DNA from: Sphingomonas sp. 28-66-16
GTDB taxonomy: Bacteria > Pseudomonadota > Alphaproteobacteria > Sphingomonadales > Sphingomonadaceae
DNA: 64,000 nucleotides
Direction of reading: 5' to 3'
Assembly (NCBI GenBank): GCA_002281485.1
Contig: NCGF01000007.1
Span: forward strand, 1 to 64,000
Within the stretch, counting starts at the first letter, position 1. Each line of letters opens with the position of its first letter. Below are positions 1 through 64,000 of this stretch, piece after piece. The position numbers and the translations under genes were made by a program. Under the pieces are notes generated by a model. The model saw nothing but the letters and a program-made list of their open reading frames with translations. It ran no database searches and was not told the DNA's origin.

Positions 1-435
1 GCGCTTGCCGGTGCGCTCGATCACGCCGTGCAGCCAGGCATAGGCCAGCGTCGGCAACAGCGCGCTCAGCAGCCACAGGATCGTCGCGTCGCGGTTGAAA
101 TGATGCTCGCCCAGATACGACGTCGTGAACGGCACCAGCGACAGCGCGAATAGCAGCAGCATGTTCGACCAGACCAGGCCGTTGGTCACGCGGCTGGCAT
201 GGCTGAACAGGCGATGGTGATTGACCCAATAGATCGCGATATAAAGATAGCTCAGCACATAAGCGAGGAACACCGGCCACAGCGCCCAAAGCTTGTCGAT
301 CCCTTCCTCGACCGGGGCACGGAGTTCGAGCACCATGATCGTCACGATGATCGCGATCACACCGTCCGAAAACGCCTCGACCCGCCCGACACCGGGCGGG
401 CCTTCGACGTCTGGAGCAGGTTCGGTCGTCGCCAT
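1..435 (-). CDS. TMEM175-type (DUF1211) membrane protein, 3' end cut by window edge
   Basis: The reading frame begins at the ATG at 435 and is still open at position 1, giving 145 codons. Near the N-terminus it reads RVEAFSDGVIAIIVTIMVLEL, the FSD signature of the TMEM175/DUF1211 potassium-channel family. Several hydrophobic segments follow, with YWVNHHRLF between them, a stretch typical of bacterial members. Bacterial TMEM175 proteins are about 200 residues long, so roughly a quarter is missing. They are proposed to be potassium-permeable channels of the inner membrane, but the role in this organism is inferred from family only. The gene lies 15 bp downstream of ilvC on the same strand with no visible terminator between, so it could be read through from the ilv genes. 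Confidence 0.85.
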   Translation of the reverse strand, partial: MATTEPAPDVEGPPGVGRVEAFSDGVIAIIVTIMVLELRAPVEEGIDKLWALWPVFLAYVLSYLYIAIYWVNHHRLFSHASRVTNGLVWSNMLLLFALSLVPFTTSYLGEHHFNRDATILWLLSALLPTLAYAWLHGVIERTGKR

Positions 436-450
436 CCCCCGAGCCTGCCG

Positions 451-1623
<1,173 letters not shown>

Positions 1624-2139
1624 CTAAGCCGCTTCTTTGCCACGCGCGATGGCGACGATGCCGGTGCGCGCGACCTCGATCAGCCCGACTTCGCGCATCA
1701 GCGTGATGAAGGTATCGATCTTCTCGCGCCCGCCAGTCACTTCGAACACGAAGCTCGAGGTCGTCGCATCGACCACGCGGGCGCGGTAGACATCGGCGAG
1801 CCGCAGCGCCTCGATCCGGTGATCGCCGGTGCCGGCGACCTTGATCAGGGCGAGTTCGCGTTCGACATGCGCGCCGAGCACGGTCAGGTCGGTCACCGAG
1901 TGCACCGGCACGAGTCGGTCGAGCTGGGCGAGAATCTGTTCCATGACATGGTCGCTCGCCGAGGTGACGATCGTGATCCGGCTGACCGACTGGTCGGCGG
2001 TGACGTCGGACACCGTCAGGCTCTCGATATTATAGCCGCGCGCAGTGAACAGTCCGGCGATCCGCGCAAGGATGCCCGGTTCGTTGTCGACCATCACGGC
2101 AAGCGTGTGGCGTTTGGCGGCTTCTTCCCTGATGCGCAT
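1624..2139 (-). CDS. ilvN: Acetolactate synthase small (regulatory) subunit
   Basis: Regulatory subunit of acetohydroxyacid synthase, 171 residues, the usual length for the IlvN/IlvH family. An N-terminal ACT domain is clear (LAVMVDNEPGILARIAGLF followed by RGYNIESLTV), and ACT domains in this subunit bind valine for feedback inhibition. The C-terminal half carries the second domain that activates the large subunit. Its ATG (2137-2139) overlaps the ilvB stop by one base (ATGA arrangement), so the two subunits are probably translated together. The gene is followed, after a gap holding a palindromic repeat, by ilvC. Both ilvN and ilvH are used as names for this family. Confidence 0.96.
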   Translation of the reverse strand: MRIREEAAKRHTLAVMVDNEPGILARIAGLFTARGYNIESLTVSDVTADQSVSRITIVTSASDHVMEQILAQLDRLVPVHSVTDLTVLGAHVERELALIKVAGTGDHRIEALRLADVYRARVVDATTSSFVFEVTGGREKIDTFITLMREVGLIEVARTGIVAIARGKEAA

Positions 2140-3884
2140 CAGACCAGCGCCTTCGATTCATCGTCCATCACCCCGGTCACCTGATCAGCGGCGAGGATCA
2201 TGTCGGTGTGGGCGGCGCCCGACGGGATCATCGGAAAGCAATTGGCGGATTGCGAGACGCGGCAATCGACGATCACCGGCCCGTCATGCGCGAGCATCGC
2301 GGCGATCCCCGCGTCGAGATCGTCAGGATTGTCGATGACGATCCCCTTCCAGCCATAGGCCTCGCCAAGCTTGACGAAATCGGGCAGCGAGTCGCTGTAG
2401 CTTTCGGCATAGCGGCTCTCATAGGTCAGCTCCTGCCACTGGCGCACCATCCCCATATATTGGTTGTTGAGGATGAAGATCTTGACCGGCAACCGGTACT
2501 GCGTCGCGGTCGCCAGTTCCTGGATGTTCATCTGGATCGATGCTTCGCCGGCGATGTCGATCACCAGCGCCTTGGGATTGCCCAGTTGCGCGCCGATCGC
2601 GGCGGGGAGGCCATAGCCCATCGTGCCGAGCCCGCCGCTCGTCAGCCATTTGTTCGGCGCCTCGAAATCGAAATATTGCGCCGCCCACATCTGGTGCTGG
2701 CCGACCTCGGTGGTGATGATCGGCGCTTGCCTGTGCGTCGCCTCCCACAGCGCCCGGATCGCGCGCTGCGGCATGATCTCGGTCGCCGACTCGACAAAGT
2801 CGAGGCAGCGTCTGGCGCGCCAGCCCTCGATCCGCTGCCACCAGTCGGCAAGATCGGGCTTGGGGTGCTGGCGCGCCTTGTAGACCCGGATCATCGCCTC
2901 GAGCGCGTAGCCGATATCGGCGATGACGGCCAGATCGACCCGTACCGTCTTGTTCACGCTGCTGCGGTCGATATCGATATGCACCTTGCGCGAGTTTGGG
3001 CTGAACGCATCGAGCCGCCCGGTCACGCGATCGTCGAAGCGCGATCCCATCGCGATGATCAGATCGGCCTGGTTCATCGCCCAATTGGCTTCATAGGTGC
3101 CGTGCATCCCGAGCATCCCGAGCCATTGGTCCGACGAGGCCGGAAACGCGCCCAGCCCCATCAGCGTCGACGTGACCGGCGCGCCAGTAATCCGCGCGAG
3201 TTCGCGGAGTAGCTGGCTCGCGACCGGCCCCGAATTGATGATCCCGCCGCCGGTATAGAAAATCGGCCGCTCGGCGGCGGCGAGCATGTCGACCACCTGT
3301 TCGATCGCCGCCGGATCTGGCTTGATCTGCGGGCGATAGGTCTTGTGCTTGATCGGGCCGGGCTTGGTATAGCGGGCGAGCGCGACCTGAACGTCCTTGG
3401 GAATATCGACGACCACAGGCCCGGGTCGGCCCGAGGTGGCGATGTGAAACGCCTCGTGGACGATCGGGCCGAGCTTGGCGGGATCCTTCACCAGATAATT
3501 ATGCTTCGAGCAGTGGCGGGTGATGCCGACGGTATCGGCCTCCTGAAATGCATCGGTGCCGATCAATGCCGTCGGCACCTGGCCGGTGATCACCACCATC
3601 GGGATCGAATCCATCAGCGCATCGGTGATGCCGGTAACCGCGTTGGTCGCGCCGGGGCCCGAGGTGACCAGCACCACACCAGGCTTGCCGGTCGAACGGG
3701 CATAGCCCTCGGCCGCATGCGTCGCCGCCTGTTCGTGCCGCACGAGAATATGCTTGATCCGGCCCGATCGGAACAGCGCATCATAGATCGGCAGGACGGC
3801 GCCGCCGGGATAGCCGAATACGATCTCCACGCCGAGATCGCACAGCGCCTCGACAAGGATATCGGCTCCGGATTTCTCGGTCAT
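2139..3884 (-). CDS. ilvB: Acetolactate synthase large (catalytic) subunit
   Basis: Thiamine-diphosphate enzyme that condenses pyruvate with pyruvate or 2-oxobutyrate, the first common step of branched-chain amino acid synthesis. The 581-residue product has the standard three domains. The N-terminal pyrimidine-binding domain shows GYPGGAVLPIYDAL and HEQAATHAAEGYAR with the catalytic glutamate. A central FAD/DHS-like domain follows. The C-terminal pyrophosphate-binding domain has the motif AGEASIQMNIQEL and NNQYMGMVRQWQ. Two adjacent ATGs are possible (3887 and 3884). The second is preferred because AAGGA then sits 6 bases away rather than 3. It is the first gene of ilvB-ilvN-(repeat)-ilvC, preceded by a 220 bp AT-rich leader. 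Confidence 0.97.
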   Translation of the reverse strand: MTEKSGADILVEALCDLGVEIVFGYPGGAVLPIYDALFRSGRIKHILVRHEQAATHAAEGYARSTGKPGVVLVTSGPGATNAVTGITDALMDSIPMVVITGQVPTALIGTDAFQEADTVGITRHCSKHNYLVKDPAKLGPIVHEAFHIATSGRPGPVVVDIPKDVQVALARYTKPGPIKHKTYRPQIKPDPAAIEQVVDMLAAAERPIFYTGGGIINSGPVASQLLRELARITGAPVTSTLMGLGAFPASSDQWLGMLGMHGTYEANWAMNQADLIIAMGSRFDDRVTGRLDAFSPNSRKVHIDIDRSSVNKTVRVDLAVIADIGYALEAMIRVYKARQHPKPDLADWWQRIEGWRARRCLDFVESATEIMPQRAIRALWEATHRQAPIITTEVGQHQMWAAQYFDFEAPNKWLTSGGLGTMGYGLPAAIGAQLGNPKALVIDIAGEASIQMNIQELATATQYRLPVKIFILNNQYMGMVRQWQELTYESRYAESYSDSLPDFVKLGEAYGWKGIVIDNPDDLDAGIAAMLAHDGPVIVDCRVSQSANCFPMIPSGAAHTDMILAADQVTGVMDDESKALV

Positions 3885-4105
3885 CATGCGTCCTTACCAT
3901 TTTTGCAACGCAACAAAATTGTGCGAACCGGGCTGCTAGAGGTGCAAAATATGTTCGTCAACCCAATTGACGTAATCTAGTTTCAATTTTTCTAACGAGA
4001 CTATCTGAATCTGTCTTCTCATCGAGTCCGCAGATAGCGAATAACCCGGGTGACGGCTATCGATAATGTCGGTCGAGAATCTCGGTTACGCGGCAGGCGG
4101 CTCGG
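3885..4105 (-). promoter_or_regulatory. Upstream region of ilvB with a perfect inverted repeat
   Basis: This 221 bp gap is noticeably richer in A and T than the flanks and should hold the ilvB promoter. On the minus strand it contains CGTCAATTGGGTTGACG (3956-3972), a perfect inverted repeat with 6-base arms around a 5-base centre. The TTGACG arm could double as a -35 box, with a weak candidate -10 (TAGCAG) 17 bases on. No leader peptide rich in Leu, Val or Ile and no attenuator-type terminator was seen, so control by a protein bound at the repeat is the simpler guess. The far end of the gap separates ilvB from the MarR gene stop. Confidence 0.4.
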
Positions 4106-4597
4106 TCAGTCCGCCGGCCCGATACCGGGCGTTCCCGCGATCAGCCGTCGCAACAGCGCCAGCAGGGTGGCGCTCTCGTCGGGGCTGAGCGCGGCCAGCG
4201 TCGCCTCGGTCGAGTGACCGAGCCGCTCTTCGATGCGCGGGGTGAGCGCACTGCCGGCATCGGTCAACGCGACCAGCACCAGCCGGCGATTGGCCGGATC
4301 GGGCCGCGCGTCGATCAGCCCGGCCGCTGCCATCCGTTTGATCAGGCCATGGGTGTTGGCCGGTTCCATGTCGATCCGTCGGCTCAGTGCGGCCTGGGTC
4401 ATGGCGCCATCGGCAAGCGTCAGCAACGCCGACGCTTGCACCGGCGAGATGTCGCCGAGTCCATCGAGCGCATCAGCGGTATTCTTGCGCGCAAGGGCAT
4501 AGGCCCGGCGGAGCAGATGGCCCACCTGCCGCTCCATTATCGATACCGGTTGGGCTGGGGCCGCGGCGTCTGGCTTCATGGGGCGAATGGACGGCAT
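4106..4597 (-). CDS. MarR-family transcriptional regulator
   Basis: A 163-residue winged-helix protein with the MarR layout: N-terminal helix (QVGHLLRRAYALARK), recognition region (MTQAALSRRIDMEPANTHGLIKRMAAAGLI) and wing ending in DPANRRLVLVALTDAG, the conserved D-x-R-hydrophobic feature of MarR wings. MarR proteins are dimeric repressors that usually release DNA on binding small aromatic ligands. The start is uncertain: ATGs at 4597 and 4579 are both possible and neither has a clear ribosome binding site. It follows the solute-binding-like gene on the same strand by about 50 bases, so both are probably one unit controlled from the AT-rich region at 5518-5820, where a symmetric candidate operator lies. 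The ligand and targets are not known from sequence. Confidence 0.85.
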   Translation of the reverse strand: MPSIRPMKPDAAAPAQPVSIMERQVGHLLRRAYALARKNTADALDGLGDISPVQASALLTLADGAMTQAALSRRIDMEPANTHGLIKRMAAAGLIDARPDPANRRLVLVALTDAGSALTPRIEERLGHSTEATLAALSPDESATLLALLRRLIAGTPGIGPAD

Positions 4598-4650
4598 GGC
4601 GCGCAACCGCTCTGCGGCGCGCGCCCGCGATTGTCCAGCGGCACTCGGGC

Positions 4651-5517
4651 TCAGGCAGCCGTCACGGCCGCCTCGGCATAGTTCGCCCGGCCAAGCCTGG
4701 CCGCGTCGAAGATGCCGCGCTCTTCCACCCACAGATGCGTCTTTTCATACATCGCCGGCGAATAGGGCTCGAACACGATCCGCTCGCCCGGGCCAAACGC
4801 ATCGACGTTGATCCGCTGATGATATCGCGCCGGAATCTCGCGGAGATAAAATGCCGCGTAGCGCTGGTGGTGGAGATCGATATCATGCTGCGCGCGGCGG
4901 AGCGCCTCGTAATAGCGCCTGACATCGGCGGGATCGACGCCCTCGGGCACCATCCCGACGATCATGAAGGTCGCATCGGCGATCTTCCTGAAGCCGAGCT
5001 GCTCGGCAATATAGAGCTGGATGCCGAACAAGGTGGCAGCGGAGGCTTCGCCCCGGTCGAGCCGGTCGAGCCGCTGATCGGGCGAGCCGGCAAAATTGAG
5101 CTTGATCCGGTCGGGCGTCATCACCGTCTCGAGCGCCTGGATCGTCGCATAATGACTGCCCGACTGGTAGCCGACGTCGATCGTCACATCGGCGAGATCG
5201 GCGAGCGACCGGACCGGCGATTCGGCCGGAACGAAGATGCCGCAGGGCGACACCGAATAGGCGTCGCGCCAGAACTGCCCATGGGCGTTCGATGCCGCCA
5301 TGTTGACGGTCCAGTGGCACGCGCAGCTGATGCTGGCATCGCGCCCCTTCTCATAGCTTTGATACGCCCCCGACGGCTTGTCCTGCGTGGAGGCGTTGAA
5401 ATCGGTGAAATCCATCTGATCGAACACATAATCGGTCAGGCCGGCGTCATTGAAATAGCCATTGGCGTCGGCAACCCATTCCTGCAGGCGACCATGGGTA
5501 TGGATACGAAAGGTCAT
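4651..5517 (-). CDS. Periplasmic-binding-fold protein (NMT1/SsuA-like) without a signal peptide
   Basis: A 288-residue protein resembling type 2 solute-binding proteins of the NitT/TauT (NMT1, SsuA) class: an opening IHTHGRLQEWVADANGYF, a central stretch VGYQSGSHYATIQAL, then a second lobe with LGFRKIADATFMIVGMV. No signal peptide or lipobox is present; the first ten residues are already domain sequence. No ABC permease or ATPase gene is nearby. Related folds without signal peptides exist as cytoplasmic enzymes (4,5-dihydroxyphthalate decarboxylase type) or ligand sensors, so a cytoplasmic enzyme or binding role is as likely as transport. The ATG at 5517 is chosen because AGGAGG lies 6 bases upstream; a GTG directly before it is the alternative. 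It is divergent from a TonB-dependent receptor and upstream of a MarR gene. The substrate is unknown. Confidence 0.7.
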   Translation of the reverse strand: MTFRIHTHGRLQEWVADANGYFNDAGLTDYVFDQMDFTDFNASTQDKPSGAYQSYEKGRDASISCACHWTVNMAASNAHGQFWRDAYSVSPCGIFVPAESPVRSLADLADVTIDVGYQSGSHYATIQALETVMTPDRIKLNFAGSPDQRLDRLDRGEASAATLFGIQLYIAEQLGFRKIADATFMIVGMVPEGVDPADVRRYYEALRRAQHDIDLHHQRYAAFYLREIPARYHQRINVDAFGPGERIVFEPYSPAMYEKTHLWVEERGIFDAARLGRANYAEAAVTAA

Positions 5518-5820
5518 CACGCGCCTCCTTCGCCGTCGACTTTCGCGGCGTTTGTATTATGATCATAACATAGCCTTGGACGCAAGGGGGCGTGTGACCC
5601 GGTGTGCGAGCCGCGCCGCAGAGATTGAGAAACCAACCGGATCGTGCAAAACCGTCCGTCAATACGGTACTAAGTCACTAAAACTTCGAGCCGCAGCACG
5701 CAGAATGGCTGTGTGACATATTGTATCATAACATTTTACTATGGCTTACGTGTAAATTCGAATGGCGGCTCCCCGAACAGTCGAATAGCCGACCGCGATA
5801 AACAAAAGGGGAGGATTTAT
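5518..5820. promoter_or_regulatory. Divergent promoter region with candidate MarR operator
   Basis: This 303 bp AT-rich gap separates the leftward solute-binding-like gene from the rightward TonB receptor gene. A perfect 12-base palindrome TTATGATCATAA lies at 5557-5568. It overlaps a candidate leftward promoter: TTGCGT (complement of 5580-5585), 18 bases, CATAAT (complement of 5556-5561). Ten bases of the same site, ATCATAACAT (5562-5571), recur in the same orientation at 5725-5734, closer to the receptor gene. Palindromes of this size overlapping the -10 are typical of MarR operators, and a MarR gene lies in the leftward unit. The assignment is inference. The receptor gene is preceded by GGGGAGGA, 6 bases before its ATG. 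Confidence 0.5.
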
Positions 5821-8235
5821 ATGCGCACCGTTTTCGGCATTGCCGCTGCTTTGCTGGCTTCGACCAGCGCCTTTGCGCAAACCGCACCCGTTCAACCGGC
5901 GCCTGCACCCGCCGCGACCGACGAGGCACCCGGCGACATCGTCGTGACGGCCTCGAAGCGCGAACAGTCGCTTCAGGATGTCAGCATCGCGGTGAGCGCC
6001 GTCGGCGCCGACCGGCTGGCCACTGCGCAGGTCAACAACCTTCAGGATCTGCAGACGATCGTCCCGTCGGTGAATTTCGGCAGCGATTTCAACCAGGCAA
6101 AGATCTTCATCCGCGGCGTCGGCGCCAACACGTCGACGACCGGCAGCTCGACCGGCGTCGCGCTGCACGTCGACGGGGCTTATGTCGCGCGTGCCGAGGC
6201 GCAGTTGACCTCGCTGTTCGATCTCGAACGCGTCGAGGTGCTGCGCGGACCGCAGGGCACGCTTTATGGCCGCAACGCGGTGGGCGGATCGGTCAACCTG
6301 ATCACCGCCAAGCCGACGACCGAATTGTCGGGCTATGGGCGGCTGACCTATGGCAATTACAACCAGCTGGTCGCCGAAGGCGCGATCAGCGGCGAGATCA
6401 TCACCGGCGTGCGCGCGCGCCTTGCCGTGAAGACCGAAAATCGCGACGGTTTCGGCAGGAACCCCGTCACCGGCGGTGATATCGACGGCCTGAACCGCCG
6501 CATGGGCCGCGTCCAGCTCGACTTCGATCTGGGCCCGCGATCGACATTGTTGTTGAGCGGCGAATATTTCCGCCAGAACGACACCTCGGGCGCGATCCAT
6601 TATCTGCGGGCATCGTTTCCGGGCGTCGCGCGGCTCGCGCCGCTCGGGGTGGGCGGTTATGCGACCAACCCCCGCGATCTCGCCAGCGAATCCTATGTCG
6701 GCACCGACAGCGAGAGCTATGCGTTCACCGGCACCTATCATGTCGATCTGTCGGATAGCATCGGCATCACCAACATCGCCAATTATCGCCGCTTCAAGAC
6801 CTCGCTGATCCAGGATCTCGATCTCTCGGCGGTCGTCGATGCGCTCACCACCAACGGCCAGGCGACGACGATTCAGGAGCGCCGGATCGACAGCAAGCAA
6901 TGGTCGAACGAGCTTCAGCTCAACGTCAATACCGAGTTCGTGAAGGGCGTGGTCGGCTTCTATTATTTCGACGAACGCCAGCATCCGCGCGACACGGTCG
7001 GGCTGCAGGCCCGCAATGGCCTGCCCGGCAATATTCCGCTGCTGCAGGCCGCCGGTGTCCTCGACCAGGCCTATTTCAACTGCGGCTATAACCCCGGCAC
7101 CGTCACCGGGGGCGGCGTGATCGCGCCCAAGCGCGTCTGCGCCCGATCGAACCTCAACACCCAGGCTTACGCCCTGTTCGGCCAGATGAACGTGAGCCTC
7201 GGCATGCTGAGCGAGTCGCTCGACGGCGTGTCGATCAAGATCGGCGGCCGCTATAGCGACGAACATGTGTCGTCGGAAAACCCCTCGACGATCGTTGCGC
7301 GCAACGGACTCGGCCCGGTGCTGGTCAATACCGAGGCGAGCACGCACACCGAGCGCACCTTCCGCAACTTCTCGCCCGAAGCCGGGATCGAATGGAAGCC
7401 GAACCGCGATCTGCTCTTCTATTATACCTATTCGCAGGGCTTCAAGGCGGGCTCGGGCGAAAACGCCGCCGGCAGCACGACGATCGTCAATCCTGAAAAC
7501 ATCCAGAACCACGAACTGGGCGCCAAGGCCACGTTCGGACGGCTGTTGTCGGCCAATCTCGCGCTCTACAGCTATAATCTGCAGGGCCTCCAGCTCAACC
7601 GGACGATTTCGGGCGGCCCCGCCGGTTTCTCGACGATCTTCCAGAATGCCGCCGCCACCTCGGCCAAGGGCGTCGAGTTCGAGGTCTTCACGCGCCCGGC
7701 CGAGGGCTTCCGGCTCAATGCCGCCGTGTCGTACACCGACGCCCATTATGTCGATTACGTCACGCTCGATCCGCTTAATCCGGCCAACATCCTGACCGCG
7801 GGGTCGCCCGCATACAATGCGGTGACCAACCCCGATCCAACGGCCTTCGGCGCGCCCGGCGGCGGCAATATCCAGCTTGCCGGCAATGATACGCGTAACA
7901 GTCCGCGCTGGTCGTGGAACGTGCACGGCGAATATGACATCGACGCGCCGACGCTCAACGGCAAGTTCACGTTGAACGGCGACGTCTCGTACAAGGGGCA
8001 GACCTATTTCACCGAATATCAACGCGCGATCGAAGGCTCGCGCGCGTTCACGATGGTCGACTCGTCGCTGAACTATGTGAGCTACAACAAGAAATTCCAC
8101 GCCCAGGTCTTCGTCAAGAACATGTTCGACGTGTTGCGACCGAGCAGCACCTTCAGCCTCGCCACGGGCCGCCTGATCGGGCAGACGCTGCTGCCGCCGC
8201 GCACCTTCGGGGTCGCGTTCGGCTATAATTTCTGA
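5821..8235 (+). CDS. TonB-dependent outer membrane receptor
   Basis: An 804-residue outer membrane receptor that would import a ligand using TonB/ExbBD energy. The N-terminal signal peptide ends near ASTSAFAQ. A proline-rich linker and a TonB-box-like stretch GDIVVTASKREQSLQDV follow, typical of sphingomonad receptors. The plug domain shows IFIRGVGANTS and VEVLRGPQGTLYGRNAVGG. A long beta-barrel ends in GVAFGYNF with the terminal aromatic residue needed for barrel assembly. The ATG at 5821 is preceded by GGGGAGGA at good distance; an upstream extension in frame has no signal peptide. Adjacent genes are a divergent solute-binding-like protein with a MarR regulator and a convergent asparagine-synthetase-like gene. 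The ligand cannot be told from sequence. Confidence 0.94.
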   Translation: MRTVFGIAAALLASTSAFAQTAPVQPAPAPAATDEAPGDIVVTASKREQSLQDVSIAVSAVGADRLATAQVNNLQDLQTIVPSVNFGSDFNQAKIFIRGVGANTSTTGSSTGVALHVDGAYVARAEAQLTSLFDLERVEVLRGPQGTLYGRNAVGGSVNLITAKPTTELSGYGRLTYGNYNQLVAEGAISGEIITGVRARLAVKTENRDGFGRNPVTGGDIDGLNRRMGRVQLDFDLGPRSTLLLSGEYFRQNDTSGAIHYLRASFPGVARLAPLGVGGYATNPRDLASESYVGTDSESYAFTGTYHVDLSDSIGITNIANYRRFKTSLIQDLDLSAVVDALTTNGQATTIQERRIDSKQWSNELQLNVNTEFVKGVVGFYYFDERQHPRDTVGLQARNGLPGNIPLLQAAGVLDQAYFNCGYNPGTVTGGGVIAPKRVCARSNLNTQAYALFGQMNVSLGMLSESLDGVSIKIGGRYSDEHVSSENPSTIVARNGLGPVLVNTEASTHTERTFRNFSPEAGIEWKPNRDLLFYYTYSQGFKAGSGENAAGSTTIVNPENIQNHELGAKATFGRLLSANLALYSYNLQGLQLNRTISGGPAGFSTIFQNAAATSAKGVEFEVFTRPAEGFRLNAAVSYTDAHYVDYVTLDPLNPANILTAGSPAYNAVTNPDPTAFGAPGGGNIQLAGNDTRNSPRWSWNVHGEYDIDAPTLNGKFTLNGDVSYKGQTYFTEYQRAIEGSRAFTMVDSSLNYVSYNKKFHAQVFVKNMFDVLRPSSTFSLATGRLIGQTLLPPRTFGVAFGYNF

Positions 8236-8253
8236 TCGGTATCGTTCGATCAC

Positions 8254-8279
8254 GGGGGAGGGGCGATCGCCGCTCCCCC
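8254..8279. terminator. Candidate bidirectional terminator hairpin
   Basis: GGGGGAG (8254-8260) pairs with CTCCCCC (8273-8279), and the centre GGCGATCGCC is itself a palindrome, so the hairpin has about 12 pairs with one mismatch. It sits between the convergent stops of the TonB receptor and the asparagine-synthetase-like gene. No T-tract follows on either side, so factor-independent termination is not certain. Confidence 0.45.
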
Positions 8280-8293
8280 TATGTGGCGTGCGA

Positions 8294-9898
8294 TCAGCGT
8301 GTTGTTGCCGCGGTGATCGCTCGCAGGCTCGCCTCCAGCGCGGCGATCGCGATCAGATAGAGATCGCCGGCGTCTTCCGCGCCGGCCCGGCGCGCCTCCA
8401 GCAATCGGCGCGCGGCGCCCGGCCTGACGAAACCGGCGGCCGTCAACGCGCGCGCCTCGATCAGATCCTCGAGCACACCGCAATCGGCGAAGGCGCGGTC
8501 GAACAGCGGCGTGAAGCTTTCGGGGGAGGGGTCGCGTGCGATGCGTTCGTCGACCCCCTGCACTGCGAGCAGTTCGGCCAGCACGCGCCGATCGGCGCGC
8601 CATTCGAGCGGCAGGGCATGAGCATAGCCCGCCAGTTCGGGCGAAACCAGCGGATGAACCGGCCACAGGCCATGCCGGAGCATCTGCGCGGCGACCCCGG
8701 CGACGGCGTCCATCGCGCTCGGCTGGGCGAAATGCTGGAGTTGGCGGGCCGCCGCTTCGGAACGCGCCGCGCCGTCGACCAGCACGAGATCGGTGAACAG
8801 CTCGGCGCGCAGCCGCGCCGCGGCCGGATCCTCCACCGCAGCATTTTCTGGCGCATCGAGGCCATCCTCTGCCTCGTCGCGGTAGCGCGCGAACAGTTCG
8901 TCGCCGCCAAGGCCGGTCAAAAAGGTGCGGCAACCCTGCGCGACGGCCTCGCGATAGAGCCGGTCGAACGGCTCATATTGTAACTCCTCCCAGGGGGCGA
9001 AGGGCACGGACGGATCGGCGAGGCGCGCCGTCCAGTTCGGCATCTCGGCGGCAGCAAGCGGGGTATCGGCGGCGACGCGATCGATGGCGATCGCTTGCCG
9101 GCGCGCGGCCTGGGCTTCCCCGGCGGCGCCGGGCAGGATGATCCCGAAGCTGCGCACCTCATAGCCGAGAGCGGCTACCATGGTCGTGACTGCGGCCGAG
9201 TCCATCCCGCCGCTCAGCCCGCAGGCGATCGGCGCTGGCCCGGGTGGCAACGCCCGGTCGATCGTCTGCCGCAGCAACGCGCCAAAGCCCGCCGCCGGAT
9301 CGACATCGGCGCGCAGCACGCGCGGGTAATCGGGCGGATGCGCACCATAGGGGCGCACTCGCCACCCGGTGCCGCTAGTCCAGCGCGCGTCGTGACGCGC
9401 TGCCAGCCGCCAGAGATCGGCGAACAGCGTCTGTGGGCCGTAAGGCAGATCGAAGGTGCGGAGATAATGCGCGGCCAGTTCGACATCGAGCCGCGGCCGG
9501 ATCCAGCGATACAGCGCGACGGGGTCCCAATGCGCGCGCGCGCCGGTAGCATCGCCGGTCAGAAACAGCGGGACAGTCGCCCAGCGGCTCGACCGAAGCT
9601 CGATCGTGCCCCCCGATGCTTCTAGCCACAGCCAGTGGAGCGGCCAATTCTCGGTTTCGGCGCGGGCCTGAGCGACGAGGTCTTCATCGCCGTGCTGGAG
9701 ATATAGCGAACGTTCGTCGAGCGCGGCGGCCGGATGCTCGAGGATCGCAAGCGCGATATGATCGACGCCCGACGAGAAAGCGTCGACCGTCAGCATCGGA
9801 TGATCGAGCGGCACGATCGAGTCATCGCCCCGGACGAGCTTCCCGTCGGCACATTGCCAACTCCCCGTGCCCTTTGCCGTGAAGTGCAGCGCGAGCAC
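8294..9898 (-). CDS. Asparagine-synthetase-like ATP-dependent amide/isopeptide ligase
   Basis: A 534-residue protein of the asparagine synthetase B fold. The C-terminal ATP-pyrophosphatase domain has SGGMDS (about residues 229-234) and TGLGGDELFARY (about 328-339), the two signature motifs for adenylating a carboxylate. The N-terminal domain begins VLALHFTAKGTGSW and has no cysteine at position 2, so it cannot be a normal glutaminase. Lasso-peptide cyclases and some beta-lactam synthetases share this state and use an internal amine instead of ammonia. The start is probably the GTG at 9898, 22 bases after the stop of a small peptide gene; no good ribosome binding site is visible and an ATG at 10003 would overlap that gene by 83 bases. 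With the peptide gene it forms a two-gene unit. Acting on that peptide is inference. Confidence 0.75.
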   Translation of the reverse strand: MLALHFTAKGTGSWQCADGKLVRGDDSIVPLDHPMLTVDAFSSGVDHIALAILEHPAAALDERSLYLQHGDEDLVAQARAETENWPLHWLWLEASGGTIELRSSRWATVPLFLTGDATGARAHWDPVALYRWIRPRLDVELAAHYLRTFDLPYGPQTLFADLWRLAARHDARWTSGTGWRVRPYGAHPPDYPRVLRADVDPAAGFGALLRQTIDRALPPGPAPIACGLSGGMDSAAVTTMVAALGYEVRSFGIILPGAAGEAQAARRQAIAIDRVAADTPLAAAEMPNWTARLADPSVPFAPWEELQYEPFDRLYREAVAQGCRTFLTGLGGDELFARYRDEAEDGLDAPENAAVEDPAAARLRAELFTDLVLVDGAARSEAAARQLQHFAQPSAMDAVAGVAAQMLRHGLWPVHPLVSPELAGYAHALPLEWRADRRVLAELLAVQGVDERIARDPSPESFTPLFDRAFADCGVLEDLIEARALTAAGFVRPGAARRLLEARRAGAEDAGDLYLIAIAALEASLRAITAATTR

Positions 9899-9920
9899 GG
9901 GCGATCGAGTCGGCGCAGGG

Positions 9921-10121
9921 CTAGTTGTTGCGCTTCTGTTTGGCGTCGGCGGTATTGCCCTTCTTGTCGCGGCGATGCTCGCCCCAGATGGCGACGAGCG
10001 CATGGCCGAGCCGCGCGCGATGCAGTTCGGGCATGAAATCGCTCATTGGGTCGATCAGCGCGGCGGGCTGCTGGGCCGTCAAAACGCGCGTGGGGAGTGG
10101 TCTGCTAACGAGCTTGAGCAT
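9921..10121 (-). CDS. Small basic peptide of 66 residues, candidate substrate of the downstream ligase
   Basis: This short frame starts at an ATG at 10121 preceded by GGAGG with 5-base spacing, one of the best ribosome binding sites in the window, which argues for real translation. The product opens MLKLVSRPLPTRVLTAQQPA, has a central stretch MSDFMPELHRARLGHALVAI and ends in a strongly basic, hydrophilic tail (EHRRDKKGNTADAKQKRNN). It has no signal peptide and no known domain that I recognise. It lies 22 bases upstream of an asparagine-synthetase-like gene on the same strand, the arrangement of a RiPP precursor and its maturation enzyme. It does not show the Thr-x-Gly boundary and acidic ring residue at core position 7-9 of ordinary lasso precursors. 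A small accessory or DNA-binding protein is also possible. Confidence 0.55.
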   Translation of the reverse strand: MLKLVSRPLPTRVLTAQQPAALIDPMSDFMPELHRARLGHALVAIWGEHRRDKKGNTADAKQKRNN

Positions 10122-10511
10122 CGATGCCTCCATTGTTTGTCGGGGAGGAAATCGTGTCATGGCTTGTCCCTGCCGGCAACGTGAAGTCGAACGGAAACGG
10201 ATCATTGTACCGCTCAAGTGGTTGGACCAAAAATAACCACGCTGCCGGTGTCGTTCGGCTGTCCGAACGAAGGTGGCACTCCTTTGATACTCGCATGAAT
10301 TGGGCCGAAGCTGGTGCAATAGATCGCTGTACATTGGTCTATGTCAATCCGATCGACCTGGGTCTTGGCAGACATTCGTGCCAATTCCTTTGGCTGCGCC
10401 CCGGCGCTCCGGCACGATGCGCGAAAAAGTCTGCGCCGCGCGAAGGGTTTTTGCGGCTCATCCGTGATATCATTCGGGAGGCGCAAGCTGGGGCGGAGTG
10501 ACGGTAGCTTG
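10122..10511. promoter_or_regulatory. Divergent intergenic region between peptide gene and ECF sigma gene
   Basis: A 390 bp gap with lower GC than its neighbours. A perfect inverted repeat TCGTTCGG-CTGT-CCGAACGA lies at 10251-10270 (8-base arms, 4-base centre), without a T-tract, so it looks more like an operator than a terminator. A minus-strand -10 candidate TACAAT (complement of 10204-10209) sits about 80 bases before the peptide gene start; no strong -35 accompanies it. Open frames running through the gap (for example the extension of the sigma gene back to 10341) have unconvincing residue composition and were not taken as coding. Confidence 0.4.
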
Positions 10512-11105
10512 GTGGAGCAGGTCGGTATCGCCGGCGACGAGGCGGATGGCGATGCGGCGCTGATGGCGCGGATCGCGGCGCGCGATGCCGCCGCGTTCCG
10601 GTTGCTCGCCGATCGGCATGCGCTGGCGCTGCGCCGGATCGCTTACCGCATGCTCGGCGATGCGAGCGAGGCCGAGGACGTCGCGCAGGAAACGCTGGCG
10701 CGTCTGTGGCATCACGCCGCGCGCTGGCGCCCCGGCGCGTTCGGGGTGGCGGCGTGGCTCAACCGGATCGCGGTCAATCTGTGCCTTGATCGGCTGCGAC
10801 GGGCGCGGTTTCACGGCGGCGGGGAAATTCCAGACCGCCCCGACGAGACGCCGATCGCCGATGCGGCGATGCTCGTGGCGCAGGAGCGCGCGGCGGTGGT
10901 CGCGGCGGTCGCGGCGCTTCCCGATCGCCAGCGGGCGGCGATCGTGCTGACCTATTATGAGGATTTGTCGAACGCCATGGCCGCCGATGCGCTCCAGATG
11001 AACGTCAAGGCGTTCGAATCGCTGCTTCATCGCGCGCGGCTGGCGCTGCGGACGGCGCTGGCGGCCGCCGGCGTCGTCGGTCCCGCCGATGCGAGGGTGG
11101 CATGA
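10512..11105 (+). CDS. ECF-type RNA polymerase sigma factor
   Basis: A group IV sigma factor of about 197 residues. Region 2 is seen as AFRLLADRHALALRRIAYRM followed by GDASEAEDVAQETLARLW. Region 4 is seen as ALPDRQRAAIVLTYYEDLSN and the helix-turn-helix end VKAFESLLHRARLALR. Such factors recruit RNA polymerase to a small regulon, usually under control of a membrane anti-sigma factor. The start is uncertain: GTG at 10512 (or TTG at 10509) gives a normal-length product, with GGAG 13 or 10 bases upstream. The longer frame from 10341 adds 57 residues unlike sigma factors. The next gene overlaps by 4 bases (ATGA) and looks like its membrane partner. The target promoters are unknown. Confidence 0.9.
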   Translation: MEQVGIAGDEADGDAALMARIAARDAAAFRLLADRHALALRRIAYRMLGDASEAEDVAQETLARLWHHAARWRPGAFGVAAWLNRIAVNLCLDRLRRARFHGGGEIPDRPDETPIADAAMLVAQERAAVVAAVAALPDRQRAAIVLTYYEDLSNAMAADALQMNVKAFESLLHRARLALRTALAAAGVVGPADARVA

Positions 11106-11986
11106 CGGCGTCGCGCCCCTCCGAAATAGATGCCGCGATGGCGCGCGCGCTCGATCGCTTCGATGTGCCGTCGCCGAGCCCGGGCTTTCTCGATCGGGTG
11201 GCGCGCGTGCCGGTGGCCGGACCGGTCGCACCGGCAACGCGGGCGCGCCGGCTCGTCGATCGCGGTCGGCGCGGAGCGTGGGCGCGGCGGACGATGATCG
11301 GTGTGGTCGCGCTCGGTCTTGCCAGCGCGACCGCTGCGGCGACCGGCGTATTCGAATCGATCCGGGTGCGGTTGCCGGCGATCGCGACGATCCTTGCGCC
11401 GTCGCCCCCGCCGCCGGTCGCGGTCGCGGTCCACCATCCCGCTCGCAAGCGACCCAAGCCGGTCGCGCCGCCCCCCGCGCCGCCCTCCCCCGAAGCGATC
11501 GATCCCGAGCCATCGCCGATCGTCGCCGTCGATTTGCGGGCGCGCTGGCAGGCGCTGCCCGCTCCGGTCAAGGCGGTGCTGCGTGAGCGCGCGATGCGGC
11601 AGACGGTGACCCGCGTGCAGAATCGGCTCGCCGATCGCGGGATCGACGTACCGCGCCCGGTCATCCGGGCCGAGCTCGAGCGGCGTCAGGCGCTGAGGAT
11701 GGCGGACCGCCGCGAGGAACAGGCGCGTCGCGAGGCGCTCGGCCTGCCGCCGCCGCCCCCCACCCCCGAGCAACTGGCGCGGTGGGCACGTCAGCGTGCC
11801 CGGGCCGAGGCGATCGTTGCCGAAGGTCGTCAATTGGGGCTGCGGGTGCCGCCATGGCTCGAACGGTTTGCCGCGCCGCCGGCAATAGCCGTGCCGGGCG
11901 GTGATGACAGCCTGGCCGCGCGCGAACCGGCGGCTGCCAACGCGGCGGACCCGGCGTCGAAGTCAGCCGATCCGCCGCAGCGATGA
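11102..11986 (+). CDS. Single-pass membrane protein, probable anti-sigma factor
   Basis: A 294-residue protein translationally coupled to the ECF sigma gene by a 4-base overlap. The N-terminal cytoplasmic part has the motif ALDRFDVPSPSPGFLDRV, a short helical region like those at the start of many alphaproteobacterial anti-sigma proteins. One transmembrane segment lies at about residues 64-84. The rest would be periplasmic: a proline-rich spacer (about 98-140) and a charged helical region rich in Arg and Glu ending in a low-complexity Ala/Pro tail. Those parts resemble stress-sensing periplasmic domains only loosely. Anti-sigma function is inferred from position and topology; no zinc-binding motif (HxxxCxxC) is present. 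Confidence 0.65.
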   Translation: MTASRPSEIDAAMARALDRFDVPSPSPGFLDRVARVPVAGPVAPATRARRLVDRGRRGAWARRTMIGVVALGLASATAAATGVFESIRVRLPAIATILAPSPPPPVAVAVHHPARKRPKPVAPPPAPPSPEAIDPEPSPIVAVDLRARWQALPAPVKAVLRERAMRQTVTRVQNRLADRGIDVPRPVIRAELERRQALRMADRREEQARREALGLPPPPPTPEQLARWARQRARAEAIVAEGRQLGLRVPPWLERFAAPPAIAVPGGDDSLAAREPAAANAADPASKSADPPQR

Positions 11987-12118
11987 TCGGACCGCGCGGC
12001 GAAAGCCCGGTCCTGTAGAAATCGGTTCGCCGGCGCGAAGGGAAATCGGGGGCGCTGCGTTTGCGAACCAGGGACCGGGCGCCGCCGTCCCATTCCCCAG
12101 GCGTCGATCGGCTCCCGG

Positions 12119-12153
12119 GGGGCGATCCCGATCAAGAGGGATCGCCCCTTTTT
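12119..12153 (+). terminator. Rho-independent terminator after the sigma/anti-sigma pair
   Basis: GGGGCGATCCC (12119-12129) pairs perfectly with GGGATCGCCCC (12138-12148) across an 8-base loop and is followed by TTTTT (12149-12153). It lies 130 bases after the stop at 11986 and before rmuC, so it ends the sigma-factor transcript. The rest of the 11987-12229 gap shows no gene. Confidence 0.85.
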
Positions 12154-12229
12154 CGCCGTCGTCGGCCCGGGCGCGCAGCTTGCTCCGGCGGCGCGATGAC
12201 GCTAGGTTCGCGCTTCGTTCTGCTTCGGA

Positions 12230-13633
12230 GTGCCGATCATCCTCGATCTCCCAATCATCGTTCTCATCCTCGTCGCCGCGCTTGGGGGGCTGGCGATCGG
12301 CTGGTTTCTCGGTGGGCGCGGCGCCGCGCAGGCGCGCGCCGAGCGCGATTCCCGAACCGAGGAGTTCCGCCGCGCGATCACCGATCTCGCTGGCGCCGAG
12401 GAGCGCGCCAAGGCCGGCGCCGCGCTTGCCGCGACGCTCGATCAGGTCCGCGACGAGCGCGATGCGGCGCGCACCGAAATCGCGACGCTGCGCGCCGAGG
12501 CGGCCGGATTCGACGCGCGCATGGCCGAATTGCGCGATGCGCGCGACGCGATGGCGGCGCAGTTCGCCGAGGTGTCGAACAAGCTGTTGGTCGAGGCGCA
12601 GGAGACGTTTCTCAAGCGCGCCGATGAGCGCTTCCGTCAGTCGGAGGAAACCACCGGCCAAAACCTGCGCTCGATGCTCCAGCCGGTCAGCGATCGGTTG
12701 ACGCGCTACGAAGAGACGGTGACCAAGGTCGAGATCGATCGTGCAAGCGCCTTCGATCAGTTGAAAGGGCAACTCGAGGGGCTGCGGATCGGCCAGGAAA
12801 AGGTGAGCAGCGAGGCGGCCAAGCTGGTCAATTCGTTGCGCAACGCGCCCAAGTCGCGCGGCCGCTGGGGCGAGCAGCAGTTGAAAAACGTGCTCGAGAC
12901 ATGCGGGCTTTCCGAACATACCGATTTTCAGACCGAGGTCAGTGTCGCCGGTGGCGACGAGGGCGGGCGGCTGCGCCCCGATGCGATCGTCCGCGTGCCG
13001 GGAGGGCGCGCGCTGGTGATCGACGCCAAGGTATCGCTCAACGCGTATCAGGACGCGTTCGGCGCCGTCGACGAGGACGAGCGGCAAAAGGGGTTGGCGC
13101 TGCACGCGGCGTCGATGCGCGCGCACGTCAACGGGCTCGGCAACAAGGCCTATTGGAGCCAGTTTTCCGACGCGCCGGACTATGTCATCATGTTCGTGCC
13201 CGGCGAGCATTTCCTTGCGGCGGCGCTCGAGCATGATCCGACCTTGTGGGATTTTGCCTTCGACAAGCGCGTGCTGCTGGCGACGCCGACGAACCTGATC
13301 GCGATCGCCCGGACCGTCGCGGCGGTGTGGCGGCAGGAGAAGCTGGCAACGCAGGCCGCCGAGATCGGGCGGCTCGGCAAGGAACTCTATGATCGCCTCG
13401 CCAAGGTGGCCGACGATATGAACAAGGTCGGCAAGGGCCTCAACAGCGCTGTCGGCAATTTCAACGCCTTTGCCAATTCGTTCAACGGACGGCTGGTAGT
13501 GACCGGCAAGAAGTTTCGCGATCTCAACATCGAAGTCGGTGCGCGCGAGATCGAGGAAGTCGGCGCGGTCGAAGCGCTCGCGCGGGTCGATGATACGCCG
13601 CTGCTGTTCGACGAGCAGGCGTCGGGCGAATGA
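12230..13633 (+). CDS. rmuC: DNA recombination protein RmuC
   Basis: RmuC-family protein of 467 residues. In E. coli rmuC limits inversion at short inverted repeats, and the domain is related to restriction-type nucleases. An N-terminal membrane anchor (IILDLPIIVLILVAALGGLA) is followed by a long coiled coil rich in Ala, Glu and Arg (to about residue 120). The conserved RmuC domain then shows KSRGRWGEQQLKNVLETCGL, FQTEVSV, RPDAIVRVPGG and VIDAKVSLNAY, the last with the nuclease-like D-x-K. The start is a GTG at 12230 with a weak upstream GGAG; alternatives further in would remove the anchor. It stands alone between a terminator and a 318 bp gap. Confidence 0.93.
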   Translation: MPIILDLPIIVLILVAALGGLAIGWFLGGRGAAQARAERDSRTEEFRRAITDLAGAEERAKAGAALAATLDQVRDERDAARTEIATLRAEAAGFDARMAELRDARDAMAAQFAEVSNKLLVEAQETFLKRADERFRQSEETTGQNLRSMLQPVSDRLTRYEETVTKVEIDRASAFDQLKGQLEGLRIGQEKVSSEAAKLVNSLRNAPKSRGRWGEQQLKNVLETCGLSEHTDFQTEVSVAGGDEGGRLRPDAIVRVPGGRALVIDAKVSLNAYQDAFGAVDEDERQKGLALHAASMRAHVNGLGNKAYWSQFSDAPDYVIMFVPGEHFLAAALEHDPTLWDFAFDKRVLLATPTNLIAIARTVAAVWRQEKLATQAAEIGRLGKELYDRLAKVADDMNKVGKGLNSAVGNFNAFANSFNGRLVVTGKKFRDLNIEVGAREIEEVGAVEALARVDDTPLLFDEQASGE

Positions 13634-13951
13634 AGGCGACCGCCGTCGCGCGACGCGTCGCCGCTTCAGGCGGGCGGCCGATGCTGATTTGATCACCGAT
13701 GTTGGTCTGGGGACGTCGCCGTCCGGGCGCGCAACGGCGTCCCGATGCGCGCCGATGCGCCTGATCGACCTTGGTTCGGGCACAAACAATCCTCGAAATG
13801 GATTGAAATTTCAGGCTTTAGTTAGCGATTTGGTAGGTAACGGTCGGGCATGACGGTTATGTCGGATAATTGCTGGCATGGGCGGCGGTTTGCGGCCGCA
13901 TCGAAAGCTTCGCGATAACTCGACCGAGCGACCATGAGACCGGAAAGATAC
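13634..13951. other. Intergenic gap between rmuC and the PilZ gene
   Basis: 318 bp with no convincing coding region; the open frame crossing 13539-13853 is mostly rmuC in another frame. The 3' half is AT-richer and contains a 10-base palindrome TGAAATTTCA (13804-13813) and GATAAT near 13866, a possible -10. An inexact inverted repeat around 13710-13745 (GGGACG paired with CGTCCC) might act as a terminator for rmuC, but lacks a T-tract. Confidence 0.35.
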
Positions 13952-14614
13952 ATGTCCGATCACCCATTATTGCCCTTGATAGAAGATCACGACGATTCGA
14001 ACGGTCAGGGCGACCGGCGGACCGGCGCGCGTCATCTGTCGGTGATGCGGATCGTTCGCCTCGATATGCCGAGCGACCAGGGCCTTTGCCTGGTGCGCAA
14101 CATTTCTTCGGGTGGGCTGATGGCCCATGTCTACGACCGGCTCGACGTCGGGGATTCGGTGATCGCGCACTTCAAATCGGGTTTTTCGCCGAGCGGGAAG
14201 GTGGTGTGGCGGCGCGATGCCTTTGCCGGTGTGCAGTTCGACCATCCAATCGATGTCGCCCAGATTCTGGGGGGCGACGATCATTCGACAGACGGCCAGA
14301 CCGCCCGCGCCCCGCGGGTCCCGATCGACGTCGCCGCGCGCGTGCGGATCGGTGCGCTCTACCGGGCGGTCAAGCTGGTCGATATCTCGCTGCGGGGCTG
14401 CAAAATCGAGACCGATCACCCGCTCGTCGCTCGCCAGCAGATCGTCACGACGTTCACCGGGCTGCCGGCAATCGCCGGCACGGTGCGGTGGACGCATGAC
14501 GATCTGGCAGGGATCGCCTTTGATCGTGCAATTGCTTTCGATGTGCTGGCGCGCTGGCTCGCCGATCTCAACGCGGCGCGGTCCCCCGACGGACCCGAAC
14601 GGCTGCGCGCCTAG
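13952..14614 (+). CDS. Tandem PilZ-domain protein (probable c-di-GMP receptor)
   Basis: A 220-residue soluble protein with two PilZ-like domains. The first has RTGAR (residues 23-27, matching RxxxR) and NISSGG (50-55, matching (D/N)xSxxG), the two c-di-GMP-contacting motifs. The second has DISLRG (144-149), but its upstream arginines are spaced RAPR rather than RxxxR, so it may bind poorly or serve for dimer contacts. Both end with a VVWRRDAFAGVQF / VRWTHDDLAGIAF strand, showing the internal duplication. The ATG at 13952 has GGAAAG 5 bases upstream; an ATG at 13934 is the alternative. It carries no output domain, so the partner is unknown. Its stop shares the bases CTAG (14611-14614) with the stop of the convergent methyltransferase gene. 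Confidence 0.85.
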   Translation: MSDHPLLPLIEDHDDSNGQGDRRTGARHLSVMRIVRLDMPSDQGLCLVRNISSGGLMAHVYDRLDVGDSVIAHFKSGFSPSGKVVWRRDAFAGVQFDHPIDVAQILGGDDHSTDGQTARAPRVPIDVAARVRIGALYRAVKLVDISLRGCKIETDHPLVARQQIVTTFTGLPAIAGTVRWTHDDLAGIAFDRAIAFDVLARWLADLNAARSPDGPERLRA

Positions 14615-15423
14615 CGCTGCGCCGTCTCCGTCTGCTGGGCGAGCACTTCATAGGCCATCACGGCGGTGGCGATCGCGGCATTGAGGCTGTCGGCCTTGCC
14701 GAGCATCGGAATCTTGACGCGGACATCGCATTCGGCGGCATAGTCGGGCGGCATCCCCTGCGCCTCGTTGCCGGTGAGCAGGAAGGTCGGGCGCGGATAG
14801 GTCGCCTGGCGATAGCCGGTTGTCGTGTCGAGGCTCAGCCCGACGAGCTGACCCGGGCCGGCGCGCAGCCAGGCGAGGAAGTCGTCCCACTGAGTCTGAA
14901 CGATCGGCACAGTGAACAACGCCCCCATGCTCGCGCGGACGGCTTCGATCGAAAAGGGGTCGACGCACTCGCCGATCAGGATCAGCCCGCCTGCGCCGAC
15001 CCCGTCGCCGGTCCGCAGGATCGTGCCGAGATTGCCCGGATCGCGCAGGCGCTCGGCGACCAGCCAGATGCCCGCCGTGCCCCGATCGAGCGAATCGAGC
15101 GGGCGGGTGAACTCGGCGAAGACGCCGACCACCGCCTGCGGATTGTCCTTACCCGACAATTTGGCGAGGATGTCGGGCGTCGTCTCGACCGCCTCGCCGC
15201 CGGCGGCTTCGACCGCCGCCACGAGCCTTATGACGAGCGGATGCGCGGCGCTGTCACGCGCGTAGAACAACCATTGCGGTACGCGCCCGCCATCAAGCGC
15301 TTCGGTCAGGATGCGGAGCCCCTCGGCGAGAAACAACCCCTCCTCGCGCCGGTGGCGCTTCTCGCGCAATTGCCGCACCCGCTTGATCAGCGGATTGGAA
15401 TAAGCGGTGATCTCGCGCGGCAT
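14611..15423 (-). CDS. TrmH/SpoU-family RNA 2'-O-methyltransferase
   Basis: SPOUT-class methyltransferase of 270 residues that would methylate a ribose in rRNA or tRNA with S-adenosylmethionine. The N-terminal substrate-binding domain begins ITAYSNPLIKRVRQLREKRH and has LFLAEGLRIL. The trefoil-knot catalytic domain shows all three motifs: ERLRDPGNLGTILRTGDGVG, FLLTGNEAQGM and KIPMLGKADSLNAAIATAVM. RlmB-like and TsnR-like proteins share these features, so the exact target is open. The ATG at 15423 is 7 bases after the HPr stop with GAAGAG upstream, making it the last gene of the HPr/EIIA/RapZ/HprK run. The stops of this gene and the PilZ gene overlap within one CTAG. Confidence 0.9.
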   Translation of the reverse strand: MPREITAYSNPLIKRVRQLREKRHRREEGLFLAEGLRILTEALDGGRVPQWLFYARDSAAHPLVIRLVAAVEAAGGEAVETTPDILAKLSGKDNPQAVVGVFAEFTRPLDSLDRGTAGIWLVAERLRDPGNLGTILRTGDGVGAGGLILIGECVDPFSIEAVRASMGALFTVPIVQTQWDDFLAWLRAGPGQLVGLSLDTTTGYRQATYPRPTFLLTGNEAQGMPPDYAAECDVRVKIPMLGKADSLNAAIATAVMAYEVLAQQTETAQR

Positions 15424-15430
15424 CGGCTGG

Positions 15431-15703
15431 TTACTCTTCGCCGAACTTTGCCTCGACAAGCTCGGCGAGCGCGTTGACGGCCGCCTCGGCGCCGTCGCCC
15501 TGCGCGCTGATCGTGATGATATCGCCCATCGCGGCGCCGAGCATCATCAGCCCCATGATCGACGTGCCCGTCACCGGCGACCCGTCCTTGACGACCGCCA
15601 CCTCGACCGGCTGGGTCGAGGCGAGGGTGACGAACTTGGCGCTCGCGCGTGCGTGAAGCCCGCGACGATTGGTAATCGTGACGGTGCGGCTGATTTTGGT
15701 CAC
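15431..15703 (-). CDS. ptsH: Phosphocarrier protein HPr
   Basis: HPr of 90 residues. The active-site histidine is in RRGLHARASAK (His16, equivalent to His15 of other HPrs) and the regulatory serine in GTSIMGLMMLGA (Ser46 equivalent), the target of HPr kinase. It relays phosphate from enzyme I to the EIIA encoded immediately upstream. No sugar permease is in the window, so this looks like the regulatory PTS of alphaproteobacteria rather than a sugar uptake system. The start is a GTG overlapping the EIIA stop by 4 bases (GTGA). Enzyme I is not encoded here. Confidence 0.95.
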   Translation of the reverse strand: MTKISRTVTITNRRGLHARASAKFVTLASTQPVEVAVVKDGSPVTGTSIMGLMMLGAAMGDIITISAQGDGAEAAVNALAELVEAKFGEE

Positions 15704-16107
15704 GCGGCGGCTTCACCCAGCACTTCGGAGGCGACCGAGATATATTTCCGACCTGCCTCGCGCGCGGCCGCCACCGCCGCCGTCACCGTCATCGCCTTGC
15801 GCGCGCCCTCGAGGCGGATCAGCATCGGCAGGTTGATTCCGGCAATCACTTCGACCCGGCCCGGCTCCATGAGCGATATCGCCAGATTGGAAGGGGTGCC
15901 GCCGAACAGATCGGTCAGCACGATCACGCCGCTGCCCGTTTCCACCTCGGTGATCGCGGTGGCGATATCGGCACGGCGCCCTTCCATGTCGTCCTCGGGG
16001 CCGATTGAAATCGTCGCGACGTGCGATTGCTTGCCGACGACATGCTCCATGGCCGTCACGAATTCTTCGGCCAGGCGGCCATGCGTTACCAGCACCAGCC
16101 CGATCAT
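15700..16107 (-). CDS. PTS EIIA component, mannose/fructose (EIIA-Man) type
   Basis: A 135-residue stand-alone EIIA of the mannose family. The N-terminal strand MIGLVLVTHGRLAEEF has the phosphorylated histidine (His9), and LTDLFGGTPSNLAISLM is the conserved signature around the second active-site loop. Normally such a domain is fused to EIIB and works with a membrane EIIC/EIID pair, none of which is near. In alphaproteobacteria the orphan EIIA serves regulation, accepting phosphate from HPr. It is flanked by HPr (4-base overlap downstream) and RapZ (15-base gap upstream), which supports that role. Confidence 0.93.
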   Translation of the reverse strand: MIGLVLVTHGRLAEEFVTAMEHVVGKQSHVATISIGPEDDMEGRRADIATAITEVETGSGVIVLTDLFGGTPSNLAISLMEPGRVEVIAGINLPMLIRLEGARKAMTVTAAVAAAREAGRKYISVASEVLGEAAA

Positions 16108-16122
16108 CTGCGCCCGATCACT

Positions 16123-17070
16123 TCACAAATTCCCCGAATGGTCGTCACGGTCGGTTGCGGTCGCCGGCGCGCCTTCAAGCGAGTCCTGCGGCGCGGCTCG
16201 AAGGTCGCGATGCCTGACCGTGGGCGAAAATCCCGCGTCGCGCAACAGCGCAGCCATGCGTTCGGCGACATGGACCGACCGGTGTCTCCCTCCGGTACAG
16301 CCGAACGCGATGGTAACATAGGATTTTCCCTCGGCGCGGTAGCGCGGCAGCAGCATCAGCACGAGCGCGTCGATCGCCGCCATCGAAGTCGCGTAAGCCA
16401 CATCCTCGGCGATATAGGCGCCCACTTCGGCATCGAGTCCGGTGCCGGGCCGCAGCGCCTCGTCCCAATGCGGGTTGCGCAGAAACCGCATGTCGAAGAC
16501 CAGATCGGCCTCGCGGGGCAGCCCGCGCGCAAAGCCGAACGACATCACCGAAAGCGTCGGTTCGCCGAGTTTCGATCGCGCGAAGGTCTGGCGGATCTGT
16601 TGTGCGAGTTCGTTGGCGGTCAGGTTCGAGGTGTCGATCAGCCGATTCGCCCAGCTCCGCAACGGCGCGAGCAGGCCGCGTTCGTGGGTGATGCCGTCGG
16701 CGGCGGGTCGGTCGATCGCCAGCGGATGCCGACGGCGCGTTTCCGAATAGCGTCGTTCGAGCTCGGTGCCCGAGCAATCGAGGAACAGCGTACCGATGTC
16801 GTAGCCGTCGTCCTGGCGCAGCTTGTCGATCCGCTTGACGATCTGGTCGGGATCGAAATCGCGGGTCTGCGCGCCGATCCCGATCGCGAGCGGGCGATCG
16901 GCGCCGTCGCTGCCATCGGCAGGCGGGGTCGCGAGCAACCGATCGATCAGCCGGATCGGCAAATTGTCGAGCACTTCCCAGCCGAGATCCTCGAGCGTGT
17001 TGAGAACCGTCGACTTGCCCGCGCCAGACATGCCGGTGACGAGCAGGATTTCCTTCGATTCGCGCGTCAA
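16123..17070 (-). CDS. rapZ: RapZ-type nucleotide-binding protein (RNase adapter / YvcJ family)
   Basis: P-loop protein of 315 residues. Walker A is GMSGAGKST (residues 13-21), then TLEDLGWEVLDNLPIRLI. The C-terminal half ends with IAFGCTGGRHRSVHVAER, the signature of the RapZ/YvcJ family. In E. coli RapZ guides RNase E to a small RNA controlling glucosamine-6-phosphate synthase; in other bacteria the role is less defined, and the link with the PTS genes is conserved. The start appears to be a TTG at 17070 that overlaps the hprK stop by 4 bases (TTGA), with AAGGG about 8 bases upstream. There is no nearby in-frame ATG before the Walker A motif. Confidence 0.92.
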   Translation of the reverse strand: MTRESKEILLVTGMSGAGKSTVLNTLEDLGWEVLDNLPIRLIDRLLATPPADGSDGADRPLAIGIGAQTRDFDPDQIVKRIDKLRQDDGYDIGTLFLDCSGTELERRYSETRRRHPLAIDRPAADGITHERGLLAPLRSWANRLIDTSNLTANELAQQIRQTFARSKLGEPTLSVMSFGFARGLPREADLVFDMRFLRNPHWDEALRPGTGLDAEVGAYIAEDVAYATSMAAIDALVLMLLPRYRAEGKSYVTIAFGCTGGRHRSVHVAERMAALLRDAGFSPTVRHRDLRAAPQDSLEGAPATATDRDDHSGNL

Positions 17071-17504
17071 CGGATCGACCCTTCGAGTCGCTTCAGTGCC
17101 AGCTCGATCTTGATCGGGGCCGAGGCATGATGGCCCGACAGCCGAAGCACGGGCACGTCGATGCCGGCGATCCGGCGCGTTTGCACTTCGGCCGGCAGGC
17201 GCTCGACCTCGCCCTCGAGCTCGACGAGTAGCGCCACGGCGACATCGTCGACATAGGGCATTTCGATGATGCCGATGCCGCGCACCTCGATCTTGCCGGC
17301 AATCGTCGCCGGCGACGTAGCGAAAAGCTGCTTCGCCTGGCGCTTGAGCACCGTGTAATCGTCGCTGACGAGGATGGCACCTCGATCGATCAGCCGCAAT
17401 GCGAGGTCCGATTTTCCCGCCCCCGACCTGCCTTCGATCAGCACCGCCCGCCGGTCGAAGGCGACACAGGATGCGTGCAACGTCTCGGACGAAACGATCG
17501 TCAT
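17067..17504 (-). CDS. hprK: HPr kinase/phosphorylase, short alphaproteobacterial form
   Basis: A 145-residue catalytic core of HPr kinase. It phosphorylates the regulatory serine of HPr with ATP and can reverse the reaction. Walker A is EGRSGAGKSD (residues 24-33), followed by the conserved LVSDDYT. The HprK signature near IEVRGIGIIEMPYV is also present. Firmicute enzymes are about 310 residues with an extra N-terminal domain; the short form is normal for alphaproteobacteria. It sits between the ChvG sensor kinase (13-base gap upstream) and RapZ (4-base overlap downstream). Confidence 0.94.
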   Translation of the reverse strand: MTIVSSETLHASCVAFDRRAVLIEGRSGAGKSDLALRLIDRGAILVSDDYTVLKRQAKQLFATSPATIAGKIEVRGIGIIEMPYVDDVAVALLVELEGEVERLPAEVQTRRIAGIDVPVLRLSGHHASAPIKIELALKRLEGSIR

Positions 17505-17517
17505 TTCGGTTTCTCGA

Positions 17518-19101
17518 TCATCGATGGTCGGCGAGCGGCAATGTCACCGTAAACCGCGCGCCGCTCAAGCGGTCTTCGCGCGATTCGACGGTGATCGATC
17601 CCTGATGCGCGTCGATGATCGTCCGCGCAATGGCGAGGCCAAGCCCGGAATGCTTGCCGAAAGCCTCGCCTTCGGGCCGAATCGACTGGAACCGCCGAAA
17701 TACTGCCTCGCGCGCCTCCTCGGGGACGCCGGGGCCTTCGTCTTCGACATCGATCACGGCATCGCGTCCGGCACGGTCGATCACGATCGATACCGTGCCG
17801 CCGTCGGGCGAAAAGGATATCGCATTGTCGATCAAATTCTCGAATACGCGCTCGAGCCTGCCGCCTTCGCCGATCACGTTGAGCGGCCCGTTCGCGTCGC
17901 GCGCGACATGAATGCGCACCCCGCGCTCGATGCCGCGTTCCGAGCGCGACCGGTGGAGCGCCTCGATCATCTCCGCGACATCGACGGGTTCGAACTTCGC
18001 CCGGCTGAGCTGGGCGTCGAGCCGCGAGGCTTCGGAGATATCGCTGATCAGTCGATCGAGCCGGTGAACGTCATCGCGGATGATCGCCGTCAGCCGTTCC
18101 TGCAACTTCGGGTCGCGGACCGCGCCAAGCCCTTCGACGGCGGAGCGGAGCGAGGCCAGCGGGTTCTTCATCTCGTGCGTCACGTCGGCGGCAAAGGCTT
18201 CGGTCGCATCGATCCGCAGCCGCAACGCCTGGCTCATGTCGGACAGCGCGCGGGCGAGCATCCCGATCTCGTCGCCGCGCGAGGGCAGGCGGGGCACCAC
18301 GACTTCACGTGCCCGCCCGAGCCGCACCCGTACCGCCGCGCGGGCGAGCCGTCGCAGCGGCCTGACGATCGTCCGCGCGAGAAACAGCGAGAGGAGGATC
18401 GAGGCGATCGACACGACCAGCAGCACGAGACTGAGGCGGAATCGCTCGAGCCGCACCGTCTGGGTGATGTCGCGCGCATTGATCGATGTCATCACCACGG
18501 CATCGCCGGGCAGCAGCGCCGCTGCCGTGATCACCGGGGTGCGATCGGGCGCCCGCCAGACGGTGGCGACCGCACGGTGCGATGCCTGGGCGGCGCGGAC
18601 GTCGGGCCAGGTCTGCCCCGCGCGGCGCTCGCGATAGAGCGGCGCGCGGGCAGCGCCGACGACGGTGTCGATCATTGCATCGAGGAACCGGCCGGCATCC
18701 TGACCCCAGGGTTCCTTGTCGGGATCGATCAGGCTGAAATTGCGCAGCCCCATCGCGCGCGTGTCGGCGGTCTGGGCACCGCTGGCGCCGAACAGACGGA
18801 TGCGGGTGCCGGTCGTCACCGCCAGCTGCTTGGCGAGCGCCTCGCGGGCGTCGGGCGGCGTCGCGGCGAGCGCCTCGGCGATCAGCTGGGCTTCGCGGAT
18901 CGCCTGGGCCACGCGGCTGTCGACGATCCGGCTGCGATAGCTGTCGAGATAGAAGAAGCCGCCGGCGAGCATCGCCAGCGCAAAGATGTTGACCGCGAGA
19001 ATCCGGCGCGTGAGCGAAACGCGCCCCGACCACCGCAGCGTCAGATCGCGGTCGTCGCTGCGCGCGAAATCACTCCTCGGAGAATCGATAGCCGGCGCCA
19101 T
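17518..19101 (-). CDS. chvG: Sensor histidine kinase ChvG/ExoS type
   Basis: A two-transmembrane histidine kinase of about 527 residues. A first membrane segment ([19 protein letters not shown]) precedes a periplasmic domain of about 190 residues. A second ([20 protein letters not shown]) leads into a HAMP domain. The phosphoacceptor is in [19 protein letters not shown], and the ATP-binding domain has [18 protein letters not shown] and [14 protein letters not shown]. In rhizobia and Agrobacterium ChvG, held by the periplasmic inhibitor ExoR, senses acid and envelope conditions. The likely start, ATG at 19101, overlaps the chvI reading frame by 32 bases. Gene order chvI-chvG-hprK-rapZ and divergent pckA is the classic alphaproteobacterial arrangement. 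Confidence 0.92.
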
Positions 19102-19777
19102 AGAGCGTTTCAATCGCATCGAATTCCTGATCGACCTGGCGGAACTTGCGGCGGACCCGCTTAATATGGCTGTCGATCGTCCGATCGTCGACATAGATGT
19201 CGTCCTGATAGGCCGCATCCATCAGCTGGTTGCGCGTCTTGACGATCCCCGGTCGCTGCGCAAGCGTCTCGAGGATCAGAAATTCGGTCACCGTCAGTGT
19301 CACGGCTGTCCCATCCCAGGTCACCCGGTGCCGTGCCGGATCCATCGCGAGCCGCCCGCGCTGCAAGATCTCGGCCGGGACTTCGGGCTCGCCGGTCGCG
19401 CTGGGCTGGGTCAATTCGGCGCGGCGCAGGATTGCGCGGATCCGGGCAATCAGCAGCCGGTGCGAGAAGGGCTTGGCGATATAGTCGTCGGCGCCCATCG
19501 CCAGTCCGAGCGCCTCGTCGAGTTCGTCGTCCTTCGACGTCAGGAAGATCACCGGCAGGGCGCTCTTCTCGCGCAGCCGACGCAACAGCTCCAGGCCGTC
19601 CATGCGCGGCATCTTGATGTCGAAGATGGCGAGATCGGGCGGATTGTCGATCAGTGCCTTGAGCGCGGTTTCGCCGTCCGAATAGACGCGCGTCAGAAAA
19701 CCCTCCGCCTGAAGCGCGATCGATACCGAGGTGAGGATGTTGCGATCGTCATCGACGAGCGCGATAGTAGCCGTCAT
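19070..19777 (-). CDS. chvI: Response regulator ChvI type (OmpR/PhoB class)
   Basis: A 235-residue DNA-binding response regulator. The receiver domain starts [16 protein letters not shown] and has the phosphorylated aspartate in [17 protein letters not shown], with the conserved [11 protein letters not shown] and YIAKPF. The C-terminal winged helix shows [19 protein letters not shown] and [16 protein letters not shown]. The ATG at 19777 begins directly at the receiver; AAGGG lies 11 bases upstream. It is the first gene of the leftward chvI-chvG-hprK-rapZ-EIIA-HPr run and is divergent from pckA across about 180 bp, which probably holds both promoters. Phosphorylation by the adjacent kinase is expected from known ChvG/ChvI pairs. 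Confidence 0.94.
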
Positions 19778-19954
19778 CGGCGTTGCGACCCTTTGTGTGG
19801 GGGCTGGTCTGTTGGCGACACGCCTAGGCCAAAGCGATGCAGGGCTCAACCATTAGCGGCGCAAGCGGGTTTGACCGGGGGGCGATCGCTCGATATGCGC
19901 GGCGTAGCATACGTATGCGTGTCGAACGCATCGTCCCACATTAGGAGAGACCAA

Positions 19955-21562
19955 GTGACCGATCGCATCCCTTCGTTGGGCCTCGATGCCCAGGGTTTCG
20001 CGACGCCGGCGACGATCCACTGGAACCTGATCACCGCGCCGCTGGTCGAAGCCGCGATCGCGCGCAGCGAGGGGCATCTCGCCGCCGAAGGGCCGCTGGT
20101 CGTCGCCACCGGCCGACACACCGGGCGCTCGGCGCAGGACAAGTTCATCGTCCGCGATGCCGAAACCGAAAACACCGTGTGGTGGGGCAAGACCAACAAG
20201 GGGATGACGCCCGAGCATTTTGGCGCGCTCAAGGCCGATTTCATCGCCGCGCTGGGCGAGAAGGACACGCTGTTCGTCCAGGACCTGTTCGGCGGATCGC
20301 AGCCCGAGCACCGCGTCCGGGTGCGCGTGATCAATGAACTCGCCTGGCACAATCTGTTCATCCGCACGCTGCTCGTGCGGCCCGAGGCGCACGAGCTCGC
20401 CGGGTTCGAACCCGAATACACGATCATCGATCTGCCGAGCTTCAAGGCCGATCCGGCGCGCCACGGCTGCCGCAGCGAGACCGTGATCGCGGTGAACTTC
20501 ACCGAGAAGCTGATCCTGATCGGCGGCACCGCCTATGCTGGCGAAATGAAGAAATCGGTGTTCGGCCTGCTCAACTATCTGTTGCCGGTCGACGGCATCA
20601 TGCCGATGCATTGCTCGGCCAACATCGGCCCCAAGGGCGACACCGCCGTGTTTTTCGGCCTCTCGGGCACCGGCAAGACGACGTTGTCCGCCGACGCCAG
20701 CCGCACGCTGATCGGCGATGACGAGCATGGCTGGTCGGACACGGCGGTCTTCAATTTCGAGGGCGGCTGCTACGCCAAGATGATCCGTCTCTCGGCCGAG
20801 GCCGAGCCTGAGATTTTCGCGACCACCAAGCGCTTCGGCACGGTGCTCGAAAATGTCGTGATGGACCCCGACACCCGCCAGCTCGATCTCGACGACGCGA
20901 CGCTCGCCGAGAACAGCCGGGGCTCGTACCCGATCGACTTCATCCCCAATGCCTCCGAGCATAACATGGGGCCGGTACCGAAGAACATCGTGATGCTCAC
21001 GGCCGATGCGTACGGCGTACTCCCGCCGATTTCGAAGCTGACGCCCGATCAGGCGATGTACCATTTCCTGTCGGGCTATACCGCGCGGGTCGCCGGCACC
21101 GAAATGGGCGTGACCGAGCCCGATGCGACCTTCTCGACCTGTTTCGGCGCGCCCTTCATGCCGCGCCACCCGAGCGTCTATGGCAACCTGCTGAAAGAAC
21201 GGATCGCCAAGGGCGGGGTCGATTGCTGGCTGGTCAACACCGGCTGGACCGGTGGCAAATATGGCGTCGGCAGCCGCATGCCGATCAAGGCGACGCGCGC
21301 GCTGCTCAATGCCGCGCTCGACGGCAGCCTCAACGACGCCGAGTTCCGCACCGATCCCAATTTCGGCTTCGCCGTACCGGTGGCGGTCGAAGGCGTCGAC
21401 TCGGCGATCCTCGATCCGCGTAACACCTGGGCCGACAAGGACGCCTATGACGCGACCGCGGCCAAACTGGTCGACCAGTTCGTCGAGAATTTCGCGCAAT
21501 TCGCGGACCATGTCGACGAAGGCGTCCGACAATCGGCCCCCAGGGTGCGCCAGCCCGCCTGA
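19955..21562 (+). CDS. pckA: Phosphoenolpyruvate carboxykinase (ATP)
   Basis: ATP-dependent PEP carboxykinase, 535 residues. It converts oxaloacetate to phosphoenolpyruvate and CO2, the entry step of gluconeogenesis. The nucleotide-binding loop is [15 protein letters not shown], preceded by [18 protein letters not shown] and followed by [11 protein letters not shown] and [11 protein letters not shown], which carry the metal and substrate ligands. The start is the GTG at 19955, with AGGAGA just upstream. An in-frame extension to the left runs through the chvI region and is not coding. In other alphaproteobacteria ChvI controls pckA, so control from the shared intergenic region is plausible here. 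Confidence 0.97.
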
Positions 21563-21607
21563 CCGGCCCGCTCCTCCGGGCCCTCCGATCGAGAGAAAGC
21601 CCGACCG

Positions 21608-22051
21608 ATGACCGATCATTCCCCCCGCCTGTTCGAGACCGACGCCGCCGTGCGCTACGTCGGTCTCGGGCTGCTCGCCCGAACGCTGCCGCGCGCCGAG
21701 TGGACCCATGAAGCGCATTTGGCCGCGACGACCTGGCTGGTCGTGGAACGGCCCGAGATCGACCTCGATGTCGAGTTGCGGGGGATCATCTTGCGTTATA
21801 ACGAGAGCGTCGGCGGGGTGAATGACGCGACCCAGGGCTATCATCACAGCATTACCTGCTGCTTTCTCGCCGCAGTCCGCGATCATGTTCGCGAGAGCGA
21901 AGGGCAGGGGCTTGCCGAGCGCGTCAACGCGTTGTTGCTGTCGCCGCGCGGGCGACGGGACTGGCCGCTGCGGCGGTATTCGCACGAGCGGCTCTTTTCG
22001 GTCGAGGCGCGCTTGGGGTGGGTGGCGCCCGATCTGGAGGCAAGCGGCTGA
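21608..22051 (+). CDS. Conserved protein of unknown function, 147 residues
   Basis: A small soluble protein that I cannot assign to a named family. It contains EWTHEAHLAATTWL, then LRYNESVGGVNDATQGYHHSI, with several histidines and acidic residues arranged as possible metal ligands (WTHEAH and GYHHS). Proteins with the same H-E-x-H and Y-H-x-S/T pattern occur widely as hypothetical proteins. It has no signal peptide or membrane segment. The ATG at 21608 follows pckA by 45 bases on the same strand, with GAGAGAAAG upstream, so it may be co-transcribed. Codon use matches its neighbours. Confidence 0.75.
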   Translation: MTDHSPRLFETDAAVRYVGLGLLARTLPRAEWTHEAHLAATTWLVVERPEIDLDVELRGIILRYNESVGGVNDATQGYHHSITCCFLAAVRDHVRESEGQGLAERVNALLLSPRGRRDWPLRRYSHERLFSVEARLGWVAPDLEASG

Positions 22052-22080
22052 GGCTGACCATTTGACGGCTACTGCTGATT

Positions 22081-22174
22081 CGTCACCGCGAACTTGTTCC
22101 GGGCTCCACTTCCCCACACAGCTCGTCACTGATTGTCGCCCGGTGGACCCCGGAACAAGTCGCCCCCGTCACCC
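22081..22174. repeat. Dispersed palindromic repeat, copy B
   Basis: Second copy of the element at 1515-1606. The left part (22081-22109) reads like the left arm of copy A with three changes. The right part (22141-22160) is the exact reverse complement of the 20-base core ACTTGTTCCGGGGTCCACCG. The arms face each other across about 30 bases. The end of the element (GTCACC) supplies the stop codon of the leftward DUF885 gene at 22169-22171. It lies between convergent genes, so a hairpin here could stop transcription from both sides. Confidence 0.8.
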
Positions 22175-23992
22175 CTTCCGCGCCGCGATATGCGCGTCGA
22201 TATTCCGCTCGAGCACGGTCATCGGCACATTCCCGCCCAGCACCACCGCATCGTTGAACTTGCGGAAATCATAGCGCGCGCCCAGCGCCGCCTGAGTCTT
22301 GTCGCGCAGCCGGTTGATCGTCGAATGGCCGATCTTGTAGCCGCAGGCTTGCCCGGGCCACGTGCAATAGCGATCGACTTCGCTGCGGACCTCTTCGGGG
22401 TTCGATCCGTTTTCGGTGACGAAGAATTCGATCGCCTGTTCACGGGTCCAGCGCTTGGCATGGATGCCGGTGTCGACGACCATCCGGCACGCCCGGAACG
22501 CGATCGATTGCAGATAACCGAGCCGCCCGGCGGGAAAATCGTCATAGACGCCGAGCTCGTCGGCGAGCTGTTCGGCGTACAGGCCCCAGCCTTCGCTATA
22601 GGCGCTGAACGTCATCAGCGTGCGGATCAGCGGCTGTTTGAAGGTATATTCGCCCTGCCAGGCATGCCCCGGAATCGCCTCGTGATAGGCGAGATCGGGC
22701 AGGCTGTAGCGCGTCCAGCGCGAGGTCGAGCCGAGGTTGATCCAGAAGCGCCCCGGCTCCTTGCCGTCGATCGTCCCGGCGCCGCCATAGGCGCCGGGCG
22801 CGCCGGGTTCGGCGGCGGGCGACATCCGCGTCACCTCGACGAAGCCCGGCACCAATGTTTCGAATGCGCGCGGCATCCGGCTGCGGATGTCCTTCAGCTT
22901 GTCGCGCAGATAGGCCATGATCTCTGCGCGCCCCGGATCGCCCTCGGGGAAGAGATAGCGCGGATCCTTGCCGAGCGCGGTCATCCGCGCGCCGACCGAG
23001 CCCTGGCTATAGCCCTCGGCCTTGAGGATGCCGTCCATCCGGGCATGCAGCCGCGCGAGTTCGTCGCGGCCCATCGCATGGACCTCGTCGGGGGTCATCG
23101 TCGTCGTCGTCGCGGCGCCGAGCGCCCAGGCATAATAGGCGTCGCCCTGCGGCAGTTTCCACGCCCCGGCATCGATCGTGGCATGCGGCTGCTGCGCCTC
23201 GAGCGCGGCGATTTGCCGGTCGAGCGCGGGCGCGATCCGCTCGGCGGCGAGCTTTGCCGCGCGCCCGCCGAAATCGCCCGGCATCGCGGTGGTCCGCCTG
23301 GCGAGCGAGGCGACGATGCCCCATTGCTCGATCTTGCCCGCGCGGGCGATGCGCAGTTGCTTGAGCGCCTGCGCCAACGCGAAATCGGGCAGGATCACCC
23401 CCCGTGCGCCCGCAGCCTTGACGCCCTCGGTCTCGCCATCGAGCTGACCGGCATAGGCCGCCATCCGGTCGAGATAGGCCTCGGCATCGGCCGGGGCCTG
23501 TACGCTATGATTGATGTCGAGCAACTGCGGGATGTCGAGATAGGCGCCGACATTCTGCGCAACGAGATAGGGCGAATTGCGCCACCCCGAGGTAAGCGTC
23601 GCGACATCACCATAGGGAAAGGCGAACCCCTCGACCGCGCCTTCAAAGGCGGTGCGCACGACGTCGACATTGGTGCGCATCCCCGGGCTCAGCGGGGCGA
23701 GATCGATCGTCCGCAACCGGGCAAGCGTCGCACGGGCAAGTTCGGCCGACCGGTGCAGCCCCGCCGGGCTACGATCGCTGAGTCGCGATTTGAGCGCGGC
23801 GCGCGCGCCTGTATCGATCCCGAGGCCCGCCGCTGCCTCGGGAAAATCGGCTAGAATCTGTTCAGCCGTCGCCGCGAGCATCGCTTCGGCGGCGACATCG
23901 GGGCCGGTGGCGGCCACGGCGGCGTGCGGCAGCGCCTGAAGCGCGGCGAGCGCGCCCGCGCTCCGCAAGATGTCGCGGCGGTTGAATGGCAT
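22169..23992 (-). CDS. DUF885 family protein, probable secreted zinc peptidase
   Basis: A 607-residue protein of the DUF885 family. It starts with a Tat-type signal peptide (FNRRDILRSAGALAALQAL then AAVAA), so it is exported folded. The family motif YHEAIPGHAWQGEY near residue 415 provides a histidine/glutamate pair like that of gluzincin metallopeptidases. Long helical segments and further family features (GTASKYTF-like stretches, here LPDLAYHEAI) support the fold. The start at 23992 gives the twin-arginine motif at residues 4-5; AGGGAG lies about 10 bases upstream. Its stop codon lies in a palindromic repeat. Members are annotated as peptidases but the substrate is generally unknown. It stands alone, divergent from a DUF937 gene. 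Confidence 0.88.
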   Translation of the reverse strand: MPFNRRDILRSAGALAALQALPHAAVAATGPDVAAEAMLAATAEQILADFPEAAAGLGIDTGARAALKSRLSDRSPAGLHRSAELARATLARLRTIDLAPLSPGMRTNVDVVRTAFEGAVEGFAFPYGDVATLTSGWRNSPYLVAQNVGAYLDIPQLLDINHSVQAPADAEAYLDRMAAYAGQLDGETEGVKAAGARGVILPDFALAQALKQLRIARAGKIEQWGIVASLARRTTAMPGDFGGRAAKLAAERIAPALDRQIAALEAQQPHATIDAGAWKLPQGDAYYAWALGAATTTTMTPDEVHAMGRDELARLHARMDGILKAEGYSQGSVGARMTALGKDPRYLFPEGDPGRAEIMAYLRDKLKDIRSRMPRAFETLVPGFVEVTRMSPAAEPGAPGAYGGAGTIDGKEPGRFWINLGSTSRWTRYSLPDLAYHEAIPGHAWQGEYTFKQPLIRTLMTFSAYSEGWGLYAEQLADELGVYDDFPAGRLGYLQSIAFRACRMVVDTGIHAKRWTREQAIEFFVTENGSNPEEVRSEVDRYCTWPGQACGYKIGHSTINRLRDKTQAALGARYDFRKFNDAVVLGGNVPMTVLERNIDAHIAARKG

Positions 23993-24129
23993 TGGCTGGT
24001 CGCTCCCTTGAGGCTGCCGCCTTATTGCGGGCGCCGGGCGCCAGCGCAACCGGGGCGCTGTCGGTCCGGCGGTCGATCGGGTAGGAGAAGCCGGGCCGCG
24101 ACTCGCGCCTGCCCATGGAGGAATGATGT

Positions 24130-24495
24130 ATGTCGATGCTTGATGGCCTGCTCGGCCAGATCAACCAGAATGTCGATATCAAGAATCTCGCGTCGAAGGT
24201 GGGCCTGACCCCCGAGCAGGTCGAGATGGCGGTCACCGCACTGGGGCAGGCGCATCCGCAACCGGGCGACACCGTGACGACGGCGGCGGCTTCGACGGGC
24301 CTGTCCAGCGATATTCTCCAGCAGATCGTCGGCCATATCGGCGGCGAGGGCTCGCTTGCCCAATTCGCCAGCCTGCTCGGCGCCCAGGGCGGCATGCTCG
24401 GTCAGGTCAGTGGCATGCTCGACCGCGACGGCGACGGCAACCCGCTCAACGACCTTGCCGGGCTTGCCGGTGGCCTGTTCGGCGGGAAGAAATAA
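24130..24495 (+). CDS. DUF937 family protein
   Basis: A 121-residue soluble protein. It has the pattern of the DUF937 family: an N-terminal MLDGLLGQI, the helix LASKVGLTPEQVEMAVTALG, glycine-rich helical repeats, and near the end MLDRDGDGNPLNDLAGLAGG, an EF-hand-like calcium loop common in this family. No signal peptide is present. GGAGG lies 8 bases before the ATG at 24130. The function of the family is not established. It is convergent with a DUF3597 gene, a small helical protein of similar style, with a strong hairpin between. Confidence 0.8.
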   Translation: MSMLDGLLGQINQNVDIKNLASKVGLTPEQVEMAVTALGQAHPQPGDTVTTAAASTGLSSDILQQIVGHIGGEGSLAQFASLLGAQGGMLGQVSGMLDRDGDGNPLNDLAGLAGGLFGGKK

Positions 24496-24503
24496 GCGCG
24501 ATC

Positions 24504-24527
24504 GGGGCCGGATCGACGTCCGGCCCC
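24504..24527. terminator. Hairpin between convergent DUF937 and DUF3597 genes
   Basis: GGGGCCGGA (24504-24512) pairs perfectly with TCCGGCCCC (24519-24527) across a 6-base loop. It lies exactly between two convergent stops (24495 and 24541). There is no T-tract in either direction, so it is a probable but not classical terminator serving both genes. Confidence 0.5.
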
Positions 24528-24540
24528 GGCACGCGCTTCG

Positions 24541-24933
24541 TCAGTGCGTCAATTCTTCGGGGATGGTCCCGCCATTTTCGGCAAGCTTGATCATCACCTG
24601 CTTGTGGAGCCAGATGTTCATCTCGGCGCTGCCGTCCTTGGCGCCCGGGTAACCGAGTTCCTCGGCAAGCTGCTTGCGGTTGTCGAGGCTCGAATCGAGC
24701 CCCATCAGCTTCATCAGATCGACGATCGAGGTTCGCCAGTTGAGCTTCTGGTCGTTGTGCGACTGGATGTCGTCGAGCAGCGCGGTGACGTCGACCTTTT
24801 CGGGCGGCGCCGCAGCAACCGGTGTGGCGGCGGCGGGCGGGGCCGTCGGCGCGGTTGGGGCAGGGGCCGCCGGCGCCGCCTTGGCGGCGGCCTTTCCCCA
24901 GATTGCATCCTTGATCATGCCGAAAATGCTCAC
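24541..24933 (-). CDS. DUF3597 family protein
   Basis: A 130-residue protein. The N-terminus MSIFGMIKDAIWGKA is followed by an Ala/Pro-rich linker (about residues 15-45) and a conserved C-terminal helical domain containing VDVTALLDDIQSHN, NWRTSIVDLMKLMGLDSSL and LAEELGYPG, which matches the DUF3597 family. Function is unknown; the domain resembles a small DNA- or peptidoglycan-binding helical unit, but nothing in the sequence settles this. The start is a GTG at 24933 with AAGGAGAG upstream. The proline-alanine linker may make the protein elongated. It is convergent with the DUF937 gene. Confidence 0.85.
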   Translation of the reverse strand: MSIFGMIKDAIWGKAAAKAAPAAPAPTAPTAPPAAATPVAAAPPEKVDVTALLDDIQSHNDQKLNWRTSIVDLMKLMGLDSSLDNRKQLAEELGYPGAKDGSAEMNIWLHKQVMIKLAENGGTIPEELTH

Positions 24934-25054
24934 AGAAACTCTCCTTCAGATGGCCCGGAAAATGCCCCGGGGCCGGCGTTGGTCGACACCGGTCGGTACC
25001 ATGGTCGGTAGCATCGCACGATGACAATCCGTCGTTCGCCCCGACAAGCGACGA

Positions 25055-25531
25055 TCAGCCCGCCGGAGGGCCTTGCTCGGCGGGGAGGGGTTCGACCAGC
25101 AGCCTGCCGTCGCGCGCGCCGACGACGCGCAAGCGCGTGCCGCTCGGGCTGTCGGGGCCGATCGCCGGCCACGCGCCGTCGCCGACCCGTACCCGCCCCG
25201 TGCCGCGATCGATCGGATCGAGCACCTCGACGATCTCCCCGATCAGCCGCGCGGTGCGATCGTTGAGCAGCGGATCGGTCGAGGTCACCGGATAGTCGCG
25301 ATACCAGCGCCGACCGATCGCGATCGACACCGCGCTCCACACGCCGAACGATACGAGCTGGAGCAGCGCCGGCAGATCGGGCAGCGCGATCACGGTGACG
25401 CCGGTCATTGCTGCGGCAATCGCCAGAAATACGAGGAACACGCCCGGCGCCGCCAGCTCGGCGCCGCCCAGCAGAATCGCCGCGATCAGCCACAGAAAGC
25501 CGACCGAAAGGGTCAGCCCGCCGATGATCAC
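25055..25531 (-). CDS. NfeD-family membrane protein
   Basis: A 158-residue short NfeD protein. Two or three hydrophobic segments occupy the first 90 residues (LWLIAAILLGGAELAAPGVFL, then FLAIAAAMTGVTVIAL). A C-terminal OB-fold-like domain follows (GEIVEVLDPIDRGTGRVRVGDGAWPAI), the typical NfeDC sequence. NfeD proteins pair with SPFH/stomatin proteins to organise membrane domains and quality control. The pairing is direct here: the GTG start at 25531 overlaps the stop of the upstream SPFH gene by 4 bases (GTGA). Confidence 0.9.
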   Translation of the reverse strand: MIIGGLTLSVGFLWLIAAILLGGAELAAPGVFLVFLAIAAAMTGVTVIALPDLPALLQLVSFGVWSAVSIAIGRRWYRDYPVTSTDPLLNDRTARLIGEIVEVLDPIDRGTGRVRVGDGAWPAIGPDSPSGTRLRVVGARDGRLLVEPLPAEQGPPAG

Positions 25532-26505
25532 TGGTCGCGCGGCTCGAAAGGTCCGCGCGGCTTGACGGCCGGCGTCGGCGGCGAGGCGATATTCTCGCCA
25601 AGTGCCTCGCGCGCGAGCGATCCGATGCCGCCCAGCGTGCCCATCAGCTGAGTCGCCTCGACCGGGAACAGGATCGTCTTGGCATTGGGCGAGGTCGCGA
25701 ACTTGCCGATCGCCTCGACATATTTCTGGGCGATGAAATAGTTGATCGCCTGGGTGCTGCCCTGTTCGATCGCGGTGGAAACGAGCTGGGTCGCCTTGGC
25801 CTCGGCCTCGGCGGCGCGTTCGCGCGCTTCGGAGTCGCGATAGGCCGATTCGCGGCGCCCTTCGGCTTCGAGGATGCGTGCCTGCTTCTGCCCCTCGGCG
25901 CGCAGAATCTCGGAGGCGCGTGAGCCCTCGGCCTCGAGGATGTTGGCGCGCTTCTCGCGTTCGGCCTTCATCTGCCGGGCCATCGCGTTGACGATGTCGA
26001 CCGGCGGGCGAATGTCCTTCACCTCGACGCGGGTGACCTTGACGCCCCAGGGATTGGTCGCGTGATCGATCACGCCGAGCAACCGCGCGTTGATCTCGTC
26101 GCGTTTCGACAGCAGCTCGTCGAGATCCATCGAACCCATCACGGTCCGCAAATTGGTCGTGGTCAACTGCATGATCGCGACGAACAGGTCGGAGACTTCA
26201 TACGCGGCCTTGGCGGCATCGAGAACCTGGAAGAACACCACCCCGTCGACCGCGACCATCGCGTTGTCCTTGGTGATGATCTCCTGCCCGGGAATGTCGA
26301 GGACCTGCTCCATCATGTTGATGCGGCGACCGACCGAGTAGAAGAAGGCGGGATAGAAATTGAGCCCCGGCCGCGCCACCGTGGTGAAGCGGCCGAAATG
26401 CTCGATCGTGTATTCATAGCCTTGCCGGACGATCTTCAGACTGGCGAAGAGGAACATGATAGCGAGTACGATCAGTGCCGAAATCAGACTGAACAGCGTG
26501 ACCAT
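25528..26505 (-). CDS. SPFH/Band 7 (stomatin-like) membrane protein
   Basis: A 325-residue slipin/QmcA-type protein. One N-terminal membrane segment (ISALIVLAIMFLFASLKIV) is followed by the Band 7 domain (GYEYTIEHFGRFTTVARPGL, then TTTNLRTVMGSMDLDELLSKR). A long Ala/Glu/Arg coiled coil comes next (about residues 180-240) and a short C-terminal tail. Such proteins oligomerise at the inner membrane and often regulate proteases such as FtsH. The gene is coupled to an NfeD gene by a 4-base overlap, the standard partnership. It is divergent from guaB across about 180 bp. Confidence 0.93.
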   Translation of the reverse strand: MVTLFSLISALIVLAIMFLFASLKIVRQGYEYTIEHFGRFTTVARPGLNFYPAFFYSVGRRINMMEQVLDIPGQEIITKDNAMVAVDGVVFFQVLDAAKAAYEVSDLFVAIMQLTTTNLRTVMGSMDLDELLSKRDEINARLLGVIDHATNPWGVKVTRVEVKDIRPPVDIVNAMARQMKAEREKRANILEAEGSRASEILRAEGQKQARILEAEGRRESAYRDSEARERAAEAEAKATQLVSTAIEQGSTQAINYFIAQKYVEAIGKFATSPNAKTILFPVEATQLMGTLGGIGSLAREALGENIASPPTPAVKPRGPFEPRDQ

Positions 26506-26618
26506 TGCAACTTCCCTGGCGACGTGGGCCGACCAACGCCGGCATATCGCTTCTCTATCACAACGGCAGCGCGTGCGAAGCCAAATGCGACACGCCCAGC
26601 GCTGCAGCGGGCCCCTAG

Positions 26619-28142
<1,524 letters not shown>

Positions 28143-28145
28143 CCC

Positions 28146-29333
28146 ATGACGCCCTCGGCCCGCGTCCAGGCAGCGATCGAACTGCTCGACGCCATCATCG
28201 TCGCTGCGCGCGATTCGGGGGCGGCTGCCGATACGCTGATCGCACGCTATTTTGCCGATCGGCGCTATGCCGGGTCGAAGGATCGCCGTGCGGTTCGCGA
28301 ACTGGTCTATGCGGCAATCCGGCGCGCGGGCGAGCGCCCGGCGACCGGTCGCGCGGCGATGCTGGCGCTGGCGGCCGGCGACCCCGTATTGCGCGCGCTG
28401 TTCGATGGCTCGCCGCACGGTCCGGCCGCGATCGGCCCGAGTGAGCCGGCGGCGATGGCTGGCGTGGCGCCGGCGTGGCTGGTCGATCGCTTGCTGGCGT
28501 CGGGCCTCGACGAGGACGAACTCGGCGCGCTGATCGATCGCGCGCCGCTCGACATCCGCGTCAACCGCGCCCGCGCCGACCGCGCTGCCGTGATCGCGGC
28601 GATCGACGGCGCGACGGCCTCGCCGCATGCTCCCGATGGCGTTCGGCTCCCCTCGGGGACCAATGTGGAAGCGCTCGATCTCTGGGCCGGGGGCGCGATC
28701 GAGGTGCAGGACGAGGGCAGCCAGATCGTGACGATGGCTGCCGCCGCCGCACCGGGGATGGCCGTGATCGATCTGTGTGCGGGTGCCGGCGGCAAGACGC
28801 TCGCGCTCGCTGCGGCGATGGCGGGGCAGGGGAGGCTGCTCGCCTGCGACATCGATCGCAACCGGCTGGCGCGGCTCGCCCCCCGCGCGGCGCGTGCCGG
28901 CGCGTGCAATATCGAGACGCGCCTGCTCGATCCCGGCAACGAAGCGGCGGCGCTCGCGGATTGGCAGGGCCGTGCCGATGTCGTGCTGATCGATGCGCCT
29001 TGTTCGGGGACGGGCACCTGGCGCCGCAACCCCGAAGCGCGCTGGCGCCTGACGCCCGCACGGCTCGAGCGGTTGATGTCGACCCAGGCGATGCTGCTCG
29101 CGCTCGCGGCGACATTGGTCAAGCCAGGTGGCGCGATCGTCTATATCGTCTGCTCGCTGCTCGACGCTGAAGGGGCCGGTCAGGTCGCGCACTTCATCGA
29201 GGGCCATCCCGATTGGCGCCCCGCGCCGCTCGCGCTGCCGGCCGGTCGCGCGCACGGTCCGGGCATGCGACTGACCCCTGCAAGGGACTCGACGGACGGC
29301 TTTTTTGTCGCAAGACTGACAGCGCCATGCTAG
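28146..29333 (+). CDS. rsmB: RsmB-type 16S rRNA cytosine-C5 methyltransferase
   Basis: A 395-residue RNA m5C methyltransferase of the NOL1/NOP2/Sun family, expected to act on C967 of 16S rRNA or a nearby site. A partial NusB-like N-terminal region (residues 1-60) is followed by the Rossmann domain: VIDLCAGAGGKTLALAAAM (SAM binding), ACDIDRNRLARL, DAPCSGTGTWRRNPEARWRL (motif IV) and IVYIVCSLLDAEGAGQV (motif VI with the second conserved cysteine, in VC rather than the usual TC). The ATG at 28146 is 3 bases after the guaB stop, so the two are co-transcribed. The substrate is assigned by family resemblance. Confidence 0.9.
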   Translation: MTPSARVQAAIELLDAIIVAARDSGAAADTLIARYFADRRYAGSKDRRAVRELVYAAIRRAGERPATGRAAMLALAAGDPVLRALFDGSPHGPAAIGPSEPAAMAGVAPAWLVDRLLASGLDEDELGALIDRAPLDIRVNRARADRAAVIAAIDGATASPHAPDGVRLPSGTNVEALDLWAGGAIEVQDEGSQIVTMAAAAAPGMAVIDLCAGAGGKTLALAAAMAGQGRLLACDIDRNRLARLAPRAARAGACNIETRLLDPGNEAAALADWQGRADVVLIDAPCSGTGTWRRNPEARWRLTPARLERLMSTQAMLLALAATLVKPGGAIVYIVCSLLDAEGAGQVAHFIEGHPDWRPAPLALPAGRAHGPGMRLTPARDSTDGFFVARLTAPC

Positions 29334-29365
29334 CCTCGAAGAGCACGACCATGTTGGAGAAGTTC

Positions 29366-29860
29366 ATGCGTATCTCGACCGTTGCCGCTGCTGTCGCGCT
29401 CACGCTGGTGACGGTTTCGACTTCGCTCCACGGCCAGCGCCCCGACGATCAGGTCGATCCGCGCTCACTGTCGCTGCTCGCCTCGGCGCGCACTGCCCAG
29501 TCCGCCGGCAATCTCGATGCCGCCGCCGAGACGCTCGAGACCGCGCTTGCGGTCGATCCGCGCAACCGCGCGGCGTTTGTCGCGCTCGGCGACGTGAGCG
29601 AGGCGCGGGGCCTTCCGGGCAAGGCAATCCGCTACTATCGCGAGGCGCTGCTGCTCGAACCCAACGATCTCGCCGCCCTGACGGGGCAAGGCGAGGCCTA
29701 TGTCGCCAAGGGCGCGCTCGAACGCGCCCGCCAGAATCTCGCCCGGATCCGCAAGATCTGCGCGCGCGGCTGCGCCGAGGCGACGACGCTGGCGGCGGCG
29801 ATCGCCAAGGGGCCGGTGACCAATGTCGCGCAGGCGACCAAGCCGACCGTTACCGAATAG
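29366..29860 (+). CDS. Exported TPR-repeat protein
   Basis: A 164-residue protein with an N-terminal signal peptide ([19 protein letters not shown], cleavage near SLHGQ). Two to three tetratricopeptide repeats follow: [20 protein letters not shown], then [20 protein letters not shown] and [17 protein letters not shown] domains mediate protein contacts in the periplasm, often in envelope biogenesis. GGAGA lies 5 bases before the ATG at 29366; ATGs at 29351 and 29327 are alternatives with weaker sites. Two cysteines (CARGC) near the end could form a disulphide. Its last 11 bases overlap the convergent ksgA gene. Confidence 0.85.
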
Positions 29861-30692
29861 CGCGCGCTTCCCGGGCGATCGACAGGATCCGCGCGAGCGC
29901 GACGAATTCGGCGACGCTTACCGTTTCGGCGCGACGAGTGGGCTCGACGCCGATCATTTCCAATGCTTCGGCGGCGCCGGCCACGCTCTTGAGGCTTTGA
30001 CGCAGCATCTTGCGGCGCTGGCCAAAGGCGGCGGCGGTGATCTGTTCGAGAACCGCCAGGCGAACATCGGCGGGGCTGTCGAGCGGGGTGAGATGGACGA
30101 CCGCCGACATTACCTTGGGGGGCGGCGTGAAGGCCGAGCGGTGCACCGCCATCGCGACGCGCGCGGTCGTGCGCCACTGCGCCAGGATCGACAGCCGGCC
30201 ATAATGTTCGCTGTCGACCGGCGCGACGATACGATCGGCGACTTCCTTCTGGAACATCAGCGTCAGGCTCTGCCACCACGGCACCCAGGGCGCCGACAGC
30301 CAGCCGATCAGCAGCGCGGTGCCGATATTGTACGGCAGATTGGCGACGATATGCGGCTTGCCGGCAAACAGCCGCGGCGCATCGACGGCGAGCGCGTCAT
30401 CCTCGATGATCCGGAGTTTGCCGGGATAGGCGTCGCCGAGCTCGGCGAGCGCGGGCATGCAGCGGCGGTCGCGCTCGATCGCGACGACGCTCGCGCCGGT
30501 GGCGAGCAGCGCCCGCGTGAGCCCGCCCGGGCCGGGGCCGATTTCGAGCACCTCGGTCCCCGCCAGGTCGCCGGGGATCCGCGCAATGCGCGCAAGCAAC
30601 TGCCCGTCGAGAAGGAAATTCTGCCCGAGCGCCTTGCTTGCCTGCAAACCATGGCGCGCGATCACCTCGCGCAGCGGCGGTAGAGCGGTCAC
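29850..30692 (-). CDS. rsmA: 16S rRNA (adenine1518/1519-N6)-dimethyltransferase
   Basis: KsgA/RsmA of 280 residues, which dimethylates two adjacent adenines in the 3' hairpin of 16S rRNA late in 30S assembly. Seen are [17 protein letters not shown] at the N-terminus, SAM motif [26 protein letters not shown], and the catalytic motif [18 protein letters not shown] (NLPY). The C-terminal helical domain follows. The start is a GTG at 30692 that overlaps the pdxA stop by 4 bases (GTGA). It is the last gene of the lptD-surA-pdxA-ksgA unit and runs 11 bases into the convergent TPR gene. Confidence 0.96.
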
Positions 30693-31687
30693 CCGTTGCC
30701 CGCAGCGGCGCGGCGTTCGGCGGCTTCGGCGGCAAGCCTGATCGCGGCGATCATCGCCCCGGGCTCGGCGATATCCTGGCCGGCGATGCCGAAGGCGGTG
30801 CCATGATCGGGCGACGTCCGCACGATCGGCAGCCCGAGCGTGATGTTGACGCCTTCGTCGAAATGGAGCGTCTTGATCGGGACGAGCGCCTGATCATGAT
30901 AGCAGCACATCGCCACGTCATAACCGGCGCGGGCGCGCGGATGAAACATCGTATCGGCGGCGAAGGGGCCGACCGCGTCGATCCCCTCGGCGCGCAGGGC
31001 AGCGATTGCCGGCACCAGAATGTCGTTTTCCTCGCTCCCCAGCGCGCCCTGCTCGCCGGCATGCGGATTGAACCCGGCAAAGGCGAGCCGTGGATGCTCG
31101 ATTCCGAAATTGCGCGTCAGGCCGCGTGCGGTCGCCCGCGCCTTGGCGACCACCAGATCGATCGACAGCAGCGACGATACGCTGGCGAGCGCGACATGCG
31201 TCGTCATCGGGACGACGCGCAGCGTGGGCCCGGCGAGGAGCATCACGGCATTTTCGCGGGCGATGCCGCAACGCTCGGCGACGAACTCGGTCTGGCCGGG
31301 GTCGTTGAAGCCGATCTGATAAAGCTGGATTTTCGATACCGGCCCGGTCACGAGCGCGCTTGCTGCGCCCGAACGGGCGAGGCCGACGGCGAGTTCGAGG
31401 GCGTGCAGCGCACAGCGCGCCCCGTCGACATCGGGCCGTCCGGGCGTGATGGTGCCCGCGTCCTGGATCGAGACCACCGGCAAGGCGTGATCGAACGCGG
31501 CTGCCGCCTCATTGGGCTCGCTGATGCGCTCGACCGGGCCAGGCCATACCCGCTCGATCGCCCTGACGTCGCCCACCGCAAAGAAGACCGGGAGATGCTC
31601 CGCCCGGCGCGCCGCCCAGGCCTTGGCGACGATCTCGGGCCCGATGCCGGCTGGATCGCCCATCGATACGGCAATCGGCGCTACCAT
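30689..31687 (-). CDS. pdxA: 4-hydroxythreonine-4-phosphate dehydrogenase
   Basis: PdxA of 332 residues. It oxidises 4-phosphohydroxy-L-threonine with NAD+ in the DXP-dependent route to pyridoxal phosphate. Typical segments are [15 protein letters not shown] at the start, [19 protein letters not shown], and the metal-binding histidines in [32 protein letters not shown] and [14 protein letters not shown]. Two ATGs are possible (31693 and 31687); the second lies 7 bases after a GGGGGG stretch and is preferred. It overlaps ksgA by 4 bases and follows surA by 39 bases in a conserved operon. Confidence 0.95.
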
Positions 31688-31726
31688 CGGCATGCCCCCC
31701 GCGAATTGCGCCGCAGCGCATCGGCC

Positions 31727-33112
31727 TCAACGATATTCGACGACCGCGTCGCGGCGGAGATCGCGCAATTTGTGATCGGCCCGCAGGTTGACGCCGCGCT
31801 GCTCCATCTGATTGCGGACCTGCTCCATGCTCGGTAGTTCGCCGCTCTTCGGCTCGTCGCGACCGCACAGAACGAGCGCCCGCACGCCATCCTCGGGCGT
31901 GCCGAACGGCGGCGTCGATTCGCCGACCTGCATTTTCATCATCATGTCCTGTAACGCCGGCGGCAGATCGCGCACCTTGATCGAATCATTGTCGACGACT
32001 TCGGCGCCGAGCGCGGCAGCCACCTTCGCCACATCGCCGCAGCCGCGCAGATTCTTGGTCAGATTGGCGAATTCGGACACGCGGTTCGATGCCTCGGCCT
32101 GGGTCGTTCCCTTGGGGAAAGCAACGCTGATCTGGCGGAGGCTGAGTTTGGCGTCGCGGCTGTCGGCGGTCAGGATCTGGCGCTTGTCGACGAGATAGAG
32201 CAGCGAATAGCCGCCCGGCACCTCGATCGGCCCGGCCAGCTGGCTGACCTTCATCTCGGTCGCCGCCTGGGCGAGCGAATCGGGCAACTGGTTGGCCTTG
32301 ACCCAGGCAAGGTCGCCGCCGACCGCGCGGGTCGACGCGTCCGAGCGCGCCATTGCGATCTCCTCGAACGACCGACGCCCTTGCTGGATTTCCTGCATCA
32401 GTGCCTTCGCCTCGGCGAATACCTGCTGCTGTCGATCGGGCGTCGCCGCGAGATAGATTTCCTTGACGTGATATTCCTCGGCGCCGCGCGCTGCGTCGAG
32501 CCGCGCGATGATCGACTTCACTTCCTGATCGCCGATATTGACGAACGGATCGATCCGGCGGCGCAGATAGCGCGTCCAGGCGAGCTCGCTCTCGATCTGC
32601 CGGCGCAGCGAGCGTTCGGACGAGCCGATCGAGCGCAGATAGACGCGCATCTCCGGCACCGATTTGTTGAAATTGCGCGCAACCCGCTCGAAACTCTGAT
32701 CGATTTCGGCGGACGTCACCTTGATATCGTTGGCGCGGGCTTCCTGGATCTGGAGCGTCTCGTCGATCAGGCTGCTCAACACCTGCAGCCGCAGCCGCTC
32801 GCGATCGCCGTCGGCGAGCTTGAGATTGTTGGCCGCCGCAACGAGCGCCAGGCGCTGATCGACATCGGTGCCGGTGATCACCGAATCGTTGACGATCGCG
32901 GTCGGCTTGCGGACGTTGGGATCGCGCTTGCCGAACAGCTGCAGATTGGCCGGGATGTTCAGATTGGTCTGCGGCAGCCCATCGTCGGGGACGGTCTGGG
33001 CGATCGCCGCCGCGCTCAATCCTCCCGCCAGGGCTCCAGCCAGGGCCATGCCGATGCCCGCAGCGACCGCGACCGAGACGCCGATCGGGCGCGCTTTTTC
33101 AAACGACTTCAT
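31727..33112 (-). CDS. surA: Periplasmic chaperone / peptidyl-prolyl isomerase SurA
   Basis: A 461-residue SurA. The N-terminal signal sequence (VSVAVAAGIGMALAGALAGG, then AAAIAQ) targets the periplasm. The SurA N domain contains AIVNDSVITGTDVDQRLAL and LLDETLQIQEA-like helices (here SSLIDETLQIQEARAN). A parvulin domain follows (about residues 200-310, YHVKEIYLAATPD through SQLAGPIEVPGGYSLLYLVD). A second degenerate parvulin-like region lies near the C-terminus. SurA escorts outer membrane proteins, LptD among them, and here it lies directly downstream of lptD with a 64-base gap. Confidence 0.93.
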   Translation of the reverse strand: MKSFEKARPIGVSVAVAAGIGMALAGALAGGLSAAAIAQTVPDDGLPQTNLNIPANLQLFGKRDPNVRKPTAIVNDSVITGTDVDQRLALVAAANNLKLADGDRERLRLQVLSSLIDETLQIQEARANDIKVTSAEIDQSFERVARNFNKSVPEMRVYLRSIGSSERSLRRQIESELAWTRYLRRRIDPFVNIGDQEVKSIIARLDAARGAEEYHVKEIYLAATPDRQQQVFAEAKALMQEIQQGRRSFEEIAMARSDASTRAVGGDLAWVKANQLPDSLAQAATEMKVSQLAGPIEVPGGYSLLYLVDKRQILTADSRDAKLSLRQISVAFPKGTTQAEASNRVSEFANLTKNLRGCGDVAKVAAALGAEVVDNDSIKVRDLPPALQDMMMKMQVGESTPPFGTPEDGVRALVLCGRDEPKSGELPSMEQVRNQMEQRGVNLRADHKLRDLRRDAVVEYR

Positions 33113-33176
33113 TCTGCTTCAACTTCCCATTCGGATCATGAGCGGCCCCAATGGCCCAAATCTGCTGAACCTCAGC

Positions 33177-35411
33177 TTAGCGACCGAGATTGGTGAAGGC
33201 CAGCGTCAGCAAAAAGCTGTCGCCACGGCGGGCATCGCCTGTGTCCCGATAGTCGCGTTTCCACGTCAAGCCAAGCTTTACGCAATCATCCTCATAGGCG
33301 ATGCCGAGCCGGTGGCGGACGGGGGCATAGCCGTCGGTCAGCGACAGCGGGTCCTCGGCCCGGTCGGTCAGATTGATCACCGCCGAGCCGAACACCGACC
33401 AGAAGCGGTGAAACTGCACCCGCGCGCCCACCCGCGCTTCCTCGCTGTCGCGCAAATCCTCGAGCGTCGGGGTGATGTTGCGGTTGAGCCGCAAATAGCC
33501 GAGCAGCAGATAGGTGCCGGCGGTGCCGATCGTCGCATCGATCTCGTTGCGGCGGATCGCGAGCCCGTCCTTGTCGAGCCGATAGCGGTGGGTGAGCGAG
33601 ACGAACTCGCGGTAGCGCAGCACCGTCCGGCCGACGATGTCGGAGGCGCTGTCGGACAGGCCGGTGCCGGTCGGGACGAAATCGGGCTGGCTGCTGAATC
33701 GATAGCTCTGCCCGATATTGGCGTTGAGCGTGAGATCGGGGAGCGTCACGGCCCATTCGACGCCGTAGACGATGCGCGTCGTGCCCCCGAAACGATCATA
33801 GCCGGGGAAACGATTGAGCGCGAACAGGTTCGAATCCTCGAGATCGAACGATCGCGAATCCTCGTTCGGCACGATCAGATTGGCGATCTTCGGCGAGGCG
33901 ACGATCTGGACGTGCGGGGTCAATTGCTGCGTGCCGTTCAGGAAACGGCCGATCAACGGCCATTTCACATCGAGCGCGAGCGCGGCAATGCCCCGCGCCT
34001 GGAAACCTTCGGTGCCGCGATAAAGGGCGACCGAGGTCGCGGCGGTGTCGTTGGCGTTGTAGACGTCGCCACGGGCATAGGCGGTCAGCGTGATTTCCTG
34101 GCCGAAGCGGGTGATGCGCCGCAAATCCCACCGCGCGCTGACAAAGGCGCGCTGCGTATCCTGCCCGGCAGTGCGACCGATCGCGAGCGTGTTGAGCTGG
34201 AGTTCGAGCTTGCCGCCCAGCAGCGGATCGTTGATCCGGCGACGATAGTCGATTTCGGGAAAGGCGAAGGGCTGAAGCGCCTGGCGATCGCCGACGCGCA
34301 ACGTCTGCACCGCCCAGCCGGTGACCGAGAAATAGCTGTTGCGGTCGATCCGCTCGAGCTTGATCGTATTGCGCAGCAGATCGTCGCGCGAAATGTCATA
34401 GCGACGCAGGAAGGTGCTGTCGGTGGCGATGCGGATCGAGCCGCTCAGGCTCCACTCGGGCGACAACTGGAAGCGACCGACGCCCTCGATATAGCCGCGA
34501 AAGGCATTCTGGGTTGTCGTCGCGTTGGTTAGCGTATCGGTGCGCTGGCTGACCGTGCCCCAGCCGCCGATCCGATAGGCGCCGGTGCTGTTGAGCGCGC
34601 TATATTCGAGGCTCAACAGCGGCAGCGCGGCGCTGTAAAGGCGCGGCGTGACCTTGAGTCCGCGATTGGGCGCAAAGCTGAAATAATAGGGCTGGGCATA
34701 TTCGGCGCCGTTGACGCGACCGTAGCGGATGTCGGGGGCCAGAAAGCCGCTGTCGGTGCCGCCGCCGACCGGGTTGGAGAAGGAGGGCAAAGGGAAGGCC
34801 GCGACCCCGAACAGATTGATCCGCGCCCCCTTGTAGAAAATCCGGTGCCGGGCGGGATCGTAGACGACCTGGACGGCGGTGATCTTCCACGACGGCTGTT
34901 TTGGACAATCATTCGAATCGAGCACCGCGCATGGCGAGTAGGCGGCGTCTTCGAGCATGATCTTCTCTTCGGATCGCGTCCCGCGTGCGGCGGCGATGCG
35001 GCCACCCTGATCGAGCACGACGAGCATGTTCTCGACCACGCCGTCCTTGAGCGTATCGGTCAATTCGACCGAATCGCCATAAGCCGCGTCGCCGGCCGGG
35101 TTCGATACGACGATGTCGCCCGTTGCGACGACCTGGCCGGTCTTGCGATTCCAGACGATCTTGTTGGCGCGGAGTCGATCGGCGTCGCGGTACATGCGGA
35201 CGTCGCCGCTCGCGGTCACGATATCGGCCTCGCTGTCGTAATCGAGCGTATCGGCGCTGAACTGAATCTGCTCCTTGTCGGTCGGCAAGGCCGTCTCGGA
35301 AGGCGGCGCCGGCGCGCGCGGCGTCGCGCTCAGATCCTGTGCTCGTCCGGTGCCCGCCAGCGTCAGCAGGGCCGTCAACGCGCACGAACCGAGAAGAAAT
35401 TTACGCTGCAC
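33177..35411 (-). CDS. lptD: LPS-assembly outer membrane protein LptD
   Basis: A 744-residue LptD. A signal peptide (FLLGSCALTALLTLAGTGRA) is followed by an OstA/LptA-like N-terminal domain (QIQFSADTLDYDSEADIVTA, then GDVRMYRDADRLRANKIVW). A long beta-barrel region ends in FLLTLAFTNLGR. LptD with LptE inserts lipopolysaccharide, or in sphingomonads whatever glycolipid is carried by the Lpt bridge, into the outer leaflet. That is interesting because many sphingomonads replace LPS with glycosphingolipids. A CAVLDSNDCPKQPSW stretch provides cysteines that may form the disulphide required for folding. The start is a GTG at 35411. It leads the lptD-surA-pdxA-ksgA operon and is divergent from pepA. 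Confidence 0.94.
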   Translation of the reverse strand: MQRKFLLGSCALTALLTLAGTGRAQDLSATPRAPAPPSETALPTDKEQIQFSADTLDYDSEADIVTASGDVRMYRDADRLRANKIVWNRKTGQVVATGDIVVSNPAGDAAYGDSVELTDTLKDGVVENMLVVLDQGGRIAAARGTRSEEKIMLEDAAYSPCAVLDSNDCPKQPSWKITAVQVVYDPARHRIFYKGARINLFGVAAFPLPSFSNPVGGGTDSGFLAPDIRYGRVNGAEYAQPYYFSFAPNRGLKVTPRLYSAALPLLSLEYSALNSTGAYRIGGWGTVSQRTDTLTNATTTQNAFRGYIEGVGRFQLSPEWSLSGSIRIATDSTFLRRYDISRDDLLRNTIKLERIDRNSYFSVTGWAVQTLRVGDRQALQPFAFPEIDYRRRINDPLLGGKLELQLNTLAIGRTAGQDTQRAFVSARWDLRRITRFGQEITLTAYARGDVYNANDTAATSVALYRGTEGFQARGIAALALDVKWPLIGRFLNGTQQLTPHVQIVASPKIANLIVPNEDSRSFDLEDSNLFALNRFPGYDRFGGTTRIVYGVEWAVTLPDLTLNANIGQSYRFSSQPDFVPTGTGLSDSASDIVGRTVLRYREFVSLTHRYRLDKDGLAIRRNEIDATIGTAGTYLLLGYLRLNRNITPTLEDLRDSEEARVGARVQFHRFWSVFGSAVINLTDRAEDPLSLTDGYAPVRHRLGIAYEDDCVKLGLTWKRDYRDTGDARRGDSFLLTLAFTNLGR

Positions 35412-35577
35412 GCCCGCCTTTACCCCGATGCCGCCGCAAAGCCGCAGCGCTTGAGCCGCCCTATCGCATCGGATGGGCGGCGCTGCAATCGCCGCGCGGT
35501 GGGGGGTGGCGCTTTGCCAGTGCGGGCGCGCTGGCCTAAGGGAGGGGAATCACTGATCGACTCCCCAAGGATTTTTA

Positions 35578-37056
35578 ATGGACATCCAGTTTTCGCCCAC
35601 CCGCCCCGAAGCGGCGACCGTCATTGCGCTCCCGGTGGAAAAGGACGGGCTCGAGCGCCTCGATTTCGGCGCCTTCGACGCCGCCGCCCAGCATATCGCG
35701 CGCAGCGCCGCGCGGGCCGGGCGCTTTGACGGCGAAGCTGGCGTCGTCGTCGAAAGCTTCGTCAGTCGCGGCGACCGCGTCGTCCAACTGCTGTTGATCG
35801 GGGTCGGCGGCGGTGGCGAAACCGATTACGAGCGCGCGGGCGGTGCGCTGACGGCCAAATTGCTGACCTCCGGGGTCGAGGCCGTGACGGTCGATTTCGC
35901 CGGCCTTGGCGGGGTGCCGACCGCGCGTTCGGTGGCGCGCTTCGCGGCTGCCGCCGTCCAGCGTGGCTGGCGGATCGACACGTATCGCACCAAGCTGCCC
36001 GAAAAATCCAAGCCGACGTTGCGCACGATCACGCTCGCGGGCGCCCCTGACGGCGCGGAATCGAGCTGGCATGTGCAGGAGGCGGTCACCAAGGGGCTCG
36101 CCCTGACCCGGATGCTCGTGTCCGAACCACCCAACATCCTGTATCCGGTCAGCTTCGTCGAACGGGTGATGGCCGATGTCGAGGGGCTGGGGCTCGAGAT
36201 CAGCGTGCTCGGCGAATCCGAAATGGCCGAACTCGGCATGGGCGCGTTGCTCGGCGTCAGCCAGGGATCGGTCCGCGACGCGCGGCTGCTGGTGATGAAA
36301 TGGTCCGGCAAGGGATCGGGCGATCCCGATCTTGCGCTGGTGGGCAAGGGCGTCACCTTCGACTCGGGGGGCATTTCCCTGAAGCCCGGGCCCGGCATGG
36401 AAGACATGAAATGGGACATGGGCGGCGCGGGGGCGGTGGCCGGCGCGATGAAGGCACTCGCGGCCCGCAAGGCGAAGGCCAATGTCGTCGGGGTTTGCGG
36501 TCTGGTCGAGAATATGCCCGATGCCGGCGCTCAGCGGCCGGGCGACATCGTCACCTCGATGTCGGGCCAGACGATCGAGATCCTCAACACCGATGCCGAG
36601 GGACGGCTGGTGCTGTGCGACGCATTGACGTGGGTGCAGAAGAACCACCGCCCCAAGACGATCGTCGACCTCGCGACGCTGACCGGCGCGATGATCATCG
36701 CGCTCGGCAACGAGCACGGCGGCTGCTTTGCCAATGACGATTCGCTCGCCGATCAGCTGCTCGCCGCCGGCAAGGCGTCGGGCGACCTGTTGTGGCGCTT
36801 CCCGCTGTCCGATGCGTATAACAAGCTGATCGACAGCCCGATCGCCGACATGAAGAATGTCGGCCCGCGCGGCGCGGGATCGATCACCGCCGCCCAGTTC
36901 CTCCAGCGTTTCGTCGACAAGGGCGTCCGCTGGGCGCATCTCGACATCGCCGGGATGGTCTGGGCCGACAAGCCCGGCGCGACCTATGACAAGGGTGCGA
37001 CCGGCTATGGCGTACGGCTGCTCGACCGGTTCGTGGCGGACAATTTCGAGGGATAG
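35578..37056 (+). CDS. pepA: Leucyl aminopeptidase (M17)
   Basis: Cytosolic aminopeptidase of family M17, 492 residues. The N-terminal alpha/beta domain (to about residue 170) precedes the catalytic domain with LALVGKGVTFDSGGISLKPG, MKWDMGGAGAVAGAM and the signature NTDAEGRLVL. The two-metal site residues (Lys, Asp, Asp and Glu) are all in place. It removes N-terminal residues from peptides, and in some bacteria also binds DNA. AAGGA lies 7 bases before the ATG at 35578. It is divergent from lptD and is followed by holC after a hairpin-rich gap, an order common in proteobacteria. Confidence 0.96.
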   Translation: MDIQFSPTRPEAATVIALPVEKDGLERLDFGAFDAAAQHIARSAARAGRFDGEAGVVVESFVSRGDRVVQLLLIGVGGGGETDYERAGGALTAKLLTSGVEAVTVDFAGLGGVPTARSVARFAAAAVQRGWRIDTYRTKLPEKSKPTLRTITLAGAPDGAESSWHVQEAVTKGLALTRMLVSEPPNILYPVSFVERVMADVEGLGLEISVLGESEMAELGMGALLGVSQGSVRDARLLVMKWSGKGSGDPDLALVGKGVTFDSGGISLKPGPGMEDMKWDMGGAGAVAGAMKALAARKAKANVVGVCGLVENMPDAGAQRPGDIVTSMSGQTIEILNTDAEGRLVLCDALTWVQKNHRPKTIVDLATLTGAMIIALGNEHGGCFANDDSLADQLLAAGKASGDLLWRFPLSDAYNKLIDSPIADMKNVGPRGAGSITAAQFLQRFVDKGVRWAHLDIAGMVWADKPGATYDKGATGYGVRLLDRFVADNFEG

Positions 37057-37064
37057 GTCGGACG

Positions 37065-37106
37065 CGCCTCCCCGGCCCTCGCCGGGGCGGCGCACAAGGG
37101 GAGGCG
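37065..37106. repeat. Nested inverted repeat between pepA and holC
   Basis: CGCCTCCCC (37065-37073) and GGGGAGGCG (37098-37106) pair perfectly. Inside them CCCCGGC and GCCGGGG form a second hairpin that competes with part of the outer stem. There is no T-tract. The structure lies 8 bases after the pepA stop and just before the holC ribosome binding site, so it could lower or time holC expression or protect the pepA mRNA end. Confidence 0.45.
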
Positions 37107-37124
37107 TACGCGGAGAAGACGCCC

Positions 37125-37565
37125 ATGCAGGTCGATTTCTACCATCTGACCGTCCGCCCGCTCGACCGTGTGCTGCCCCGGATCGCCGAGAAGGTCGTCG
37201 AGGCGGGCGGTCGGCTGTTGATCGTCGCCGACGATGCCGGCCGGCGCGAGATGCTCGACAAATTGCTGTGGAGCTATGCGCCCGACAGTTTCCTGCCGCA
37301 TGCTCAGCTCGGCGCGGGGGATGACGCCGCCCAGCCGGTGCTCATCGCCGGCGACGTCGTCGCCGCCAATGGCGCGCGGAACATCGCCATCGCCGATGCG
37401 CGCTGGCGCGACGCGGCGCTCCAGTTCGACCGCGCGTTTCACTTTTTCGACGACGAGGCGATCGTCGAGGCGCGCGCCGCGTGGCGGGCGCTCGCCGATG
37501 CGCCCGGGGTCGAGCGGCGTTACTGGAAACAGACCGAAACCGGCGGCTGGGAACAGGCCGCCTGA
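37125..37565 (+). CDS. holC: DNA polymerase III chi subunit
   Basis: HolC of 146 residues, the clamp-loader accessory subunit that contacts single-strand binding protein. Family features are VDFYHLTVRPLDRVLPRIAE, RLLIVADDAGRREMLDKLLW and the SSB-contacting segment SFLPHA, then QPVLIAGD. The C-terminus (ERRYWKQTETGGWEQAA) is typical. The ATG at 37125 is preceded by GGAGAAGACG. It lies between pepA and ndk on the same strand. Confidence 0.93.
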   Translation: MQVDFYHLTVRPLDRVLPRIAEKVVEAGGRLLIVADDAGRREMLDKLLWSYAPDSFLPHAQLGAGDDAAQPVLIAGDVVAANGARNIAIADARWRDAALQFDRAFHFFDDEAIVEARAAWRALADAPGVERRYWKQTETGGWEQAA

Positions 37566-37649
37566 CCGCTGCTTGCAGGAACCGATGGCCGACGCTAAAG
37601 GCTCGCGCGATCCCTTCCCCCACACCCAAGCACAGGAACCGCACCAGTC

Positions 37650-38072
37650 ATGGCCGCGACACGCACCTTTTCGATCATCAAGCCCGATGCCACCCGCCGC
37701 AACCTGACCGGGGCCGTGACCAAGATGCTGGAGGAAGCCGGGCTGCGCGTCGTCGCTTCCAAGCGCATCCACATGTCGCGCGACCAGGCCGAGGATTTTT
37801 ACGGCGTGCACCGCGAGCGCCCGTTCTTCAACGATCTGGTGAGCTTCATGATCTCTGGCCCGGTCGTCGTGCAGGTGCTCGAAGGCGAAAATGCCGTGCA
37901 GCGCAACCGCGACATCATGGGCGCGACCAATCCGGCCAATGCCGAGCCGGGCACGATCCGCAAGGAACTCGCCGAATCGATCGAAGCCAATTCGGTGCAC
38001 GGCTCGGACAGCGAAGAAAACGCCGCGACCGAGATCGCCTTCTTCTTCAAGCCCGAAGAAATCGTCGGCTAA
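37650..38072 (+). CDS. ndk: Nucleoside diphosphate kinase
   Basis: Ndk of 140 residues, which equilibrates phosphate among nucleoside di- and triphosphates by a phosphohistidine intermediate. The catalytic histidine is in [10 protein letters not shown] (His117). [17 protein letters not shown] and [13 protein letters not shown] are conserved. It is downstream of holC with an 84-base gap containing no obvious terminator. Its stop overlaps the stop of the convergent phosphoesterase gene by 4 bases. Confidence 0.97.
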
Positions 38073-39532
38073 GGATTGGCCCCGATACCGGCGCCTTTCT
38101 GCCGAAGGCGCCGGGCGGGCTTGCGCAGGCGTGGCTTGTTGGCGTCGACGCAGCCCTGATAGGGGGTCGCCGACAGCCGATCGAGCGCACAGCTGAAATA
38201 GAACCAGCTGCCCGGCTTGCCCGCGGGCGACGGGTTCCCCGAGGCATAATATTGCCCGTAGAGCGCGCGGGTCGCCGGATCGGCGATCGTCTTCGCCGCA
38301 AGCTGCTGCGCGCTCGCGGCATCGTAGCGGGCGAAGCCATAAGCCTCGCCGAAGCTGTATTCCTTCGCCCAGACCGCCGGCGTGCCTGGCCCGGTCGTAC
38401 CGAAATTCGCCTGGGTGGTGACGGTGTAATCGATCGCCGCGCCGGTCGCCGGATCATAGCTGAAAACGGTGAATGCCGGGCGATTGCCGTTATAGGGGCT
38501 CACCGATGGCGCCATCTTGATCGCGAGATAGGGCGTCGAATCCGCCAGCACACGGAACTCGTCCATATGCGTGTGCCCGGCAAAGCCACCGACCAGCAAA
38601 TCTTTATATTGCGCGGTAAGGCTCTCGAAATACGATAGATAGCTGTCCGACGCCGTCCACAGCGGCGACGGCGGATCGGTCGGTTTGCTCGATGCCGAAT
38701 AGCCGTCGATCCCCGGCGGGATGTGCATCAAGAACGTCACATGCCGCCCCGACGCCTGTTCGGCCGCGAGCGTCGCGGTGAGCCATTGCAGCTGGGCGGT
38801 CGCCGGATCGGGCGCTCCCGGGGCGCACTGATTGACGTATTTGCGCGACCAGAACACGCTCAGCACGACGAAATCGAGATTGGCGACGGTCGGGTGCGGC
38901 ACCAGATAATAGCCGCCCTTGTCGAAATCGCTTTCGGCGCCGGGCGCGGCGTGGACGAGCGGCAGATCGTCGCCGACACCGGCCAGAATGTCGGCATCGG
39001 GCGTCAGATTGTAATCGCCGCACGCCGAATCGTTGTTGCCGAGCGTCGCGACCAGCGGAACCGCGGGAAACGCTTCGGCGATCATCAGATTGACGAAATC
39101 CACCGTCTTGACGGTGAAGGCCTTTTGGGTGGCCGGATCGGCAATATAGCCCTGCAACTGGGGGACGAAACCGTGCGACAGATAATCGCCCGTGTAGACG
39201 ATGTAGTCGAACGGCCCGGCCGACTGAGCGGCCGCGAGTGCCGATTTGAGCAGCGGATAATTGGTATCCTGTTTGCTGCGGCTGGGCAGGGCCGGCGCGG
39301 CCGATGCCGCGAAGATCGCCTCCCACTGATCGACGGGGGCGTCGTTCAGCTTCGCGAACAGCGTCGGATCGGCGAAGGGGTCGAAATGGATGTCGCTGAG
39401 CTGGAGAAATTTGCCCTGGACGGCGGCAGGGGGCGACGCCGGCGCCGCATCCATCTGCGCCTGCGCGGGTACCGATAGCGTCATCGCCGCCAGTGCCCAT
39501 GACAGGCTTCGCATCAGGTCGGCGAAACGCAT
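38069..39532 (-). CDS. Exported acid-sphingomyelinase-like metallophosphoesterase
   Basis: A 487-residue calcineurin-like phosphoesterase. A signal peptide ([17 protein letters not shown]) is followed by all five metal-site blocks: [46 protein letters not shown] and [15 protein letters not shown]. The GNND in place of GNHD and the long insertions are the pattern of acid sphingomyelinase-like phosphodiesterases rather than purple acid phosphatases. Four or more cysteines (SACGDYN, NQCAPG, FSCALD, QGCVDA) suit an exported, disulphide-bonded protein. The natural substrate is unknown. GAGAGGGGC precedes the ATG. It lies 153 bp after a small membrane-protein gene on the same strand. Confidence 0.88.
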
Positions 39533-39685
39533 GCCCCTCTCCCCGGTGGTCGCGGCGCCCCATGTCGGCGACCGGCGGCGAAATCGATCGCCGCGCCGCC
39601 CATCGAACCGCGCGGCGGAAGCTATCCTTCAACGGCGGGCGGGTTCAACGGCTGCCCGGTGAGATGCACCCATAACGGCGCCAGC

Positions 39686-40297
39686 TTACCGAGGGCCGAT
39701 CGCCGACCAGCGCGCGTCGATCGCCGCCTGCGTCGCGCCCTTGCGTTGATGGAGCATCAGCCCTTTCAGCCGAAAGGCGCGGCCTTCGATCAACCGCCCC
39801 TCGGTGCGCCAGACGAGATCATAGACGGCGGTATCGCTCAGATGCCGGTCGCCATCCCAGTAATCGGCGGTGATCAGCACCGGCAGCCGGCCCTCGCGCG
39901 TATCGGGGCCCTTGTCGGTCAGTTTGAGCAAGGGATCGGCGATCCATTTGCCGTCGATGACGGGATCGAGGCTGATCGTGCGGGGTCCGACGCCCAGCGC
40001 GGTCGGGAAGGCGATCGAGATCGCTTGCAGGCTGTGCGCCGCATCCTTCACCACGAGCCGCTTGCCGCCGGCTTCGGGCGTTGCGGTGAGCAGGATCGCG
40101 GCACGCGCCTTGGCCTCGCTCGCCTTTTCGCTGCGGCGCTCGGTCTCGTCGGCGCGCCGCTCGGCCCAGCTGCTCCACAGCGCGAGCGCCGAGATGATCA
40201 GGCCGGCGATCGCGACGATTTCGCCGAGCGTGACCCAGCGGCGGCGAATCGCGGCAGCTTCGGCCTTTTCGGCGGGGGTGTCGGGCACGTCGCTCAT
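39686..40297 (-). CDS. Single-pass membrane protein of unknown function
   Basis: A 203-residue protein with a charged N-terminal cytoplasmic stretch (PDTPAEKAEAAAIRRRW), one membrane segment (LGEIVAIAGLIISALALWSSW, about residues 23-43) and a short coiled coil (ERRADETERRSEKASEAKAR). A C-terminal domain of about 120 residues, probably periplasmic, follows. I recognise no named family; homologues appear in sphingomonads as hypothetical proteins. The ATG at 40297 overlaps the stop of the YjbR-like gene by 4 bases, so it belongs to the purM-purN-yjbR run. The order suggests convenience of expression rather than a role in purine synthesis. Confidence 0.7.
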   Translation of the reverse strand: MSDVPDTPAEKAEAAAIRRRWVTLGEIVAIAGLIISALALWSSWAERRADETERRSEKASEAKARAAILLTATPEAGGKRLVVKDAAHSLQAISIAFPTALGVGPRTISLDPVIDGKWIADPLLKLTDKGPDTREGRLPVLITADYWDGDRHLSDTAVYDLVWRTEGRLIEGRAFRLKGLMLHQRKGATQAAIDARWSAIGPR

Positions 40298-40671
40298 GCC
40301 TCGCGGTCGTCGAGCAACCGACGCGGGGCGATCAGCGACCAGCTGTTCGCGATCCGGTCCGCCACCCGCTCCCAATCGGTATCGGGCTGGTCGAGCCGCA
40401 AGCCGATCCAGCCGCTCGGGCCGAGATAGGGTGGAATGAAATAGAAATCGGGGTCCAACTCGACGAGCATCGCCTGCTCCTCGCGGCCGCTGGTCTTGAC
40501 GTGCACGGCAGTGATCCCGTCGCCGTGATGATCATGCCAGAAATAGGCGAAGAATTTGCCCTTGAGAATGAAGAAGCCCGGCGAGCCATGCGACAGGCGC
40601 TCGTCGGTTTCGGGCAGCGCGCGGCAGATCGTGCGCACGCGCTCAAGCTCGATGGCGGGGTCGGGACTCAT
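40294..40671 (-). CDS. MmcQ/YjbR-family protein
   Basis: A 125-residue protein of the MmcQ/YjbR (DUF419) family, a CyaY-like fold with suspected DNA-binding ability. The pattern RTICRALPETDERLSHGSPGFFILKGKFFAYF, then PDFYFIPPYLGPSGWIGLRLD and VADRIANSWSLIAPRRL, is characteristic. The start at 40671 overlaps the purN stop by 4 bases (ATGA), and the downstream membrane protein overlaps it by another 4. Function is not established in the family. Confidence 0.85.
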   Translation of the reverse strand: MSPDPAIELERVRTICRALPETDERLSHGSPGFFILKGKFFAYFWHDHHGDGITAVHVKTSGREEQAMLVELDPDFYFIPPYLGPSGWIGLRLDQPDTDWERVADRIANSWSLIAPRRLLDDREA

Positions 40672-41237
40672 CGCGCGGCAAAGTCTGCCAGAACGCGCGG
40701 ATAAAGGCGATGCTCTTCGGCGAGCACGCGATCGGCGAGCGTGTGGGGGGTATCGCCGGCGCGGATCGGCACGCTGGCCTGGCCGAGCACCGTGCCGCCA
40801 TCGAGTTCCTCGGTAACGAGATGCACCGAGCACCCCGCCACCGGGTCGCCCGCTTCGATTGCTCGTGCATGCGTATCGAGACCCTTGTATTTCGGCAGCA
40901 GCGAGGGGTGGATATTGATGATCCGTCCGCGCCAGCGCGCGACAAAATCGTCCGACAAAAGCCGCATATAGCCTGCCAGCGCGATGATCTCGACGCCGGC
41001 CTCGATGAGCGCGGTGTCGAGCGCAGCTTCATAGGCGGGCTTGCCGATACCCTTGGGCGAGAGCGCCCAGCTGGCGAGCCCCCGATCCCTTGCCCAGCCA
41101 AGCCCGGGCGCATCGGGCTTGTCGGAGGCGACCAGCGCGATCGTATAGGGGCAGTCGGGTTGCCGCGCGGCATCGACCAGCGCCATCATGTTCGATCCGC
41201 GCCCCGAAATCAGAACGCCGACGCGTCTTCTAGCCAT
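40668..41237 (-). CDS. purN: Phosphoribosylglycinamide formyltransferase
   Basis: PurN of 189 residues, transferring a formyl group from 10-formyl-THF to GAR in de novo purine synthesis. Seen are [19 protein letters not shown] at the N-terminus, [16 protein letters not shown], and the catalytic stretch [21 protein letters not shown] with the conserved Asn and His. The aspartate near [18 protein letters not shown] completes the site. The ATG overlaps the purM stop by 8 bases, as in most purM-purN pairs. Confidence 0.96.
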
Positions 41238-42348
41238 GATGCGTGGCCGACCAGGCCGCGCGCGCGCCCCAGTGATCGGCGGGCCCTTGAACGGTGCAGC
41301 CGCGCGCCCCGGCCTCGATTCGCCCGATCGTGAAGACTGTCTCGCCGGCTGTCGTGAGCGACGCCGCCACGCCAGACGCCGCGTCGGCGGCGACGATCGC
41401 GACCATGCCGATCCCGCAGTTGAAGGTGCGTGCCATCTCTTCGGGCTCGATCGCCCCCTGCGCCTGGAGAAACGCCATCAGCCGGGGCTGTTCCCAGCGC
41501 GCGGCGTCGATCGTCGCATGGGTGTCGGCGGGGAGCACGCGCGGCACATTTTCGAGCAGCCCGCCCCCGGTGATATGCGCGAGCCCCTTGATCCGGCGCT
41601 CGGCGAGCAGCGGCAGCAGGCTCTTCACATAGATCCGCGTCGGCGCCATCAGCGCGTCGATCAGTCTGATGTCGATGTCGAACAGCGCCGGTCGATCGAG
41701 CTTCCAGCCCTTGTCGGCGGCCAGTCGGCGGACCAGCGAGAAGCCGTTCGAATGCACCCCCGACGAGGCGAGGCCGAGAATCACGTCGCCCGGCGCGATC
41801 GCGGCACCGGTGAGCACCCGGTCACGCTCGACCGCGCCGACGCAGAAGCCGGCCAGATCATAGTCACCCTCGGCGTACATGCCCGGCATTTCGGCGGTCT
41901 CGCCGCCGATCAGCGCGCAGCCTGCCTGCAGGCATCCTTCGGCGATCGAGGCGATCACGCGTTCAGCGACGGCGGGCACCAGTTTGGCGGTGGCGTAATA
42001 ATCGAGGAAGAACAGCGGCTCGGCCCCCTGGACGATCAGATCGTTGGCGCACATCGCGACGAGATCGACGCCGACGCCGTCATGCGCGTCATGCTCGATC
42101 GCCAGTTTCAGCTTGGTGCCGACGCCGTCGTTCGCCGCCACCAGCAACGGATCGACGAAACCCGCCGCCTTGAGATCGAAAAAGCCGCCGAACCCGCCGA
42201 GTTCGGCGTCGGCGCCCTTGCGGCGCGTCGCCTTGGCGAGCGGGCCGATGGCGCGCACCAGCGCGTTGCCGGCGGCGATCGAAACGCCGGCCTGGGCATA
42301 GGTATAGGGCGGGGTCTGGGGGGGCGAGTCCCGGTCGGTGTCACTCAT
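41230..42348 (-). CDS. purM: Phosphoribosylformylglycinamidine cyclo-ligase
   Basis: AIR synthase of 372 residues, closing the imidazole ring with ATP. The family sequence is clear: [75 protein letters not shown] and [18 protein letters not shown]. The ATG at 42348 is used; upstream ATGs would overlap the divergent DUF2066 gene region. It begins the purM-purN-yjbR-membrane-protein unit and is divergent from the DUF2066-hdaA-ppk1 unit, an order conserved in alphaproteobacteria. Confidence 0.96.
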
Positions 42349-42411
42349 CTTGAGCGGCCTAGCCATATCGCGCTTGGATTTCCACGCCTGCTTCGCCAAA
42401 AGGGCGCCGAC

Positions 42412-43707
42412 ATGGCCAATGCTCTCCTATCTCGCGGCGCACATTCGGGGCGGGCGTCACGCTTCCGTCGCGGTTTCGGCGCCGGCCTGGCGCTGCTGTC
42501 GCTCGGCGTTGCCGGGTCCGTGGTGGCGCAAATCGATGCTGCCGACCGGATCATCACCCCGCGCGTCGATGGCGGGAGCTTCGAAGTCGGCGGGATCGAC
42601 GTCGATGTCACCGCCAAATCGGCGACGGCGGCGCGCTATGCCGGCTGGCGGGTCGCGCAACGCAAGGGCTGGCAGATGCTGGCGAGACGGATGGGCGGGC
42701 GGGTCGGCTCGCTGTCCGATTCGGCGCTCGACGGGCTGGTCTCGGGCATCGTCATCGAGAATGAGGAGATTGGCCCGACCCGCTATGTCGCTCGGCTCGG
42801 GGTGATGTTCGATCGCAGTCGATCGGCCTCGATCCTGGGGGTCGCGGGCACGATCACCCGATCGCCGCCGATGCTGATCGTGCCGATCGAATGGTCGGGC
42901 GGGGCGCCGGTCGCCTTCGAGCAACGCAGCGATTGGCTCGAGGCCTGGGCGCGGTTTCGCACCGGTAACAGCACGATCGATTATGTCCGGCCTGCGGGTA
43001 CCGGCCCCGATGCGCTGCTGCTCAACGCCGGCCAGATCAATCGACCGGGGCGCGGCTGGTGGCGGACGGTGCTGACGCAATATGGCGCGTCGGACGTGCT
43101 GATCCCGATCGTCCACCTCTATCGCCAATGGCCCGGGGGCCCGATCATCGGCGCATTCCAGGCGCGCTATGGGCCCGACAATCACCTGCTCGCGAGTTTT
43201 TCGCTGCGGGTGGCCAATGGCGACGCGCTGCCGGCGTTGCTCGATGCCGGCGCCAGGCGAATCGACGAGGCCTATCAGCGCGCGCTGAGTGCGGGGGTGC
43301 TGCGGGTCGATCCGGGCTTGCTGGCGCGCCTTCCGACGACGGAGGCGCCCACCGACGAAACCGACGCAGCGACGCTCGCCGAGGATGCCGTCGACACCAC
43401 CAGCGTCAGCCCGACAAGCAGCACCGTGACGGTTCAGGTCGACACGCCCACCGTGGCCGCCATCGGCGCCGCCGAATCGGCGCTTCGCGGCCTGCCGGGG
43501 GTGCGATCCGCCGTCACCACCAGTCTCGCGCTGGGCGGCTTGTCGGTGATGCGCGTCGGTTATGAGGGCGATGTGTCGCGGCTCGCCGCCGCGCTCGAGG
43601 CGCGGGGCTGGCAAGTGACGATCGGCAGCGGCGCGATCCGCATCCAGCGCGCCCGTCCGCTGCTGCCGCCGCCCAATGTCCAGCCGGAAAACGCGACCCA
43701 GGGATGA
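42412..43707 (+). CDS. DUF2066-type exported protein upstream of hdaA
   Basis: A 431-residue protein that I assign to the DUF2066-like group by its position and general pattern. An N-terminal signal or anchor ([20 protein letters not shown]) is followed by a domain with [21 protein letters not shown], then [20 protein letters not shown] and [21 protein letters not shown] Thr/Ser-rich linker (about residues 310-345) leads to a C-terminal ferredoxin-like domain ([20 protein letters not shown], then [20 protein letters not shown]). No enzymatic motif is evident. The ATG at 42412 is at the conserved place, divergent from purM. It overlaps hdaA by 4 bases. Confidence 0.7.
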
Positions 43708-44339
43708 GCCAACTCGCCCTGCCGCTCGCCTGGCCCGACGATCCCCAGGAAGCCGAGTTTCTGCTCAGCACGTCGAACGCACAGGCCGCGCAGCATCTGC
43801 GGCGCGTCGGGGCCTGGCCGGTGATGTCGTCGATCCTCGTCGGGCCGCGCAAATCGGGGCGGAGCCTGCTGGCGCGGATTTTCGCCCGCCAGACCGGGGG
43901 CACGATCATCGACGACGCCGAGCGCCATCCCGAGGCAGCGATCTTCCACGCCTGGAATGCCGCGCAGATGGACCGGCGGCCGTTGCTGATCGTCGCCGAT
44001 GCGGCGCCACCCGTCTGGAAGATCGGGCTCCCCGATCTCCGCTCGCGGCTGGGGGCAACGCCCTCGGTCCGGATCGAGCCGCCCGACGATCTGCTGATGC
44101 AGGCGCTGTTCGAGCGCGCGTTCATGCGGCGCGGGCTCGATGCCCGGCCCGAGCTCGTGCAGTGGCTGCTGGCACGGGTCGAGCGCAGCTATGTGGCGAT
44201 CAGCCGTACCGTCGACGCGCTCGATCAGGAGGTTCTGCAACACCGCAAGCGCTTGTCGATCCCGCTCGCCCGGGCCACATTGGCCTCAGCCGGGCTGATC
44301 ATCGACCGGCGCGCCGAATCGGGTGAAGCATCGTCATGA
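43704..44339 (+). CDS. hdaA: DnaA regulatory inactivator (HdaA/Hda)
   Basis: A 211-residue DnaA-related AAA+ protein without the DNA-binding domain. The first residues contain QLALPL, the beta-clamp-binding motif of Hda. The P-loop is GPRKSGRS (residues 47-54), with Arg where the usual Lys stands, as in E. coli Hda. The Walker B-like strand is LLIVADAA. Hda bound to the sliding clamp makes DnaA hydrolyse ATP after initiation, preventing re-initiation; HdaA does this in Caulobacter. It overlaps DUF2066 by 4 bases upstream and ppk1 by 4 bases downstream. Confidence 0.93.
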   Translation: MSQLALPLAWPDDPQEAEFLLSTSNAQAAQHLRRVGAWPVMSSILVGPRKSGRSLLARIFARQTGGTIIDDAERHPEAAIFHAWNAAQMDRRPLLIVADAAPPVWKIGLPDLRSRLGATPSVRIEPPDDLLMQALFERAFMRRGLDARPELVQWLLARVERSYVAISRTVDALDQEVLQHRKRLSIPLARATLASAGLIIDRRAESGEASS

Positions 44340-46510
44340 ACCGTCCCGCGCATATTCCCGAAGTCGACGACGACGATCTGTTCGTGCAGGGCGCGGGCGG
44401 CGATCGCTATTTCAACCGCGAGCTTTCGTGGCTCGCGTTCAACCGCCGCGTGCTGGAGGAGGCGTGCAATCCGGCCCATCCCTTGCTCGAGCGGCTGCGG
44501 TTTCTGTCGATCTCGGGGTCGAACCTCGATGAATTCTTCATGGTGCGCGTTGCCGGGCTGAAGGGCCAGCAGCTTCAGGAGGTCGATCGGCTTTCGGTCG
44601 ACGGGCTCAATTCGAGCCAGCAACTCGCGGCGATCGTCGCCGGCGCCGATGCGCTCGTCGAAAGCCAGCGTAACGTCTGGCGCGAGCTGCGGCGCTTGCT
44701 CGCCGATGCGGGAATATCGGTCCTCAGCTCGCGCACGATCGACGAGGCGCTGACGGTCGACGAGGTCGCCTGGCTCGAAACGCAGTTCCGCGAGCAGATC
44801 TTTCCGATCCTGACGCCGCAGGCGCTCGATCCGGCGCATCCGTTTCCGTTCATGCCCAATCAGGGGCTGGCGGTGATGTTCGATCTCGTGCGCCTGTCCG
44901 ACGAACAACCGATCCGTGAGCTGGTGATGCTGCCCGCGCCGATGCCGCGCTTCGTCCGGCTGCCGGGCGAGCAGGCGCGCTATGTCGCGGTCGAATCGCT
45001 GGTAAAGCGCTTTTCGGAGCTCGTCTTTCCGGGCTATCGCAAGGTCGGCGCCGCCGAATTTCGGGTGCTGCGCGACAGCGACATCGAGATCGAGGAAGAG
45101 GCCGAAGACCTCGTTCGCTATTTCGCCAACGCGATCAAGCGCCGCCGGCGAGGCAGGGTGATCCGTCTCGAGCTCGAATCGGGCATGCCCGAAGTGCTGG
45201 GCAAGCTGCTGCGCGAGGAGCTCGGCGGCAGTGATGCCTTCGTTACCGAAAGCGGCGCTTTCCTCGGCGTCGGTGCGTTCGAGGCGATCGTCGACGAGGA
45301 TCGGCCCGATCTCAAATTTCCGCCCTTTTCGCCGCGCTTTCCCGAGCGGATCCGCGAATATGGCGGCGATTGCTTCGCGGCGATCAAGGCGAAGGATATC
45401 GTCGTCCACCACCCCTACGAGACCTTCGACGTCGTCCTCGCCTTTCTAAGGCAGGCAGCGAGCGATCCCGATGTGGTGGCGATCAAGCAGACGCTCTATC
45501 GCGCGGGCAAGCAGCCCGCAGTGATCAACGCGCTCATCGCGGCCGCCGAGGCCGGCAAGTCGGTCACCGCGGTCGTCGAGCTCAAGGCCCGGTTCGACGA
45601 GGAACAGAACCTGCTCTGGGCGTCGGCACTCGAACGCGCCGGCGTGCAGGTCGTCTATGGCTTCATGGAATGGAAGACCCACGCCAAGGTATCGATGGTC
45701 GTGCGCCGCGAAGGCGGGCAATATCGCACCTATTGCCACTTCGGCACCGGCAATTATCATCCGATCACCGCCAAAATATACACTGATCTCAGTTTCTTCA
45801 CCGCCGATCCTCGCATCGGGCGCGATGCGGCCCAGATGTTCAATTACGTCACCGGCTATGTCCAGCCGAGCGACATGCAGCTCGTCTCGCTATCGCCCCG
45901 CGACTTGCGCGCCCGGCTCGTTGCGCTGATCGACGCCGAGATCGCCAATGCGCTCGCCGGCAAGCCGGCCGCGATCTGGGCGAAGATGAATTCGCTGGTC
46001 GACCCTGCGGTGATCGAAAAGCTGTATGAGGCGAGCAATGCCGGGGTCGAGATCGAGCTGATCATCCGGGGCATTTGCTGCCTGCGCCCCGGCGTGCCCG
46101 AGATGAGCGAGCATATCCGCGTCAAATCGGTGGTCGGCCGTTTTCTCGAGCACAGCCGGATCTGGTGCTTCGGCAACGGCAAGACGCTGCCCAACGATGG
46201 CGCCAAGGTATACATCTCGTCGGCCGACTGGATGCCGCGCAATTTCGATCGTCGAGTCGAATATATGCTGCCGATCGAGAACCGGACGGTGCACGATCAG
46301 ATCCTCGATCAGGTGATGGTCGCGAACCTGATCGACAACGAACAAAGCTGGGAATTGCAGGCCGATGGCAGCTATGTCCGGGTCGAACCGGGGACTCGCC
46401 CGTTCAACCTGCATCGCTATTTCATGACCAATCCGTCGCTGTCCGGGCGCGGGGCGGCGCTCCAGAACAGCGGATCGGTGCCGACTCTTTCGCTGCGGCG
46501 GCGTCGATGA
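44336..46510 (+). CDS. ppk1: Polyphosphate kinase 1
   Basis: PPK1 of 724 residues, polymerising the gamma phosphate of ATP into inorganic polyphosphate. The N-terminal helical domain (YFNRELSWLAFNRRVLEEA) is followed by the head domain and two phospholipase D-like catalytic domains. The phosphorylated histidine is in YCHFGTGNYHPITAKIYTDL and the second active-site histidine in LEHSRIWCFGNGKTL. Near the end VYISSADWMPRNFDRRVEYM is typical. It overlaps hdaA by 4 bases and is followed by ppx after 36 bases, so synthesis and breakdown of polyphosphate are encoded together. Confidence 0.97.
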   Translation: MNRPAHIPEVDDDDLFVQGAGGDRYFNRELSWLAFNRRVLEEACNPAHPLLERLRFLSISGSNLDEFFMVRVAGLKGQQLQEVDRLSVDGLNSSQQLAAIVAGADALVESQRNVWRELRRLLADAGISVLSSRTIDEALTVDEVAWLETQFREQIFPILTPQALDPAHPFPFMPNQGLAVMFDLVRLSDEQPIRELVMLPAPMPRFVRLPGEQARYVAVESLVKRFSELVFPGYRKVGAAEFRVLRDSDIEIEEEAEDLVRYFANAIKRRRRGRVIRLELESGMPEVLGKLLREELGGSDAFVTESGAFLGVGAFEAIVDEDRPDLKFPPFSPRFPERIREYGGDCFAAIKAKDIVVHHPYETFDVVLAFLRQAASDPDVVAIKQTLYRAGKQPAVINALIAAAEAGKSVTAVVELKARFDEEQNLLWASALERAGVQVVYGFMEWKTHAKVSMVVRREGGQYRTYCHFGTGNYHPITAKIYTDLSFFTADPRIGRDAAQMFNYVTGYVQPSDMQLVSLSPRDLRARLVALIDAEIANALAGKPAAIWAKMNSLVDPAVIEKLYEASNAGVEIELIIRGICCLRPGVPEMSEHIRVKSVVGRFLEHSRIWCFGNGKTLPNDGAKVYISSADWMPRNFDRRVEYMLPIENRTVHDQILDQVMVANLIDNEQSWELQADGSYVRVEPGTRPFNLHRYFMTNPSLSGRGAALQNSGSVPTLSLRRRR

Positions 46511-46546
46511 ACGCGCCCATTTGGCTGCCGGGCGCGTTCTGACCGG

Positions 46547-48043
46547 GTGGCAAGCCTTCTTTTCCGCAAGCCCCGCGCCGATGCGCTGACGGAGCCGCGT
46601 ACCGCGATCATCGACATCGGATCGAATTCGATCCGGCTCGTCGTCTATCAGGGGCCGGCGCGCTTGCCCGCGATCCTGTTCAACGAAAAGGTGATGGCCG
46701 GTCTCGGTCGCGGGGTTGCCGAAACCGGCGCGATCGAAGCGGGGGCGATGAAGGTCGCGCGGATGGCGTTGGCGCGGTTCGCCGCCGTCGCCCGCGAAAT
46801 GGATGTCAGCCGCTTGCGGACCGTCGCCACCGCTGCGGTGCGCGATTCGGCCAATGGCGGCGTCTTGATCGCCGATGCCCGCTCGATGGGTCTCGAGGTC
46901 GACCTGCTGACCGGTGAGCAGGAGGCCGTGGCGGCGGGCATGGGCGTGCTTTCGGCGATTCCGCTGGCCGACGGCGTGGTCGGCGATCTCGGCGGCGGCA
47001 GCCTCGAACTGGTCCGCGTTTCGGACGGCGCGGTGCGCGAGCGCGCCTCGTTTCCGTTCGGTGTTTTGCGCATCGCCGCGCTTCGCGCCAAAGGGTCGCG
47101 CAGTTTCGACCGCCGCGTTGCGGCCGCGATCGAGCAGGCCGGGTGGACCGGGAAGGGGCGGGGTCTGCCGCTTTATCTGGTCGGCGGATCGTGGCGCGCG
47201 CTGGCCCGGCTCGACATGCACATCACCGGCTATCCGTTGCCCGTCATCCATCAATATGAAATGCGCCCCGAGGCGATCACGCGGGTCGGCCGAACGCTCA
47301 GCCACATCGCCAAGGGCAAGTTGCGTGCGATCGACGCGCTTTCCTCGGCGCGCGTGCCGACGCTGGGCGACGCTGGCGCGCTGCTCGGCACGTTGTTGCG
47401 GCATCTGGGATCGACCACGACGATCGTCTCGGCCTTCGGGCTGCGCGAGGGGCTGTTGTTCGATGCGCTATCGCCAGCCGAACGACGTCTCGATCCGCTG
47501 ATCGTCGCCGCTCGCGACGAGGGGCGCCGGCTCGGGCGATTCGCCGAGCATGGCGATCTTCTCGATGAATGGATCGCGCCGCTCTTTGCCGATGAGCCCG
47601 AGGAACTCGCACGGCTGCGCCATGCCGCGTGCCTGCTCGCCGATGTCGGGTGGCGCGCCAATCCCGAATTTCGCGCCGAACGCGGGGTCGAGATCGCGCT
47701 GCATGGCAATTGGGTGGCGATCGGCGCGCATGGCCGGGCGTTGCTGGCGCAGGCCTTGTTCACAGGACTCGGCGGCGGCAGCGAGTCGCCCGCGCCGCTC
47801 GGCGCGCTCGCGAGCCCGGCGGAGCTGAAGCGCGCGATGGCATGGGGACTGGCGATGCGACTCGGCCAGCGGCTGAGCGGCGGGCTGGCGGGGCCGATCC
47901 AGCGATCGCGGCTTCACGACGACGGCGCCGCCGTCACCCTCACGCTGTTGCCCGACGACAAGCCGCTGTACAGCGAAGCGGTCGAGCGCCGGCACAAGGC
48001 GCTCGCGAACGCGCTCGGTCGGCAGATGATGCTGGCGCGATAG
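46547..48043 (+). CDS. ppx: Ppx/GppA-family exopolyphosphatase
   Basis: A 498-residue member of the actin-like Ppx/GppA family, removing terminal phosphate from polyphosphate or from pppGpp. Phosphate-binding motifs are TAIIDIGSNSIRLVVYQG (residues 19-36) and GVVGDLGGGSLELVRVSD, with the general-base glutamate region VATAAVRDSANG between. A C-terminal HD-like helical domain (from about residue 310) follows. The start is a GTG at 46547. Because it follows ppk1, exopolyphosphatase is more likely than pppGpp hydrolase, though many members do both. Confidence 0.93.
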   Translation: MASLLFRKPRADALTEPRTAIIDIGSNSIRLVVYQGPARLPAILFNEKVMAGLGRGVAETGAIEAGAMKVARMALARFAAVAREMDVSRLRTVATAAVRDSANGGVLIADARSMGLEVDLLTGEQEAVAAGMGVLSAIPLADGVVGDLGGGSLELVRVSDGAVRERASFPFGVLRIAALRAKGSRSFDRRVAAAIEQAGWTGKGRGLPLYLVGGSWRALARLDMHITGYPLPVIHQYEMRPEAITRVGRTLSHIAKGKLRAIDALSSARVPTLGDAGALLGTLLRHLGSTTTIVSAFGLREGLLFDALSPAERRLDPLIVAARDEGRRLGRFAEHGDLLDEWIAPLFADEPEELARLRHAACLLADVGWRANPEFRAERGVEIALHGNWVAIGAHGRALLAQALFTGLGGGSESPAPLGALASPAELKRAMAWGLAMRLGQRLSGGLAGPIQRSRLHDDGAAVTLTLLPDDKPLYSEAVERRHKALANALGRQMMLAR

Positions 48044-48102
48044 CGTTCTCCTCGGTCCGATCGACCGAACCTGGAAACGGCGCAGGGCCGGTCGGGCGAT
48101 CT

Positions 48103-49281
48103 CTATTCGGCGATTTCCTCGGCACGAGTCATTTTGAGCTTGCCGTTCTTGACCGCGAAGGCGAGCCGCCCCTCGACCAGCGCGAGCGCATCGCGGCCGA
48201 ATTGTTCGAAGCGCCAGCCGTCGAGGATCGCCAGTCCCTCGCGCTGGCCGCCGGCGAGCGCTTCGAGATCCTCGGTGCGGGCGAGCAGCTTGGCGGCGAC
48301 GTCGATGTCGCGGGCGCGGATCTTGAGCAGCAGCTTGAGCAGATCGGCGACCAGCGCGCCTTCCTTGCCCATGCCGGGCTTGCGATCGTCGCGCGCGGGC
48401 ATTTCGGCCGCCGTCATCGGGGTGGCGTCGTCGATCGCCGCCATCAGCCGACCGCCGATGTCGTTGGTCGCCCAGGCGACCGATAGTCCGCGCACCCGGG
48501 CGAGATCGGCCTGCTTCTTCGGCGGCGTGCCGGCCAGATCGGCGAGCGTTTCGTCCTTGATGATCCGCCCGCGCGGCAGATCCTTGCCCTGCGCCTCGAT
48601 CTCGCGCCACCGCGCCAGCGCCTTGAGCCGTCCGAGCACCTCGGGCTTGCGCCCGGCGATGCGCACGCGTCGCCACGCCTGTTCGGGATCGTTGCGATAA
48701 TGTTCGGGATCGGCGAGCCGCTCCATTTCCTGATCGAGCCAGGCGCCGCGCCCGGTGCGCTTGAGCCGATCGAGCATCTTGGGGAAGATCGTCGACAAAT
48801 GGGTGACGTCGCCGATCGCATATTCGATCTGGCGCTTGTCGAGCGGGCGGCGGCTCCAGTCGGTGAAGCGCGCCCCCTTGTCGACGGCGATGCCGAGATA
48901 GCTCTCGACGAGGTTCGAATAGCCGATCTGCTCGCCTTGCCCCAGCGCCATCGCCGCGACCTGGGTGTCGAACAGCGGATGCGGCGTCTTGCCCGTCAGA
49001 TTGTAGACGATCTCGATATCCTGCCCGCCGGCGTGGAAGACCTTCAACACCTCTTCATTGTCGGTCAGCAGATCGAGCAGCGGCTTCAGGTCCATGCCCG
49101 CCGCCATCGGATCGATCGCCGCCGCTTCGTTCGCGTCGGCGATCTGGATCAGGCAAAGTTCGGGCCAATAACTGTTTTCGCGCATGAACTCGGTATCGAC
49201 CGCGATGAAGGGCGATTGCGAGAGGCGGTGGCAGAGATTGGCGAGCGACGCAGAATCGGCGATCAAATCATGGATGTGCAT
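48103..49281 (-). CDS. rnd: Ribonuclease D
   Basis: RNase D of 392 residues, a 3'-5' exonuclease that trims tRNA precursors. DEDD exonuclease motifs are FIAVDTEFMRENSYWPELCL (Exo I), VFHAGGQDIEIVYNL (Exo II) and YAIGDVTHLSTIF (Exo III). An HRDC domain (LARWREIEAQGKDLPRGRII) and a C-terminal region follow. The ATG at 49281 is preceded by AGGGA at 5-base spacing; ATGs further upstream are less well placed. It is convergent with ppx and divergent from aspS. Confidence 0.95.
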   Translation of the reverse strand: MHIHDLIADSASLANLCHRLSQSPFIAVDTEFMRENSYWPELCLIQIADANEAAAIDPMAAGMDLKPLLDLLTDNEEVLKVFHAGGQDIEIVYNLTGKTPHPLFDTQVAAMALGQGEQIGYSNLVESYLGIAVDKGARFTDWSRRPLDKRQIEYAIGDVTHLSTIFPKMLDRLKRTGRGAWLDQEMERLADPEHYRNDPEQAWRRVRIAGRKPEVLGRLKALARWREIEAQGKDLPRGRIIKDETLADLAGTPPKKQADLARVRGLSVAWATNDIGGRLMAAIDDATPMTAAEMPARDDRKPGMGKEGALVADLLKLLLKIRARDIDVAAKLLARTEDLEALAGGQREGLAILDGWRFEQFGRDALALVEGRLAFAVKNGKLKMTRAEEIAE

Positions 49282-49381
49282 GACCGTCCCTAGCATCGTG
49301 ACGTCAAGGCTTCCAGACCCGCGACAGCAAGCGAGGCGCGTGGCGCTTGACAAGCCGCCGCCAAGCGCTTGTTAGGCCGCC

Positions 49382-51184
49382 ATGCACATCTATCGCACCC
49401 ATAACTGCGCCGAGTTGCGCCCCGATCATGTCGGCCAGGAAGTCCGCGTTTCCGGCTGGGTCCACAAGAAGCGCGACCACGGCGATCTCGTCTTCGTCGA
49501 TCTGCGCGATCATTACGGCATCACCCAGATCGTCACCGAGGTCGACGGCCCCGCCTTCAAGGTGATCGAATCGCTGCGCACCGAAAGCGTCGTGACGATC
49601 ACCGGCACGGTGACCGCGCGGGCGCCCGATGTGGTCAATCCCAACCTGCCGACCGGCGGGATCGAAATTCGCGCGACATCGGCGACGATCCAGAGCCAGG
49701 CGCAGGAATTGCCGATGCCGGTGGCGGGCGAGGCCGACTATCCCGAAGATATCCGCCTGCGTTATCGCTTCCTCGATCTGCGGCGCGAGCGGCTCCATGC
49801 CAACATCATGCTGCGATCGCGGGTGATCACCTCGCTGCGCAACCGCATGAACGCGCAAGGCTTCACCGAATTCCAGACGCCGATCCTCACGGCATCCTCG
49901 CCCGAGGGCGCGCGCGACTATCTGGTGCCGAGCCGGGTGCATCCGGGCAAATTCTATGCGCTGCCGCAGGCGCCGCAGATGTTCAAGCAGCTGCTGATGG
50001 TCGCCGGCTTCGATCGCTATTTCCAGATCGCGCCGTGCTTCCGCGACGAGGATGCCCGCGCCGATCGCTCGCCGGGCGAATTCTATCAGCTCGATTTCGA
50101 AATGAGCTTCGTCACGCAGGACGACGTCTTCGCCGCGATCGAGCCGGTGCTGCACGGCGTGTTCGAGGAATTCGCCGACTGGCAGGGAAAGGGGCGCAGC
50201 GTTTCGGCGCTGCCGTTCCGCCGCATTCCGTATCAGCAATCGATGCTGAAATATGGCAGCGACAAGCCCGATCTGCGCAACCCGATCCTGATCACCGACG
50301 TCTCGGATCATTTCAAGGGATCAGGCTTCGGCCGCTTCGCCGCGATGGTCGAGGGCGGCGATGTCGTTCGCGCGCTGCCGGCACCGAACACGGCGGAAAA
50401 GAGCCGCAAATTCTTCGACGACATGAACAGCTGGGCGCAGTCCGAGGGCTTTCCCGGCCTTGGTTACGCCACCCAGAAAGACGGCGTGTTCGGCGGGCCG
50501 ATCGCCAACAATCACGGGCAGGAGGGGATGAAGGCGATCGCCGAGGCGCTCGGGCTCGGCCCCAATGACGGCATCTTCTTCTCGGCGGGCAAGGCATCGC
50601 AAGCCGCCAAGCTCGCTGGCCTTGCGCGCACCCGCGTCGGCGAGCAGCTCGGGCTGATCGATCAAAGCCGTTTCGAATTCTGCTGGATCGTCGATTTCCC
50701 GATGTTCGAATATGACGAAGACGCCAAGAAGATCGACTTCAGCCACAATCCGTTCAGCATGCCGCAGGGCGAGCTCGAGGCGCTCGAGACCAAGGATCCG
50801 CTCGACATCCTCGCCTATCAATATGACATCGTCTGCAACGGCGTCGAGCTGTCGTCGGGGGCGATCCGGAACCACAAGCCCGAGATCATGTACAAGGCGT
50901 TCGAGATCGCCGGTTACACCCGCGAGGATGTCGACCGCGATTTCGCGGGCATGATCAATGCGTTCAAGTTCGGTGCGCCGCCGCATGGCGGCTCGGCGCC
51001 GGGCGTCGACCGGATCGTCATGCTGCTCGCCGACGAGCCCAACATCCGCGAGGTGATCACCTTCCCGATGACGCAGAAGGCCGAGGACCTGATGATGGGC
51101 GCGCCCAATTATGCGAGCCCGAAGCAGTTGCGAGAACTTAATATCCGGACCGTAGACCTATCCCCGCCAAAGCCGGCCGCATAG
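49382..51184 (+). CDS. aspS: Aspartyl-tRNA synthetase, bacterial type (possibly non-discriminating)
   Basis: Class IIb synthetase of 600 residues charging tRNA-Asp. The N-terminal anticodon-binding OB domain contains [20 protein letters not shown]; the catalytic domain has motif 2 [20 protein letters not shown] and motif 3 [14 protein letters not shown], with the bacterial GAD insertion between. His33 in the KKRDHG segment matches the His31 described for non-discriminating AspRS of Pseudomonas aeruginosa (E. coli has Leu there). The second reported determinant (Gly82) aligns with Asp here. With gatCAB in the same window, this suggests tRNA-Asn is also charged with Asp and amidated. That is inference. 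It is divergent from rnd. Confidence 0.96.
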
Positions 51185-51213
51185 CGGGCCGGGCAAGGGA
51201 ATCGGGGGGGACG

Positions 51214-52623
51214 ATGTTCGAACACCAGCTGGAGCCGGCGGCGCCCCCCGCGCTCGTACGCAGCCTCGGCGTGGTCGGCGTCCTGTTCCTGACGCTGTCG
51301 GTGACAAGCCCGGTGTCGTCATTGTTCGTGATCGTGCCCGGGATGATGCGCGTCGCGGGCACCGGCGCGATCTGGGCGATGTTGCTCGCCGGTCTCGTCT
51401 GCGTCGCGACCGCCTATGTCTATGCCGAGCTGTCGTCGAACTGGCCGGTGGCGGGCGGCGAATATGTGATGGTGGCGCGGACGCTGGGGCCGATGTCGGG
51501 CTTCGTCATGCTCGGGGTCAATGTTTTCAATAATCTGCTGTTTCCGCCAGCGGTCGGCCTGGGGCTCGCCTCGGTCCTCGGCGTCGTCATTCCCGGCATT
51601 CCCGCGATCCCGCTCGCCGTTACCGTGGTTGCCGGGGCGACCCTCGTGTCGCTGCTGCATATCCGCGTCAACGCATGGGTGACGGGCATCTTCCTGCTGA
51701 TCGAGGTGCTGGCGGTGCTGGCGGTGGTGGCGCTTGGCTTCGGCCATGCCGTGCGACCGCTTGGCGCGATGCTGACCGATCCGGTGATGTCATCGGCCAT
51801 CGGCGACGCGCTGATCCCGACTTCGGCCGCGTCGATCGGGCTGGCGACGTCGATCGCGATCTTCGCGCTCAACGGCTATGGCGCGGCGGTTTATTTCGGC
51901 GAGGAAATGCACGAGGCGCCGCGCAAGATCGCGCGCGCGGTGTTCTGGGCGGTGGGGCTGACACTGCTGCTCGAAGGCCTGCCGCTGGTCGCGGTGTTGG
52001 TCGGCGCCCCCGATCTTCCGGAGCTCCTTGCCAGCGACGACCCGTTCGGTCTGATCGTGCGGATGCGCGCGGGCGACACCGCCGCGATGTGGGTCTCGAT
52101 CGGCGTCGCGGTGGCGATCGTTAACGCGATCATCGCGTGCATCCTCGCGTGCGCGCGCTTCTTCTACGGTACCGCGCGCGATCGCTGCTGGGGTCGGCCG
52201 ATCGACAATTGGCTCGTCACGATCCACCCGCGGGTCGGCTCGCCCTGGATCAGCACGTTGATCGTCGGCGGCGCCGGCATCGCCTGCTGCTTCTTGCCGC
52301 TCGAGCTGTTGCTGGTGCTGAGCGGCACCGGGCTGGTCGCGATCTATGCCGGCATCGCGCTCGCGCTGATGGCAGGGCGGCGCAGCGGTTTGCTCGACAA
52401 GGCGCCGTTCAAGAGCCCGCTCTATCCGCTGATGCCGGTGGTCACTCTGCTCGCGCTGGGCTATGTCGTCTGGCTCAACTGGCTCGATCTCGAGGAGGGG
52501 CGGATGGGGCTGATCATGACGGGTGTGCAAATGATCGCCTCTGCCCTTTATTACTGGTTCGTGCTCAGGCGTCGCGGCCGGTGGGATGTCTTCGTGCCGG
52601 CGCTGGCGCGCGAGGGATCATGA
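51214..52623 (+). CDS. APC-superfamily amino acid permease
   Basis: A 469-residue integral membrane transporter with about 12 hydrophobic segments. The first carries LFLTLSVTSPVSSLFVIVPG and the next GLVCVATAYVYAELSSNWPVAGGEYV, the APC consensus. A loop after the central helices (YGAAVYFGEEMHEAPRKIARAV) also matches amino acid permeases. Substrate cannot be told. A GGGGGGG run lies just before the ATG at 51214. The stop overlaps the next gene (ppk2) by 4 bases (ATGA), so the transporter and the kinase are co-expressed; a functional link is not evident. Confidence 0.9.
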   Translation: MFEHQLEPAAPPALVRSLGVVGVLFLTLSVTSPVSSLFVIVPGMMRVAGTGAIWAMLLAGLVCVATAYVYAELSSNWPVAGGEYVMVARTLGPMSGFVMLGVNVFNNLLFPPAVGLGLASVLGVVIPGIPAIPLAVTVVAGATLVSLLHIRVNAWVTGIFLLIEVLAVLAVVALGFGHAVRPLGAMLTDPVMSSAIGDALIPTSAASIGLATSIAIFALNGYGAAVYFGEEMHEAPRKIARAVFWAVGLTLLLEGLPLVAVLVGAPDLPELLASDDPFGLIVRMRAGDTAAMWVSIGVAVAIVNAIIACILACARFFYGTARDRCWGRPIDNWLVTIHPRVGSPWISTLIVGGAGIACCFLPLELLLVLSGTGLVAIYAGIALALMAGRRSGLLDKAPFKSPLYPLMPVVTLLALGYVVWLNWLDLEEGRMGLIMTGVQMIASALYYWFVLRRRGRWDVFVPALAREGS

Positions 52624-53396
52624 GCATCAACCTCAGCGATTTCGAAGCGGGCAAATCCTATTCGGGCGATTATGCCAAGGACCTCGCCGATCTGCAGGAG
52701 CGCCTCGCGCATGTCCAGGTCGCCCATATTTGTCATCAGAAGCGCGCGATCGTGATGTTCGAGGGCTGGGACGCCGCGGGCAAGGGCGGCATCATCCAGC
52801 GGCTGACGGCGCGCTGGGACCCGCGCTATTTCGAGGTCTGGCCGATCGCCGCCCCCACGCCCGAGGAGAAGGCGCGGCATTTCCTCTGGCGTTTCTGGAA
52901 GCGCCTGCCGATGAACGGCGACATCGCCGTGTTCGACCGGAGCTGGTACGGGCGCGTGCTGGTCGAGCGGGTCGAGAAATTCGCGACCGAGGCCGAGTGG
53001 CGGCGCGGCTATGACGAGATCAACGAGTTCGAGGCGCAGCAGGTCGATTCGGGGACGACGATCGTCAAGCTGTTCGTCCATGTGACGCAAGCGCAACAGG
53101 ACAAGCGCCTTGAGGAGCGGCTCGATCATCCATGGAAGCGCTGGAAGACCGGTTTCGACGACTATCGCAACCGCGCGCGGCGCAGCGAGTATCTCGATGC
53201 GATGGCGGAGATGTTTCGCCGTACCGAGACCCGCTGGGCGCCGTGGCACGTGATCGACGGCAACGACAAGAAGGCGGCGCGGATCGAAGCGCTGACGATC
53301 ATCGCCCATCGGCTCGGGGCAGCGGTCCCGATGGATCCGCCGCCGCTCGATCCCGAACTCGAAAAGATCGCCAGAAAGGCGCTGGGCAAGGATTAG
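52620..53396 (+). CDS. ppk2: Polyphosphate kinase 2 family protein
   Basis: A 258-residue one-domain PPK2, phosphorylating nucleotides with polyphosphate or the reverse. Walker A is FEGWDAAGKGGIIQRL and the lid/Walker B region VFDRSWYGRVLVERVE, both exactly of the PPK2 pattern. The remainder (HPWKRWKTGFDDYRNRARRS, then TRWAPWHVIDGNDKKAARI) is conserved. The class (ADP, AMP or both as acceptor) cannot be told from sequence alone. It overlaps the permease gene by 4 bases. It is the third polyphosphate gene within 9 kb, after ppk1 and ppx. Confidence 0.93.
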   Translation: MSINLSDFEAGKSYSGDYAKDLADLQERLAHVQVAHICHQKRAIVMFEGWDAAGKGGIIQRLTARWDPRYFEVWPIAAPTPEEKARHFLWRFWKRLPMNGDIAVFDRSWYGRVLVERVEKFATEAEWRRGYDEINEFEAQQVDSGTTIVKLFVHVTQAQQDKRLEERLDHPWKRWKTGFDDYRNRARRSEYLDAMAEMFRRTETRWAPWHVIDGNDKKAARIEALTIIAHRLGAAVPMDPPPLDPELEKIARKALGKD

Positions 53397-53420
53397 CCCC
53401 GCTCGCGCCCGTCAGCGTTT

Positions 53421-54248
53421 TCAGTAACGATACCGGGTCGGCACGGAGGGGTCGAGCTGGGGTTCGCCGGGTTTGAAATGGGTGCCTTGGCGGGCGTTGC
53501 CGCTCGACGAATACAAATCGTCGGGCGAGCGCATTTCGTCGCTGACCGAGCGGAATTCCTGATAATCCCGCCGCCGCTCGCAGCCGAGCCGGCGGACTTC
53601 GGAGTCGAATGCCTGCAGGCGGATCGTGACCGTTGCGACCTGGCCGACCGCACTGGTGAGCGTCGACGGGCGGCTGTCGAGCCCGGCGGCGATGTTGCCG
53701 CGTTCGAATTCGCGCCACAGCCGCGCGCAGGTTTCGGGATCGCCCGGAGCGACCTTGGTCAGCGACGACAATTCGCCTTCGAGCGCCATCGAAAACAGCC
53801 CGAGCGTGATCCCGGTCGAGCGGAACGCCGGCGACACCACGTCATCGGGGGCATTGCCGCGCTCGACATGCGCGGTGACGTGGGTGGTCTTGCCGTCCCC
53901 GGCCGGCTTGAAATCGGCGATCATCGTGGTGGCGACCTTGTCGCCGCTCATCACCACCCACCGCATCTGGTTGTCGCTGCGCTCGACCTTGAACGCAGGC
54001 GTGACCCCGCCGGCGGCATCGGGATCGGTCGCGGGCGACCCCGGCTGCTGGGTGATGTCGAGATCCTCGAGCGCGGCCATCACCTCGGCCTGCGGCCGGG
54101 CGACATCGCGCGACCAATGCGCGCCGCCAAGCGCGCCGGTCATGTAAAGTCCCCCGGCGAATAGCGGGATCGCGATGGCGATATTCTTGAGCATCCAGCG
54201 CACCCCCGACAATGTCGCGCCGACGCTAGTCTTGCCGCGTAAAGCCAT
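53421..54248 (-). CDS. Membrane-anchored protein of unknown function
   Basis: A 275-residue protein with one N-terminal hydrophobic segment (MLKNIAIAIPLFAGGLYMTGAL) and a long periplasmic part. No domain is recognised. The soluble part includes VMAALEDLDITQQPGSPATD and FERGNIAAGLDSRPSTLTSA, and ends with a tyrosine/arginine tail (PSVPTRYRY). Homologues look confined to sphingomonads. The ATG at 54248 has no strong ribosome binding site. It sits between convergent ppk2 and ruvX on its own strand, 44 bases after the ruvX stop, so it could be the last gene of the DUF3089-ruvX unit. Confidence 0.75.
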   Translation of the reverse strand: MALRGKTSVGATLSGVRWMLKNIAIAIPLFAGGLYMTGALGGAHWSRDVARPQAEVMAALEDLDITQQPGSPATDPDAAGGVTPAFKVERSDNQMRWVVMSGDKVATTMIADFKPAGDGKTTHVTAHVERGNAPDDVVSPAFRSTGITLGLFSMALEGELSSLTKVAPGDPETCARLWREFERGNIAAGLDSRPSTLTSAVGQVATVTIRLQAFDSEVRRLGCERRRDYQEFRSVSDEMRSPDDLYSSSGNARQGTHFKPGEPQLDPSVPTRYRY

Positions 54249-54292
54249 GCTGAATTGAGATGGTTAAGCGCGCTCGAGGACGGCGTCGTCGA

Positions 54293-54757
54293 TCATTGCG
54301 CGGTCATCAGCGCGTCAATTGCGCCCTGCAGGATATAGCTCGCGGCGATCTTGTCGACCCGCTCGGCCCGCTTGGCGCGGCTGATGTCCTCTGCGATCAT
54401 CTGACGTTCGACCGCCTGGGTCGACCAGCGTTCATCCCAGAGCAGGATCGGCCGGCCGAGATCGTCCATGTTGCGGGCGAAGGCGCGGGTCGATTGGGTG
54501 CGCGGGCTGTCCGTCCCGTCGAGGTTGAGCGGCAGGCCGATGACGATGCCGACCACCGATTGCTGCACCATCAGCGCGCCGATCGCGGCCTTGTCGGCGG
54601 TGAATTTTGTCCGCCGGATCAGCAGCGCCGGCGAGGCGAAGCTCCACCCGGCGTCGGCGAGCGCGGTACCGATCGTCTTGGTGCCGACATCGAGCCCGAT
54701 CAGGCGCCCGCCCTGCGGCAGGGCCTCGCGGAAAACGGCCTGGTCGGTGGTGATCAT
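54293..54757 (-). CDS. ruvX: RuvX/YqgF Holliday-junction-resolvase-like protein
   Basis: A 154-residue YqgF protein with an RNase H-like fold, needed for 16S rRNA 5' end maturation in E. coli. Motifs are [18 protein letters not shown] (first aspartate), [13 protein letters not shown] with the conserved strand, [15 protein letters not shown] (second acidic) and [13 protein letters not shown] (third). The ATG at 54757 overlaps the stop of the upstream DUF3089 gene by 4 bases. The longer frame to the left lies in DUF3089 and is not used. Confidence 0.94.
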
Positions 54758-55863
54758 CGCTTCGTGAAGGACGCCAGCCGCCGCGCCGCATCGGCACGGA
54801 CATCGGCCCAGAACAGGCTGTAGTCGTAGACATGGTAATTGTTGCCGGGCAGCACATAGCCGCTGATGTCGGCGGGCGGCGCGCCGATCAGCAGAAAACC
54901 GCGACCGTCGCAGCGCGCCGGCACCTTGCCGGCCGCAATCGTCGCGGTCGCGAGGTCGCTCGACGGTATCAGGCTGCCGAGATTGGCGGTGGCGGGCGCC
55001 GATGCATCGGGGGTGCCGGTGATCGGATTGGTGCAGATCATCGCGGTGCCGCGGCGCGGCTGGCCGGTGAAGCCTGTCGTCGCGTCGAACGTGTCGACGA
55101 TCGCGGCCGGATCGGCAGGTTCGGCAAAGCTCTGCCACGAAAGGATGCATCCCGCCTGATCGGCGGCGGCACATTCGGGCAAGCCCATCGCCGGCAGATC
55201 GGCGGTCCGCGAAATCGGCCAGCCAACGACATAGGCGGCGACGATCCGCTTCGCGAGCGGCGTCCCCGCGACGCGTTCGCGCAGCAACCGCGCGAGATGG
55301 AGCGCGCCCTGGCTGTGCCCGGCGAGGATGATCGGGCGGTCCGGCCCCACCTCGTGCAGGAATTCCTCGAACGCCGCCGCCACGTCGCCGTAAGCGAGAT
55401 CGAGCGCGCGCTGCGCCTCGACCTGGCTGGTCAGAAACGCGCCAAAGGTCGCCTGGCGATAGCGTGGCGCCCAGATCGCGGCGCTTTCGTTGAAGGCCGT
55501 CGCCTGACCGCGCAGGAACAGCACGGCACGGTCATTGGCGATCTGGTCGTCAAGCGGCGCGTTCCAGCGCGTGCGCTCCAGATACGACGTGGGGTGGATG
55601 TAGAACAGCGCTGCTGCGGGATCGGCCTTCGCGGCGTAGCCCGAGGGGGTCCAGCGCGCCGGATTGCCCGGCTTGTCGGGCCGCGCGATCCACATCTTCG
55701 GGTCGGCATAGGCCACCGGCTTGACCCCCGGCAGCGCCTCGAACCGGGCCGACGGCACCAGCGCGGCGCGCATCATCTGCGTGCCGAAGAAGGTGTAGGC
55801 AAGGCGACCAGCGAAACCCAGCACGATGAGGACAGCGACCAGATAGAGGAATTTGCGGGCCAA
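54754..55863 (-). CDS. DUF3089 alpha/beta-hydrolase-like membrane-anchored protein
   Basis: A 369-residue protein of the DUF3089 family. An N-terminal membrane anchor ([19 protein letters not shown]) is followed by a hydrolase domain with the nucleophile elbow [18 protein letters not shown] (Gly-His-Ser-Gln-Gly) and [18 protein letters not shown], where the family's conserved HPTSY is seen. The natural substrate is unknown; a lipase or esterase role is inferred. The most likely start is a TTG at 55863, with GGGAG 6 bases upstream. No in-frame ATG or GTG precedes the anchor nearby, and the frame further left has no resemblance. It overlaps ruvX by 4 bases. Confidence 0.85.
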
Positions 55864-55998
55864 AATGCGCTCCCGTAGAGATGGTGCAGTGCAGCAAAAA
55901 CGCGCCGACCGCAATTGAGATTTCCCTGCCCCACGAATGTGTCGCTTGCAATCGCGGCAGCGGCTATTGAGGCAAACAGGGTGCGGGGAGTGGCGGCG

Positions 55999-57786
55999 AT
56001 GAGCGACGAGGCGAGCAAGCCGCAGGTGCCCGAGGCTGGCGAATGGCCGATCAGGCCGGCCTTGCTGGCCGCGATCGGCGCCGCCGCGGCCCTTGCTGTC
56101 CAGCAATTGCTCGATCGTAGCGGTTCACCCCCGCCGTTGGTCCCGCTGTCGATCGCGATCGGCATCGGCACCACGGCGACCGGGTTTGGTTTTGTCGCCG
56201 GGCGGCGGCGTCTGTCGTGGGCGGTGGGTTTTGCGCTCTCGATCGGGTTGATCGCCGCCCTGATCGTCCATTGGCAGGGCATCCCCGGCGGCGCGCCCGG
56301 TTTCTGGAACTGGCGGCTGGCCAGCCTGTTCCTCGCGATCGCGATTGCCTGCCCGCTTTTCCAGACGGCGCGCGACGAAGGGCGCTGGCGACTGCCCTAT
56401 GCCGAGCTCCACAGCCATGCCTGGACCAACGTCGTGCTGTGGTTCGCCGGCTGGATCTTCGTCGGCGTGGTGTTTGCGATGGGCTGGCTGCTTGCGGCGC
56501 TGTTCAACCTGATCAAGATCGACCTGCTCGAAAAACTGCTCGAGAAGGACTGGTTCATGGCGACGCTGGCCGGGGCGGCTTTCGGCGGCGCGATCGGGCT
56601 GATGCGCGAGCGCGACCGGATCGTCAGACTGTTGCAGCGCGTCGTCACCGCGGTGCTGGGGGTGCTCGCGCCGGTGCTCGCCATCGGCCTGCTGCTGTTC
56701 CTGCTCGCCTTGCCCTTTGCCGGGCTCGGTGCGCTGTGGGAGGCGACGCGGTCGACCACGCCGATCCTGCTCAGCTGCGTGATCGGCGCGCTGATCCTCG
56801 CCAATGCGGTGATCGGCAACGGCACCGACGACGAGACGCGCGGCCCGGCCCTGCGCTATGGCGCGCTCGGGCTGGGCGCAGTGATGCTGCCGCTCGTTGT
56901 GATCGCGGCGATCGCGACCGGGCTCAGGATCGACCAATATGGCTTTACGCCTGATCGGCTTTGGGCGCTGATCTTCATCATCATCGCCAGCGCCTATGGG
57001 TTGGCCTATCTGGCCGCGCTCGTACGCGGGCAGATCGCCTGGGCGCCCTTCGCGCGATCGGCGAATGTGACGCTCGGGGTTGCCGTCGCGCCGATCGGGC
57101 TGTTCCTCGCGACGCCGATCGTCAGCTTCAACGCGCTATCGGCCAAAGACCAGGTCGCGCGGCTGCGATCGGGCCGGGTCGCGCCCGAGAAGGTCGACTG
57201 GGCAGCGCTGGCATTCGACTTCGGCGAACCGGGGAGGGCGGCGCTCAAGCGGCTGGCGACCAGCACGACGCCGGCAATCGCCCGGCTGGCGCGCGCCGCG
57301 CAGCGCAAGACGACGCGATATGCGCTGCCGTCGCCGGTCGACACCGACGACAGCCTCGCTAATCTCGCCGGGCGGCTGCGGATTCTGCCCCACCCGGCCG
57401 GGCTGCCGCTCGACCTGCAGAAATTGCTGCTCGACTGGCGCGGGTGCGGTGACGGGCAGCAAGGCCGCTGCACGGTCCTGTTCACCGCCGGCGCCGGCGA
57501 AGCGCTGGCGTTTCGCGACCGCTGCCTCGAACAGTTGATGGTGGCGCCGCCTTCAGGCCCGCCAAGCAGCGATCTCGTCACTCTCGATCAGTCGTGCCCG
57601 ATCTCCCGCTACCGGAAGATCGGGAGCGATTGGCGACTGGTCGAGAGCGGTCAGCAGGTACGACCCGGACCTGCGGCGCAGGCGGCGCTCAAGGCGGGCA
57701 TCGACTCGGAGCAGGTCGAGATACGCACCGCGCCGCGCCGTCAGCTGTTTGTCGGTGGCGTGCCGGTCGGCGATCCGTTCGAATAA
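55999..57786 (+). CDS. DUF4153 integral membrane protein
   Basis: A 595-residue protein with about ten hydrophobic segments in the first 400 residues, then a soluble C-terminal domain with four or more cysteines ([30 protein letters not shown]). The membrane part shows [20 protein letters not shown] and [20 protein letters not shown], which match the DUF4153 family. Members have been linked to envelope processes but no activity is established. GGGGAG lies 8 bases before the ATG at 55999; an upstream frame to 55915 is less likely. It precedes gatC by 38 bases on the same strand. Confidence 0.85.
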
Positions 57787-57824
57787 GTTGCGTTTCGGCG
57801 AGGCGTAATGCTAGCCGCTGCGGC

Positions 57825-58127
57825 ATGGCAGTAGACATCCCCACCGTCCGAAAAATCGCGAGTCTCGCGCGGATCGCGATCACCGAGGAAGAGGCCGCGC
57901 GCATCGCGCCCGAGCTCGACAATATCATGGGCTGGATCGAGCAACTCGGCGAGGTCGACACGACCGATGTCGCGCCGATGACGGCGGTGATCGCCAACAA
58001 ATTGCGGCTACGCGACGATGTGGTCAACGCCGATCCGCTGACCGGGGGCAATATCCGCGACGCCGTGCTGGCGAATGCGCCCCAGGCCGAGCATGGCTTT
58101 TTCACCGTGCCCAAGGTGATCGAATAA
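57825..58127 (+). CDS. gatC: Glutamyl/aspartyl-tRNA amidotransferase subunit C
   Basis: GatC of 100 residues, a belt that wraps GatA and GatB in the tRNA-dependent amidotransferase. It starts [20 protein letters not shown] with the typical helical pattern, then [22 protein letters not shown], and ends with [12 protein letters not shown]. The ATG at 57825 is chosen; the frame to the left lies in the DUF4153 gene. The stop overlaps the gatA start by one base (TAATG), so translation is coupled. Confidence 0.95.
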
Positions 58128-59611
58128 TGACCGACCTTACCGATCTCGGCATCGCCGCCATTCGCGATGGTATCCGTCTCGGCACCTTTTCGGCGCGCGA
58201 AGTCGCCGATGCCTTCATCGTGAAGGTCAGCCGCGCCAAGCCGCTCAATGCCTTCCTCGTCGAGACCCCCGATCACGCGATCGCCGCCGCCAAGGAAGCC
58301 GACGCTGCCCGGGCCGCCGGCGAAACGCTCAAGCCGCTCGCGGGCGTGCCGATCGGCATGAAGGATCTGTTCTGCACGCGGGGCGTGCCGACCACCGCCG
58401 CGAGCCTGATTCTCGAGGGGTTCACGCCACAGTACGAGTCGACCGTGTCGGGCAATCTGTTCGCGGCGGGGGCGGGGATGCTCGGCAAGCTAAACATGGA
58501 CCAGTTCGCGATGGGATCGTCGAACGAGACCAGCGCGTTCGGCAATGTCATCTCGCCGTGGCGGCGCAGCGATGGCGGCAATGCGCCGCTCGCCCCCGGC
58601 GGCTCGTCGGGCGGCTCGTCGGCGGCGATTGCGGCGCGGCTCTGCCCGGGCGCGACCGGCACCGATACCGGCGGCTCGATCCGTCAGCCTGCCGCGTTCG
58701 TCGGCATTTCGGGCATCAAGCCGACCTATGGCCGTTGCTCGCGCTGGGGCGTCGTCGCCTTCGCCTCGTCGCTCGATCAGGCTGGGCCGATGGCGCGCAG
58801 CGTGCGCGACTGCGCGATCCTGCTCGAAAATATGGCGGGCTTCGATCCGAAGGACGCGACTTCGCTCGAACTGCCGGTGCCCAAATGGGAGGCCGGGCTC
58901 AATGCGAGCATGGTCGGCAAGCGAATCGGTATCCCCAGGGAATACCGTGTCGATGGCATGCCGGGCGAAATCGACGCGCTGTGGCAGCAGGGGATCGATT
59001 GGCTGAAGGATGCCGGCGCCGAGATCGTCGAGGTGTCGCTGCCGCATACCAAATATGCGCTGCCGGCCTATTACATCATCGCGCCTGCCGAAGCCTCGTC
59101 CAATCTCGCCCGCTACGATGGCGTCCGCTACGGGCTGCGCGATCTGCCGAGCGGCGCGAACCTGCAGGACATGTATGCCGCCACCCGCGCGGCCGGCTTC
59201 GGCGACGAAGTAAAGCGCCGGATCATGATCGGCACTTATGTATTGTCGGCGGGCTTTTACGACGCCTACTTCACACAGGCATCGAAGGTCCGCACCCTCA
59301 TCGCGCGCGATTTCGACCGCGCTTGGGAGCAATGCGATTATCTTCTCACGCCGACCACCCCTAGCGCCGCGTTCGCGCTGGGCGAGAAGAGCGCCGATCC
59401 GATCGCGATGTATCTGAACGACGTCTTCACGGTGCCCTCGTCGCTCGCCGGCCTCCCCGCGATGAGCGTACCCGGCGGACTCGACGCGCAGGGGTTGCCG
59501 CTCGGGCTGCAGATCATCGGCAAGGCGCTCGACGAGCAGGGCGTGCTCAATGCGTGCCTGGCGATTGAGGAGCGAGCAGGATTTACGGCACGGCCGGGGG
59601 CTTGGTGGTAG
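58127..59611 (+). CDS. gatA: Glutamyl/aspartyl-tRNA amidotransferase subunit A
   Basis: GatA of 494 residues, an amidase-signature enzyme that releases ammonia from glutamine. The Ser-cisSer-Lys triad is seen as Lys in [11 protein letters not shown], and the glycine/serine-rich signature [22 protein letters not shown] followed by [16 protein letters not shown]. Together with GatB and GatC it converts Glu-tRNA-Gln or Asp-tRNA-Asn to the amide. It is coupled to gatC. A toxin-antitoxin pair follows before gatB, which separates subunits normally adjacent. Confidence 0.97.
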
Positions 59612-59645
59612 ACAAGTATTACCAGAAAATAGTATTACCTTTGCC
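59602..59645 (+). promoter_or_regulatory. Direct-repeat operator candidate before the antitoxin gene
   Basis: AGTATTACC occurs at 59615-59623 and again at 59631-59639, spaced 16 bases start to start, in the 34 bp between the gatA stop and the antitoxin ATG. The region is AT-rich against a GC-rich background. TTGGTG (59602-59607, at the gatA end) and GAAAAT (59625-59630) are weak promoter candidates. Toxin-antitoxin operons are usually repressed by the antitoxin bound at such repeats. No classical ribosome binding site lies before the ATG. Confidence 0.55.
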
Positions 59646-59924
59646 ATGAGCAAGCAGACCAACCTCACCGTCAAGGGGCAGGTGACGATCCCCAAGGACG
59701 TCCGCGACGCGCTCGGGCTCAAACCCGGCGAGCCGGTCGAGATCGACTGGCAGGGCGGCACCGAGGCGATCATCCGCAAGCCGGTGCGTGATTACGCTGC
59801 AGAACGAGACCGGCTGGTTGCGGAAATGCGCGCTGCATCTGATCGGTTCGCCCATCTTAGAGAAGGTCGCCCGACCGACGACATCATGCGCGATATTCGT
59901 GGGGATGATCCTTTTCCGCCATGA
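59646..59924 (+). CDS. vapB: AbrB/MazE-type antitoxin
   Basis: A 92-residue protein. The first 45 residues are a SpoVT/AbrB swapped-hairpin DNA-binding domain: TNLTVKGQVTIPKDVRDALG and LKPGEPVEIDWQGG are the family consensus. The C-terminal part (residues 50-92) is charged and probably binds and neutralises the toxin. The gene overlaps the PIN-domain toxin gene by 4 bases (ATGA), the standard antitoxin-toxin order. It lies inside gatCAB after gatA. Direct repeats just upstream are a likely operator. vapB is used in the general sense of a PIN-toxin partner. Confidence 0.88.
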   Translation: MSKQTNLTVKGQVTIPKDVRDALGLKPGEPVEIDWQGGTEAIIRKPVRDYAAERDRLVAEMRAASDRFAHLREGRPTDDIMRDIRGDDPFPP

Positions 59925-60334
59925 TCGTCGTTGATACCAATGTGCTGATCGACATGCGGGAACTCGATACCGAGTGGCACGAATGGTCGTTTCGAGCGGT
60001 CGCGGATGCCCGGCTCAGCGGTCAAGTCGTCGCAATTAGCATCACCGTAGGGGAATTGTCCTTCCGGGGTGGATCGCTCGCCGAGCTCGAAGCTCTCTGC
60101 GGTGAATTTGGGGTTGGGATTTTGCCCTTGAGTAGTGCGGGTGCCTATTGTGCCGGGCAGGCACAGCGTGTTTATCGCGCGGCTGGCGGGCGTCGCGAAA
60201 AGTTGCTTGCCGATTTCCTGATTGGAGGCGAAGCGCAAACACTCGGGGCCAGCATTCTCACGCGTGACCCTTGGCATTATCGACGCTATTTCACCGACCT
60301 CACCCTCATTACCCCCGAGACTGACCATGGCTGA
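59921..60334 (+). CDS. vapC: PIN-domain ribonuclease toxin (VapC type)
   Basis: A 137-residue PIN protein. The acidic site residues are in [12 protein letters not shown] (Asp5), [13 protein letters not shown] (Glu) and [12 protein letters not shown] (Asp), and the C-terminal block [13 protein letters not shown] is typical of VapC. VapC toxins cut tRNA or rRNA when the antitoxin is lost. It is coupled to the antitoxin gene by a 4-base overlap, and it runs 8 bases into gatB (its TGA is at 60332-60334, and the gatB ATG at 60327). The toxin thus forms part of the translation path between gatA and gatB. The RNA target is unknown. Confidence 0.88.
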
Positions 60335-61805
60335 CGCATCCCCCTACACCCTGCGTGGCGAAACCGGCGACTGGGAGGTCGTCGTCGGCCTCGAAGTCCA
60401 TGCGCAGGTCACGTCGAACGCCAAGCTCTTTTCGGGTGCCGCGACCGCGTTCGGGGCCGAGCCCAACACGCAGGTGTCGCTGGTCGACGCCGCCATGCCC
60501 GGCATGCTGCCCGTGCCCAACCGCGAGTGCATCCGCCAGGCGGTGCGCACTGGCATGGCGATCGAGGCGCAGATCAACAAATGGTCGCGCTTCGATCGCA
60601 AGAATTACTTCTATGCCGATCTGCCGCAGGGTTATCAGATCAGCCAGCTCTATCACCCCATCGTGGGTGAGGGCGCGATCATGATCAGCCTCGACGACAA
60701 GAATCCCGACGCCGCGACCAAGCGGATCGGCGTCGAGCGAATCCATATCGAGCAGGATGCCGGCAAGCTGATGCATGATCAGCACCCGACGCGTTCCTAT
60801 GTCGATCTCAACCGGTCAGGCGTCGCGCTGATGGAAATCGTGTCGAAGCCCGACATGGCGTCGCCTGCAGAAGCAGGGGCTTATCTGTCGAAGCTCAGAT
60901 CGATCCTGCGCTATGTCGGGTCGTGCGACGGCAATATGGATCAGGGGTCGATGCGCGCCGACGTGAATGTCTCGGTACGCAAAGTCGGCGATCCGAACCT
61001 CGGCACCCGTACCGAAACGAAGAACGTCAATTCGGTCCGCTTCGTGATGGCCGTCGTCGAGCAGGAGGCCAAGCGCCAGATTGAAGTGCTGGAGAGCGGC
61101 GGGCGCATCGTTCAGGAAACGCGGCTCTACGATCCCGACCGCAACGAGACGCGGTCGATGCGGTCGAAGGAAGACGCGCATGATTATCGCTACTTCCCCG
61201 ACCCCGATCTGCTGCCGCTGGTACTGGAGGATGATTTCCTCGCCGACTGTCGCGCAAGCCTGCCCGAGCTGCCCGACGCCAAGCGCAAGCGCTATGAGTC
61301 GCTCGGCATCACCCCCTATGCCGCTGCCGTGCTGACCGCCGATGTAGATGCGGCGCGCTGGTTCGATGCGCTGCTGGAGGCGGGATCGCCGGCGGTGGCG
61401 GGGGCGAACTGGGTGACGTCCGAACTGTTCGGGGCGCTGAACCGGCTGGGGAGGGAAATTGCAAACTCGCCGGTTACGCCAGCTCAGGCAGGCGAATTGC
61501 TCGGGCTGGTCGCTGATGGCACGCTGTCGGGCAGCCTCGCCAAGCAGGTGTTCGAGATCATGCTCGAAACCGGGCAGGGTGCCTCAGCGATCGTCGAGGA
61601 GCGCGGGCTCAAGCAGACCAGCGATACCGGCGCGATCGAGGCGATCATCGCCGGGGTGCTCGCCGCCAATGCCGACAAGGTCGATCAGTACAAGGCGGGC
61701 AAGGAAGCCTTGTTCGGCTTCTTCGTTGGCCAGACGATGAAGGCGATGGGCGGCAAGGCAAACCCCGGCGTGGTGAACGACTTGCTGAAGAAGGCGCTAG
61801 CTTAA
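60327..61805 (+). CDS. gatB: Glutamyl/aspartyl-tRNA amidotransferase subunit B
   Basis: GatB of 492 residues, the kinase/tRNA-binding subunit of the amidotransferase. It phosphorylates Glu- or Asp-tRNA and accepts ammonia from GatA. The N-terminus [20 protein letters not shown] and [20 protein letters not shown]-like stretch (here [19 protein letters not shown]) are conserved. So are [20 protein letters not shown] and a C-terminal YqeY-like tail. Its ATG lies 8 bases inside the 3' end of the PIN toxin gene, so gatB may depend on read-through and coupling from the toxin-antitoxin pair unless it has its own promoter. Confidence 0.96.
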
Positions 61806-61821
61806 ACTGGGGGCCTGAACG

Positions 61822-62133
61822 GTGGACGCTTTTATGCACGGCACGGTCCACGAAGCGGGCGACGATCTGCAGGCGGCGATTTGCGCCGACTCCGAGAGTC
61901 TCCTGCTGTGGGAAAAGCTGACACCGCTCGGCCGCAACGAATTCATTTGCTGAGTCGATGACGCCAAGCAGCCAGCGACGCGCGCGCGCCGCATCCAACG
62001 GACGCGCGAAGAGCTGCTCGAAGGCAAGAAGCGGCCGTGCTGCTGGGTGGGGTGCATTCACCGCACCGACAAGCCGCCGAGCAAGTGGCAGCAGGCGGTG
62101 CTGATCGACAAGAAGCAGCCGAGCGGCGTTTAG
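61822..62133 (+). pseudogene. YdeI/OmpD-associated-type gene interrupted by a single TGA
   Basis: One frame runs from a GTG at 61822 (or ATG at 61834) to a TAG at 62131-62133 and is interrupted only by TGA at 61951-61953. Before it the frame reads LTPLGRNEFIC, after it VDDAKQPATRARRIQRTREE, then LLEGKKRPCCWVGCIHRTDK and PPSKWQQAVLIDKKQ. These segments fit the YdeI/OmdA family (PF13376), in which the position after FIC is normally Trp. A TGG to TGA change explains it. The rest is intact, so the mutation is recent or a sequencing error, or the gene is read through. The frame follows gatB by 16 bases and ends overlapping the convergent cytochrome gene by 4 bases. Confidence 0.75.
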
Positions 62134-63269
62134 GCGCCCGGGGTGCAGCCGCCCTTCAGCCCCGCAATCCACGCCTTGATCAGCGCCACGCCTTCCTTGT
62201 GGACGAGGCTGCGCCCCGTTTCGGGCATCATCTCGCCCGGGTCTTCGGTTTCGAGGCGATAGGCGAGGATCGAGCGCTCGGGATGGCCCGGGACGATGCC
62301 ATATTGCCGATTGCCGGTGCCCCGCCCGGCGGCGATCGGGGGCTTGCACTCGCCCAGCTTGCGCAGGTCCAGCGTCGCGGAATCGAGCCACAGGCCCGAC
62401 ACGCGGGCAGGGCCGGTCGCGCTGTGGCAATGCGCGCAGTTGATGTCGAGATAGGCCCGCGCCTTGGCGTCGATCGTTGCCATCGCATCGTCGAGGCGGG
62501 CGTCGCGCGGGGCGGCAGTGGCGGCGGGGGCGCCGGTCAGATAACCGATCCGGGTCAGCCGGGTAAGCTGGTTGATATCGCCGCCGATGCCCGGAAAATC
62601 GCGGTTTAGGTGACGCGCCTTGGGGCCGATCGGGAAGATTTTCTTGGTGCGATCGGTCGCGTGGCAGCCGGCGCACTGGTTCACGTTTGGCACGGTGTAG
62701 GTGAAATGGGTGATCTTGCCGCCGTCATCGAAATCGAGCGGGATTTCGGCCCCGGTGCGTTGCAGCGTCGCCTCGGTCTGCTCGGCGTTCCAGACATAGG
62801 GCAGCGCATCCCAACCGGTCGCGCGTCTGACCAGCAGCCGCGTCTCGATCAGCCGGACATGGCTGAGGTCGAGGCCGGTCACCCCGGTCTGATAGCTGGC
62901 GGGCGTGACCTTCAGCACGCGGGCGCTGGTGCCGGGCGCGACGCCGGCGGGGGTGGTGTAGTAGAAGGTCTTGGTGATGATCGTGCCGACCGGGAAGTCG
63001 AAGGTCTTCACCGGATCATAGCGGGCGCTCATCCCCTTCGGCACGAACACCGCGCGCCATTTCTGCGCGTAATCGCTGAACAGGGGAGTCGCGAGCTCGT
63101 AGCTGACCAGCCCCGCGCGCGGCGCGATGTGGCCTTGCTTCACGTCGAACAGACCCCAGCCGGCGAGCGAGGCGGGGTTGTCGTCGGCGTGGAAGGTGAT
63201 CGCGTCGGGATGGCTGGCGCAGGCGGCCAGCATCGCCGCACCGCACAGACCTACAAGGAGCCGGAACAC
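62130..63269 (-). CDS. Diheme c-type cytochrome lipoprotein (SO2930 family)
   Basis: A 379-residue lipoprotein: signal sequence with lipobox LAAC (Cys17). Two heme c attachment motifs are present, CAGCH (199-203) and CAHCH (278-282). The sequence between and around (TPLFSDYAQKWRAVFVPKGM, then DINQLTRLTRIGYLTGAP) fits the SO2930-type diheme cytochrome family, whose genes stand next to a parallel beta-helix protein gene, as here. An electron-transfer or oxidative role in the periplasm is inferred. The stop overlaps the 3' end of the broken YdeI-type gene by 4 bases. It lies 7 bases after the beta-helix gene stop and should be co-transcribed with it. Confidence 0.9.
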   Translation of the reverse strand: MFRLLVGLCGAAMLAACASHPDAITFHADDNPASLAGWGLFDVKQGHIAPRAGLVSYELATPLFSDYAQKWRAVFVPKGMSARYDPVKTFDFPVGTIITKTFYYTTPAGVAPGTSARVLKVTPASYQTGVTGLDLSHVRLIETRLLVRRATGWDALPYVWNAEQTEATLQRTGAEIPLDFDDGGKITHFTYTVPNVNQCAGCHATDRTKKIFPIGPKARHLNRDFPGIGGDINQLTRLTRIGYLTGAPAATAAPRDARLDDAMATIDAKARAYLDINCAHCHSATGPARVSGLWLDSATLDLRKLGECKPPIAAGRGTGNRQYGIVPGHPERSILAYRLETEDPGEMMPETGRSLVHKEGVALIKAWIAGLKGGCTPGA

Positions 63270-63276
63270 GTAAACC

Positions 63277-64000
63277 TCACCCCTTGGTCATCGACGCCGG
63301 CAGGGTGATCTCGGGCAGCCGCGTCGCCGGGGCGCAGTCGAGCCCGGTGTCGATATGCGGGCTGGCCGATTTGTTGGGGCCATCGACGTTGAGCACCTTG
63401 GCATCGCCGTTCTGGATGCAGATGCCCGGCTTGGCGACCTTGGGGTTGACGAACCCGTCCCACAGCACCGCCGGCAAGGCGCCGCCGCCGAGCGCCTTGA
63501 GCGGGGCGTATTTCGCGCCGGGTTCGGTCCCGCCGCCGACGATGCGATTGCCGGTTACGTAGACATTCTCCGGATAGGGATCATAAGCCGCCGCGATGCC
63601 GCGCGTCGCCGCAAAGCCGAGCGAATAGAAGCTCGAGATGATGACGTTGGCGGTCTGGTTGTCCTTCAGATCATTGTCGAAAATTTCGACGTCGTCGTTG
63701 GAATTGACGATCACGCCAGACCCCGGCGGCACCGAGGCGACCGCCGTGCCCTTCGCGCCGAAATTGGCGTGGTTGTTGGCGAACACCTGATTGTGGAACA
63801 CCCGCGTCTTGCTGCCCGGGACGGGCAGGTCGGGCATGTTGAAGACCAGGATGCCGCCGGCATTGCCGGTGACGACATTGTCATGGACGTCGGCGCCGGT
63901 CGAATTCTCGATCTCGATCCCGGCGACGTTGTTCTCGGCGCGGTTGCGGCGGACGATGATGTTCTTCGACTGGCCGACATAGATGCCGGCGTCCGACGCG
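63277..64000 (-). CDS. Parallel beta-helix repeat protein, 5' end beyond window
   Basis: The frame is open through position 64000, and 240 codons are seen. The sequence consists of short repeats of beta-helix type with recurring Asn and Val/Ile: AGIYVGQSKNIIVRRNRAEN, NVAGIEIENSTGADVHDNVV, then TRVFHNQVFANN and NDDVEIFDNDLKDNQTANVI. The C-terminus has several cysteines (GICIQNG, LDCAPA). This is the family described as partner of the SO2930 diheme cytochrome. Such helices bind or cleave polysaccharides or act as surface scaffolds, but no catalytic set is recognised here. The signal peptide must lie off the window. Confidence 0.82.
   Translation of the reverse strand, partial: ASDAGIYVGQSKNIIVRRNRAENNVAGIEIENSTGADVHDNVVTGNAGGILVFNMPDLPVPGSKTRVFHNQVFANNHANFGAKGTAVASVPPGSGVIVNSNDDVEIFDNDLKDNQTANVIISSFYSLGFAATRGIAAAYDPYPENVYVTGNRIVGGGTEPGAKYAPLKALGGGALPAVLWDGFVNPKVAKPGICIQNGDAKVLNVDGPNKSASPHIDTGLDCAPATRLPEITLPASMTKG

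Follow-up and report, generated by a model that had tools for sequence, protein, structure and literature searches.

A small peptide gene and an asparagine-synthetase-like enzyme gene in Sphingomonas: a candidate two-gene system for tying rings in ribosomal peptides

Introduction

Enzymes of the asparagine-synthetase fold bind ATP at an SGGxDS loop and adenylate a carboxylate, which is then attacked by an amine. Beta-lactam and carbapenam synthetases form intramolecular amides, and their substrates are small molecules. In lasso systems (McjA/B/C type), a small ribosomal precursor is encoded beside an asparagine-synthetase-fold enzyme; the likely acyl donor is an acidic side chain, and the ring spans 7–8 residues. 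Graspetides are made by joining Lys and acidic residues, and the enzymes responsible are of the ATP-grasp type. Graspetides of the microviridin type carry side-chain macrolactams within the chain (PMC13097080), also with several cores per precursor (PMC5934393). Three members of the asparagine-synthetase superfamily, PesC, TsrC, and ScdTA, act on ribosomal peptides, whose C-termini they amidate or nitrilate (PMC13060819). By the count of the same preprint, asparagine-synthetase-like genes in the vicinity of RiPP elements number ~3,800; ~3,500 are lasso genes and ~300 are uncharacterised.

Here, we describe a pair of genes in Sphingomonas sp. 28-66-16, found in a 64,000-nt stretch of DNA (the window) that is part of a 3.1 Mb genome in 51 contigs, 86% complete. 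The pair shares its arrangement with lasso systems, and the acidic acyl donor and 7- to 8-residue ring that we propose are also those of lasso systems. Side-chain macrolactams within the chain and several cores in one precursor (in some relatives) would be features in common with graspetides; unlike graspetide enzymes, the window enzyme is of the asparagine-synthetase type by Pfam and by fold and is no ATP-grasp ligase. Its proposed substrate is a peptide, unlike those of the beta-lactam and carbapenam synthetases, and its proposed reaction differs from that of PesC, TsrC, and ScdTA. The pair, with the near-fixed spacing of Lys and acidic residue in the peptides of its distant relatives in many bacteria, suggests an undescribed way of tying rings in ribosomal peptides without the usual leader-cutting protease.

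The Sphingomonas gene pair

The precursor-like peptide gene occupies positions 9921..10121 on the minus strand, runs from ATG to TAG, and encodes 66 residues; it is recognised by its translation and by the recurrence of its position and motif in relatives. A GGAGG ribosome-binding site, read from the sequence, lies directly 5′ of the ATG (10127..10131, minus strand). Exactly 22 nt separate the peptide stop from the GTG start, at 9898, of a gene on the same strand (8294..9898) that encodes an asparagine-synthetase-like enzyme of 534 residues without the glutaminase Cys2. An earlier note on this DNA had claimed a peptide gene with a GGAGG site on the enzyme's strand, 22 bases before the enzyme, and the coordinates (10121-9921 and 9898-8294) confirm the pair. 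A mechanical ORF call makes the enzyme 569 residues long, beginning at 10003 within the peptide gene, which is very likely not the true start.

The C-terminal end of the peptide is KKGNTADAKQKRNN. The Lys53-x5-Asp59 motif (KKGNTAD; 9945..9965, minus strand) contains the proposed crosslink partners, encoded by AAG (9965-9963) and GAC (9947-9945), and their spacing is the one kept across the family. Two Lys residues adjoin at this place: the first stands to Asp59 at i+6, and the second is followed by Gly, like the KG of its clade, the Asp then being at i+5. The peptide has no match in Pfam or NCBIfam at E≤1. The earlier note saw no clear acidic ring residue and offered the segment HRARLGHALVAIWGEH as a feature to align. 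Neither point stands: Asp59, six residues after Lys53, is at a position conserved in relatives, and HRARLGHALVAIWGEH has no trustworthy counterpart among the relatives' peptides, the conserved feature being the C-terminal Lys-x5-Asp instead.

The enzyme

The Pfam family Asn_synthase matches the window enzyme with E=1.3e-12, and this enzyme is the only match at E≤0.001 within its own genome. The SGGMDS pyrophosphate loop (residues 229–234; 9197..9214, minus strand) has the SGGxDS form found in 27/27 family rows, and the GGDEL motif (residues 331–335; 8894..8908, minus strand) was placed by alignments. GLGGDELFARY is also present and the protein begins V-L-A-L, in agreement with the earlier description of both motifs in an enzyme without a start cysteine. 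The N-terminal nucleophile Cys2 of glutamine-dependent asparagine synthetase B is thus missing from the window enzyme. Across the family, 24 of the 27 rows have another residue at position 2, two rows lack the start, and in the remaining one (genome G712), which can be read with an MCG start, Cys2 is uncertain; an MCG start is seen in 17/26 of the other rows used for comparison.

Searching PDB sequences with the window enzyme gave nothing useful. An AlphaFold2 model (pLDDT 83.1, pTM 0.86) has a predicted fold that matches, over the full length, TsnB9, beta-lactam synthetase, carbapenam synthetase, and AsnB, with 13–16% identity to the beta-lactam and carbapenam synthetases in the fold alignments. 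Family (Pfam) and fold match thus both give the window enzyme the asparagine-synthetase fold of a lasso cyclase, and its role as a cyclase is predicted. In a phylogenetic tree, the 27 family enzymes all fall on the same side of a 100/99 branch, which is recovered in 100% of 200 bootstrap trees; on the other side are seven AsnB and four lasso-type cyclases, the latter named from adjoining PF13471 genes or model scores rather than from tested products. The window and G712 enzymes are long branches, and identity to the window enzyme is 20–31% for six family rows and at most 32% overall.

The lysine of the AsnB K-x-G-F motif, which we take to be catalytic, has an aligned Lys in clade I (see below), in the Mesorhizobium-Xanthomonas-Bradyrhizobium group, and in the R. 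binae group. It is replaced by Arg in G289, G232b, two Streptomyces, and the R. indicum group; by Pro in the window (SPESF), Pseudolabrys, and Streptomyces NBC_00334; by Ser in the Gemmatimonadetes row; and by His in G712. With Pro at this place, and Arg, Pro, or Ser in its nearest neighbors, the enzyme of the window may be weak or altered.

Relatives and their distribution

An enzyme following a small same-strand frame was also found in Sphingomonas, Gluconacetobacter, Pseudolabrys, Rhizobium, Bradyrhizobium, Mesorhizobium, Xanthomonas, and Streptomyces, with ~20–32% identity to the window enzyme, and the enzyme occurs in a Gemmatimonadetes bin as well. Within the genus, a homologue from G100 used as the query matched 18/295 genomes. 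Ten of these form clade I, including G087 (frame-shifted) and G060 (a remnant); three copies resemble clade II, the window's own clade, namely the second copies of G232 and G233 and that of G289; and six genomes have weaker matches only, to other asparagine-synthetase or lasso-type genes. The Gluconacetobacter sacchari enzyme falls inside clade I in the tree.

An alignment query of genome contigs kept 80 loci, of which L069–L074 belong to the family; the others, judged from their scores and starts, are generic asparagine synthetases or different cyclases; a query of the contigs with a single protein found no relative. A plasmid search with a Mesorhizobium query returned 54 records (Rhizobium 33, Bradyrhizobium 13, Mesorhizobium 3, Streptomyces 3, Aminobacter 1, and Xanthomonas 1). 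Searching 240 genomes of the class added one member, G712. No new member was found in 249 genomes of the phylum, none beyond the query carriers in the families of two carriers (151 and 140 genomes), and none among viral contigs and phages. The family is rare and patchy. Broken or shifted enzyme or peptide frames occur at L034/L024 (G087), L015 6727-7011 (G060), L173 3709-3876 (B. japonicum), and L182 (Bradyrhizobium sp. 41S5); either the system has been lost or is decaying in places, or these are assembly errors.

A conserved Lys-acidic motif in the peptides

The scan of 31 loci, near-copies counted, took every ATG frame on the enzyme's strand that was 30 residues or longer and stopped no more than 130 nt before or 30 nt after the enzyme start; each frame was read from its first ATG, and the motif could lie anywhere in it. 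K-x5-D was found at 23/31 loci, K-x6-D without K-x5-D at 5/31 (G046, G032, G244, G232a, and G233a), and K-x5-E at 1/31 (G712), i.e., a motif-bearing frame ends within 130 nt upstream of the enzyme at 29/31 loci. At the two loci missed by the rule, the peptide lies farther upstream: in Rhizobium Pop5, an annotated 52-residue peptide 259 nt upstream holds KGGKPGD, and in Rhodanobacteraceae ZG21-1, a peptide 448 nt upstream has K-x6-D and shares NPFAIQLDxPM with the Xanthomonas sacchari peptide. Two frames qualified at 4/31 loci, with the motif in one of the two only. G712 (L177, about 7194), with its MCG-readable enzyme and K-x5-E peptide, is an outlying member.

Statistics were computed on 26 non-redundant peptides. 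G046, both G233 copies, R. johnstonii, and Pop5 were left out as near-copies; L069, where the contig begins inside the enzyme gene, and G060, a broken remnant, had been dropped before counting, as were most of the near-identical R. leguminosarum-type plasmids (20 annotated plasmid stretches were used, against 54 records). Several start codons were picked by eye, the L027 protein entered with its second part alone, and the ZG21-1 peptide was chosen for its resemblance to that of X. sacchari rather than by rule. K-x5-D occurs in 21/26 peptides, which are related in groups (about a dozen types by eye) and are therefore not 26 independent events; 5.8 were expected, with a maximum of 13 in 2,000 shuffles. 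In the last 25 residues, the count is 20 against 2.4 expected, with a maximum of 7 in 500 shuffles. The other five peptides have Asp at i+7 (four) or Glu at i+6 (one), such that the arrangement is present in 26/26; the spacing is not absolute, since one clade uses i+7. Of the other K-D spacings between 1 and 13, none exceeds its own shuffle maximum over whole peptides, with spacings 3 and 5 somewhat raised (12 and 10 vs ~6). The residues one and two positions before the conserved Lys are variable, Ala or Ser often follows the conserved Asp, and the length from the motif to the end is mostly 13–19 residues.

Generic asparagine-synthetase loci served as the control. They were drawn from 73 of the 74 loci L075-L148 (all but L106). 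Upstream sequence sufficed at 69 of these, and a small upstream frame of 30–140 residues is present at 22/69. K-x5-6-[DE] in the last 25 residues was found in 0/22 of those frames, in bacteria that differ in base composition and include one lasso-type locus (L147), with frames >140 residues excluded. For the window peptide itself, shuffling the whole sequence gave a match to the nearest-clade cores as good as that of the real C-terminus in 13/5,000 cases, and shuffling only the last 30 residues did so in 40/5,000. K-x5-D by itself arose within the last 25 residues in 408/5,000 shuffles; the window alone therefore proves little, and the comparison with relatives carries the case. A prediction set beforehand for six further plasmid loci near known ones found K-x5-D in 5/6, the sixth (Bradyrhizobium sp. 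41S5) being frame-shifted after the Lys; because these loci are near relatives, the support is weak.

Position and motif across these loci strongly support the pairing of peptide gene and enzyme gene, and the peptide is likely the enzyme's substrate. The earlier note had proposed a candidate RiPP-type pair, provided that both genes are conserved together elsewhere, which the 29/31 count and the two more distant peptides bear out; relatives with no small frame upstream, which it had set against its own reading, were looked for and not seen, and the motif was absent from the generic-locus frames.

Tandem cores

In G289 (L027 499-1386), a 296-residue frame has six cores in its second part, KGAAGQDAQNRRN once and KGTAGQDAQNRRN five times, encoded by a 72-base repeat unit with 5.5 copies and 88% matches. 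The first part (~150 residues, globular-looking) has no match in Pfam or the PDB. K-x5-D also occurs in 4/5 of the linkers between cores (KGAEEDD or KGAEEAD) and at one more place in the first part; these are further sites, or else the motif alone is not enough. Given these linkers, the motif by itself cannot tell which pair is joined. G232/G233 (L035/L036) have three cores, KGTAGQD, KRISGTD, and KGTAGQD, and the Pseudolabrys peptide ends in KGTGTEDAKSRKKKASEK. The end of the window peptide, KKGNTADAKQKRNN, is in register with these cores, the Asp, the following Ala, and the first Lys coinciding.

Leader peptidase and recognition element

Genome-wide, the leader-peptidase family PF13471 is absent from four carriers: the window's own genome (G000, 86% complete), G289, and G1144 and G1146, in which the loci of Rhodanobacteraceae ZG21-1 and Gluconacetobacter sacchari lie. 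It is absent from 12/12 plasmid records, in a search of those records alone. PF13471 is present somewhere in G712 and in G1142, G1143, and G1145 (the Gemmatimonadetes, Pseudolabrys, and Mesorhizobium loci), and elsewhere in the genome in 10/10 clade I genomes of the genus vs 130/295 genus-wide. Because all ten hold it, a trans-acting peptidase is possible in clade I. For that clade the association speaks against our reading, and it is weakened by G. sacchari, which falls inside clade I and has no PF13471. This excess prompted us to consider lasso processing in trans, which we rejected on account of the four carriers without the family, one of them in clade I.

The RRE/B1 family PF05402, in a Pfam search that atypical RREs could escape, is absent from G000, G289, G1144, and G100 (the single clade I genome of the genus in this test) and from 12/12 plasmid records; G1146 has one, and G712, G1143, and G1145 also have it. 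No named B1 or B2 was found among the annotated neighbors of 14 plasmid stretches, where annotation is incomplete. The earlier note had reported no neighboring protease and pointed to the rest of the genome as the place to look for B1/B2; in G000 (86% complete), both families are absent. Among the 26 aligned peptides, no Thr-x boundary with a small first core residue is fixed, and a few single peptides can be read in that way. The lasso-cyclase models NF033535 and NF033561 give 19–40 bits or no match for the members of the window family that were scanned, vs 207–268 bits for three lasso-type cyclases of the same genus and 84 bits for a fourth. In contrast to the window family, the small frame upstream of the enzyme at L147 (Bifidobacterium reuteri DSM 23975), MKDYVPPVVEVIASFKEATNGVWFG..., could pass for an ordinary lasso precursor, having a YxxP motif and Thr two residues before Gly.

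Neighboring genes

The convergent neighbor of the window pair (5713..8235, plus strand) encodes a TonB-dependent receptor by Pfam. Such a receptor also lies within the fetched stretch of 3/31 other loci (L074, L190, and L011): it adjoins the G. sacchari pair, ending 605 nt upstream of the enzyme, and is farther away at the second G232 pair (~3 kb) and at the G100 pair (~5 kb). Two receptor queries found none at E≤1e-3 in the other 28 loci; the stretches searched are 8–18 kb long. TonB receptors are common in these bacteria, which makes the link weak, and a functional link was considered and set aside with the receptor at only 3/31 loci. The divergent neighbor (10341..11105, plus strand) encodes an ECF-type sigma factor by Pfam and NCBIfam, with nothing similar at E≤1e-3 in the 31 loci of relatives.

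Several rhizobial copies adjoin genes for an APH-type phosphotransferase, a GNAT acetyltransferase, a GntR regulator, an ABC transporter, an acyl-homoserine-lactone synthase, or LuxR, and an ABC transporter gene stands beside two Streptomyces copies. These tailoring, transport, and signalling neighbors are not universal, and none is beside the window pair; where they occur, they would suit an exported, tailored peptide under density control. On plasmids of Rhizobium and one Bradyrhizobium, the pair lies a few kilobases from acyl-homoserine-lactone synthase genes (L167 4685-6515, L168 4503-6590, L176 5523-6870, L183, L184, and L173); rhiA is also present in L167 and L176, and nifHDKE adjoins the L176 copy. 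An APH-type phosphotransferase gene follows the enzyme gene at L162 6563-7986, L173 5253-6140, L174 5475-6838, and L175 5317-6677, with a GNAT acetyltransferase gene too at 3/4 of these loci; since the residue after the conserved Asp is Ser at all four, phosphorylation could be a tailoring step. The Xanthomonas sacchari plasmid copy (L163 2513-8938) has an oligopeptide symporter gene upstream and a convergent S9 peptidase gene downstream, which might serve uptake or processing of the product.

Possible mechanisms

We propose that the small gene encodes a precursor whose C-terminal stretch would present a Lys and, six residues on, an Asp. The enzyme, an asparagine-synthetase-fold ligase that would lack the ammonia-making half-reaction, would use ATP to adenylate the Asp side chain, Glu taking this role as acyl donor in G712. 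The side-chain amine of the Lys would attack the activated Asp, with loss of water, to give a 7-residue macrolactam (8 in one subclade). With the ring inside the chain, leader cleavage would not be required first, which would explain both the absent leader peptidase and the several cores in one protein. We infer Lys Nζ as the nucleophile, and likewise any export or later cleavage of the product. Against this mechanism count the Pro at the lysine position of the window enzyme, the second Lys of the window peptide, the i+7 spacing of one clade, the K-x5-D linkers of L027, the PF13471 genes of the clade I genomes, and the possible MCG start and the Glu of G712. A two-gene RiPP-type system making a Lys-Asp side-chain lactam is, from the sequence comparisons, the best mechanism and in our judgement a reasonably probable one.

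A lasso-like alternative, in which a protease cuts before the Lys, the alpha-amine of Lys1 joins Asp7 (or Asp8), and the C-terminal tail is threaded, strikes us as unlikely. The mostly 13–19 residues from motif to end and the ring sizes of 7–8 do resemble lasso cores, whose core and ring sizes are comparable, and PF13471 occurs somewhere in all ten clade I genomes of the genus. The invariant Lys is better explained by side-chain chemistry, since the residues so far observed to open a lasso ring are Gly, Cys, Ser, Ala, and, most recently, Asn (PMC12670498). Unlike lasso systems, moreover, the window family has a conserved Lys and no fixed small first residue, has up to six cores in one chain (L027), has enzymes on a branch separate from the four lasso-type cyclases, and includes the four carrier genomes without PF13471, that of G. 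sacchari in clade I among them. The mismatch to an ordinary lasso system claimed in the earlier note is therefore upheld.

The enzyme might instead activate the Asp for a partner other than Lys, i.e., an external amine, ammonia, or a backbone nitrogen (giving an aspartimide), with the Lys only aiding binding. Amidation or nitrilation of peptide C-termini by fold relatives (PMC13060819) and the frequent Ala or Ser after the Asp would fit this doubtful reading, which leaves an invariant Lys at one spacing unexplained and has no glutaminase Cys2 to supply ammonia; moreover, RiPP aspartimides come from a methyltransferase-related enzyme (PMC13001092). That the peptide is no substrate at all, and is a regulatory or unrelated frame beside the enzyme, is very improbable: the ease with which shuffles of the window peptide yield K-x5-D near the end is outweighed by the conservation of position and motif over many clades, by the tandem cores, and by the motif's absence from the 22 control frames.

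Beyond the Lys-Asp lactam itself, we are evenly balanced on the broader proposal of an undescribed RiPP class, whose ligases would staple Lys(i) to Asp(i+6) in uncleaved precursors with one or tandem cores, independently of a lasso leader peptidase, and which would be patchy in Pseudomonadota and Actinomycetota, frequently plasmid-borne, and next to quorum-sensing genes in rhizobia. Our literature search found no asparagine-synthetase-type enzyme with a Lys-Asp side-chain bridge among the matches listed; its scope misses most subscription papers, making this weak evidence of novelty.

Significance

If the Lys-Asp lactam is true, asparagine-synthetase-type enzymes would gain a second mode of cyclising peptides, in-chain and without a leader peptidase, in minimal two-gene systems with precursors as short as 31 residues. 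How the asparagine-synthetase fold chooses its nucleophile would become directly testable, and the pair would offer a compact peptide-stapling tool. Some genes labelled "asparagine synthase-related", at present unexplained by annotation, would thereby gain a purpose. The rhizobial copies near acyl-homoserine-lactone synthases suggest density-controlled peptides on symbiosis plasmids.
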